Source: Verrucomicrobia bacterium Ga0077533
GTDB taxonomy: Bacteria; Verrucomicrobiota; Verrucomicrobiia; Opitutales; Opitutaceae
Reading direction: 5' to 3'
Assembly (NCBI GenBank): GCA_001464505.1
Contig: LNEH01000168.1
Location: 1-50,967 of the forward strand
Length of the DNA: 50,967 nt
Made by a program: the position numbers and the translations under genes. How positions within the stretch are numbered: position 1 is the first letter of the stretch; each line of letters starts with the position of its first letter. Under the pieces are notes generated by a model. The model was given only the letters and a program-made list of their open reading frames with translations, had not been told where the DNA came from and did no database searches. This document shows positions 1 to 50,967 of this stretch, one piece after another.

Positions 1-107
1 AACTCTTTGCCCGACAATCCATGAATTTCACGCCAACCATTCATGATAACGACATCCCTAATCTGTTCTCGTGAAGGTTCATGCTGCCGGACAGTAGTGA
101 CAGATTG

Positions 108-155
108 CACGGATAGAAACGGATATCTGCATGCATTAATCCGTCCTTATCCGTG
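108..155. repeat. short intergenic inverted repeat
   Basis: cacggatagaaacggat (108-124) / atccgtccttatccgtg (139-155), 15/17 complementary. Confidence 0.75.
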
Positions 156-188
156 AAAACTGTGGTCAAATAATCGCCCGCCCGCGCC

Positions 189-338
189 ATGTCTCCCACT
201 CCTGAAACTGATCCCGACCCGGACGACTCCCCCGGTCTGCCCGGCTTCCGCACCTGGCGCAGGGTTTATCTCCTGGTGCTGGGCGTCTTCATTTTGGTCG
301 TGATCGCGCTGACGCTCTTCACCCGCGCCTTCGCATGA
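189..338 (+). CDS. small single-TM protein (49 aa) translationally coupled to the downstream symporter
   Basis: ATG at 189 reads MSPTPETDPDPDDSPGLPGFRTWRRVYLLVLGVFILVVIALTLFTRAFA*; one hydrophobic helix; TGA overlaps the symporter ATG (ATGA at 335-338). Not in the supplied ORF track; read manually. Confidence 0.6.
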   Translation: MSPTPETDPDPDDSPGLPGFRTWRRVYLLVLGVFILVVIALTLFTRAFA

Positions 339-2053
339 ACGCCCTCGACTGGTTCGTGCTCCTCGGGACGATGGTCGGCATCGCGGCCTACGGCACCTGG
401 CGCACCCGCCACACCGACCACCTCGACACCTACCTCAAGGGCAACAAGAGCACGGGCTGGTTCACCATCGGCCTCTCGGTCGCGGCCACGCAGGCCAGCG
501 CCATCACCTTTCTCTCGATCCCCGGGCAGGGCTTCGAAAGCGGCATCGGTTTCGTCCAGAATTATTTCGGCCTGCCGCTCGCGCTCATCATCGTCTGCGC
601 GGTTTTCCTGCCCATCTACCGCAAGCTCGGCGTTTACACCGCCTACGAATATCTCGGGCAGCGTTTCGACGGCAAAACCCGCCTCCTCGGCGCCGGACTC
701 TTCCTCGTCCAGCGCGGCCTGGCCTCGGGCGTCACCATCTACGCGCCCGCCATCATCCTTTCCACCGTGCTCGGCTGGCGGCTCGACCTCACCATTGTCG
801 GCACCGGCCTGCTGGTCATCACCTACACCGTCACCGGCGGCAGCGTCGCTGTGAGCCTCACGCAAAAATGGCAGGTGGCCGTCATTTTCGCCGGGATGCT
901 CACGGCCTTCTTTGTCGTGCTCGCCCGGCTGCCCGACGGGCTCGGAGTTACCGGGGCCGCCGAGCTCGCCGGCGCACTCGGCAAGCTCGAAGCCGTGGAT
1001 TTTTCGTTCGATCCCGCCAAGCGCTACACCTTCTGGACCGGCCTGTTCGGCGGGCTCTTCCTGTCGCTCTCCTACTTCGGCACCGACCAGTCGCAGGTGC
1101 AGCGTTACATCGGCGGCGCCTCGTTGCGCGAGGGCCGGCTCGGCCTCGTGTTCAACGCGCTGCTGAAGATCCCGATGCAGTTCTGCATCCTGCTGCTCGG
1201 CGCGCTGGTCTTCGTCTTCTACCAGTTCCAGCCCGCCCCCGTCTTTTTCAACCGCGCGGAGTGGTCGCATCACGCCACGGGGCCCAACGGCGCCGTGTTC
1301 CGCGCGTTGGAGGAGAAACACGCCACCCTCCACGCCGTGAAACAGACGAAGATCGCCGTCTGGCAAACCGCCCGCGCCGGCGATGATGCGGCGGCCGAGG
1401 CGGCGGCCCGCGCGGAACTGGTGGCGGCCAACGCCGCCACCACCGCGGTGCGCTCGGAGGCCAAGGCCGCCCTCACCGCCGCCGACCCGCGGGCGAAGGT
1501 CAAGGATTCCGATTACGTCTTTATCGGCTTCATCCTCGCGCAACTGCCCCACGGCGCCATCGGTCTGCTCATTGCCGTGATGTTCGCCGCCGCGCTCGGC
1601 TCCAAGGCCGGCGAACTCAATGCGCTCGGCAGCACCAGCACCATTGATCTCTGGCGCCGCTTCCGTCCGCTCGCCGCGCACGACGAGGCGCGGAATGTCC
1701 GGGTCGCGAAATGGTTCACCGCCTTCTGGGGTCTCTTCGCCATCGGCTTCGCGCTGTATGCGGGCTTTGCCGAGAATCTCATCGAGGCCATCAACATCCT
1801 CGGCTCGATCTTCTACGGCGTCGTGCTCGGGTTGTTCCTCGTCGCTTTCTTTCTCAAACATGTCGCCGGCACCGCCGTGTTCTGGGGCGCCGTCGCGGCC
1901 CAAACCCTGGTATTTGTCCTCTACGCGACGCTCAGCATCTCCTATCTCTGGTATAATCTTATCGGTTGCGCCGCGTGCATGCTGTTCAGTGTCATAATCC
2001 AAATCTTTCTTCCGCGAATCACGCAGATAAGCGCGGATGGGAAAACTGCTTGA
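335..2053 (+). CDS. sodium:solute symporter (SSS family)
   Basis: 572 aa, multiple TM segments; N-terminal WFTIGLSVAATQASAITFLSIPGQGF and AALGSKAGELNALGSTSTIDLW typical of SSS transporters. Confidence 0.9.
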   Translation: MNALDWFVLLGTMVGIAAYGTWRTRHTDHLDTYLKGNKSTGWFTIGLSVAATQASAITFLSIPGQGFESGIGFVQNYFGLPLALIIVCAVFLPIYRKLGVYTAYEYLGQRFDGKTRLLGAGLFLVQRGLASGVTIYAPAIILSTVLGWRLDLTIVGTGLLVITYTVTGGSVAVSLTQKWQVAVIFAGMLTAFFVVLARLPDGLGVTGAAELAGALGKLEAVDFSFDPAKRYTFWTGLFGGLFLSLSYFGTDQSQVQRYIGGASLREGRLGLVFNALLKIPMQFCILLLGALVFVFYQFQPAPVFFNRAEWSHHATGPNGAVFRALEEKHATLHAVKQTKIAVWQTARAGDDAAAEAAARAELVAANAATTAVRSEAKAALTAADPRAKVKDSDYVFIGFILAQLPHGAIGLLIAVMFAAALGSKAGELNALGSTSTIDLWRRFRPLAAHDEARNVRVAKWFTAFWGLFAIGFALYAGFAENLIEAINILGSIFYGVVLGLFLVAFFLKHVAGTAVFWGAVAAQTLVFVLYATLSISYLWYNLIGCAACMLFSVIIQIFLPRITQISADGKTA

Positions 2054-2119
2054 GGCCAATCTTGTCCTCCCTCCTGTTTTTTCTTCGACTGGATCCGCGT
2101 TCATCCACGTTATCCGCGG
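2013..2119. repeat. 27-nt-arm inverted repeat
   Basis: ccgcgaatcacgcagataagcgcggat (2013-2039) / atccgcgttcatccacgttatccgcgg (2093-2119), 21/27 complementary. Confidence 0.8.
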
Positions 2120-2135
2120 AGAATTTTTCATTCTG

Positions 2136-2903
2136 ATGTCCGCCCCCGTCATCTGCTTTGGCCAGCAACCCTGCGGGTTCTTCCCGCGACGGTTCCTCTA
2201 CGCCAAGTTCACCACGGCCCGCCGGCTCCAGGCCGAGATCGGCGGCGAGATCGTGTTCTTCCTGCACGACAGCGATCATGACTGCCGCGAGACCCAGACC
2301 ACGCTGCGCCACCTCCACACCGGTGAGCCACAGACCTTCAATTTTACCTTCGTCAACAAGCTCCAGCGGAAATTCTCCCCGCTCTTTCTCAAACGCATCC
2401 CGGCCGACTGGCCGGCCCACACCGCGCGGCAGCTGCCCAACTACGTCGCGCCGCGCTGGGTCGATGCTTTCAAGCGGATCACCGCGACCAACGTCGCCGA
2501 CTTCTGCCTGGGGATGTATCGCGCCATGGGTCTGCTGGAGGGCATCCGCGTCGTCCGCTCCGGTGACCCCGCGGTGCGCCGGGCGGCGTGCGCCGTCACG
2601 GATTGTTTTGTGGATGTGCCGCACGAGGGCGAGATCGTCCGGGCGCGGTTTATCAACGGCACACTCAAACTCCACGAGGGCGGTGACCGTTACGTTGAGC
2701 TGCCCGCAACTGTTTTTACCAAGGAGCAGATCAGTCCGACCCGGGATAGCAGGTTGCGCTGGATGCAATCCGTGATTCACTGCACGCACTATGTCTGCGG
2801 TGCCGGCGAGCAGGCCTACCTCAACCAAGCCGACGCCCCTGAAATCACCTTTGTTCCCCGCGACCCCATCGACCGCCCCGACGAAGCCTGGACCGAAAAC
2901 TGA
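2136..2903 (+). CDS. BshC-like half-length protein (putative bacillithiol biosynthesis, cysteine-adding step)
   Basis: Start MSAPVICFGQQPCGFF; motifs GQQ..G, HDSDHD, RSGDP, GAGEQAYL align by eye with BshC GQQAGL, GEDHD, SGDP, GPGE; lies directly upstream of bshB and bshA genes. The track ORF start at 2037 lies in repeat sequence. Confidence 0.6.
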   Translation: MSAPVICFGQQPCGFFPRRFLYAKFTTARRLQAEIGGEIVFFLHDSDHDCRETQTTLRHLHTGEPQTFNFTFVNKLQRKFSPLFLKRIPADWPAHTARQLPNYVAPRWVDAFKRITATNVADFCLGMYRAMGLLEGIRVVRSGDPAVRRAACAVTDCFVDVPHEGEIVRARFINGTLKLHEGGDRYVELPATVFTKEQISPTRDSRLRWMQSVIHCTHYVCGAGEQAYLNQADAPEITFVPRDPIDRPDEAWTEN

Positions 2904-2958
2904 CCCCCGGTAATTCGTCAATTAATACGTTACAAATATCCCCGCGCAACTTTTGCCC

Positions 2959-3684
2959 ATGCCATCTGACCAAACTTCCGCTCCTCTCCTCGCCTTCGGC
3001 GCGCATCCCGACGACATCGAGTTCGGGGCCGGCGGCATTATTGCCAAGGAAACCCGCGCCGGCCGGCCCGCCCGCTTTGTGGTCTGCTCCCGCGGTGAGG
3101 CCGGCACCAACGGCACCCCCGCCCAACGCATGCGCGAGGCCAAGGCCGCCGCAAAGATCCTTGGCGCCACCATCGAGTTCCTTGAACTCGACGGCGACGC
3201 CCACCTCGAATTGAAATCGGCCCACGCACTCGCGCTGGCCGACATCATCCGCCGGATGCAACCCGGCATCGTCCTCGCGCCCACGCTGGAGACCAACCAG
3301 CACCCCGACCACTGGCGGCTTGGCACGCTCGTGCGCGACGCCACGCGCCTTGCCCGCTACGGTGGTGTGGCCGAACTCAGGGCCCGGCCGGCGCATGCCA
3401 TCGGCCAGTTGTTTTTCTACGCGCTCAGCCCCGGCAGTGAGCCGGTTGGCGCGCAACCGATTCTGATCGATATCTCCGCGCCGGAGATTGTCGCCGGCTG
3501 GACCGCCGCGATGACCGCACACACGTCGCAAAGGAAGACCCGCAACTACGCCGAGCTGCAACTGGCCCGCGCCCGCGTGCTTGGCCTGGATGCCGGTGTG
3601 GCCCACGCCCAGGCGCTTTGGCCGAACGACCCGCTGCTGTTTGACTCACTCGCGCCGCTGGCGCGCGGCGCCCGCCGGTTTTGA
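2959..3684 (+). CDS. bshB1: LmbE/PIG-L deacetylase, bacillithiol biosynthesis deacetylase BshB1-type
   Basis: FGAHPDDIEFGAGGIIAKE (AHPDD zinc motif), NQHPDHWRLG; next to the bshA-like gene. ATG at 2959; track ORF uses a TTG at 2953. Confidence 0.85.
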   Translation: MPSDQTSAPLLAFGAHPDDIEFGAGGIIAKETRAGRPARFVVCSRGEAGTNGTPAQRMREAKAAAKILGATIEFLELDGDAHLELKSAHALALADIIRRMQPGIVLAPTLETNQHPDHWRLGTLVRDATRLARYGGVAELRARPAHAIGQLFFYALSPGSEPVGAQPILIDISAPEIVAGWTAAMTAHTSQRKTRNYAELQLARARVLGLDAGVAHAQALWPNDPLLFDSLAPLARGARRF

Positions 3685-3715
3685 GTATGATTCATTTCCG
3701 AACCCAATACGATGA

Positions 3716-3787
3716 AACGCGGAGGACGCGAAGATCGCGGAGTAGCTTTCCTGCTGTTTTCTCCGCGCCCTCCGCGACCTCCGCGTT
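3716..3787. repeat. 27-nt-arm inverted repeat
   Basis: aacgcggaggacgcgaagatcgcggag (3716-3742) / ctccgcgccctccgcgacctccgcgtt (3761-3787), 23/27 complementary. Confidence 0.85.
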
Positions 3788-3801
3788 GAAAATCTTCTGT
3801 T

Positions 3802-4935
3802 ATGTCTGACCGTCCACTCAAGATCGGCATCACCTGCTACCCCTCGGTCGGTGGCAGCGGCATCCTCGCGTCGGAATTGGGGGAGGAACTGGCCAAGCGC
3901 GGACACGAGATCCATTTCATCAGCTACGAGCCACCCTTCCGGATGCCCGCGGGCCCGCGCGTGTTTTTTCACCCGGTGCAGGTCAACAGCTACGACCTGT
4001 TCAAATACCCCGACTACACCCTGCCCCTCTCCGTGAAAATGGCCGAGGTCAGCCGCGACCACCGTCTCGACGTGCTGCACGTCCATTACGCCGTGCCGCA
4101 CGCCACCGCCGCGTTTCTCGCCCGGTCGATGCTGCACCAGGAACACAAACTGAAGATCATCACCACCCTCCACGGCACCGACACCACCCTGCTGGGCCGC
4201 GATCCCGGTTACGGCCCGGCCATCCGCCACGCGCTCGAACACTCCGACGCCATCACCACCGTCTCGGAGTTCATGCGGCGCGAGACCGTCCGTCTGCTCG
4301 GCGTGCAACGCCCCATCGAGGTGATCCATAATTTCTTTGAGCCACACCCCGCCGAACATTCGCGGACGGAAATCCGGCGGGAACTCGGCCTGGCTGATGG
4401 CGAGGCGATGCTGCTGCATGTTTCCAACCTCCGGCCGCTCAAGCGCCTCGACCTGCTGCTCGAAACTGTCGCCCGGCTTAAACCCCAGCTCGCCTTCAAG
4501 CTCGTCGTGCTGGCCGGCGCCAATCCCGCCCCGCTGCTGGCGGAAGCCCGCCACCGCGGCGTCGCCGACCGCCTCATCATCCGGGAGCGGGTGACCGACA
4601 TCGAAGGCTATCTCGCCACGACCGACCTGGGGCTTTTCACCTCCGAGGTGGAGAGTTTCTGCCTGAGCATCCTAGAGCTGATGAGTGTGGGTTGCCCCAG
4701 CGTGGCGTTTGCCGTGGGCGGTATTCCCGAGGTCACGGTCTCGGGCGAGACCGGCCTGCTGGTGCCGTTCGGCGATACCGAGGCCCTGGCCGGCGCGGCG
4801 GATTCGCTGTTGCGCGACCCGGCGCGCCGCTCCGCCCTCGGCCGCGTCGCTCAGACTCGAGCCCGGGAAAGATTTTCGGCCGCCATCATCATCCCGCGCT
4901 ACGAGGCGCTCTACCGGCGGGTGTGTGGCGCGTGA
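3802..4935 (+). CDS. bshA: GT4 glycosyltransferase, N-acetyl-alpha-D-glucosaminyl L-malate synthase BshA
   Basis: MSDRPLKIGITCYPSVGGSGILASELGEELAKRGHEIHFISYEPPFR and VLHVHYAVPHA are characteristic of BshA; 377 aa. Confidence 0.9.
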   Translation: MSDRPLKIGITCYPSVGGSGILASELGEELAKRGHEIHFISYEPPFRMPAGPRVFFHPVQVNSYDLFKYPDYTLPLSVKMAEVSRDHRLDVLHVHYAVPHATAAFLARSMLHQEHKLKIITTLHGTDTTLLGRDPGYGPAIRHALEHSDAITTVSEFMRRETVRLLGVQRPIEVIHNFFEPHPAEHSRTEIRRELGLADGEAMLLHVSNLRPLKRLDLLLETVARLKPQLAFKLVVLAGANPAPLLAEARHRGVADRLIIRERVTDIEGYLATTDLGLFTSEVESFCLSILELMSVGCPSVAFAVGGIPEVTVSGETGLLVPFGDTEALAGAADSLLRDPARRSALGRVAQTRARERFSAAIIIPRYEALYRRVCGA

Positions 4936-4969
4936 ATATTGTGGCCCCGTAACACTCCACCCTTCTCCC

Positions 4970-6955
4970 ATGCCACCCCAATACCTCCGCGCACTGTTCA
5001 GCATCTTCGCGGTAATCGCCTGGAGTCTGTCGGCGGCGCGAGCGCAGGAAGTCTCCGGTGGTGGCACCGATCCGGTGGTCAAGGTGCGCAGCTATGGCGA
5101 CGAACGGCCGGTCAATGTGGAGGAGGAACTCGCCGCCTTGCGTTCGGCCAACGCGGGACTGGCCGGAAGCGTGCCGCGTCAGCCACTGACCTTTGCCGCC
5201 GCCCTCACCCGGGTGCGTGAACTGGCCCGCTCCGCGGGCGGCCCCGCCGTGTTGGCTCCAGCGCTAAAAGCGCTGCCGGACAATGAGCCCGTGACACTGC
5301 GCCTGCTCGCCGTGCGTGAACTCACACGGGGCCGCACCACCGCGATGTTTCTCCTGTTGCTGGCCGCCTACGATCGCGATCCGAACTCCGCCGATGCGCT
5401 GGCCGATCTCGCGGGAGCGCTCGCGGGGCTGGGCTATGCCAACGAGGCGCTCGCTTTGCTCGACGAACTCGCGCGCCGCAACGCTGTGCCGTCACCACCC
5501 ATGGACATCAGCGGCGAGGATGCACTCGCCTACCTGCGCGGGTATTGCCTCGTGCGCCTGGGCGACACCGCGGCCGCCAAGCCCCTGCTCGCCGGGGTCG
5601 CCGAACGCCAGCCGATGTTGGCCGAAGCCGCGCGACTGATGGCGGTCATCTCCGAGGACGAAGCGGAGCTGCGCAAATTTCTCCTGCTTGGCGTCTGGCG
5701 GCACCGCAGCCCGCTGATGGTCTGCGCGGGAGTGGATCTTGGTGAAGAAGAACCCGACCCGCTGCAATCTGGCGAGGAGGTGGCCATCGACCTGCGCTCT
5801 CTGCTCGACCTCAGCAAGGGCGAGCGCGGCCGGCTGCCCGACATACCCTACGCCCGAAGTGTGACCCACGCGAACGGGCTCATCCCCCTCCTCGAAGCGA
5901 AGGATGCGGCTCTGGACGATGCCCTCACCGTCGTCGCCGAACGAAAACGCCCGCGCGGATTCGAGCATCCCGAGAGCGGCGTGTTCGAGAAGCGTGGACA
6001 CCGGATGCATGCGCTCGTGATGAGCCTCGGTCTGCGCGACCAAAAGCTCCGCGAGCTGGAGCGCGCGCGCCGCAGCGTCGATAAGGAATGGCGCCGGGAA
6101 ATGGACCGGGTGATCGCCGAGCGCGACCGCGGGGCCGACGAGGCGATGGAGCGGGCCAAGAAGAAGTGGTTGGCCGAGAAACGTTCGCCGTCGTTCGCGG
6201 AAATCGGCGAAGTCTTCCGGCCGTTCCACGATGCCGCGCTGGCACGCGCGCGCGGCATTTCCGCCCGACGGGAGAAGGCCGTGCGTGATTACTTCGCCGA
6301 GTGGCATCTGCTGGCCAGCGCCATTCCCGCCCAGGTCGGGGACAAGGCGTGGTGGGAACACATCCGGCTGACCATCGAGCATCAACGCCTCCATGACTAC
6401 AGCGTCTTGCTGGGCATCAGCGCAGCCCATGCCCGCGTCGGCGCGCATGGATTGATCACCACGGAGCCGAGCGAGACTCCCCCGAGTCCCGAGACCCAGG
6501 ACATCGGAAAATGCGACGGCGACAAGAGTCTCAGCTTTAGCACCAACCAACTGCCCGGGGGTGACAAAATGCCCTTTGAATTCGGCGTCGAAATGACCTG
6601 CGAAGGCATGTCCGTGGAAGTGGGCGTGGATACGCGCATCCCGGGCATCAGCGTCTCGACCGAGCTGGGCATCGACACGAAAGGCGACTTCACCGCGTTC
6701 GTGGGACCGAAGGCCACGGCGAAACTTGAGACCGGTATCGTGGATTTTACCGGCGCGGCCAAAGGCGGTGCTTACGTGACGGGCAACAAAGACGGCATCA
6801 AGGATGCCGGGGTGAAGTATGAGGTGAAAGCCGGCGCCGGCGTCGGGAGTTATTCCGGCGCGCAGAAAATCGCCGAAGGCAAAGTCAGCTTCATGCCCGC
6901 TCCGGCGACGGGTGACGGCGGTTTCGAACCGTTGATGATCAACGGCGGCCGTTAA
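4970..6955 (+). CDS. secreted hypothetical protein, TPR-like N-terminal half, coiled-coil middle, glycine/beta-rich C-terminus
   Basis: ATG at 4970 gives a signal-peptide-like start MPPQYLRALFSIFAVIAWSLSAARAQ; alpha-helical repeats; C-terminal VEVGVDTRIPGISVSTELGIDTKGDFTAFVGPKATAKLETG. Confidence 0.75.
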   Translation: MPPQYLRALFSIFAVIAWSLSAARAQEVSGGGTDPVVKVRSYGDERPVNVEEELAALRSANAGLAGSVPRQPLTFAAALTRVRELARSAGGPAVLAPALKALPDNEPVTLRLLAVRELTRGRTTAMFLLLLAAYDRDPNSADALADLAGALAGLGYANEALALLDELARRNAVPSPPMDISGEDALAYLRGYCLVRLGDTAAAKPLLAGVAERQPMLAEAARLMAVISEDEAELRKFLLLGVWRHRSPLMVCAGVDLGEEEPDPLQSGEEVAIDLRSLLDLSKGERGRLPDIPYARSVTHANGLIPLLEAKDAALDDALTVVAERKRPRGFEHPESGVFEKRGHRMHALVMSLGLRDQKLRELERARRSVDKEWRREMDRVIAERDRGADEAMERAKKKWLAEKRSPSFAEIGEVFRPFHDAALARARGISARREKAVRDYFAEWHLLASAIPAQVGDKAWWEHIRLTIEHQRLHDYSVLLGISAAHARVGAHGLITTEPSETPPSPETQDIGKCDGDKSLSFSTNQLPGGDKMPFEFGVEMTCEGMSVEVGVDTRIPGISVSTELGIDTKGDFTAFVGPKATAKLETGIVDFTGAAKGGAYVTGNKDGIKDAGVKYEVKAGAGVGSYSGAQKIAEGKVSFMPAPATGDGGFEPLMINGGR

Positions 6956-7118
6956 TCAATTCGGCTGACCACCTACCGGCGTTACACCAGCTGCAATTTC
7001 CCGGGACAAAACGCGGTGTGGGTCCATGGAACCCGGCACCCAGCCGATCAGAGAAGGGATCGGGAGACTTTCCCTCGCCGGGAGGTGATGATATCGCGAA
7101 CCTGCGATCCGGCGCAAC

Positions 7119-7895
7119 TCAGCCATAGCGTCCCTCGATGTATTCGGTGGTTTGCAGATTCGCCGGGGTGAGAAACAGTTCCTCCGTGCGGCGGTGCTCG
7201 ATCACTTTGCCCAGCAGCATGAAGATACACTCGTCACTCGTCCGGCGGGCCTGGGCCATGTTGTGGGTGACGATGACGATGGTGTAGCGGCCCTTGAGGG
7301 CAAACATCAGCTCCTCGATGGCGGCGGTGCCCTCGACGTCGAGGGCCGAGCAGGGTTCGTCCATCAAGATGATCTCCGGTTTCAGCGGCAGCAGGCGGGC
7401 GATGCAGAGTTTTTGCTGCTGCTCCAACTGCAGCGTGATCGCCTTGTGATCGAGCCGGTCTTTCAGGTCGTGCCAGAGGTTGACCTCCGTCAGCGCCTTT
7501 TCCACCGCCTCGTCCAGGGCGGGCTTGCGGAGCGCGTCGCCCCCGGCATGCACGCGCAAACCGAAGACGACATTTTCATAGACGGAGACCGGGAGCGGAT
7601 TGGGCCGCTGGAAGACCATGCCGACGGATTTGCGCAATTCGATCAACGAAACATCAGGGTCGTAGATGTTTTTGCCGAGCACCAGGATCTCGCCCTTGGT
7701 GGTGACGTAATTATAGCGTTCGTTGACGCGGTTGAAACAGCGCAAGAGGGTTGTTTTCCCGCAGCCAGACGGACCGATGAGCGAGGTGATGAACCCGTGC
7801 TTGATGTTGAGCGTCACATCGCACAGCGCCTGAAACTTGCCATACCACAAGTTCACGTCGCGGGCGGTGATGCTGTGACCGGTCGCGTCGTTCAT
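7119..7895 (-). CDS. pstB: phosphate ABC transporter ATP-binding protein, second copy, atypical signature motif
   Basis: MNDATGHSITARDVNLWYGK; Walker A GPSGCGKT, Q-loop VFQRPNP, Walker B ILMDEP, H-loop VTHN; signature reads LQLEQQQK rather than LSGGQQQR. Start overlaps the upstream pstB stop. Confidence 0.9.
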   Translation of the reverse strand: MNDATGHSITARDVNLWYGKFQALCDVTLNIKHGFITSLIGPSGCGKTTLLRCFNRVNERYNYVTTKGEILVLGKNIYDPDVSLIELRKSVGMVFQRPNPLPVSVYENVVFGLRVHAGGDALRKPALDEAVEKALTEVNLWHDLKDRLDHKAITLQLEQQQKLCIARLLPLKPEIILMDEPCSALDVEGTAAIEELMFALKGRYTIVIVTHNMAQARRTSDECIFMLLGKVIEHRRTEELFLTPANLQTTEYIEGRYG

Positions 7896-8665
7896 CCGAA
7901 AACACCCTCCACATAGTCGCGGGTGCGCGGGTCCGTGGGCTTGGCACTGAAAATGACGTCGGTGGTGTCGAGCTCGACGATTTCGCCCTTCCACAGGAAC
8001 ATCGTGCGGTCGGCCAGCCGCCGGGCCTGCTGGGTGAGGTTGGTGACGAGAATGATGGTCATATGGTGGCGCAACTCCTTTAACACTTCCTCAATCCGCA
8101 TCGTCGTGACTGGGTCGATGGCGATGCTGAATTCGTCGAGGCAGAGGATCTCGGGCTGGTGGGAGAGGGCCCGGGCGATGGTGAGACGCTGCTGCTGGCC
8201 GCCGGAAAGCTTGGTGCCCAGGCTGTCGAGGCGGTCCTTCACTTCGTCCCAGAGGGCGGCCTGGCGGAGGCATTGTTCGACGATGGCATCGAGATCGCCC
8301 TTCCGGGTGAGCCCGGCACTGCGCGGGGCAAGGGCGACGTTCTCGCGAATGCTCAAAGGCAGGCCGACTGGCAGCGGAGCCACCATCCCGATCTTGCGGC
8401 GCAGCGCGTAGACGTCACGGACCTTCCGGACATCCTCGCCGTCGACCGTGATAGTGCCGGAAACATGCGTGCCGGGCGTGAACTCGATCGTGCGGTTGAT
8501 GCAGCGGAGGAGTGACGTCTTGCCCGATTGGGCGGGGCCGATGACGCCGAGAATCTCGTGGCGCCGGATGTCGAACGAAATGCCGTGGAGGACCTCCTTC
8601 ATCCCGTAGGAGAGCCGCAGCCCGGTGACCTCGATGTGTTTTTCGATGGCGGGCACGTTCACCAT
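7892..8665 (-). CDS. pstB: phosphate ABC transporter ATP-binding protein, first copy, atypical Q-loop and H-loop
   Basis: MVNVPAIEKHIEVTGLRLSYG; Walker A GPAQSGKTS, intact LSGGQQQR, Walker B ILCLDE; Q-loop reads MVAPLP and H-loop reads VTNL. Confidence 0.9.
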   Translation of the reverse strand: MVNVPAIEKHIEVTGLRLSYGMKEVLHGISFDIRRHEILGVIGPAQSGKTSLLRCINRTIEFTPGTHVSGTITVDGEDVRKVRDVYALRRKIGMVAPLPVGLPLSIRENVALAPRSAGLTRKGDLDAIVEQCLRQAALWDEVKDRLDSLGTKLSGGQQQRLTIARALSHQPEILCLDEFSIAIDPVTTMRIEEVLKELRHHMTIILVTNLTQQARRLADRTMFLWKGEIVELDTTDVIFSAKPTDPRTRDYVEGVFG

Positions 8666-9567
8666 TTCTTCCGGGAGCGGAGGTAAACGCGCAGGGAAAT
8701 CGCCGCCGCGTTGACCATGAGCACCAAAGCGAGCAGCACAATGGCGGTGGCGAACGGGATCGATTCCTTCACGCCCGGCACCTGGGTGGAGATGGTGTAG
8801 AGGTGCATCGAGAGGGCCATGCACTGCTCGTTGAGGTAGTAGGGAAAAAGATCGCCACGCTCGACAGCCTTGAAAAAGACGACGCCGGTGAACATCACCG
8901 GCGCGGTTTCCCCGGCCGCCCGGCTCACCTCCAGGATGATGCCGGTGAGGATCCCGCTGATGGAATTGGGGAGCACCACCGCCCAGATCGTCTGCCAGCG
9001 GGTGGCGCCGACGTTCCAGCACGCCTCGCGGAAGCTCCGCGGCACGCTGGCCAGCGCCTCGCGGGTGGCCGCGATGATCACCGGCAGGGTCATGATCGCG
9101 AGCGTCAGCGAGGCGGAGATGATCGAGTAGCCAAAGCGCGCGGCGTAGACGAAGGCTCCCAGGCCGAAAAGCGCATGCACGATGCTCGGCACGCCGGCCA
9201 GGTTGATCACGGCGAGGTTGATCACGCGGTTGAACCAGTTGTCGCGGGCGTATTCGTTGAGATAGACTGCGGCGAGAATCCCGATCGGGGCCGAGAACGC
9301 GAGCGAGAGGAACACGAGGTAAAGCGTGCCAACGAAGGCCGGCCAGATGCCGCCCTCGGTCATGCCCCGCTTCGGCACCTCGAGCAGGAACTCGAGGTTG
9401 AGCGACGGGGCCGCCCGCACGACCAGGTAGCCGACGATGAGCAGGAGCGGCACGATCATGGCCGCAGCCATCGCCCCGAACACCCACTGGGCGAGCGCCT
9501 CCTGCCGGAGTTTGCGGCGGACTGGCGGGGTTTCGCCGAACATGGCGTGGCCGGTGGACGCGTTCAT
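8659..9567 (-). CDS. pstA: phosphate ABC transporter permease PstA
   Basis: MNASTGHAMFGETPPVRRKL...; GVPSIVHALFGLGAFVY and ATREALASVPRSFREACWNVGATRWQTIWAVVLP typical of PstA. Confidence 0.9.
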   Translation of the reverse strand: MNASTGHAMFGETPPVRRKLRQEALAQWVFGAMAAAMIVPLLLIVGYLVVRAAPSLNLEFLLEVPKRGMTEGGIWPAFVGTLYLVFLSLAFSAPIGILAAVYLNEYARDNWFNRVINLAVINLAGVPSIVHALFGLGAFVYAARFGYSIISASLTLAIMTLPVIIAATREALASVPRSFREACWNVGATRWQTIWAVVLPNSISGILTGIILEVSRAAGETAPVMFTGVVFFKAVERGDLFPYYLNEQCMALSMHLYTISTQVPGVKESIPFATAIVLLALVLMVNAAAISLRVYLRSRKKW

Positions 9568-10511
9568 TTGCGCCGGATGCCGCGCACGATCGTGTCGGCG
9601 ATGAGGTTGACCGCGAAGGTGAGGGTGAAGAGGAGCACGCCGATGAGGAACAGCACGCGGTAGTGATCGGAGCCGGCGGGCGCCTCGCCGAGCTCGGAGG
9701 CGATATTGGCCGTCAGGGTGCGCACCGAGTCGAACACGCTGTTGGGAATATGCACGGCGTGGCCGGTTGCCATGAGGACGGCCATGGTCTCCCCGACGCC
9801 GCGGCCGACGCCTAACAACACGGCGGCCAGCAGCCCGTTCTTCGCCGCGGGCAGGAGCACGCGCCAGACGAGCTGCCAGCGGGTGACGCCGAGGGCGATC
9901 GCGGCCTCGCGATACGAATCTGGCACGGCCTTGAGCGCATCCTCGCTGATCGAGACAATGATCGGCACGCACATCAGCGCGAGGATGATGCCACCGTTGA
10001 GCATGTTCACGCCGACGGGCGCCCCGGTGTATTGGACGATCAACCGGCTCATGACCGTCAGGCCGATGAAGCCCCATACGACGCTCGGGACCGCGGCGAG
10101 GAACTCGATCACGATCTTGAGGATTTCGCGCGTCTTATGGCCGCAAAATTCCGAGATATAGATGGCGGCACCCAGTCCGAACGGCACGGCGATCACCATC
10201 GCGAGCACCGTGACGCTGCACGTGCCGGCAATCATCGCGAAGACCCCGTAGCGTTTGTTGACCTCCGAGGTCGGATACCACTCCGGGCTGAAGAGAAACT
10301 GGGTCAGGCTGAAGTTATCGTTGGCCAGGATCGGAAAGGCCTCTTTGAAAACGAACAGAAAGATTCCGAGCACGAAAACGATCGCACTGAAGCCGCAGAG
10401 GTAAACGAGCGCCTCAAGGATTTTTTCACCCACCACCGCCCAGGCAGCACGTTTCGCGGCGCGCACGGCGAAGGCCGGGGGAGCGGGGGTGGCGCTATTC
10501 GGTTCGGTCAT
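9564..10511 (-). CDS. pstC: phosphate ABC transporter permease PstC
   Basis: 315 aa; AAVPSVVWGFIGL, EDALKAVPDSYREAAIALGVTRWQLVWRVLLPAAKNGL typical of PstC. Confidence 0.92.
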   Translation of the reverse strand: MTEPNSATPAPPAFAVRAAKRAAWAVVGEKILEALVYLCGFSAIVFVLGIFLFVFKEAFPILANDNFSLTQFLFSPEWYPTSEVNKRYGVFAMIAGTCSVTVLAMVIAVPFGLGAAIYISEFCGHKTREILKIVIEFLAAVPSVVWGFIGLTVMSRLIVQYTGAPVGVNMLNGGIILALMCVPIIVSISEDALKAVPDSYREAAIALGVTRWQLVWRVLLPAAKNGLLAAVLLGVGRGVGETMAVLMATGHAVHIPNSVFDSVRTLTANIASELGEAPAGSDHYRVLFLIGVLLFTLTFAVNLIADTIVRGIRRK

Positions 10512-10562
10512 TAGTGCGTTCCAGATGCCGGGCGGCGATGGACCTGCCGGGTTGCGACGCGA

Positions 10563-11495
10563 TCAGGGCTTCGATGTGCCGGCCCGCAGCGGCACGTAGC
10601 CGCTCTTCTCGACGATCTGCTGCCCGGCGTCCGTCAGGATCCAATCGATGTAGTTTTTCAACTCACCCGTCGGCTCGCCGAGCGTGTAGAGGAGCAGCGG
10701 GCGCGCGATGGGATACTGCTTGCTCAGCGTGGTCGCCACGCCGGGTTCGATCGCGGGCTGGCCGGCTTTGGGCGAGACCTTGAGCATCTTGACCTTGCCC
10801 GGCTCATTGTAGCCAAGGCCGCTGTAACCGATCGCGCTCATCGTCAAGCCCACAAGTTCGACCACCTCCTTCGAGCCGTTCATGTCGCGCGAACCCAGCT
10901 TGAAATCCCGCTTGTTGAGGACGTGCTCGCGGAAGAATTCATACGTGCCCGAGCTTGACTGGCGGCTGACGCGGACGATCACATCGCGGTCGGCGGGCAG
11001 CTTGACCCCGAGGTCGGACCATTTGGTAATTTTGCCGCCCTCGGCGAAAATGTCGGCCAGCTGCTCGTTGGTGATTTCAGCGAGCGGGTTGTCCTTGTGC
11101 ACGTAAACGACGAGGGCGTCATGGCCGACGACGAACTCCCTGGGCTCCTTGCCGGTGTTCTTTTTCGCCAGGGCCTTTTCCTCGGCCTTCATGTCGCGGC
11201 TGGTGCTGGCGAGGTCGATCGTGCCCTTGATGAGCGCCGCGATGCCGACGCCCGAGCCGCCGCCGGAAACCTCGACGTCCACATGGGGATGGATTTTTTT
11301 GTATTCCTCGGCCCAGACTTGGGCCACGTTGACCATGGTGTCGGAGCCTTTGTTTTGGATGGTGATCCGGGGGTTCGCGCCCCCGCTCCCTCCACTGGAG
11401 CCGCCGGGCTTGCAGCCGGGCTGCAACGCCAGCGCGATCGCGCAGGCCGCGAGGCCGAGTTGTGGGAAGCAGGAAGAGCGGTGAGCTGGTCGCAT
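10563..11495 (-). CDS. pstS: phosphate ABC transporter substrate-binding protein PstS
   Basis: N-terminal signal/lipobox-like LGLAACAIALALQPGCKPGG; ITIQNKGSDTMVNVAQVWAEEY; VSRQSSSGTYEFFREHVL typical of PstS. Confidence 0.92.
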   Translation of the reverse strand: MRPAHRSSCFPQLGLAACAIALALQPGCKPGGSSGGSGGANPRITIQNKGSDTMVNVAQVWAEEYKKIHPHVDVEVSGGGSGVGIAALIKGTIDLASTSRDMKAEEKALAKKNTGKEPREFVVGHDALVVYVHKDNPLAEITNEQLADIFAEGGKITKWSDLGVKLPADRDVIVRVSRQSSSGTYEFFREHVLNKRDFKLGSRDMNGSKEVVELVGLTMSAIGYSGLGYNEPGKVKMLKVSPKAGQPAIEPGVATTLSKQYPIARPLLLYTLGEPTGELKNYIDWILTDAGQQIVEKSGYVPLRAGTSKP

Positions 11496-11514
11496 GATGT
11501 GGGGCGGGAAAGGA

Positions 11515-12606
11515 CTAACTTTTCAGAATGGCCTGGACGAGTTCGTTGATATTCTGGCTGAGCATACGATGGGCTTCCTCATAGGCCGCGTTCCGCAGCT
11601 CGGGGCTGCCTTCCACGGTCGCCGGGTCGGCTATGCTCCAATCCAGGTAGACCCCCTTGCGCGGGCGGCGGGGAAACGCCTTCTTCACCTTGGGCGAGAG
11701 CGCCACAATCAGATGAATATGCTCCAAGTTGGGCACCAGATGAAGCGCCCGCGGCACCAGATAAGACGTGTCGTGTCCTTTCGATTTCAGGAAATCAAGG
11801 GTGGTCGGGGTAACCGGCTGGGGATCGAGCCCGGCTGTAACGAAGACAAACTTGGACTGATTGAGCCCGTTGGCGATGGCCTCGGCGATCTTCGTCCGGC
11901 AGGAATCGTGGTCGTCGATAAACAGCACGCGGAAAACCTCGGCGCCATGGTGTTTCGAAAATTCCCCGGTGCACATGTAGAGCACTTCCGTGCAGATGTT
12001 GCGCGCCTGGTCCGACACGCGCTCGAATCGGCGCACGATCATCGTCAGCGGATCGAGCGATTGGAAGGGGATCTTGTTTTCGTGAAACAGGGTGACGAGT
12101 TGCTTGATCAACACGCTTTTCTGCAGGTCCATCGCGTCTTCCAGCTCGATGGTCCGCCGGGCCAGCTCGGCATCCTGGGCGACAAACGCCCGGACGGCTT
12201 CGCGCAACATCGAGATCGACAGGCGGGACAACTCGATCAGCTCATCCATCGGCACATCCGGCGGCGCGGGGCTGACTTTGAGCAGCTGCCGGGCGATGCT
12301 CTCCGCGTAGTCGCCGACCCGTTCCAGCTCGAGATTGATCCGGATCGTGCTGTAAACGAAGCGCAAGGATCCAGCCACGGGCTGCTGCCGGACCAGGAAC
12401 TCCAGACACAGGCGGTCGATCTCCTTCTCTTTTTCGTCCACATACTGGTCGCGCAAGATGACCGCATAGGCCAACTGCCGGTCGTTTTCGGTGATGGCTT
12501 TGACGCAGTCCTGCAAGGCCAGCTCGGTCAAAGCCCCCATTTCATAGACCTTGTTGATGATCCGCTCGACGTCCCGGTGGAGTGAACTCTCAAGATAGGT
12601 AGCCAC
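11515..12606 (-). CDS. phoU: PhoU domain fused to C-terminal LMW-PTP/arsenate-reductase-like domain
   Basis: GTG start at 12606 gives VATYLESSLHRDVERIINKVYEMG...; two PhoU helical repeats (ERVGDYAESIAR, ERVSDQARNICTEVLYMCTGE); then VLFIDDHDSCRTKIAEAIAN...WSIADPATVEGSPELRNAAYEEAHRML. Track ORF extends to 12753. Confidence 0.85.
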   Translation of the reverse strand: MATYLESSLHRDVERIINKVYEMGALTELALQDCVKAITENDRQLAYAVILRDQYVDEKEKEIDRLCLEFLVRQQPVAGSLRFVYSTIRINLELERVGDYAESIARQLLKVSPAPPDVPMDELIELSRLSISMLREAVRAFVAQDAELARRTIELEDAMDLQKSVLIKQLVTLFHENKIPFQSLDPLTMIVRRFERVSDQARNICTEVLYMCTGEFSKHHGAEVFRVLFIDDHDSCRTKIAEAIANGLNQSKFVFVTAGLDPQPVTPTTLDFLKSKGHDTSYLVPRALHLVPNLEHIHLIVALSPKVKKAFPRRPRKGVYLDWSIADPATVEGSPELRNAAYEEAHRMLSQNINELVQAILKS

Positions 12607-12867
12607 ATCAATATTCCTCAGCCCATGTAACTGTTCTGACAATCCTATTCCGCCGCGCAAATGACCGGGCCCGGCGTTGGTAGATTTGTTGAGTCGAGTT
12701 ATAAAACATGCTGGCTGCCCTCGATCTCCTTCCGGGATTACCGCCAAATCCACTCTGGCACACCCGCTGGGGAATGCCCCGGGGAATTCTCCGCGCCGTC
12801 GCGGGCCCGACTCGGCCGGGCCGCCTGTCGTCCGTAGGCTCCGGCGAAGGATGATGGCGATCCAGCT

Positions 12868-13026
12868 GGATTGCTTCGTCGCTCTGCTCCTCGCAATGAC
12901 AGTCTATTTCTCTCGGGACGTTGGCATTACATCAGGTGGTCATCCTGAGCGCAGTGAAGGATCCATGCGTTATGAACATGGCGCCACCTTCCTGGCCGTG
13001 TCATTCCTCGCTCCGCTCAGAATGAC
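12868..13026. repeat. composite intergenic repeat: 'attgcttcgtcgctctgctcctcgcaatgac' unit plus imperfect inverted pair 'gtcatcctgagcgcagtgaagg...' / '...ctcgctccgctcagaatgac'
   Basis: Inverted arms near 12939-12964 and 13001-13026; the same family occurs at 22462-22544. Confidence 0.7.
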
Positions 13027-13049
13027 ACGCAGGGGCTTTCCGCCGGGAA

Positions 13050-17801
<4,752 letters not shown>

Positions 17802-17997
17802 GGCGATAAAAGTGGGATGTTAATTCACTCGCGACGGGGCAAGCGTCGGCACGATGATATGTGCTGGGTTGCCGGTTGAACGTAAAGCGCCCGGGAGGGC
17901 ACGCAAGTATAGACGCCGCGCATGTCTTGCCAAAAGTCGGTCATGCTTCGCCACGCCTTGGCTTGAATCTCCTGCCTCATCTTGCCAAGGTGCCGCG

Positions 17998-18432
17998 ATG
18001 AAGTCTGATGATCCGCCGCCCAAGGCCTACGGCTTCAAGTCGCGTGATTTCAAACGCGACAACGTGCGGGGCCCGGGCGCGGAGCCGCTGCCCACGGCCA
18101 AGGAGCTCGCGATCCTGGCGGGACCCGTCATTGCCAGCTCCAAGGGCGCGACCGGCCCCAAGGCGGGCGATCCGAACGACGTCTATACGGCGCTTCAGCA
18201 GAACCGGGCCATTGAAAAGCGGCATGGGCTGGACCAGATTGAGATCCGGAAGGTCAGGCGCCGCAAAATGCGCGATTATTGCCTGATCATGCTGCCCGGT
18301 GAAGCGCTGCTCGGCGCCATCACCTTTCTCGGCCGCGACAATCCGGTGCTTTTCGTCTCGGGTCTGGCCGGCATGGTGATGCTGGGTGTCAGCCTCACTT
18401 GGATCATGTGGCAGGTGATGGACAGGTATTAA
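17998..18432 (+). CDS. hypothetical protein with two C-terminal TM helices
   Basis: MKSDDPPPKAYGFKSRDFKRDNVRGPGAEPLPTAKELAI...; hydrophobic C-terminus VLFVSGLAGMVMLGVSLTWIMW. Confidence 0.7.
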   Translation: MKSDDPPPKAYGFKSRDFKRDNVRGPGAEPLPTAKELAILAGPVIASSKGATGPKAGDPNDVYTALQQNRAIEKRHGLDQIEIRKVRRRKMRDYCLIMLPGEALLGAITFLGRDNPVLFVSGLAGMVMLGVSLTWIMWQVMDRY

Positions 18433-18481
18433 GGGCCGAGGGATACATTGCTATTCCCGGGAAGCCGCGTAGCTTTGTTGG

Positions 18482-18766
18482 ATGGACACCACCCAACCCG
18501 TCACCCCGCCCCTCAGCGCCCTGCGTTGCTGGGTCCAGGGCCGGCGCGTTTATCTCGAGATCAACGCCCGCCGCTCGGTCAGTTTTCCCGCCAGCAAATA
18601 CAAGGTCCTGGAGAACGCCTCGCAATCCGAGCTGGAGAAAATCCAGCTGCAGGGCGGCGGCCGCACCATCCAGTGGGAATCGCTCGACGAGGAAATCTCC
18701 GTCGACGACGTGGCGCACAACCGCTTCTTCCACACGCCCAAGGCGCTCGCGGTTCACGCCGGATAA
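18482..18766 (+). CDS. DUF2442-like small protein
   Basis: 94 aa; INARRSVSFPASKYKVLENASQSELEKIQLQGGGRTIQWESLDEEISVDDV resembles the DUF2442 pattern (...IHWPDLDEDISVEGL). Confidence 0.6.
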   Translation: MDTTQPVTPPLSALRCWVQGRRVYLEINARRSVSFPASKYKVLENASQSELEKIQLQGGGRTIQWESLDEEISVDDVAHNRFFHTPKALAVHAG

Positions 18767-20226
18767 GTGCCCGTGCGGGATTCGACCGCCCAGCGATAAA
18801 GATCGACGTAGTGGCCGGCGCTCTGCCGCCAGGAAAAATCCTGGGCCATCGCCCGCCGCTGCAAGCCGGCGAATTCCAGCGGCCGGTCGTAATAGGTGGC
18901 GCAGGCCCAGCCGATCGTGTCGGCCAGCGCCCCCGCGGTGGCGGCGTGGAAGACAAAACCCGTGCCCCGCCCCTGGCCTTCCGCAAAATTCTCCACCGTG
19001 TCCACCAGCCCGCCGGTCGCGTGGACAAGGGGCAGCGTGCCATAGCGCATGGCATACATCTGCGTCAACCCACACGGCTCCGCCCGGCTGGGCATGAGGA
19101 AAATATCGCTGCCGGCCTGAATGAGCCGCGCCAGCTTGCCGTCGAAGCCGATCTGCGCCCCGCAGCGCCCGCGATAGGCCCGCGCCGCCCACGAAAAACT
19201 ATTTTCCAGCCGCACATCGCCGCTGCCAAGCAGCACAAGCTGGATGGCCATCCGGTCCAGCACGGCCGGCAGCGCCTCCGCCAGCAGGTCGAGGCCCTTC
19301 TGGGCCACAAGCCGGGACACCACGCCGTAGAGCGGCACAACCGGGTTCTCCTCCAGGCCGAAACGCCGTTGCAGCGCCGCCTTGCACCGCGCCTTGCCGT
19401 GAAGGTCGGCCGCCGAGTAGTTCGACGGCAAGGCCCGGTCGCGGGCCGGATCCCACGACTCATCGTCAATGCCGTTGAGGATGCCGAGCAGGTCGCCCGC
19501 CCGGAAACGCAGCACCCCGTCGAGCCCGAAGCCGCCCCCGGGGGTCAGGATTTCCTTCGCATAGGTGGGGCTGACGGTCGTGAGCTTGGTCGCGTGCCAG
19601 AGTCCGGCTTTCAGCTGGTTGACCATGCCGCCCGACTCGATCCCGTCGCGCAAAAACTCGCCCCGGGGCAGCCGCGCGAAATCCACCACGCGCGCCGGGG
19701 CATAACCCTGGTGCTCGAGATTGTGGATGGTGAAGACCGACGCGGTGCGCCCGAGCGGGGTATCGCGCAGCGTGGTGTTCAGCATCACCGGCAGCAGGCC
19801 GGTGGGCCAGTCGTGACCGTGCGCGACATCGGGAATCCAGTCCAGTTGCTGGCACAGCGCCAGCGCGCCGCGGCACAGGAAGGCAAAGCGCAGGTCGTTG
19901 TCCTCGAACGCGCCCCACGGCCCCGTATAAACCTCGGGCCGGGCAAAGTGATCATGGTTCTCCAGAAAATACGCCGGCACGGCCGTGCCCGGCAGCACGG
20001 TCTCCCAGGTGCGGGCCCATTGCGCCGACGGCCCGACGTCGACCCCGAGCGGCCGCGGGAGCGCGTGCCACCCGCCCACCCGTTTCACCGAACCGTAGGC
20101 CGGGCAGACGATCCGCACCTCGTGCCCCAGTTTGGCCAGTTCGATGGGCAGGGCGCCCACCATGTCGGCCAGTCCGCCGACTTTCACAAACGGCTCGACC
20201 TCGGAGCTGACGAAGAGAATTTTCAA
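18754..20226 (-). CDS. glgA: glycogen synthase (ADP-glucose type, GT5)
   Basis: KILFVSSEVEPFVKVGGLADMVGALPIELAKLGHEVRI; IFLMPSRAEPCGLTQMYAMRYGTLPLVHATGGLVDTV. TTG start at 20226 fits the family N-terminus. Confidence 0.93.
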   Translation of the reverse strand: MKILFVSSEVEPFVKVGGLADMVGALPIELAKLGHEVRIVCPAYGSVKRVGGWHALPRPLGVDVGPSAQWARTWETVLPGTAVPAYFLENHDHFARPEVYTGPWGAFEDNDLRFAFLCRGALALCQQLDWIPDVAHGHDWPTGLLPVMLNTTLRDTPLGRTASVFTIHNLEHQGYAPARVVDFARLPRGEFLRDGIESGGMVNQLKAGLWHATKLTTVSPTYAKEILTPGGGFGLDGVLRFRAGDLLGILNGIDDESWDPARDRALPSNYSAADLHGKARCKAALQRRFGLEENPVVPLYGVVSRLVAQKGLDLLAEALPAVLDRMAIQLVLLGSGDVRLENSFSWAARAYRGRCGAQIGFDGKLARLIQAGSDIFLMPSRAEPCGLTQMYAMRYGTLPLVHATGGLVDTVENFAEGQGRGTGFVFHAATAGALADTIGWACATYYDRPLEFAGLQRRAMAQDFSWRQSAGHYVDLYRWAVESRTGTYPA

Positions 20227-20278
20227 TGCTCGCACGGCGCCAAGAAATCCCAAGGGCCCGGGGCTGCCGAGCCCAAAG

Positions 20279-21355
20279 TCAGCGCTTGGCCACCGGATAG
20301 CTGCCGAGCCATTTCACGAGCGGGCATTTCCTGCTCAGCTCCTTGAGCGCGGCCTGCATCGCCGGGTCCTCGTAGTGGCCCGTGACGTCGAGGAAGAAGA
20401 TGTAGTCCCACGGGCGCAGCCGGCTGGGGCGCGACTCGATGCGCGTGAGATTGAGCTTGCGGCGGCTGAAGGGCTGCAAGGCGTGCAGCAGCGCGCCGGG
20501 CTCGTGGTGGAGCGAGACCAGCAGGCTCGTCTTGTCGTGGCCGCGGCCGGTCGAGCCCGAAGCCTCGCGGCCGAGGAAAACGAAGCGCGAGGTGTTGTTC
20601 TTGAGGTCCTGGATTTGCGTCGCGACCACGGGCACGCCGTAGCGCTCGCCGGCGAGGCGGGGCGCGATCGCGGCGGCGCCCTTCTCCTTTGCGGCCAGCT
20701 GCACGCCCAGCGCGGTGCTGTCCACGTCGACGAGCTGCGCATGCGGCAGGTTGCGCTGCAGCCAGCGGCGGCACTGGGCCAGCGCCTGGTCCTTCGAGTA
20801 GATCTTTTTGATCTTCGCGAGCGGTGCCCGGGACAGCAGCGTGTGTTCGATCTCCTGGTGCAGCTCGGCGACAATCTTCAGCGGCGTCTCGACAAACAGA
20901 TCCAGCGAATCACGCACCGAGCCCTCCGTGGAGTTCTCGACCGGCACGACGCCGTAGTCGGCCTCGCTCTTTTCCACGGCGGTGAAGATGTCCGCAATGG
21001 TGGCCATCGGGCGGTATTCCACGCTCGAGCCGAACTTGCGGAGCGCGGCGGCGTGCGTGTTGGTGGCCTCGGGCCCGAGGTAGGCGACGCACAGCGGCTT
21101 CTCCAGCGCCAGCGCCGCCGACATGATCTCGCGGTAGATGGACTGGAGCGCGGCGGGCTTGAGCGGACCCCGGTTCGCGGTCGCGACGCGGCGCAGCACC
21201 TCGGCCTCGCGCTCGGCGACATAGATGCGGGTCCTGGCGCCGCGCTTCAACTCGCCGATCTGCTGGGCGCGCTTCAGGCGGGCGTTGAGCAACCGGACCA
21301 CCTGCTGGTCGAGGCGGTCGATCTGGACGCGGATTTTGGCTAGTTTCTTTTTCAT
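20279..21355 (-). CDS. pheA: bifunctional chorismate mutase/prephenate dehydratase (P-protein)
   Basis: CM domain MKKKLAKIRVQIDRLDQQVVRLLNAR; PDT YLGPEATNTHAAALRKFG, VPVENSTEGSVRDSLDLF; ACT domain HHEPGALLHALQPFSRRKLNLTRIESRPSR. Confidence 0.93.
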   Translation of the reverse strand: MKKKLAKIRVQIDRLDQQVVRLLNARLKRAQQIGELKRGARTRIYVAEREAEVLRRVATANRGPLKPAALQSIYREIMSAALALEKPLCVAYLGPEATNTHAAALRKFGSSVEYRPMATIADIFTAVEKSEADYGVVPVENSTEGSVRDSLDLFVETPLKIVAELHQEIEHTLLSRAPLAKIKKIYSKDQALAQCRRWLQRNLPHAQLVDVDSTALGVQLAAKEKGAAAIAPRLAGERYGVPVVATQIQDLKNNTSRFVFLGREASGSTGRGHDKTSLLVSLHHEPGALLHALQPFSRRKLNLTRIESRPSRLRPWDYIFFLDVTGHYEDPAMQAALKELSRKCPLVKWLGSYPVAKR

Positions 21356-22398
21356 GCCGGGACAGTCGGACGGCGGAGGGTAGCATGAAGGGCCCGGGCC
21401 CGGACAATCAACTCCGCAAGCACCCGGGGCGTGACAGCCTGTTTCGGGTCGTCGCCGATCCCCTGGCTCGGGTTGACGTGCGCCTCGAGGCACAGGCCGT
21501 CGGCGCCGTAGGCCACGGCGGCGAGCGCGCAAGCCGGCACGTAGGCGGCCTTGCCCACCGAATGCGAGGGATCGACGACCACCGCCGCCCAGGTCTTTTC
21601 CTTGAGCAGCGGCGTGATGGATTCATCCGGATGGTTGCGGTAACCGTCCAGCCCGGGCAAGGTGCCGCGCGGGCAGAGCATGACGTTAGGGTTGCCGAAA
21701 GCCGCGATGTATTCGGCGGCGGAGATAAACTCGTCGAGCGGGCCCATGTGGATGCTGCGCTTCAGCAGCACGGCGGTCGGCCGGCCGGCGATGGCGGCGC
21801 CGACCTGGCGGAGCAGCGAGTAATTGAGGGCGTTGCGCGCACCGATTTGCAGCACCTGCACCCCCGCATCCAGGGCCAGTTGCACGTGCCCGGCTTCCAT
21901 GACCTCGGCGACGGCGGGCAGGCCGGTGAGGCGCGAGGCTTCCATGAGCGTTTCCAGCGACTTGGCATCGCCCTGGAACGAGTAGGGATTGGTGCGTGGC
22001 TTCCACACCCCGCCGCGCAGCGCGTGCGCGCCGGCCTCCTGCACCGCCTGCGCCGTCTCCATGAAATACTGCGGATTTTTCGGATCGATGGTGCACTGGC
22101 CCGCGATAATGAGCAGCTCCTCGCCCAGGGTGACGGTGCCGATGCGCAGCCGGCCATTGGCCAGGTCGGAGCGGCGGTCCATGAGCTTGTGCGGCGACTG
22201 GATGGTGTCGACGCGGTCGACGAAGGGCAGGCCCTCGAGCCGGCTGATCATCAGCTCGTGCCGCTCGTCGCCCACGATGGCGTAGATGGTGCGAATGTCG
22301 CCGACGATCGGCTGGATGCGGCAGCCGAACTCGGCGACGATCACCGACAGTTGCGCGACTTCCTCGGAGGAGAGACGGTTGTTTTTGGGGAGGATCAT
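21352..22398 (-). CDS. aroF: 3-deoxy-7-phosphoheptulonate synthase (type I beta-like, N-terminal ferredoxin-like domain), divergent
   Basis: GGVWKPRTNPYSFQG, VLQIGARNALNY, VVVDPSHSVGKA; ATGA overlap with pheA start. Confidence 0.85.
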   Translation of the reverse strand: MILPKNNRLSSEEVAQLSVIVAEFGCRIQPIVGDIRTIYAIVGDERHELMISRLEGLPFVDRVDTIQSPHKLMDRRSDLANGRLRIGTVTLGEELLIIAGQCTIDPKNPQYFMETAQAVQEAGAHALRGGVWKPRTNPYSFQGDAKSLETLMEASRLTGLPAVAEVMEAGHVQLALDAGVQVLQIGARNALNYSLLRQVGAAIAGRPTAVLLKRSIHMGPLDEFISAAEYIAAFGNPNVMLCPRGTLPGLDGYRNHPDESITPLLKEKTWAAVVVDPSHSVGKAAYVPACALAAVAYGADGLCLEAHVNPSQGIGDDPKQAVTPRVLAELIVRARALHATLRRPTVPA

Positions 22399-22430
22399 GG
22401 GGATGGGGGCTAAGTAGAGTCAGAATTTGA

Positions 22431-22593
22431 CCACGAATTAACACGGATCGATTGCGCTGCGGGTCATCCTGAACGAAGTGAAGGATCCAGTCGGATTTTG
22501 GCCGGCGGGAATGATACTGGATTCTTCGCTACGCTCAGAATGACAGCCACAGGGTTTTTGGTATTTATCCGTGTTCATCCGTGTAATCCGTGG
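22431..22593. repeat. nested intergenic repeats: outer 'ccacgaattaacacggat' / 'atccgtgttcatccgtgtaatccgtgg' enclosing inner 'gtcatcctgaacgaagtgaaggatcca' / 'tggattcttcgctacgctcagaatgac'
   Basis: Inverted arms read directly; inner element at 22462-22544. Confidence 0.8.
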
Positions 22594-22626
22594 CGAAAAT
22601 GTCTGGGTCTTGGTTTAAAAACAAAA

Positions 22627-22648
22627 GAGCCGCCCGGTGGGGCGGCTC
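22627..22648 (-). terminator. Rho-independent-terminator-like hairpin
   Basis: GAGCCGCCC-ggtg-GGGCGGCTC, perfect 9-bp stem; on the minus strand followed by TTTTGTTTTT. Confidence 0.7.
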
Positions 22649-22814
22649 CTTTGCAAATTGGGTCTGGGGTTTGGTCAGGGTTTGCGTGGGGATAAGCCGC
22701 CTCCGGTCTGCGGGGCAAAAAAGCCCGCAAAGCCAAAATAAAAATAGGCGGCAAAACGATTCATCGGGCGCCAGTGGTGACCGGCCGGACCCGGGGTGTC
22801 AATCCCGCAGCCGA

Positions 22815-23975
22815 TTATGACTTGGCGGCGTGCACCCGCGCGGCCGCCAGCAGATCGGCCCACTCGGCCGGTTGGCCGCACGCGAGTCGCACCGCCGCGC
22901 GCGCGCTGAGCGCCCCAACAATGTTCCCCGTGCCGCAATAAGCCCCCACCGCCCAGACTTTGTCGCCCATCTGTTCCAGCACCGGCAGCCCATCCGTCGT
23001 GTAGGCCACTGAGGCCGCCCAACGGTGTGTCACCGGCGCTCGCACCTTCAGGTGTCCGCGCAGGAATTCATCCAACAATCCCTGGATCAGTTCCGTCGGC
23101 TCGTTGGAGTGCGTCCATTCCGTGACCCCGCCGTGATCGCGAAACCCGCCGAGCGCGATGCTCTGGTTGGGCAGCTGTTGCCAGTATTCAAAACCGTGCC
23201 GCCAGTAAACCGGCCGGGCGAAACTCACTTCGGGCGCGGGCGCCGTGGCCAGCATCTGCTGCCGCGCCGTGCGGACCCGCGGGCTGAGTTCGGGAAATAT
23301 CTGCTCCAGCCGGCCGTCCACCGCGACAATCACCGTGTCGCAGAAAATGGTGCCCTTGTCCGTGACCACCGATCCTGGCACCATTTTTCGCACCGGCGAA
23401 CCCTCGTAGAGCAAAGCGTCGCGCTGCCGGAGTTTTCGCGCGATGGCCCGCACCCGGCGCAGCGGTTGCATGACCCCGTCCGATGGCAGCAGCAGCCCCT
23501 CGCCTTCCGGCCCGGCGTAGGGCTCGGCGGCAAAGCCACAGTAGCGGAGCGCGGCCAGATGCTTCGCACAATCCGCCCGCTCGGCTTCATCGGCCGCAAT
23601 GCGCAGCGAACCCGTCAGGCGGATGATCTCGGGCAACTCCTCCGCCTGGCGTTGGATTTCCCGCGCCGTGAACCGGTAGAGGTTGCTGGCGGTCGTTTCA
23701 CCAAACTGCACCACCGTCTCGTTGAAAAATTTCGCCAGCCCCGCGAGCACGAAGCCGCCGTTGCGGCCCGCCGCGCCCGCCCCCACTTCGCCGGCGTCCA
23801 CGCCCACGGCGCTGACGCCCATGGCGCCGAGTTCCTCCATCGCCGCCAAGCCGGAACCACCCAGCCCGATGACGCACACGTCGGCCCGCACCGGGCCCTC
23901 CAGGCGCGGCAGCGGCCGCCAGTCGCGGTCTTCCCAGATGGGGAGGTTCACGTGGACGATATGCACCGGCTGCAA
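22815..23975 (-). CDS. FAD-dependent oxidoreductase (DAO family)
   Basis: DVCVIGLGGSGLAAMEELGAMGVSAVGVDAGEVGAGAAGRNGGFVLAG; C-terminal GDKVWAVGAYCGTGNIVGALSARAAVRL. N-terminal start uncertain. Confidence 0.85.
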   Translation of the reverse strand: MQPVHIVHVNLPIWEDRDWRPLPRLEGPVRADVCVIGLGGSGLAAMEELGAMGVSAVGVDAGEVGAGAAGRNGGFVLAGLAKFFNETVVQFGETTASNLYRFTAREIQRQAEELPEIIRLTGSLRIAADEAERADCAKHLAALRYCGFAAEPYAGPEGEGLLLPSDGVMQPLRRVRAIARKLRQRDALLYEGSPVRKMVPGSVVTDKGTIFCDTVIVAVDGRLEQIFPELSPRVRTARQQMLATAPAPEVSFARPVYWRHGFEYWQQLPNQSIALGGFRDHGGVTEWTHSNEPTELIQGLLDEFLRGHLKVRAPVTHRWAASVAYTTDGLPVLEQMGDKVWAVGAYCGTGNIVGALSARAAVRLACGQPAEWADLLAAARVHAAKS

Positions 23976-24046
23976 CCGGGAGGCAAGAACGCGCGCACGC
24001 GGTTGACGCCCGCCGGGCAGGCCGCCTTGATGCGAGCGGTCACCCC

Positions 24047-24856
24047 ATGAAGCCGCTTTATGATTTCAGCCGATTGCCCGTGGACCGCACGGTCGCGCCG
24101 CGCGACACCATGCAGGCGCCGGAAAATCCGGAGCAGTATTTTGATCTCGGCCGGCGCGCGCTGGAGCTGATCCATTTTTCCTCGGTGCTGTGCGACAAGC
24201 CGCACTACCCGGACATCCTCGACCTGCCCTGCGGCCACGGCCGGGTGCTGCGCTGGCTGCGCGCCCACTACCACTACGCCAGCATCACGGCCTGCGACCT
24301 CGACCGTGCCGGGGTTGATTTTTGCGCGAAACAATTTGGGGCGCGGCCAGTGTATTCGCAGCCGGACCTGCGCCAGCTGCCCTTCGCGGCGCAGTTTGAC
24401 CTCATCTGGGTCGGCTCGCTCGTCACCCATCTCCGCGAGGACCGCTGGCTCGCCGCCCTGGATTGTCTCGTCCAGTGGACGCGCGAATGCGGCGTCATCG
24501 TGTTCAGCACCCAGGGCCGCACGGTCGCCAGCCTGCTCGCACGCGGCCAGAAAAACATTGCCGAGAACATCGACAAGCCGGCGCTGCTCGCCGACTACGC
24601 CCGCACCGGCTTCGCCTACCAGCGCTATTTTGAGAGCAAGGCCGCGGAGGACTACGGCCTCGCCCTCAGCTCGCCCGCCTGGCTCATGCGCGTCCTGCAA
24701 CGCCACCCCAATGTCATCGTGCGCGCCTATCTCGAGGAAGCCTGGGGCCTGCAGGATGTGGTCATCCTCTACAAGAAAGCGGATCACTTCGAACCGGTCC
24801 ACCCCGGGCCGGGGAAAACTCCGCCTGGATTGCTCGGGCGGCTGTTCGGCCGCTAA
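24047..24856 (+). CDS. class I SAM-dependent methyltransferase
   Basis: DILDLPCGHGRVLRWLRAHYHYASITACDLD motif I; 269 aa. Confidence 0.8.
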   Translation: MKPLYDFSRLPVDRTVAPRDTMQAPENPEQYFDLGRRALELIHFSSVLCDKPHYPDILDLPCGHGRVLRWLRAHYHYASITACDLDRAGVDFCAKQFGARPVYSQPDLRQLPFAAQFDLIWVGSLVTHLREDRWLAALDCLVQWTRECGVIVFSTQGRTVASLLARGQKNIAENIDKPALLADYARTGFAYQRYFESKAAEDYGLALSSPAWLMRVLQRHPNVIVRAYLEEAWGLQDVVILYKKADHFEPVHPGPGKTPPGLLGRLFGR

Positions 24857-25614
24857 CGGGCACCCAGGAATTCCCAGCACAGCACCGCGGCCGCCGCGGA
24901 GACGTTGAGCGACTCGACGGTGGCCGCGCCGGGAATCCGCACGAGCCGGTCGCATAGCGCCATGATCTCGGGGGCCATGCCCCGCTCCTCGTTGCCGAGG
25001 ATGATGGCCGGCGGCCGGGGCAGGCCGCGTTCCCGGGCCGCGCGCGGCGAGAGCTGGTTGCCGCGCAGGCTTGTGCCGATGAGATAATGGCTCCGTTTCA
25101 GCTCGGCGCAAAACACCGGCAGCGCCGGCACGCGGTAAAAATCGACAAACTCCATGCCACCCTCGGCCACGCGCCAGGCCGCCTCGCCGGGCAGCGCCTG
25201 CGCCGGGTGGTCCGGCACGATGATCGCCTTCACGCCAAAAAACGCCGCCGTGCGCACGATGGCCCCGACGTTGTTCGCGTTGCTCACGCGGTCGAGCAGC
25301 AGCAGCGGCGCCTTCGTCCGCGCCCATTCCCCCATGACCTCGCGCGTCACCTTCTTCAACGGCCGCGCAGCAATCACCGCCACGATGCCGCCGTGCAGCT
25401 TGGTGCCGGCGACCTTTTCCAACTCCGCCGCCTCCACCTGCCGGTAGACTTTTTTCTGCGTCGCCAGCCGCGAACAGAACTCCCCGCTCCGCTTGCCCGT
25501 CTGGACGTCAAAAAACAACCGCCGCACCTCGTCCGGATGTCGCGCGAACAGGGTCGAGACCGCCTGCCAGCCGCAGACGTTCAGTTCCTTGGATGCGGGA
25601 GCGGGTGGTTTCAT
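24853..25614 (-). CDS. TrmH/SpoU family RNA 2'-O-methyltransferase
   Basis: LLLLDRVSNANNVGAIVRTAAFFGVKAIIVP; AIILGNEERGMAPEIM; VRIPGAATVESLNVSAAAAVLCWE (SPOUT motifs 1-3). Confidence 0.92.
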   Translation of the reverse strand: MKPPAPASKELNVCGWQAVSTLFARHPDEVRRLFFDVQTGKRSGEFCSRLATQKKVYRQVEAAELEKVAGTKLHGGIVAVIAARPLKKVTREVMGEWARTKAPLLLLDRVSNANNVGAIVRTAAFFGVKAIIVPDHPAQALPGEAAWRVAEGGMEFVDFYRVPALPVFCAELKRSHYLIGTSLRGNQLSPRAARERGLPRPPAIILGNEERGMAPEIMALCDRLVRIPGAATVESLNVSAAAAVLCWEFLGAR

Positions 25615-26660
25615 GCCATGGTTTCGCCGACGACGGTGAACTCCTCCCGGTTGTGATACAAGTGGCGGATACGGAGATTCGTCGCGTGCTTCGCAAAAGG
25701 CGAGTCCGGCGCCTGAATCTCTTTGAGCAGGGTCAACGAGTCCACATGGCCGAACTTCAGGTTGATGACAAATCGCCGGCACCAGCCGTGCGCCAGCCAC
25801 GGGGCAACGATGTTCTGCATCACATGGTGCGGCTCCTCGACCAGATCGCAAAACAGCCAGTCGCAGGTTACGCCGGTCGGGGGTGAAAACCTGAACGCAT
25901 CCTCCAGGCGGTGCTCGATCAGCGGATGGTTCAGCGCGCCGCCCTTGAGCGGGCCGTTGTCCACCGCGATGACGCGCGCCCCGCGCTTCGCCGCGCTGTA
26001 GCTCCAGCCGCCCGGGGCCGCGCCAAGATCGACGACGGTCTCTTCCGCCGCCGGCTCGCGCCCGAGGACGATGTAGGCCTCTTCCACTTTCAAATAGGAG
26101 CGCGATGGCGCCGCGTCGTCGTCCGCCATCCGCCGCTGCCCGCCCAGCCAGGCCTCGCGCGCGGCGAACACCCGGCCGAAATCCGCGAAGAACACCATCA
26201 ATCCGCGCGCCTTCCCCGCCCCGCGCGGCAGATCCGCTGTCGCCAGCCGGGCGATGCGCGAGAGTTTTTTCTTCAACAGCTCGCCAAAGGCCTTCTCCAC
26301 CGCGCTCGCCCGGCGGCCCAGCCCGACGACTTCGGGCACGGTTTGAAAAACGCAAGGCCACTCCGCGTCGATGCGCTCGCCGCGCAGGCTCGCAAAGAAG
26401 AAATCCGCCAGCTGCGACGCCAGGGCGTTGACCGACTCGCCCTTGAACTCACGCGGCGCGGACAACGTCAGGTGCGGGAAGGCCAGTTCCGGTAGGGCGA
26501 GTCGTCCCGACGAGCCGTCATCCGACAACGGCTCATCCGGAGGATTCGCCCTACCCTCACACAACGCCCAGCCCACCCCTTTCTCGGTCACACCCAACCC
26601 CGCCCCGGTGAGCTCGCGCTCGAGGAGAGCTTCGTAACCATGCTGGCAGAGGGAGAGCAT
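25611..26660 (-). CDS. RlmM-like SAM-dependent rRNA 2'-O-methyltransferase
   Basis: SRSYLKVEEAYIVLGREPAAEETVVDLGAAPGGWSYSAAKRGARVIAVDNGPLKG; VTCDWLFCDLVEEP, typical RlmM layout. Confidence 0.8.
   Translation of the reverse strand: MLSLCQHGYEALLERELTGAGLGVTEKGVGWALCEGRANPPDEPLSDDGSSGRLALPELAFPHLTLSAPREFKGESVNALASQLADFFFASLRGERIDAEWPCVFQTVPEVVGLGRRASAVEKAFGELLKKKLSRIARLATADLPRGAGKARGLMVFFADFGRVFAAREAWLGGQRRMADDDAAPSRSYLKVEEAYIVLGREPAAEETVVDLGAAPGGWSYSAAKRGARVIAVDNGPLKGGALNHPLIEHRLEDAFRFSPPTGVTCDWLFCDLVEEPHHVMQNIVAPWLAHGWCRRFVINLKFGHVDSLTLLKEIQAPDSPFAKHATNLRIRHLYHNREEFTVVGETMA
26491..26555. repeat. palindromic repeat element embedded in frame within the RlmM-like CDS
   Basis: Outer arms ggtagggcga / tcgccctacc and inner gagccgt / acggctc. 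Confidence 0.75.
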
Positions 26661-26703
26661 TCCGCAGCTTTACCGCCCCGCCCGCCGCCGCCGAGATGAA
26701 AAT

Positions 26704-26753
26704 GTGGGAGCGGGTTTATCCCGCGACCGGTCGGGGCACAAAGCCCCTCTCAC
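26704..26753. repeat. short double-hairpin intergenic element
   Basis: gcggg-tttat-cccgc and ggggc-acaaa-gcccc hairpins bounded by gtgggag/ctctcac; resembles the interior of the 50367-50606 element. Confidence 0.6.
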
Positions 26754-26806
26754 GATGAAAATCTCCGTGCATTTGGCCCCCGGCTTCGTTCACTCAGCCA
26801 ATCCCC

Positions 26807-27843
26807 ATGCGACCGCCCACTTCCGATCTGCGCATCAGCACGGCGCGCCCGTTGCTCTCGCCGGCCATCCTCGAGGAGGATCTGCCGTTGTCCGCGGCCG
26901 GCGCGGCGCTCGTGCAATCGGCCCGCCAGGCCGTTGGCGACATCCTCGCCAGCCGCGACGACCGGTTGCTGGCAATCGTCGGCCCCTGCTCGATCCATGA
27001 TCCGGCGGCGGCGCTCGACTACGCGCGGAAACTCAAGCCCGTGGCCGACCGGCTCGCCCGCGACCTGCTGGTCGTGATGCGCGTCTATTTTGAAAAGCCC
27101 CGCACGACCATCGGCTGGAAGGGTCTGATCAACGACCCGCACCTCGACGGCAGCTTTCAGGTCAACACCGGCCTGCGCCTCGCCCGCCGGCTCATGCTCG
27201 ACATCAACGCCGCCGGCCTGCCCATCGGCACCGAGTTTTTGGACACGACCCTCGGCCAGTATTACGCCGACCTCGTCTCGTGGGCCGCCATCGGCGCGCG
27301 CACGACGGAGAGCCAGATCCACCGCGAACTCGCTTCGGGTCTCTCGATGCCGGTCGGTTTCAAAAACCGCACCGACGGCGACCTGCAGGTCCCCACTGTT
27401 TTCCCTCCCTCACCCGCGAAGGCGCCCCCGCCGTGCTCGGCACGACCGGCAACCCCGAAGGCCACCTGGTGCTGCGCGGTGGCAGCCGCACCGGCCCGAA
27501 TTACGGCCGCGAATCCATCCACCAGGCCGCCGCTCTGCTGAAGAAATCCGGCTCGCTCGCCGTGGTGCTCGTGGACTGCAGCCACGACAACAGCGGCAAG
27601 AAGCATGACCAGCAGGAGCAGGTCGCCGCCGATCTCGCCGCGCAGGTTGCCGCCGGCGAACGCGCGCTCATCGGCTTCATGCTGGAAAGCAACCTCGTCG
27701 GCGGCGCGCAGCAGCATGAGCCCGGCCGGCCGCTGACCCCGGGGCAGAGCATCACCGACGCCTGCCTGTCGTTCGACGAAACCGTGCCCGTGCTCGAAAA
27801 ACTGGCGCAAGGGGCCGCCGCCCGGCGACAGCAAAAGGTCTGA
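26807..27843 (+). pseudogene. aroG: frame-disrupted 3-deoxy-7-phosphoheptulonate synthase (type I alpha, AroF/G/H-like)
   Basis: N-terminal part in one frame ([25 protein letters not shown]...[12 protein letters not shown]) and C-terminal part in another ([31 protein letters not shown]...SHDNSGKKH...GQSITDACLSFDET); junction near 27390-27400 with about 10 codons missing. Confidence 0.85.
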
Positions 27844-27853
27844 TATTTCGGCC

Positions 27854-28993
27854 ATGCGCGTCCTCGTTGCCTTCGACAAATTCAAGGACGCGCTCACGGC
27901 CGCGCAGGCCTGCGAGGCCGCCGCCACCGCGCTCCGCGCCAAACACCCCGGGTGGACGCTTGATCTCTGCCCGCTCACCGACGGCGGCGAGGGGTTTTGC
28001 GAGACGCTCACCGCTGCGGCGAATGGTCGGCTCGAACACATCGAGGTTTCCGGCCCGCGCGGGGCAACGGTCAACGCGTCCATCGGCTATGTGGCGGGAA
28101 GGCAGCTCACGGCTGCTGTGCGCGACCGACTTGGCTTAAAGCCGGCTGGCACACTCGCAACAATCGGCATGGCTTCCGCCAGCGGCCTGGAACTCCTGCC
28201 ACGCAACCAGCGCGATCCCTGGCGGACCTGTAGCTACGGCACGGGAGAGTTGATCCACGCCGCCGTTCAGGCTGGCTCCGACGCCATCCTGCTCGGCGTC
28301 GGCGGCAGCGCGACCAATGAACTCGGGCTTGGCGCGTTGTCGGCCCTCGGCTTACGGTTCCACGACGTGGGCGGCGAGCAATTGTATGTGCCCACACCAG
28401 AAATCTGGCCGGATATCGATTCACTAGACCGCCGGAAACTGATGTCGCTGCCTCCCGTCTTCATCGCTTGCGACGTGACTAATCCGCTGCTCGGCCCGCG
28501 TGGCGCCACGGCGACCTTTGGCCCGCAAAAGGGCCTGAAGCCTGACGACCTGCCCCGGCTCGAAACGGAGATGGCCCGGATGGCCTCATTGTTATGCGCA
28601 ACCTGCGGCCAGCCGCTTTCCCTCGCCGACCTGCCCGGCACCGGCGCGGCCGGTGGCATCGCGTTCGGTCTGATGGTCGCCTGCGGCGCGCAGCTGGTGC
28701 CGGGTTTTGACCTCGTCACGGAATGGCTCGACCTGCCCGCGCGGATCGCGACGGCCGACCTGGTGCTCACGGGCGAAGGCCGGTTTGATGCCACCTCGCT
28801 CAGCGGCAAGGGTCCGGGCTCGCTCGTCGCGACGGCTCGGCGGCTTGGCAAAACCGCTCACGTTTTTGCCGGCAGCCTTGGCGTGCCGACGGATGACCTG
28901 CACCATGCCGTCACGCCACCGGGCCTGCCGCTGGCCGAGGCGCTGCCCCGCACCGCAGAGATGCTGGCCGCGGCGGTGAGCCGTGCCTTGTGA
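27854..28993 (+). CDS. glycerate kinase (GarK/GlxK family)
   Basis: MRVLVAFDKFKDALTAAQACEAAATALR...PLTDGGEGF; LLGVGGSATNELGLGALSALGLRF; LTGEGRFDATSLSGKGPGSL. Confidence 0.93.
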   Translation: MRVLVAFDKFKDALTAAQACEAAATALRAKHPGWTLDLCPLTDGGEGFCETLTAAANGRLEHIEVSGPRGATVNASIGYVAGRQLTAAVRDRLGLKPAGTLATIGMASASGLELLPRNQRDPWRTCSYGTGELIHAAVQAGSDAILLGVGGSATNELGLGALSALGLRFHDVGGEQLYVPTPEIWPDIDSLDRRKLMSLPPVFIACDVTNPLLGPRGATATFGPQKGLKPDDLPRLETEMARMASLLCATCGQPLSLADLPGTGAAGGIAFGLMVACGAQLVPGFDLVTEWLDLPARIATADLVLTGEGRFDATSLSGKGPGSLVATARRLGKTAHVFAGSLGVPTDDLHHAVTPPGLPLAEALPRTAEMLAAAVSRAL

Positions 28994-29054
28994 GTCTTCT
29001 CCTGTCACGATTCTCCTCGCCAAGCCTCGGCGGCGTTTTCAAAAATCTCGGCAC

Positions 29055-30404
29055 ATGTCACGCCGGTCGCTCGTGAAGATCTCCCTCGGAACCATAGCCG
29101 TCAGCGCTCTCGCTCTGGCGCTGGGTTGCGCCAGCAAGCCAACCAAAGCCGCGACCAATCCGGCCGCCCCGGCCACCACCCAACCGTCCGCTCCGCCCGA
29201 AAGACTGCCGCGGGTCATGCTGGGCATCGACGTGCTCGAGGCGGACAACTTCGCCGCCGTGGCGGGAAAGAAAATCGGCCTGCTCACCCACCCCGCCGGC
29301 GTGAACCGCCGCGGCGAAAGCACCCTCAACGTCCTGCGTCGCGCCCCGAAGACCAAGCTCGTCGCGCTTTTCGCCCCCGAGCACGGGTTCGAGGGCCAGA
29401 TCAAGGCCGGCGACAATTTCAATGACACGATTCACACCGCCACCGGGCTGCCCGTGTATTCGCTGCACGGCAAGAACCGCAAGCCCACCGCGAAACAGCT
29501 TCAGGGCCTCGACGCGCTCGTCATCGACCTGCAGGACATCGGCGTGCGGTCCTACACGTTCAATGTGGTGATGCGCTACGCGATGGACGCCTGTTTCCAA
29601 TACGGCGTGGAGGTCATCGTGCTCGACCGGCCCAACCCGCTCGGGGGGCTGAAGGTGGACGGCCCGCCGCTCGACCCGGAGAACATGAGCGGGGTCGGCG
29701 CTTTCCCCCGCATGCCGTATGTGCATGGCCTCACCATCGGTGAGATCGCCCGCGTCGCCAAAGAGGGTTCCCGCGCCATCTCCGGCCTGGAACTGACCGA
29801 GAAGGTGCGTGCGAAAGGCAAACTCACGGTCATCCCCCTGCGCGGCTGGTCGCGGAGCATGCGCTGGCCGGACACGGAATTGAAATGGGTGGCCACCTCG
29901 CCCTACATCGGCAGTTACGAGGCCGTCATCGGCTATGCCATGGTCGGGCTTGGCACGCAGAACAGCGACTGGTCGTGGGGCATCGGCCGCGATTATCCGT
30001 TCCGCGGCATCGGGTTTCCCAAAAAGTCACCGGACGAAATCATCCAGGCCATAAAAGCCTATCAAATCCCCGGCCTCGCCTTCGTGAAACGCTCCGGCAC
30101 AGGCAGCGACGGCAAGCCGATGACCGGCGTCTACGTGGAGGTGGTTGATTGGGAAAAATGGAACCCCACCGCCCTCTCCTTCTACATGCACAAGCAGGCC
30201 GCGAAATGGACGCGTCTCAACCCCTTTGCCACGCTGACCATGGACGAAGCGCGCAGCTTCAGGATCCACGTCGGCTCCAGCGCCTGGCTCGCCGCCCTGC
30301 AGCGCGAGGGCGCGCGGGTGGATGTGCCGCTCTTTCTCAGGAATTGGGCCGAGCGCGCCAAGATCTACCAGGATCAGACGAAGAAATTCTGGCTCTACCC
30401 GTAG
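29055..30404 (+). CDS. DUF1343/NamZ-like lipoprotein (exo-beta-N-acetylmuramidase family)
   Basis: Lipobox-like ALALGCAS; VMLGIDVLEADNFAAVAGKKIGLLTHPAGVNRRGEST, LFAPEHGFEGQIKAGD, LQDIGVRSYTF, LDRPNPLGG. Confidence 0.9.
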   Translation: MSRRSLVKISLGTIAVSALALALGCASKPTKAATNPAAPATTQPSAPPERLPRVMLGIDVLEADNFAAVAGKKIGLLTHPAGVNRRGESTLNVLRRAPKTKLVALFAPEHGFEGQIKAGDNFNDTIHTATGLPVYSLHGKNRKPTAKQLQGLDALVIDLQDIGVRSYTFNVVMRYAMDACFQYGVEVIVLDRPNPLGGLKVDGPPLDPENMSGVGAFPRMPYVHGLTIGEIARVAKEGSRAISGLELTEKVRAKGKLTVIPLRGWSRSMRWPDTELKWVATSPYIGSYEAVIGYAMVGLGTQNSDWSWGIGRDYPFRGIGFPKKSPDEIIQAIKAYQIPGLAFVKRSGTGSDGKPMTGVYVEVVDWEKWNPTALSFYMHKQAAKWTRLNPFATLTMDEARSFRIHVGSSAWLAALQREGARVDVPLFLRNWAERAKIYQDQTKKFWLYP

Positions 30405-30456
30405 ACATAGACAGGTTCTGGTTTGCGCCGGAGGACGGGCACGGATTCAAACAGAC

Positions 30457-31746
30457 ATGACACAACCGCCCCGCCCCTTCGCCCGGCTGCTGCCCGGATT
30501 CTTGCTCCTGCTGGGTTTCGCCACGCTGGCCCACGCCGTCGTCCCGGCGTTTGATCCCGTCGCCGAGACGGAGAAACTGCTCAACACCCTGCCCGCGGAG
30601 GCGCGCGCCAAATCCGACGCGTATTTTGAGGGTGGTTACATCATCCAGGTCTGGAATCTGGTGCTCGGCCTCGCCATCACCTGGGCCTTGTTGAAATTCG
30701 GCGTGACGGTGAAGCTGCGGGACGTCGCCGAGCGGGTTATCAAGATCCGCTACCTGCAGGGCGTGATTTTCATCGCCCTGTTTGCCCTTGTCTCCGCAAT
30801 CATCGATTTGCCGAACGACTACTACGTGGGCTTTATCCGCGAACACCGTTTCGGGCTGTCCAACCTGACAACCGGCGGCTGGCTGGGTGAGCAGGTGAAG
30901 GGGCTCGTCGTGGCAATGATCGCACTGAGCTTGATTGGTTCGCTCCTCTATCTCGGCATCCGCAAATCCCCGCAACGCTGGTGGGTGCGGGCGTCGCTCG
31001 CCACGCCGTTCTTCATGATTTTCCTGATGGTGCTGGCGCCGGTGTTCGTAATGCCGCTCTTCAACAAATACACCCTCCTGACCGACGCCAAGGTGCGTGA
31101 CCCCATCCTGTCGATGGCCCGCGCGAACGGCGTGCCGGTGGACAAAGTCTACCAGTTCGACGCCTCGAAACAATCCAAGCGCGTCAGCGCCAATGTGAGC
31201 GGCGCGCTCAACACCATCCGCGTCTCCCTGAACGACAATCTCCTCAACCGCTGCACGCCCGGCGAGGTGCAGGCCGTGATGGGTCATGAGCTCGGCCACT
31301 ACGTCCTGAATCACGTCTACAAGGGCGTGATCGCGTTCACCCTGCTCATCAGCGCCGGCTTCTGGTTTACGCATTGGTTCTTCGGCTGGGCCCACCGGCG
31401 GTTCGGCGCCGGCTGGGGCCTGCGTGGCATCGATGACTTCGCCGGCCTGCCGCTGATCCTGGCCGGGTTCAGCGTGTTCATGTTCCTCGCCACCCCGGTC
31501 CGCAACACTCTCACCCGCACCAACGAGGTGGAGGCCGACATCTTCGGTCTCAACGCCGCGCGGCAGCCCGACGGCTTTGCCACCACTGCGCTCAAGCTCT
31601 CCGAATACCGCAAGCTCGCCCCCGGCAAGTGGGAGGAAATAATCTTCTTCACCCACCCCAGCGGCTACAATCGCATCCTGATGGCGATGCGCTGGAAGGC
31701 CGAGCACCTGGCCGAGTTCCCATCGGCCTCGCTGACGGAGAAATAA
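30457..31746 (+). CDS. M48 family (Ste24-like) membrane metalloprotease
   Basis: HELGH motif (EVQAVMGHELGHYVLNH), SKRVSANVSG, NEVEADIFGLNAA. Confidence 0.92.
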   Translation: MTQPPRPFARLLPGFLLLLGFATLAHAVVPAFDPVAETEKLLNTLPAEARAKSDAYFEGGYIIQVWNLVLGLAITWALLKFGVTVKLRDVAERVIKIRYLQGVIFIALFALVSAIIDLPNDYYVGFIREHRFGLSNLTTGGWLGEQVKGLVVAMIALSLIGSLLYLGIRKSPQRWWVRASLATPFFMIFLMVLAPVFVMPLFNKYTLLTDAKVRDPILSMARANGVPVDKVYQFDASKQSKRVSANVSGALNTIRVSLNDNLLNRCTPGEVQAVMGHELGHYVLNHVYKGVIAFTLLISAGFWFTHWFFGWAHRRFGAGWGLRGIDDFAGLPLILAGFSVFMFLATPVRNTLTRTNEVEADIFGLNAARQPDGFATTALKLSEYRKLAPGKWEEIIFFTHPSGYNRILMAMRWKAEHLAEFPSASLTEK

Positions 31747-31749
31747 TGA

Positions 31750-32361
31750 TCACTTCGCTGGCGCGGGGTTGTTTTTCGCCACCCAGGCGTTGTATTCGGC
31801 GCGGGGCAGGAAGCGGAGCGAGGCGGAGTTGATGCAGTAGCGCCGGCCGGTCGGGCCCGGGCCGTCGTCGAAGACGTGCCCGAGGTGCGCGCCGTCCACG
31901 TTGCAGTGGACCTCGATGCGGGTCATGCCGTGGCTGGTGTCGGTGGTCTCGCCGACCAGGGCCTGCTCGATCGGCTTGGTGAAGCTCGGCCAGCCCGTGC
32001 CGCTGTCAAACTTGTCGCGGCTGTCGAACAACGGCGTGTCGCTACAGGCGGAGAAATAGACGCCATCGGCGTGATGATCCCAATATTCGTTCTGGAACGG
32101 CGGCTCGGTGCCCTGCTGGCGCGCAACCTGATACTGGCGTGGGGTCAGCCTTTTTTTCCACTCCTCATCGGTGCGCTGCACACGGGCCTTGCTCATGTCG
32201 ATGACGACGTTGGACGGCAGTCCACAGGCGGAAATTTCACCGGGTTGGCATTCGAGGGCATCCTTGGCAGCAGAGGTCTTGGAAGATTTCATTTCAGCGG
32301 AAAACAGGATCCCGGGGGTCGCGAACAGCGCAAGCGTCAGGGGGAAGAGGAGATTGTTCAT
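31750..32361 (-). CDS. msrB: peptide-methionine (R)-S-oxide reductase MsrB, exported
   Basis: Signal-peptide-like [76 protein letters not shown]. Confidence 0.93.
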
Positions 32362-32391
32362 GCCAAGCCTGAGAGTGATCACTTTTGGCCT

Positions 32392-33678
32392 TTATTCCAC
32401 CCGCACGCGCAGTTTGCCGTCGTGGAATTCGTTGACCAGCGGCGCGCCGGCCTTGATTCCCTTGGCGCGGGCCACGGGCCGGCCGGACTCGTCGCGCACA
32501 ATGGCATAGCCGCGTTTGAGCACGGATTGCGGGCTGGCCGACTCCAGCCGTTTCCAGAGCGCCAGCAGCCGCTGCGAGTCCTGTTGCACCCTCTTTTCGG
32601 GCGCGGCCGTGGCGAGCCGGGCGCGCGCGGTGCCCAGCGACTCACGCCGGTGCTGAACCGCCGCGCGCAGCGCGGAACCCAGCCGATTGCCCAGATCATC
32701 AAGCCGGAGGTAATTGTGTTCGATGGCCGCCGTCGGCGCCAGCAGCCGCAACCGGCTGCGGGCATGATCGAGTTTTTCGCCGGCACGCGTCACGGCGGTC
32801 TCCAGCGCATCCGCTATGCCTGTGGCGGCCTGCCCGAGGCGTTCCGTCGCGGCGAGATAGTTGCTGGAGATCAACTCGGCGGCGCCACTGGGTGTTTCCG
32901 CGCGCACGTCGGCGGCGTAGTCGCACAGCGTCGTGTCGATCTCGTGGCCCACGGCGGAAATGATCGGCACGCCGCAATCCGCCACGGCGCGCACAAGGGG
33001 TTCCTCGTTGAAGGCCCACAGATCCTCCGCACTGCCGCCGCCACGGCCGATGACGAGCAGGTCGAAAATATTCAGCGCCTCGGCCGTGCGCAGCATCGCG
33101 GCGAGTTCGGCCGCCGCGTCCACGCCTTGCACCTTGGCGGGCAGCACCACGAGCCGGCCGGTCCAGCCGCGCCGGGTGAGGATGCGGACAAAGTCTTGCA
33201 CGGCGGCGCCGGTCGGCGAAGTGATGAAGCCGACCGTGCGCGGCAGCAGCGGGATCGCCTGTTTGCGCGCGGCCTCGAACAACCCCTCGGCGGCGAGCCG
33301 GAGCTTGAGTTTTTCCAACTCCTGCTGGAGACGGCCGGCCCCGTGCTCGATCAGCGCCCGCACGACCAGCTGATACTGGCCGCGCGCCTCATAGACACTG
33401 ACTTCGCCGTAGGCCAGCACCTGCAGTCCGTCGCGCAGCGGCACACTCTGCCGCGTGGCATCGCCGCGGAAAAGCACGCAGCTCAGCTGGGCCCCGGCGT
33501 CCTTGAGGGAAAAATACACGTGCCCGCTGGCCTGCGCCCGGAAATTCGACACTTCACCGCGCACCCAACCGGGCCGGAGGCCGCCCTCCAGGAGTTCCTT
33601 CACCCGGCGGGTGAACTCAGTGACGCTGGCCACGCGACCCACGTCATCCAACGGCAGTTCAGGCGCGTTTTTTCCCAT
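32392..33678 (-). CDS. xseA: exodeoxyribonuclease VII large subunit
   Basis: SVTEFTRRVKELLEGGLRPGWVRGEVSNFRAQASGHVYFSLKDAGAQLSCVLFRG; VIGRGGGSAEDLWAFNEE; SAVGHEIDTTLCDYAADVRAETPSGAAEL. Confidence 0.95.
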   Translation of the reverse strand: MGKNAPELPLDDVGRVASVTEFTRRVKELLEGGLRPGWVRGEVSNFRAQASGHVYFSLKDAGAQLSCVLFRGDATRQSVPLRDGLQVLAYGEVSVYEARGQYQLVVRALIEHGAGRLQQELEKLKLRLAAEGLFEAARKQAIPLLPRTVGFITSPTGAAVQDFVRILTRRGWTGRLVVLPAKVQGVDAAAELAAMLRTAEALNIFDLLVIGRGGGSAEDLWAFNEEPLVRAVADCGVPIISAVGHEIDTTLCDYAADVRAETPSGAAELISSNYLAATERLGQAATGIADALETAVTRAGEKLDHARSRLRLLAPTAAIEHNYLRLDDLGNRLGSALRAAVQHRRESLGTARARLATAAPEKRVQQDSQRLLALWKRLESASPQSVLKRGYAIVRDESGRPVARAKGIKAGAPLVNEFHDGKLRVRVE

Positions 33679-34330
33679 AGTGTTTTCGCACCAAATGGAG
33701 TGCGGCCATAAGCGCGAGGATCAGGCTGAGCGAGACAAGGGCGACCTTGCCTCTGCCGTGCAGCAACGCGTCGCCAAAAAGCATAAACGCCGTGCCCAGC
33801 GGCCACGAGATCAGGCAGGACACGAGGAGGTATTTCCCGAACGGCACATTCGCCAGCCCGAGCAGATAGTGTTGCACGCAAAAGGGAATGCCCGGCGTGA
33901 CGCGTAAAATCACAATGAGGTCGGTGGCGTCCGCCGCCGCCACTTCGGGCGCCTTGTAGCCCAGCCGCACGACCAGCCGGGCGAGCAATGGCCGCAACGC
34001 CCAGCGGGCGAGCACGTAGGTGAACACAATGTTGGCCGTCATCGCCCCGAGAGCCAGCACCACGGTGACCGGCGTGCCGAAGCGCGGGCCGAAGAGGGAC
34101 ACGACGGACAACAGGAAAACAAGGAAGGGCATGCCCGCCGCCGGCAACAAGGCCATGGCGGTGAAGAACACCGGCGCACCTGCGCTCCGAATGAGTTCGA
34201 GGCCTTGGGCGAGCAGCGCCTTGATGTCGAGCCCGCGGGCCGCCAGCGCGGCCGCCCCGAGCACTGCCACCAGGCCGGCAACGAGCTTGAGCAGGAGCGC
34301 CCGGTTGGGGCGCGGAGCGGATTCAGCCAT
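33659..34330 (-). CDS. TVP38/TMEM64 (DedA/VTT) family membrane protein
   Basis: PFLVFLLSVVSLFGPRFGTPVTVVLALGAMTANIVFTYVLARWALR; RVTPGIPFCVQHYLLGLANVPFGKYLLVS. Confidence 0.82.
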   Translation of the reverse strand: MAESAPRPNRALLLKLVAGLVAVLGAAALAARGLDIKALLAQGLELIRSAGAPVFFTAMALLPAAGMPFLVFLLSVVSLFGPRFGTPVTVVLALGAMTANIVFTYVLARWALRPLLARLVVRLGYKAPEVAAADATDLIVILRVTPGIPFCVQHYLLGLANVPFGKYLLVSCLISWPLGTAFMLFGDALLHGRGKVALVSLSLILALMAALHLVRKHYGKKRA

Positions 34331-34429
34331 GGCGGCACGATGCCCGGGGCGGTTTGCCCGCGTCAAGGGTGGAGGCGGGAAAATGCTTTCCTAGCCGGGA
34401 GGCCGCGCTAGCGTGGCGGCCTCTGCTGC

Positions 34430-35122
34430 ATGAAGCTTTCGATCGTCATTCCCTGCTACAACGAGCGCAACACCATCCGCGCCATCGTGGACGCGGTCCG
34501 TGCCGCCCCGGTGGCGGACAAGGAGATCATCGTGGTGGACGACTGCTCGTTCGACGGCACGCGCGAGCTGCTGCGCGCCGAGATCGAGCCGCTGGTGACC
34601 CGCGTCATCTACCACGACGTGAATCAGGGCAAGGGCGCGGCCTTGCGCACGGGGTTTGCCGTCACCACCGGCGATGTCGTTGTCGTGCAGGACGCCGACC
34701 TCGAATACGACCCGCAGGAATACCCGCGCCTGCTCAAGCCCGTGCTCGACGGCAAGGCCGACGTCGTCTTTGGCTCGCGCTTCATGGGCGCGGAGGCGCA
34801 CCGCGTGGTTTATTTCTGGCACATGGTGGGCAACCGCTTCCTCACCCTGCTCTCGAACATGTTCACCAACCTCAATCTCACGGACATGGAAACCTGCTAC
34901 AAGCTGTTCCGCCGCGAGATCCTCACGCAGATCACCATCGAGGAAAACCGTTTCGGTTTCGAGCCGGAGATCACGGCCAAGGTGGCCAAGCTGCCCGAGT
35001 GCCGCATCTACGAGGTGGGCATCTCCTATTACGGCCGCACCTACGCCGAGGGGAAGAAGATCGGCTGGCGCGACGGCTTCCGCGCCATCTACGCCATCGT
35101 GAAATACAACCTGGCCCACTGA
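34430..35122 (+). CDS. GT2 glycosyltransferase (dolichol-phosphate mannose synthase-like)
   Basis: [23 protein letters not shown]...[10 protein letters not shown]...[14 protein letters not shown]...[13 protein letters not shown]. Confidence 0.92.
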
Positions 35123-35144
35123 CCCGGGCGGCGAGACTTGCGCC

Positions 35145-36701
35145 ATGCAAAGCACCACCGGAGCGCGCGACTGGAACTGGCGGCGCGGCGCCATCCTGTG
35201 CGGCGTGCTGTTGTATCTCGTCAGCGCCGTCTGCCATGTGTTTTTCGGCGCGTTGAACCCCGATGAAGGTTTCTACGCGGTGGCCGCCCGCGCCGTGATG
35301 CAGGGCGAGGTGCCATACCGTGATTTCGGCTTCACGCAGATGCCGCTGTTTCCGTATGTCGGCGGTGCGCTCATGAGCCTGACCGGTTTCGGGCTTTTTG
35401 AGCAGCGCGCCATCCATGGTCTCTGGGGAGTTCTTGCCTTGGCCCTGGCCGGCATCTGGCTGACCCGTCGGACCCACGCTTGGCTCGGGCTGCTCCTGGT
35501 CGTGGTTTTTTCCCTCTCCCCGGCGTGGATGTATTTCATCCACCTCGGCAAACCCTACGCCTTCACCAGCCTCGTCACCATGGCCGCCGCGTGGGTGTTT
35601 TTGGAGCGGCCGGCAGGATGGCGCCGCACCGCGCTGCTCGGCGCCCTCGGAGTCATCGGCGTCGGGTGCCGCTTGCCTGCGGCGCCATATTTCGCCGTGC
35701 TCTGGCTGGCCTCGCTCCGCGAAGGCCCGGAACCCGTCTCGGCGCGGGTGCTGGGCGGCGGAGCGGCGCTCGCCGTCACGGGTGCCGTGGTGTTGCTTCC
35801 GTTTTACCTGGCCGCTCCGGAGGCAAGCGTGTTCTGGACGCTTCAATTTCACCGGCTGTCCGTGCCGCACAAGGACTGGCAGTTGGCGTGGCAGTCCTAT
35901 GCGACCCTCGCCCCCGCCTTGTGGATGGCCGGGCTCTGCGCCCTCCCCGCCGTGTTCTTGCAAAAAAACGCGGTCGGTCCGCGAGAACGCTGGGTTGCGA
36001 TCGGGGCAATCATCGCGCTCACCACCAATCTGCTGCCGAAGGGCGTTTACGAAGAATATGGCGTGCCCTTCCTGCTCCCGCTGGCCATCATCGTCGGCGC
36101 CGTCCTGCACCGGGCCATGTCGGCCGCCACGCCCGCGCGGCGGCGCGCGCTGATCGTGGTTGTTCTGCTCGCCGCGCTCGGGGTTACGCCGCTGCTTAAT
36201 TTTCACTACCTGCAAAGGCCGCCGCCCAATTTGCCCTCGTGGTGGCTGCCGCCCGGAGTGTCGCCGTATAGTCCGGATTTGCCCGGACGCCTTTGGCTGG
36301 CGAAGCGGATCACCGCCGAACTCGTGGCGCCCGGCCAGCCCTTGATCGGGCCCAACATCATCCTCGCGGTCGAGGCCGACCGGCCGGTGCCGCGCAAGCT
36401 TCGCATGGGACCCTTCACCACCACGGCCGAATTCTCCCCCGTCATGGCCGACCGGCTCAATCTCGAAACCTTCCCGGAACTCGAAGCTCGCTACCTCGAT
36501 CCCCGGGTGACGTTGCTGGCATTCTTCGAGAATCCTTACCTGAACTATAGCTGGACGATGCCCTCGTTCCGAAATCCCCCCGAAAGGAACCGCGCGCGCT
36601 GGATGGAAATTTTCCGGCGGGATTTTATGATCGTCCAACAGGACTCTGACTTTCTGCTGATCGCCCGCCGCTCCGCGTTATCCTCACCAGTTGCCCGGTG
36701 A
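35145..36701 (+). CDS. polytopic membrane protein, GT39/PMT-like
   Basis: ALNPDEGFYAVAARAVMQGEVPYRDFGFTQMPLFPYV acidic first loop of the GT-C type; multiple TM. Confidence 0.7.
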   Translation: MQSTTGARDWNWRRGAILCGVLLYLVSAVCHVFFGALNPDEGFYAVAARAVMQGEVPYRDFGFTQMPLFPYVGGALMSLTGFGLFEQRAIHGLWGVLALALAGIWLTRRTHAWLGLLLVVVFSLSPAWMYFIHLGKPYAFTSLVTMAAAWVFLERPAGWRRTALLGALGVIGVGCRLPAAPYFAVLWLASLREGPEPVSARVLGGGAALAVTGAVVLLPFYLAAPEASVFWTLQFHRLSVPHKDWQLAWQSYATLAPALWMAGLCALPAVFLQKNAVGPRERWVAIGAIIALTTNLLPKGVYEEYGVPFLLPLAIIVGAVLHRAMSAATPARRRALIVVVLLAALGVTPLLNFHYLQRPPPNLPSWWLPPGVSPYSPDLPGRLWLAKRITAELVAPGQPLIGPNIILAVEADRPVPRKLRMGPFTTTAEFSPVMADRLNLETFPELEARYLDPRVTLLAFFENPYLNYSWTMPSFRNPPERNRARWMEIFRRDFMIVQQDSDFLLIARRSALSSPVAR

Positions 36702-38966
36702 GGCCGGCGCCGGCAGCTCGGCCTCCGGTTCCTGAACGGTGCCCGCGTGCGCTGCAACCGGCTCAAAGCGCACCTTCACTTCTGAAACCACCGCCGCCGC
36801 CAGTGGGAGCCGCAGTTCGATTCGATCGTGCGCGGACAACACCCCGGCCTGGCGGCCCGACGGGGTCAGGCACTCGTAGCGCCACGCCACTGCGCCGGGA
36901 TTGCGCAAAACCAGCGGCACCTCCGCCGCCGTCCAGGTCTTCACCAGAAACGAATGTTTCACACCCCCCGGATCGGCCTCCCGGTGCCGACGGTAGACCA
37001 GCCCAGCCGGAGTTTCGCCGGATCGCAGCAACCGGTAAGCGGCCAGGCTGAATCCGCCGGCCTCGGCCCCGCCATCGAGCCACACCCGCGCCTGCACTGC
37101 GCCCTCGCTCCCGAGAAAACGCGTGGCCGGCACGACCACCCAGCCGCCTCCGACGGCTCGCGAAAAATCCTCCGCCGTTTTGAATTGCACGGTGGACAAA
37201 GCCGTCAGGGTCACCCCCGGCCATCGACTTCCTCGGAAAAATGCCGCCAGCGGCCGGTTCGCCGGCAAAGCCACGGTCAGGGCACCGCCGCCCTCCGGCA
37301 ACGCGTCCGCCCACTCTTTCCAGTGGCGATAGACATGATACACCCGCGAGGTCTCCGGCTCCACGACCGCCCGCCAGCCGGCCTGCGCCGCGTGCGTGTT
37401 TTGAATCCAGAGAACGCTCGCCACGGCCCAGGCCGAGCCGCCCCACAAGAAAAGGCGCAGTCCGCGCCGCTGCCGCTCGATGCCCCACGCCGCCACGACG
37501 GCGATCCAGGGTGCCATCAGCACAAGGTAGCGAAATCCAAATGGATGCCAACGCTGCATGCCGTGGAAGAAGACGAAAAACACCAACAACCCGGCAGCCC
37601 AGATCGCGACAAGCCGGGCCGTCTCGTCACGCCGCCACGCCCCCAACGCCAAGCAAACCCCTAACCCGAACAAGGCAAGCGGCACGAGCCCGAACGAAGT
37701 CACGTCCGCATCCGGTGTCGCCCGCTCCATGATCTGCCCCAGCGTGGTTCGCCGGCGCATGTTTTCCCACACGAGACGGTCGTCAGCCGGTTCGGCCGCG
37801 GCCAGCCGGCGGCCCACCGCGGCGGCCACTGACTGCAAGCCCCACGGCTGGGAGTTGGGATCGAAGTTCTGCACAAACGCCGAACGCAAATTCAATCCCA
37901 GCTTCTCGGCAAAGCCGCCGGCATGGTGCTGCGCCACATATTCCGTGGGACCGAGCAGCCCGCCAAACTCACGCCAGTTGCGCCAGTGCACCGGCGCGGC
38001 GAAAAGCCCGGCCCCCAGAACCCCGGCGGCGAGGGTGCGGGTCCATCCGCGCCACGCCACCGGGTGCCGCCACGCCAGCCAGCCCACCCAGAGCAGTGCG
38101 CCCGGCCCGAGATACAGCATCGTCCCCTTGCAACCCAGCGCCAGGCCCGCGCCGAGTCCGCCCGCCAGGGAACCTTCGCCGCGACGGAGTGCGGCCAGCC
38201 AGAGATAAAAAGAGGCCGCGAACACACCGGCGGTGAACAAGTCGGTGTGCAGCGAGGTGAACTGTGGCGCGACGTTTGCCATACCGAACAGCAGCGCGGC
38301 GGCCCCGAGCGACGCCACGCGGCTCAAGCCTGCGCCGCGCGCCAAACCGGCCGTGGCGCCAAGCAGCAGACCGCCGCCAAACGTCTGCGCCAGCGGCGCC
38401 CATTGAAAACCCGCGTCGTGCGCGCCGAGCAACCACGCCATCATGATGTCCGGCACGACCGGCATGTAGTTTATCCGCGCTTCGTCGGTCGCGAGATGCG
38501 CGATGCGGCCGTCCTGCAACCAGAGCCCGATCCGCGAGAGCCGGTATGTCAGCGCGTCGTAGACCATGGGTTCGCCCAACGCCGCCAACACCGCGAGCCC
38601 GGCAAAAACCAGCAGCAGCGTTGCCCCGAGGCGGGCCGCCGCATCCCCCGGCCGGAATTGCGCCGTGACCCGCCGACGAAGCTCACCCCACTCGCGAATG
38701 TCGGCCGCCAGCGATTTTCTCCGCCCCGCGGCCAACACCACCAGCAGGATTGCATGGGAGAGCAGAAATCCCGGCGCGCCGAACACTCCGGCCCAACCCA
38801 ACACCTGACCTGACGCCGCCACGATCAAGAGGAACGCGAGCGCCCAGCCGAGCACCTGCTCGATCACTCCGCCGCGAGTGTCCAGCGCCCGCAGCAGCAA
38901 CCAGGCCGCCGCCGCGGTCAACAGCGCGTCCAAGCCGAATCGACAGAGGGAAAAAACTTCGGTCAC
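36684..38966 (-). CDS. large polytopic membrane protein, GT-C/ArnT-like
   Basis: Multiple TM; EPMVYDALTYRLSRIGLWLQDGRIAHL resembles GT-C loop 1. Start uncertain (GTG 38966 proposed; track ORF to 39101). Confidence 0.65.
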   Translation of the reverse strand: MTEVFSLCRFGLDALLTAAAAWLLLRALDTRGGVIEQVLGWALAFLLIVAASGQVLGWAGVFGAPGFLLSHAILLVVLAAGRRKSLAADIREWGELRRRVTAQFRPGDAAARLGATLLLVFAGLAVLAALGEPMVYDALTYRLSRIGLWLQDGRIAHLATDEARINYMPVVPDIMMAWLLGAHDAGFQWAPLAQTFGGGLLLGATAGLARGAGLSRVASLGAAALLFGMANVAPQFTSLHTDLFTAGVFAASFYLWLAALRRGEGSLAGGLGAGLALGCKGTMLYLGPGALLWVGWLAWRHPVAWRGWTRTLAAGVLGAGLFAAPVHWRNWREFGGLLGPTEYVAQHHAGGFAEKLGLNLRSAFVQNFDPNSQPWGLQSVAAAVGRRLAAAEPADDRLVWENMRRRTTLGQIMERATPDADVTSFGLVPLALFGLGVCLALGAWRRDETARLVAIWAAGLLVFFVFFHGMQRWHPFGFRYLVLMAPWIAVVAAWGIERQRRGLRLFLWGGSAWAVASVLWIQNTHAAQAGWRAVVEPETSRVYHVYRHWKEWADALPEGGGALTVALPANRPLAAFFRGSRWPGVTLTALSTVQFKTAEDFSRAVGGGWVVVPATRFLGSEGAVQARVWLDGGAEAGGFSLAAYRLLRSGETPAGLVYRRHREADPGGVKHSFLVKTWTAAEVPLVLRNPGAVAWRYECLTPSGRQAGVLSAHDRIELRLPLAAAVVSEVKVRFEPVAAHAGTVQEPEAELPAPASPGNW

Positions 38967-39100
38967 GTCAACAGGGGAGGAGTCGCTCCATGTCACCCGC
39001 CCCACGCGAGGGCCGCAAGGCATTCCTTCCCGCCGGAAACCGGGATCGACTCCGGTGTTGGCAACGGTCCGCTGAAGGTGCATGCAGTTACCTGAAACCA

Positions 39101-40075
39101 ATGCCTTCGCTCCCGCCCGTCACCGTTGTCATCCCGATTTTCAATGAGGAAGCGGTGCTGCCCGAGCTCCTGGCGCGCCTGACCGCGGTCTTTGACGCCA
39201 ATCCCACGGTGCAATGGGAGGCCCTGCTCGTGGACGACGGCAGCCATGACCGTTCGACGGAACTGATCCGGGCGCACGCGGGCCGGGATCCGCGCTTTGC
39301 GCTGCTCGAGCTCAGCCGCAACTTCGGTTTTCAAGCCGCCATCGCCGCCGGCCTGGCCCATGCCCGGGGCCAGGCGGTTGTCACCATGGATGCCGATCTG
39401 CAGGATCCGCCCGAATGCATCCCGGAGATGGTGACCCGCTGGCGCGAGGGTGCCGAGGTCGTGCGGGCCGTGCGCCGTTCCCGGCAGGAGTCGGGCCCGC
39501 GGCGGCTCGGCATGGATTTGTTTCATGCCACCTTCAACCGGGTGTCGGATTTCCCCATGGAGTCCAATGCGGGCACCTTTGGCCTGATGGACCGGGCCGC
39601 GGTGGACGCCCTGAACCAGCTGCCGGAGCGCAACCGTTATTTCCCCGGCCTGCGCTCGTGGGTGGGTTTCCAAACGGCGGAGATCAGCTACGACCGGCAG
39701 GAGCGCGCCGCCGGCCAGCCGCAGCAGACCTTCCGCCGGCTGCTCCGCTATGCCACGGACGGGGTGTTCAGCTTTTCCTACCTGCCCCTGCGGCTGCTGA
39801 CCTACGCCGGCATCCTCATCGCCTTTCTCGGTTTCTCGGCCGCCATCTTCTACGCGGTGCGCCGCATCATCGGTATCGAAACCGCGCCCACCGGTTACAC
39901 CACGCTGGTCACCATCGTGCTGTTTCTCGGCGGCGTGCAGTTGATCGGCATCGGCGTGCTCGGTGAATACCTCGGGCGTATCTATGATGAGGTGAAGCGC
40001 CGGCCGCTTTTCCTGCTTCGCCGCAACCAGCGGACCCGGCCCGGCTCCGCACCGGCCCCCAGGGTGACCGAATGA
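39101..40075 (+). CDS. GT2 glycosyltransferase with C-terminal TM pair (undecaprenyl-phosphate sugar transferase-like)
   Basis: MPSLPPVTVVIPIFNEEAVLPELLARL...MDADLQDPPECIPEM...LGEYLGRIYDEVKRRPLFLLR. Confidence 0.92.
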   Translation: MPSLPPVTVVIPIFNEEAVLPELLARLTAVFDANPTVQWEALLVDDGSHDRSTELIRAHAGRDPRFALLELSRNFGFQAAIAAGLAHARGQAVVTMDADLQDPPECIPEMVTRWREGAEVVRAVRRSRQESGPRRLGMDLFHATFNRVSDFPMESNAGTFGLMDRAAVDALNQLPERNRYFPGLRSWVGFQTAEISYDRQERAAGQPQQTFRRLLRYATDGVFSFSYLPLRLLTYAGILIAFLGFSAAIFYAVRRIIGIETAPTGYTTLVTIVLFLGGVQLIGIGVLGEYLGRIYDEVKRRPLFLLRRNQRTRPGSAPAPRVTE

Positions 40076-42309
40076 GGAGACAGCTGCGCGTGCCGGGTTT
40101 GCTGGTCTTGGCGGCGGGCCTGGCGGTCGCGGGTTGGCTGCTGATGAGCACCAGCTTCATGATCCATGACGATGAGGGCTACGTGCTGCTCAGCCTGAAG
40201 AATTTTTCCGAACACGGCCGGCTCTACGACGAGGTCTTCTCGCAGTATGGCCCCGTCCCTTTTCTCTACTACGACAGCCTGCACCGTCTGCTCGACTGGC
40301 CCATCACCAATCTGTTCGGCCGCACGCTGACGTTGCTGCACTGGCTCGTCGCGTCCCCTGCCGCGGGCCTGATCGCGTGGCGGCTTTCAGACCGTTATTG
40401 GACGGCGCTGTTCACGCTGGTCGCTGTCTTCGGCCTGATGTGGCAGATGACGAGTGAACCGACCCACCCCGGCGGGTTGATCGCCTTGATCACCGCCGTG
40501 GGTTTGACGGTGGCGGTCGAGGCCCTGTGGCGCGGTCGGACGGGCATCGCCGCCCTCGGGCTGGGCCTGGCCGGAGCCGCCCTGATTCTAACCAAGATCA
40601 ACGTCGGGCTGCTCTGGTGTTGTTCGGCCGGAGCATTCCTGCTGCTGACCACGGGCGGCGCGGCCTGGCGTGGCCGCGGCGTCTGGATAACCGCCGCCTG
40701 CTTGGCGCTGCTGCCCTTTATTTTGATGCGTCCCCTGCTGGGTGAACCTTGGGTGTTGAACTTGGCGGTGATGTTTGCGGTGTCGGGCGTCGCCGTTTGC
40801 GTATTGGTGGCAACGGAGACGGCGCGCACGATGCAAGCCCGCGACTGGCTGGCCTGGCTCGCCGGCCTGGCCGGGCTGGGCACCGTGGTCATCGTCGCCA
40901 TTCTCGCGCACGGCACCAGCCTGCGCGGCCTGTGGCAGGGGGTCTTGCTGGATCCGCTCCGGCATCCGGCAAATTTTCATCTCGGTTTCATCTGGCCTAC
41001 CTTCGCCTGGGTGACCCTCGGCATGACGGTGGCAGTTACGGCGCTGTGGCAATGGCGGCCGGCACTCCGAGCCCGGCTCATGGATGTCGTGGCGGTGTTG
41101 CGGCTGCTGGTCCTAAGCTGCTTTGCCTGGAATGCGGAAACTTGGCTGACGATTCACGGTGTGCGCGGCATGATCACCCATGCGCTTCCGCTGACCCCGC
41201 TGTTTCTATTGCCCGTGGGTGAAGCTCCGGCCGGTGACCGCCGCCGTTCGGCCGCGGCGCTTGTTGCCTTGGTGGGCCTCGGTCAGGTGTTGCACACCTA
41301 CCCGGTGGCCGGCACCCAAATGGCCTGGGCCTCGTTTTTGTTGCTGCCACTGTTTGTCAGCGGCCTCGCCGAAGCTGCCGCCCACTGTGCCCGCCGGTTG
41401 CACCGGCCCTGGCTCGTCCCAGCCGTGGCCGTCGTCGCGCTGGGTGCCTCCGGCTGGCAGGGCAAATTGCTTCTCCAACAGGGCTGGCAGCGGTGGAACA
41501 CCTCGGATCAGTTGGATCTGCCGGGCGCCGAATCGGTCCGACCGCCGGAAAACGTCCGCTACGCTCTCCGGATCCTCACGGCCAATGCCGGGCTGCACGC
41601 CGACCTCCTCTTCTCGCGGCCCGGCATGTTCAGTTTCAATCTCTGGAGCGGAGTGCCCACCCCGACCCGGCGCAACGCCACGCATTGGTTTTGGTTGCTC
41701 AGCCCTGCTGAACAGCAGGCGATCATCGCGCGCCTGCAGGCCGTGCCCCGCTCGGCGATCATCAGCAGCCGGCCGCTCATTGATTTTTTGGACCAGGAGA
41801 TGCACATGACCATCACCGGTCCGCTGAACGACTTCATCCGGCAGCACTACCGCCCGCTCTTCACGGTGACGGGTTATGATTTCCTGGTGCCGCTGGCCAG
41901 CCGCGCCGCGCCTTTTTATGTCGCGCAAAATTTCCGACGCACCCCCGGCGCCCCTGACACCGAAGCGGCCATGATCACGGTAAACGTCGCCGCCCAGGCC
42001 ACTGTCGCCCGCATCGTGTTGCGCCATGTCTTCCAGCCCGAGCGCATCTTCGGGCAGTGGCAGACGGGCAATGCCCGCGTGACTCTCACCCGGATCAACG
42101 CTGCGGGCCAACCCGCCGGCGCGCCGCAGCCGTGCAACTGGCCGCTCCGAATCGACGGGCTTCACGAATTGCGCCTCTATCACGACACCGCCATCCCGGC
42201 GGGCCGGCCGGAACTTGAGCTGGTGTTTTTCGACGACGCCGGGCGGACGCTGTTCGAGGCGTGCTACGATGAGCCGGCTACCGTTTCCGCGCCACCAGCA
42301 GGAGACTGA
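40072..42309 (+). CDS. polytopic membrane protein, GT39-like
   Basis: 745 aa; STSFMIHDDEGYVLLSLKNFSEHGRLYDEVFSQYGPVPFLYYDSLHRL; overlaps the upstream GT2 stop (ATGA). Confidence 0.7.
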   Translation: MRRQLRVPGLLVLAAGLAVAGWLLMSTSFMIHDDEGYVLLSLKNFSEHGRLYDEVFSQYGPVPFLYYDSLHRLLDWPITNLFGRTLTLLHWLVASPAAGLIAWRLSDRYWTALFTLVAVFGLMWQMTSEPTHPGGLIALITAVGLTVAVEALWRGRTGIAALGLGLAGAALILTKINVGLLWCCSAGAFLLLTTGGAAWRGRGVWITAACLALLPFILMRPLLGEPWVLNLAVMFAVSGVAVCVLVATETARTMQARDWLAWLAGLAGLGTVVIVAILAHGTSLRGLWQGVLLDPLRHPANFHLGFIWPTFAWVTLGMTVAVTALWQWRPALRARLMDVVAVLRLLVLSCFAWNAETWLTIHGVRGMITHALPLTPLFLLPVGEAPAGDRRRSAAALVALVGLGQVLHTYPVAGTQMAWASFLLLPLFVSGLAEAAAHCARRLHRPWLVPAVAVVALGASGWQGKLLLQQGWQRWNTSDQLDLPGAESVRPPENVRYALRILTANAGLHADLLFSRPGMFSFNLWSGVPTPTRRNATHWFWLLSPAEQQAIIARLQAVPRSAIISSRPLIDFLDQEMHMTITGPLNDFIRQHYRPLFTVTGYDFLVPLASRAAPFYVAQNFRRTPGAPDTEAAMITVNVAAQATVARIVLRHVFQPERIFGQWQTGNARVTLTRINAAGQPAGAPQPCNWPLRIDGLHELRLYHDTAIPAGRPELELVFFDDAGRTLFEACYDEPATVSAPPAGD

Positions 42310-43012
42310 CGCCAAACGGCAGCGGCACCCGCCAGAAGGCCGGTCGCACGAACAGCCAGCGCAGCACGGCGTTGAGCCCCGGCGCGGGCAGCTTGTCTTC
42401 CGCGCGCACCTGCCCCTTGTTTTGCGGAAACCATTTCCGCCACTTGCGCACGAGCCACACCGCCGGATAGACGGCGACATTGGTATAGTTCACGTGCAGC
42501 AGCTCCCACTGCGATTCCGGGAAAAGCGCCTTGAGCTGCGGACGCGAATAGCGCCGGAAATGATGCAGCGCGACATCCCAGTCGCTCCAGAGCGCCATGC
42601 CCGCCGGCACCGTCACCAACGCCACCCCGCCGGGTTTCAACAGCCGGTGAAAGCCAGTCACCACGGCACGGTCATCCGGCGTGTGCTCCAGCACGTCGAG
42701 CGCCGTGACGTATTCGAGCGAGCCATCCGGAAGCGGCACCTGGTCGCCCGCCAAGCTGAGAATCTGATCCGGACGAAACCGGGTGCGCAGCAACCGCAGT
42801 GCCTCCACGTGGTCGTCGAGCACCAACACCCGGCAGTGCGCCTCCATCTCCCGGGCGAACCGGCCGGTGCCGGCTCCGCAGTCCAGCAGCCGGTCGTCCG
42901 CCTGCGGCGGTCGCACCCGGAGCAACCAGCCGCGGGCAAACTCCCGCTTGCCGGCGTAATACCAGTGGGCGGCTTCCACCTGCTCCAGGTTGGCGTATTC
43001 CTCGGCATTCAT
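42278..43012 (-). CDS. class I SAM-dependent methyltransferase
   Basis: DDRLLDCGAGTGRFAREMEAHCRVLVLDDHVEAL; ALDVLEHTPDDRAVVTGFHRLLKPGGVALVTVPA. Confidence 0.88.
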   Translation of the reverse strand: MNAEEYANLEQVEAAHWYYAGKREFARGWLLRVRPPQADDRLLDCGAGTGRFAREMEAHCRVLVLDDHVEALRLLRTRFRPDQILSLAGDQVPLPDGSLEYVTALDVLEHTPDDRAVVTGFHRLLKPGGVALVTVPAGMALWSDWDVALHHFRRYSRPQLKALFPESQWELLHVNYTNVAVYPAVWLVRKWRKWFPQNKGQVRAEDKLPAPGLNAVLRWLFVRPAFWRVPLPFGVSLLLVARKR

Positions 43013-43050
43013 GCGGGGGTGAACGCGGAGGTTGTGCGGCGGGCCGGAAC

Positions 43051-45123
43051 GTGTCCATACTGCTTATCAATTTCCCCGGCCTTCGTTTGCTCCCCCTCCG
43101 ATCATCACTTCCGCCCTTCGGACTGACCTGGCTCGCGCTGCTGCTGGCGCTCGGCCATGCCGTGCTCGCCACTTACGCGATGCGGGAAAAATCCACGACG
43201 GCGGACGAGCTCGCACACGTGACCGGCGGCTACACTTTCAACCACTGGCAGGACTTCCGCCTGCATCCCGAGAACGGCATCCTGCCCCAGCGGTGGCAGG
43301 CCCTGCCCGCCACCGTGCGCGGAGCCGCCTTTCCCCCGCTGGACACACCGGCCTGGCGCAAGTCCGAGGTCTGGCTCACCGGCTACGCTTTTTTCTACCA
43401 GAGCGGCAACAATCCCGCGGCGCTGCTTTTCCCGGCGCGCGCGATGAACTCCCTTTTCGGCGCCGCGCTGGTGTTGCTCGTCTATGGCTGGTCCCGCGGG
43501 CTGTGGGGTGACACGGGGGCGCTGGTGGCCGCGGCTTTCTGCGCCCTGTGCCCGACGATGCTGGCGCACAGCGGCCTCGCCACCTCGGACATGGGCATGG
43601 CGTTTTTCCTGCTCGCGGCGTCGGGCGCCTACTGGCGGCATTTGCATGACGGCCGGTGGCGCAGCTGGTGGTTGTCCGCCCTCCTGCTGGGGTTGGCCGC
43701 CGTGACCAAATACACGGCCGTGCTGTTGCTGCCGCTGGCGGTGGTGATGGCGGCGGTTCGGATTTTCAATCCTGCGCCGCTGACGCTCGGCGGCGCCACG
43801 TTCCGCACGCCGCCCGGCCGGCTGGGCGCCATCACCGCCTCCACGGCGGCCCAGGGCCTCGTCGCCGTCGCCGTGGTCTGGGCGTTTTTCGGTTTTCGTT
43901 ACAGCGTCCTCAACCCCGCGCTGCCCCCGGGCGAATTCAACCTGCCGTGGGGCTTCGTGCTCTCGTTCGGCGGCTTCAAGGCGCAGGCCGTTGAATTCTG
44001 CCGTGCCTGGCACCTGCTGCCCGAGGGCTGGCTCTACGGGCTGGCCTTCGTGCTGAAGCACGCCGAGGCGCGCGCGGCGTTTCTCGACGGCAACTACAGC
44101 ATCCACGGCTGGGTGAGTTTTTTCCCCAAAGCCTTCCTCTATAAAACCCCACCGGCCTTGCTGGCCGGTCTGGCCGTCAGCGTGGGGCTGCTCGCGTGGC
44201 GCTTCCGCTCACCCGCCGGCTCGCGGCTGGGCGGGCACCTTTACCGGGTCACGCCCCTGTTGGCGCTGTTTGTGGTTTACTGGGGTTTCTCGCTGACCAG
44301 CCACCTCAACATCGGGCACCGTCACATCCTGCCCACGTATCCGGTGCTCTACATTCTCACCGGCACCCTCGGCTGGGCGATGGTGCGCACGTGGGCGAAT
44401 TCGCGGCGGACCGGGTTGGTTTTCGGGCTTGGCGTCGCCGGTTTGTTGGGCTGGCAGACGGCAACGGCGATGCAAATCCATCCCCATTATCTGGCCTATT
44501 TCAGTCCCCTCGCCGGTGGTCCCGCCAAGGGTTACCAGCACCTCGTGGACAGCTCGCTCGACTGGGGGCAGGATCTGCCGACGCTCCAAAAATGGCTGGA
44601 GGCAAACCGCCGGCCGGCCGAGCGTGTTTACCTGGCCTACTTCGGCACCGATGAGCCGGCCCGCTACGTGCCCGAGGCCGTGCTGCTGCCGCGCCTGCCC
44701 GGCTTCGACCGGCCGCGCCCGTGGCATTGGCCCGAACCGGGCCTTTATGCGATCAGCGCCACCATGCTCCAGCATGTTTACCAGCCCCAGCGCGGACCGT
44801 GGACGCTGGAGAACGAACGCCAATACCAGCAACTGCGACTGAGCGACGCCAGCTTCCGGGCCCTGAAGGCCCACCCGCGCGACCGGCCCGATTTGCTGCT
44901 CGGCCTGACCGCCGATGAATGGGCGAACGCGTGGCACCGTTATGAGCTGCTCCGCTTTGCCCGCTTGTGCCATTACCTGCGCGCCCGCCAGCCCGACGCG
45001 CAACCGGGCTATTCCATCAACGTCTACCGCCTGACTCAGGCGGAGCTCGATACGGCCCTCAACGGCGACCTCCGCCAGCTCGCCGCCGCGATCGAACGCG
45101 CGATCGCACAACCCCCGCGCTGA
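43051..45123 (+). CDS. polytopic membrane glycosyltransferase (PMT/GT39-like)
   Basis: GTG start; REKSTTADELAHVTGGYTFNHWQDFRLHPENGILPQRW; HLNIGHRHILPTYPVLYI; multiple TM. Confidence 0.75.
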   Translation: MSILLINFPGLRLLPLRSSLPPFGLTWLALLLALGHAVLATYAMREKSTTADELAHVTGGYTFNHWQDFRLHPENGILPQRWQALPATVRGAAFPPLDTPAWRKSEVWLTGYAFFYQSGNNPAALLFPARAMNSLFGAALVLLVYGWSRGLWGDTGALVAAAFCALCPTMLAHSGLATSDMGMAFFLLAASGAYWRHLHDGRWRSWWLSALLLGLAAVTKYTAVLLLPLAVVMAAVRIFNPAPLTLGGATFRTPPGRLGAITASTAAQGLVAVAVVWAFFGFRYSVLNPALPPGEFNLPWGFVLSFGGFKAQAVEFCRAWHLLPEGWLYGLAFVLKHAEARAAFLDGNYSIHGWVSFFPKAFLYKTPPALLAGLAVSVGLLAWRFRSPAGSRLGGHLYRVTPLLALFVVYWGFSLTSHLNIGHRHILPTYPVLYILTGTLGWAMVRTWANSRRTGLVFGLGVAGLLGWQTATAMQIHPHYLAYFSPLAGGPAKGYQHLVDSSLDWGQDLPTLQKWLEANRRPAERVYLAYFGTDEPARYVPEAVLLPRLPGFDRPRPWHWPEPGLYAISATMLQHVYQPQRGPWTLENERQYQQLRLSDASFRALKAHPRDRPDLLLGLTADEWANAWHRYELLRFARLCHYLRARQPDAQPGYSINVYRLTQAELDTALNGDLRQLAAAIERAIAQPPR

Positions 45124-45254
45124 CCCTCGCATAACCAGCCGGAGGTCTTCGGACTGCCTTGCTCGGCTGGTCGAGTTGCCCGGCCCACGCGCGTCAGTGG
45201 CTATGAGCATACGAGGCGGAGCGTCCGGGTATGGCAGAGCCTGCCACGCCGTGC

Positions 45255-46496
45255 TTATTTTTCATGCCGCAGGCTCCACCATTCCCTGGCCGTGGCCAGC
45301 GCCCCCTCCACCAACCAACCGGCGAGCAAAATCATCAGGAGCCAGTGCAGCGGCTGGGTCCAAAGCCGCCAAATGACATCCATCTGGTTCTGCCAAACTT
45401 GGGCATATTGCGCAAAAAACAGGTTCACCATTGCACACAAAATACCGTCGAGCCACAGGCAGAGCGCGATGAGAGCGCAACCCATCCGGGCAGCCCCTCG
45501 TTCCCGATGCGGGAGCAAATCATCCCTGGTCTGCCGCCACAGCCAAAGCGCGGGCCACAGAACAAAGATCCACCGGTAGGCATAATTCACGCCGGCCAGG
45601 AAACAGGTGAGCAGCACGATGGCGCCGAGGGCGGCGAGCAGGCGTTCCCGAGGTTGGCCGCGTGTGGTCAGACCCGCAGTCACCCGGCTCCCGGCCAGAG
45701 CCAGCGCCGGAATTGCGATCAACAGCAGGCTCGGCAAGACCGACTCCTGGTCTGTCCAACCCAGATCGCGCCACCATAACGGCGCACCCATCGTGTAGAT
45801 GCCCAACGCGATGGTGAACCGGCTGCGGTCGACCTGCGTCCACACGCCGGCCAGCGCCAGCGCCACCACAACCAGGCCCGCGAGCAACACCGCCGGCGAC
45901 CGGCGCACGGGGCGGACCCACAGGAAGGCCAGCGCCGCGGGCGCGGGAAAATACTTCAACCCGGTCGCGAGCCCGAGGCAAATCGCCGACACGACTACGC
46001 GCCACCAAACCGGGGCCGCCACCAGACTGCAACCCGTCAACAACACAAAGATCACCAGATCATTATTGGCCCGGTTGATCCCGAGCATGACCGCCGGGGA
46101 GACCAGCAGCGCGGCCAGCCAGAACGCCTCGCCAAAATTACGCGGCCGGGCCGTAGCCCAGGCCGTCAGAGCAAAAGCACCGACCCAAGCTGTGCCCACC
46201 AGGAAATTATGCTCCCGGGTCAGGCCCAGCCAGCGCAGCGCCAGCCACCAATCCGAATAGACATGGGGTCGGAACAACACATCCAGCGGGTTCGCACCAT
46301 GGGGATCAGCTCCCGCGCGGACGGCGTCTAGGGCAGCCAGCACCGCATAGGAATCCAGATAGATCCGGCCGTAGTTGTAGAGGCCGAGCACAAGGAGCAA
46401 GCGCGGCCATAACGCACCCAGCACCCAGCACAGCACACAAATGAATGCCAACAGCACCACCGGACGCCAGGGAACATGAGTTGACGCCGGTGTCAT
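45255..46496 (-). CDS. polytopic membrane protein, DUF2029/GT87-like
   Basis: GADPHGANPLDVLFRPHVYSDWWLALRWLGL; INRANNDLVIFVLL; ATGLKYFPAPAALAFL typical of GT87. Confidence 0.7.
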   Translation of the reverse strand: MTPASTHVPWRPVVLLAFICVLCWVLGALWPRLLLVLGLYNYGRIYLDSYAVLAALDAVRAGADPHGANPLDVLFRPHVYSDWWLALRWLGLTREHNFLVGTAWVGAFALTAWATARPRNFGEAFWLAALLVSPAVMLGINRANNDLVIFVLLTGCSLVAAPVWWRVVVSAICLGLATGLKYFPAPAALAFLWVRPVRRSPAVLLAGLVVVALALAGVWTQVDRSRFTIALGIYTMGAPLWWRDLGWTDQESVLPSLLLIAIPALALAGSRVTAGLTTRGQPRERLLAALGAIVLLTCFLAGVNYAYRWIFVLWPALWLWRQTRDDLLPHRERGAARMGCALIALCLWLDGILCAMVNLFFAQYAQVWQNQMDVIWRLWTQPLHWLLMILLAGWLVEGALATAREWWSLRHEK

Positions 46497-46590
46497 GGAC
46501 CGGGATGGGGCCAGCAGCTGGCCAGCTTGGCGAGCTGCAACATCAGGCCCGACGGAGGCAAACCGGCTTGAAGCGGAGCGGCGGTGGTTT

Positions 46591-48378
46591 TCATGGCGAC
46601 AACGCGGCAGGATTGTCCGCTTCGACGGCCAGTTGGACCGCGACCAGCCGGCTGATGCGGCTGACTTTAGAGCCAAAACGCTTTTCCGTCATGACCACGA
46701 GGGTGAAACCCGGCGGCAAGCGGTCTTCGGGCTCCAATTGGTGGTCGCCCTCCACCGAGGCGGGGCGCAGGGATTGCAAGACCAGAATATCCCGGAACGT
46801 GCCCCGCTCGAGTTGGTGTTTGAGCCGGTCGGCCACCAGGCGGGCCCGCGCGACAAGGATTGCGGGTGTTTTCTCCAGCAGCCACGGGAGGGTGGATCTG
46901 GTGGTGATGATTATCCGTTCACCTGGCGGCAGCGCGGCCACGTAACGTTTCTGCCACTCCACTTCATCAATACCCAGATAGGAATAGAGATGCTGGGCGT
47001 GGCGGGTGGTCGTGACCCCCAGCGCAAACACGGTCATGCCGCCGAGCAGCACCCAGCTCGCGGGCCACCGGCGGTCGAACGCGGCGGCCGCGACGACAAT
47101 GGCGAACGCCAGCACGAGGTGAAAAGGCAGGCTGAAGCGGGAGGCGATGGGGTCGCCCAGATTGGACCAGTAATAAAAAAGGATGAGCACCGTGTTCGCG
47201 ACCATCCCCAAGCCCAGCAGCAGGAGTGCGGTGTGCTCGGTGTTCGTGGCGCCGGGAGCCGGTCGCACCCGGAGCAATCGCCAGAGAATCCAGGCCAGCG
47301 CGAGCAACCCCAGCGTGGCCAGCGGCCAGGAATTGGCCAGATAAGCATTGGTGTTGAAGAAAAATTCACCCGCGCCGCGAAGGTTATCACGAAAGTAATC
47401 GAGACTGAACCGCGTCTCCTGATTGTCCCGCAGCTCCCACATCCACTTGGTATTGGAAAGCACCTTGTTCTGGAGGGCGCAGGGCAGCAATAATAGCGGT
47501 GCCGCAACCGTCACCCAAGACACGATCACCCGCCGTTCCCGCCACCAACCGAGGGCGATAATAACGGCCACCGGGGCCACATAGAGGGCCGACTCGTAGC
47601 GGGTTTGGGCCAGGAGCACGGCGCCCAGCACCAAGGCCGACAGCCGGACATCGTCTGGTTGCCGGAGATAGGCGGCGCCGAGCGCAACCACGGCGAGCAG
47701 CATGGTGATATTGAGCAGTTCCATGCTCGAGCCGGTGGCGTGCTGTCCGAGGAGCGGCAGCGACCCCAACAGCAGCACGGCCAGCAAGCCGCCGCGCATG
47801 CCGTTCAAACGCCGGCCGAGATAATACGCCAGCCCCAGCGTGACCGGCAGCAGCACGGCGTTGAGCAGATAGGCGTTCAGCGGGCGGTAGCCCGTGAAGT
47901 CATGGCAGAGCGAGACGAGGAAGGGATAAAAATTCGGGCGCTTGTCGAGGTAGTTGTCCGTGGAAAGAAAAACCCCGAGGATATCGTAGCCCCGCACCAT
48001 CGTCGCCGTGTCGCGAAAATAATGCATGTTGAAGGCCGTGGATTGGAGGACGAATTCGTCGTAGAGAATCTTGCTGCGAAAAGCCTCGGCGTTGATGGCC
48101 ATCAGCGAGAGCAAGCCGATGGCCAGACCGGCCCAAAGCCATTCCTGCCGGCTCAGGTTTTCTCCCCCAGCCCGCCGTGACCACAGCCGCCAGAGCGCAG
48201 CCACCCAGAGGGCAAAGGCCGTCAGCAGGAAAAAGTAACCGTAACGCTTCACCACCATGCCGGCCGGCTCCACCTCCAGACCGATAAACCCGAGATAAAC
48301 CGCCGCCACCGCCGCCAAGCCGAAGGCCGCCAGCCGGATATCGGAACGATGCAACAGCCTGGTAAGTGTCTCGTTCAC
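46591..48378 (-). CDS. polytopic membrane protein, GT39-like; paralog of the upstream gene
   Basis: 595 aa; DEFVLQSTAFNMHYFRDTATMVRGYDI...YLDKRPNFYPFLVSLCHDFTGYRPLN shared with the 48399-50240 product. Confidence 0.7.
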   Translation of the reverse strand: MNETLTRLLHRSDIRLAAFGLAAVAAVYLGFIGLEVEPAGMVVKRYGYFFLLTAFALWVAALWRLWSRRAGGENLSRQEWLWAGLAIGLLSLMAINAEAFRSKILYDEFVLQSTAFNMHYFRDTATMVRGYDILGVFLSTDNYLDKRPNFYPFLVSLCHDFTGYRPLNAYLLNAVLLPVTLGLAYYLGRRLNGMRGGLLAVLLLGSLPLLGQHATGSSMELLNITMLLAVVALGAAYLRQPDDVRLSALVLGAVLLAQTRYESALYVAPVAVIIALGWWRERRVIVSWVTVAAPLLLLPCALQNKVLSNTKWMWELRDNQETRFSLDYFRDNLRGAGEFFFNTNAYLANSWPLATLGLLALAWILWRLLRVRPAPGATNTEHTALLLLGLGMVANTVLILFYYWSNLGDPIASRFSLPFHLVLAFAIVVAAAAFDRRWPASWVLLGGMTVFALGVTTTRHAQHLYSYLGIDEVEWQKRYVAALPPGERIIITTRSTLPWLLEKTPAILVARARLVADRLKHQLERGTFRDILVLQSLRPASVEGDHQLEPEDRLPPGFTLVVMTEKRFGSKVSRISRLVAVQLAVEADNPAALSP

Positions 48379-48398
48379 GAAGGCAACAAAGGGCCGGC

Positions 48399-50240
48399 CT
48401 AGGGCAGGCGTTTGATGAAATTACTCATATACTCCAGCCGGATCTTCTCCCGCTCTTCCGGCGTTAGCTTCTCCAGCGACACCGGCGGGCGCACTGGCGG
48501 CGTGGCGGGACCTTCCCGGATGGAGACCACGCGGCTGATGCGGCTGACGGTCAACGGGGTGAAGCGTCGCTCCCAGACAGTTTCGAGCTGGTAGTCGGGG
48601 CCGGGATCATCCTCAGGCGGAACCGTCATGCGACCGCTGCCCGGATCGATGCTCAGCCGCTGGAACACATAGATCGCGGAGAAGATGCGGTTGCGGAAAT
48701 TGAAGATGATATTCCCCTTCTGATCGAGCGCCTGCCTGACCGGCGTGGCCGAGACCAGATGGGTGATCCAGATGATGGAGTTGTTGTCGATGAAGAGGTA
48801 GTCGCGCTCCGGGTGGGCCGTGATGAACTCGCGCCGCCATTCCATTTCGCGTCCCACGTAATATTCCGCCGAGTAGCCGTGTCGGGCCATCGCGGGCAGT
48901 GAATGCGCAAAAAAACCCGCGCCGGTCACCACGGCGAGCAATGGCCAGATCCGGCCGCGCCAGTTCATCTCGGTCGCCACGGTGACGACGCCAATCACCA
49001 GCGCGAGATTCAGCGGCAGACTGAGGCGGCGGATGACCGGATCGTCAAACCGGCCCCAGAAATAACACAACAGCAGCAGGGTGTGCGCCGCAAACCCGAG
49101 GGCAAAGATCGCGAGGGCGGCCTGGGGCGGCGGAGCCGCACGCAGCTGGCGGAAGGTCTTGAGCGACCACAGCACGAAAAACGGCAGCGCCAGGAATCCC
49201 AGAACGGACAGCACGAACGAATTGGAGTGCTCGCCCGTGGGGCTGAAAAAGAAATTCAAGGCGTGCGCGATGTTGTCGGGCACATAGGAAAGTGAAAACG
49301 GTTTGTCGAAGCCCGGCCGGCTGGCCATTTCCCAGGAAGAAGTCCGCACGCTGAACACCTGGTTATGCAGGGCATAGGGCAGCAGCAGCAGCGGCATGAA
49401 AATCACCAGCCACGACAGGGTCGGCCGCCGGTCGTTCCACCAGACCCAGAGCACGGTCAGGCCAACGGGGAGCAAAAAGACCACGGATTCGTAGCGCGTG
49501 TTGGCCAGCAGGATGCCGGAGAGGCCAAAGGCCTCGAGTGAATTGCCATCCCGTCGCGCCAGATAGCGCATGCCCAGAAGCAGCGTGCCGAGGATCATCA
49601 CGAGGTTGAGCAACTCGAACCCGCCGCCGGTGGCGTTTTGGGCGAGCAAGGGCAGACTGGTCAGCAACAACACCGCCACCGCGCCCGCCTTCCGCCCGCT
49701 GATCCGGCAACCCGTGACGTAGGCCAGGGCCAGCAGCACGAAAGTGAGGACGGTGTTGAGAGCGAAAACATTCTCGGGCCGGTAGCCCGTGAGGTCATGC
49801 AACAGCGACACCAAAAAGGGCTGAAAGAGCGGTCGTTTGTCGAGCTGCCCGGCCAGCAGCTGGAACGCCCCCTGGATATCATGCCCGCGCATCGGCACGA
49901 GCGCGGTCTTGTCGAAATGCATGTTCATCGAAGTGCCGAGCAACATCACTTCATCCATCAGGATCTTGAAACCGTAGGTCTCGTGCATCATCAAGAGCAG
50001 GCCGCACCCGCCAATGAGGCCCACCGGCCAGCGCGGCTTATCCTTCAACTGGACCAGGTGGATTCCGGAATCACGGGCCGCCTTCAGCAATGACCAGCCA
50101 AAGAGCAGGGTCAGCAGCAGCATGGCCCAGTAGCCGCCGTAGATCACCGCCTGCAGCGACTGATCAGGGGTGAAAGTCACAAAGCCAAGAATCAAGGCCA
50201 GGGCCGAGGTGAGCAGGAGCAAAACAAGGCGACGATCCAT
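48399..50240 (-). CDS. polytopic membrane protein, GT39-like; paralog of the downstream gene
   Basis: 613 aa; DEVMLLGTSMNMHFDKTALVPMRGHDI...QLDKRPLFQPFLVSLLHDLTGYRPEN. Confidence 0.7.
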   Translation of the reverse strand: MDRRLVLLLLTSALALILGFVTFTPDQSLQAVIYGGYWAMLLLTLLFGWSLLKAARDSGIHLVQLKDKPRWPVGLIGGCGLLLMMHETYGFKILMDEVMLLGTSMNMHFDKTALVPMRGHDIQGAFQLLAGQLDKRPLFQPFLVSLLHDLTGYRPENVFALNTVLTFVLLALAYVTGCRISGRKAGAVAVLLLTSLPLLAQNATGGGFELLNLVMILGTLLLGMRYLARRDGNSLEAFGLSGILLANTRYESVVFLLPVGLTVLWVWWNDRRPTLSWLVIFMPLLLLPYALHNQVFSVRTSSWEMASRPGFDKPFSLSYVPDNIAHALNFFFSPTGEHSNSFVLSVLGFLALPFFVLWSLKTFRQLRAAPPPQAALAIFALGFAAHTLLLLCYFWGRFDDPVIRRLSLPLNLALVIGVVTVATEMNWRGRIWPLLAVVTGAGFFAHSLPAMARHGYSAEYYVGREMEWRREFITAHPERDYLFIDNNSIIWITHLVSATPVRQALDQKGNIIFNFRNRIFSAIYVFQRLSIDPGSGRMTVPPEDDPGPDYQLETVWERRFTPLTVSRISRVVSIREGPATPPVRPPVSLEKLTPEEREKIRLEYMSNFIKRLP

Positions 50241-50366
50241 AGTGTAAGTGCCGGCAGGTCAGAAAAAAGCGTCCCCCTCAGGATGAACGGCCCAAGGCGA
50301 AAGTAAAGATCCTCGGGGCAGGTTTGTCTGCCGGTGGCGGCGCTGAAGGCGACCAGGGTTTCGGGT

Positions 50367-50606
50367 AGTGGGTCAGTTTGATTCTATCTGGGTGCCGAGG
50401 CTTTTGTAGGTCGGGGTTTATCCCCGACATGTGGCGGTTGACTGTCGGGCATAATACCATTTACTCATTGGATTCGGATCATAGCGAAAGTGCCTTGGGG
50501 TAGGGCGGAGCGGCCCGCTCCGCCGTGGGCGGCGCACCGGGCCGGTGCGCGTCTCAAATTATCCCGTAATTGGTATAAAGCCCGACCTACAGCAAACTGA
50601 CTCACT
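50367..50606. mobile_element. MITE-like non-coding element with terminal inverted repeats and flanking direct repeats
   Basis: TIR agtgggtcagtttg / caaactgactcact (13/14); flanked by perfect 15-bp repeats accagggtttcgggt at 50352-50366 and 50607-50621; inner inverted pair gtaggtcggggttt / aaagcccgacctac. Confidence 0.75.
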
Positions 50607-50692
50607 ACCAGGGTTTCGGGTTATCGGACACCCCGGGAGATAAAAGACCCCGCTTTGTTTTCCCGCACCCGGTGGCGGCGGGTGCAGCAAAG

Positions 50693-50720
50693 AAAAAGCC
50701 GCTCCCTGGGGAGCGGCTTG
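50693..50720 (-). terminator. Rho-independent-terminator-like hairpin downstream of the pilin-like CDS
   Basis: Minus strand: AAGCCGCTCCCCAGGGAGCGGCTTTTTCTTT. Confidence 0.75.
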
Positions 50721-50747
50721 AGGATTGTGGGCGCTACAGTCCGATGC

Positions 50748-50967
50748 TTACGGAGCGTAGGTCACGGTGCGGGCACCGGCGACGCCAGCGATCGTGATCG
50801 TGATGCCCTGCGTGTAACCGCCCGGGTAGGTCTCACTGGCAACCGTGTTGACCGCCTTCACGTAGTTCGTCGCACCGACCAGGCCGCTTATGGAAACCGA
50901 GGAGACACCGTTCTCGAGGAAGTATTGGTCGGCAGCGGCGGACAGCTGGCGGGCGTTGTTGAGGCCC
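50748..50967 (-). CDS. C-terminal part of a pilin/pseudopilin-like protein (truncated by window end)
   Basis: Manual minus-strand read: ...GLNNARQLSAAADQYFLENGVSSVSISGLVGATNYVKAVNTVASETYPGGYTQGITITIAGVAGARTVTYAP*. Confidence 0.6.
   Translation of the reverse strand, partial: GLNNARQLSAAADQYFLENGVSSVSISGLVGATNYVKAVNTVASETYPGGYTQGITITIAGVAGARTVTYAP

Follow-up and report, generated by a model that had tools for sequence, protein, structure and literature searches.

How PhoU senses the state of the Pst phosphate transporter, and how it relays that state, is a long-standing question. The locus described here raises it with an added twist, since its PhoU carries what appears to be a dead enzyme and two ATP sites of its transporter seem to have been made unequal. 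What would a dead enzyme be doing on PhoU?

The preliminary description placed a PhoU fused to an LMW-PTP/ArsC-like domain at 11515-12606 of the window (the whole stretch of 50,967 nucleotides that was analysed). These limits are correct, the strand being minus, and the reading frame has no internal stop over its 363 aa. The features of the gene, which we call phoU-pseudoArsC, are:

11515-12606, minus strand: phoU-pseudoArsC gene, GTG start at 12606, stop at 11515, 363 aa
11959-12582, minus strand: PhoU part, aa 9-216, with both E/D-x-x-x-D motifs (E95 to D99 and E195 to D199)
11944-11952, minus strand: flexible linker, aa 219-221, pLDDT below 50
11551-11928, minus strand: ArsC/LMW-PTP-fold domain, aa 227-352, by Pfam LMWPc, arsC_pI258, predicted model and Foldseek
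11893-11916, minus strand: degenerate P-loop, D231-D-H-D-S-C-R-T238, the D231 codon at 11914-11916
11626-11640, minus strand: W323 to D327 of the late DP motif, W323 being present in 75/75 of the first homologue set

The PhoU half scores 165.2 bits against TIGR02135 (NCBIfam phoU_full, cut-off 130.25) over aa 9-216 and contains two stretches matching Pfam PhoU, in agreement with the two repeats previously read from the sequence. In the full-length predicted model, the N-terminal 216 aa adopt the helical-bundle fold of the Pst accessory protein PhoU from Aquifex (1t72) and Pseudomonas (4q25), with a Foldseek TMt of 0.94 to both; the arrangement of the two domains relative to each other is uncertain (pTM 0.62). 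The protein resembles ordinary PhoU in exceeding the phoU_full cut-off and in being sited in a pst operon. It departs from it by the pseudo-ArsC domain added at the C-terminus, by being the first gene of the operon, whereas ordinary PhoU follows pstB, and in that no kinase was seen beside the operon. In E. coli, PhoU binds both PstB and PhoR (PMC4423584).

The C-terminal domain is derived from thioredoxin-type arsenate reductase and not from a tyrosine phosphatase proper. Its Pfam LMWPc match is borderline in score (23.7 bits vs a cut-off of 23.2) but full-length (profile positions 1-139 of 144, aa 227-352), and NCBIfam arsC_pI258 matches with an E value of 3.6e-9, at 37 bits and below the equivalog cut-off of 174.3. 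Structure prediction, proposed earlier as a check, was run with AlphaFold on the domain alone (60 homologues) and returned an LMW-PTP/ArsC fold with pLDDT 92.4 and pTM 0.89. With this model, Foldseek matched ArsC crystal structures (TM 0.84-0.88) better than tyrosine phosphatases, the top PDB entries being 8p5n/8p6m (Deinococcus indicus ArsC2) and 1jl3 (B. subtilis ArsC), TM 0.85/0.88. The original LMW-PTP/ArsC-like label is accurate for the fold, while a tyrosine-phosphatase origin is at odds with the arsC profile and Foldseek. A receiver domain, with a DD pair like that of response regulators, is ruled out by the full-length LMWPc/ArsC profile matches together with Foldseek.

Compared with thioredoxin-type ArsC (pI258; B. 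subtilis 1jl3; D. indicus ArsC2 8p5n), the window protein shares the fold, the DP motif (D327-P328) and the equivalents of C15 and R16 (C236 and R237), so that the second Cys, the Arg and the late DP motif are retained as first read. Where ArsC has C-x-x-N-x-C-R-S, however, it reads F-I-D231-D-H-D234-S-C236-R237-T: Asp231 occupies the position of C10, the nucleophilic Cys of the CX5R signature of active LMW-PTP and ArsC, of which only the Arg is present. Two further P-loop changes, N13 to Asp and S17 to Thr, had not been noted before. The redox pair C82/C89 of thioredoxin-type ArsC is likewise missing, with Ser304 and Phe311 in its place. With the nucleophile and both redox cysteines lost, the suspicion of a dead enzyme is borne out as far as residues can tell, and the domain is predicted to be non-catalytic.

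A scan of genome contigs gave 80 loci, most of them fused, on contigs labelled Verrucomicrobia, Lentisphaerae, Acidobacteria, Polyangiaceae/Myxococcales, Chitinispirillaceae, KSB1, Eisenbacteria, Deltaproteobacteria, Binatota and Planctomycetota. Position 231 in the first homologue set (75 with a readable domain) is D64 S5 G3 E1 T1 C1, a count possibly biased towards Asp since some search patterns included the P-loop itself; W323 and F255 are invariant in this set. Later phylum-wide profile searches used no P-loop-containing patterns, and the two sets joined give D76 S7 G3 E1 T1 C4 over 92 fused domains. All 67 unfused relatives found have Cys at the nucleophile position, and the C82 and C89 equivalents, present in 66/67 and 62/67 of them, are nearly absent from the Cys-less fused copies. 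The fusion itself is rare, with a strong match in about 4 of 388 genomes of the window's own phylum.

As 88 of the 92 fused homologues lack the Cys that every unfused relative keeps, and as going from TGY to GAY takes two base changes, the loss is neither chance nor sequencing error, and strain-specific decay is rejected on the same count. The preliminary description of a PhoU fused to a domain without its nucleophile holds for the window protein and for those 88. Nor does the replacement look like drift: Asp, two base changes away from Cys, is found in 76 of the 88 Cys-less copies, and residues reachable in a single step are rare. The suggested survey of fusion architectures and of Cys-to-Asp conservation came out in favour of Asp (76/92), with Cys kept in 4/92. 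That every fused copy lacks Cys is true for 74/75 of the first set and fails in the wider sample, where L208, L209, L158 and L073 keep it.

These four proteins differ in what else they retain. The CxxNxxRS loop is intact in three outlying ones, and one of them (L158/L214) has all the catalytic ArsC cysteines, with equivalents of C10, R16, C82 and C89. Its PhoU-ArsC gene (G453:C150, 2201-4077) lies directly after a canonical pstB, and its product is likely to be an active arsenate-reductase fusion. L208 and L209 (L212, L213) keep Cys and Arg, have lost the redox pair and belong to operons with asymmetric PstB; the fused proteins of L212 and L213 may be phosphatases. As their C...R loop is intact in an operon of this type, catalysis is lost in most members of the system and not in all. 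In L073, Cys is kept and Arg is replaced by Ile. Scores as arsC fall in series, from 129 bits (L158) through 86 and 84 (L208 and L209) and 51 (L073) to 37 in the window protein. In the sampled genomes, active ArsC, P-loop-intact and Asp-type domains appear to be linked by intermediates, which suggests a route in which a full ArsC was fused to PhoU, the redox cysteines were lost and the nucleophile followed. The free protein nearest to the fused domain, at L157/L215 (G496:C38), is ArsC-like, with an intact CVANSCRS and 108 bits; no match to Pst or PhoU was found within the 7 kb examined around it.

The ArsC half is under purifying selection, its dN/dS (counting method) being 0.05-0.45, mostly 0.1-0.3, above that of the PhoU half and far under 1. 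On a PhoU tree, which leaves the P-loop out, the Cys/non-Cys state changes 3 times and the Arg/non-Arg state 16 times, both numbers being minima by parsimony, on a quickly built tree in which many forks are open. The acidic replacement of Cys is stable, and the oxyanion-clamping Arg is unstable. L158 is possibly a fusion event separate from the others, as the domain tree places it among free ArsC, but a single fused clade is compatible with that tree (AU p 0.74) and in the PhoU tree the fused proteins are all set to one side by a branch with an SH-aLRT of 99.

The remainder of the operon encodes the transporter:

10563-11495, minus strand: pstS, phosphate-binding protein, ptsS_2 subfamily (229 bits), 19 bp after phoU-pseudoArsC
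9564-10511, minus strand: pstC permease
8659-9567, minus strand: pstA permease, 4-bp overlap with pstC
7892-8665, minus strand: pstB1, LSGGQ intact, H-loop His replaced by Asn (VTNL), 270 bits vs PstB cut-off 343
7119-7895, minus strand: pstB2, H-loop His intact, signature LSGGQ replaced by LQLEQ, 318 bits vs PstB cut-off 343

The order phoU-pseudoArsC, pstS, pstC, pstA, pstB1, pstB2, spaced by a 19-bp gap, a 51-bp gap and three short overlaps, is found again, across several phyla, in almost every locus whose length allows it to be seen; pstS is upstream of phoU in L077, L079 and L080, which are distant planctomycete loci, and in L216/L218. Neither PstB1 nor PstB2 combines Walker A, LSGGQ, Walker B and the H-loop His in one chain as canonical PstB does, and their defects are complementary, as expected of a heterodimeric ABC transporter with one degenerate site. 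The asymmetric pair reported earlier beside the fused gene is thereby confirmed: in aligned loci, PstB1 has Asn in the H-loop in 60/60 with LSGGQ intact, and in PstB2 LSGGQ is gone in 56/56, LQLEQ being the usual replacement, with the His intact. The two ATPases probably form a heterodimer. If so paired, the Walker motifs and His of PstB2 would meet the LSGGQ of PstB1 in a full-consensus ATP site, the other site being degenerate. Enterococcus faecalis also has two adjoining pstB genes within one pst-phoU locus, but both its PstB1 and PstB2 possess all canonical motifs (PMC12096839), whereas in all alignable pairs sampled here PstB1 and PstB2 lack one motif each, and not the same one. Near the operon, about 9-14 loci (L004, L005, L012, L033, L040, L041 and others) carry a phosphate permease of the Pit type and a small protein resembling PhoU, DUF47-type as judged by eye.

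Elsewhere in the window's own genome (L144; G000:C124:14475-17732), a canonical PstB stands in one locus with an ordinary PhoU and a PhoR-like kinase, so that the fused-PhoU operon looks additional. A PstB above the family cut-off is found in 24 of 28 genomes tested (the own genome and 23 of 27 other hosts), and most genomes examined hold a pair of PstB matches in the same sub-cut-off range as PstB1 and PstB2.

Our main reading, to which we assign a probability of about 0.5, is that phoU-pseudoArsC encodes the subunit that regulates a second Pst importer, one of non-canonical type, with the pseudo-ArsC as a non-catalytic docking module. Mechanistically, an arsenate-reductase domain joined to PhoU would have lost its redox cysteines first and its P-loop nucleophile later, mostly to Asp. 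The PhoU helical bundle would contact the PstB side of the transporter, like ordinary PhoU, and the pseudo-ArsC, on its short flexible linker, would dock onto a partner. We infer the docking site to be the former active-site groove, the partner to be PstB, most likely as the PstB1-PstB2 heterodimer, and the output to be a gating of transport rather than kinase signalling. With Asp in place of Cys, the chemistry would be gone while the groove still carried a fixed negative charge.

A parallel is found in PRL-3 (PTP4A3), whose Cys104-to-Asp form is phosphatase-dead but retains its binding to the magnesium transporter CNNM, an interaction in which active-site residues take part (PMC12132575). Both cases would unite a Cys-to-Asp change in a PTP P-loop, inactivity and contact with the cytosolic domain of a transporter, docking of the pseudo-ArsC being putative; in contrast, PRL-3 C104D is an engineered mutant, acts on a metal transporter and involves no fusion. 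As it also belongs to a different PTP class, the parallel is one of analogy, and as such it shows that a Cys-to-Asp change is compatible with docking.

More tentatively, and with doubt outweighing confidence, the operon could represent a second class of Pst importer, present in several phyla, in which PstB1 and PstB2 form an obligate heterodimer, one of its ATP sites catalytic and the other degenerate, that is gated by a dead-ArsC PhoU. If true, an ABC importer would here be under the direct control of a bacterial pseudo-enzyme, and intermediates in the descent of that pseudo-enzyme from an active enzyme would still exist. Each defect lies in a known place, which makes the coupling of PhoU and PstB testable site by site.

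The preliminary description had suggested a phosphate or oxyanion sensor; in such a reading the dead P-loop would bind phosphate or arsenate reversibly and report cytoplasmic levels through PhoU. The phosphate-operon setting and the Arg237 of the window protein agree with this, as does the large retention, among Cys-less fused copies, of the Asn (63/88) and Ser (71/88) that shape the P-loop and of the Asp of the DP motif (67/88). However, the oxyanion-clamping Arg is present in only 48/91 fused proteins and missing from 43/91, with its 16 changes on the tree, and the Asp231 carboxylate at the base of the anion pocket, directly followed by a second acidic residue (Glu/Asp) in 56/88 Cys-less copies, makes for a less anion-friendly site. 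The sensor proposal is weakened by these results and we consider it unlikely.

A fossil ArsC that binds nothing and is kept only for stabilising or spacing PhoU would be in keeping with the varying P-loop residues besides Asp231, the repeated loss of the Arg and a dN/dS above that of the PhoU half; the strong preference for Asp, the invariant W323 and F255 of the first set and a dN/dS still well under 1 render it quite improbable. Arsenate is a substrate of phosphate importers, and a domain descended from ArsC might recognise arsenate entering through Pst and shut the importer. L158/L214, with all its ArsC catalytic cysteines beside a canonical PstB, would suit such discrimination, but nearly all members have lost the nucleophile and redox cysteines, and no ars genes are prominent among the recurrent neighbours (clusters identified by eye only), so we give the idea little credence. 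Far-fetched is an enzyme that still works, with Asp231 as nucleophile through an acyl-phosphate and D327 as general acid: both residues are common and Asp is the nucleophile in other phosphatase folds, but the Arg is not conserved and some lineages have Ser, Thr or Gly instead of Asp. The Cys-to-Asp mutant of PRL-3 is, moreover, inactive (PMC12132575).

The components of the proposed importer all come from known families, and their widely scattered combination is apparently undescribed. The open-licence full-text literature, subscription papers being outside the search, yielded no description of a PhoU-ArsC/LMW-PTP fusion, and the open literature searched yielded none of a Cys-less fused PhoU together with a PstB pair of complementary defects.

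Regarding the surroundings of the operon, a neighbouring pyruvate:ferredoxin oxidoreductase (13050-17801) has counterparts of about 86% identity in four congeners. The contig therefore fits the genus and a contaminating contig is rejected, though the fused gene was found in none of the 20 congeners searched. In two congeners, synteny breaks at the end of the oxidoreductase gene, where the pst operon begins in the window, and comparison with the empty site in these two gave no clean insertion boundary. A 30-bp repeat at 12871-12900, TTGCTTCGTCGCTCTGCTCCTCGCAATGAC, has 12 copies in the genome (<=2 mismatches) and none in the reversed control; it is a dispersed REP-like element.
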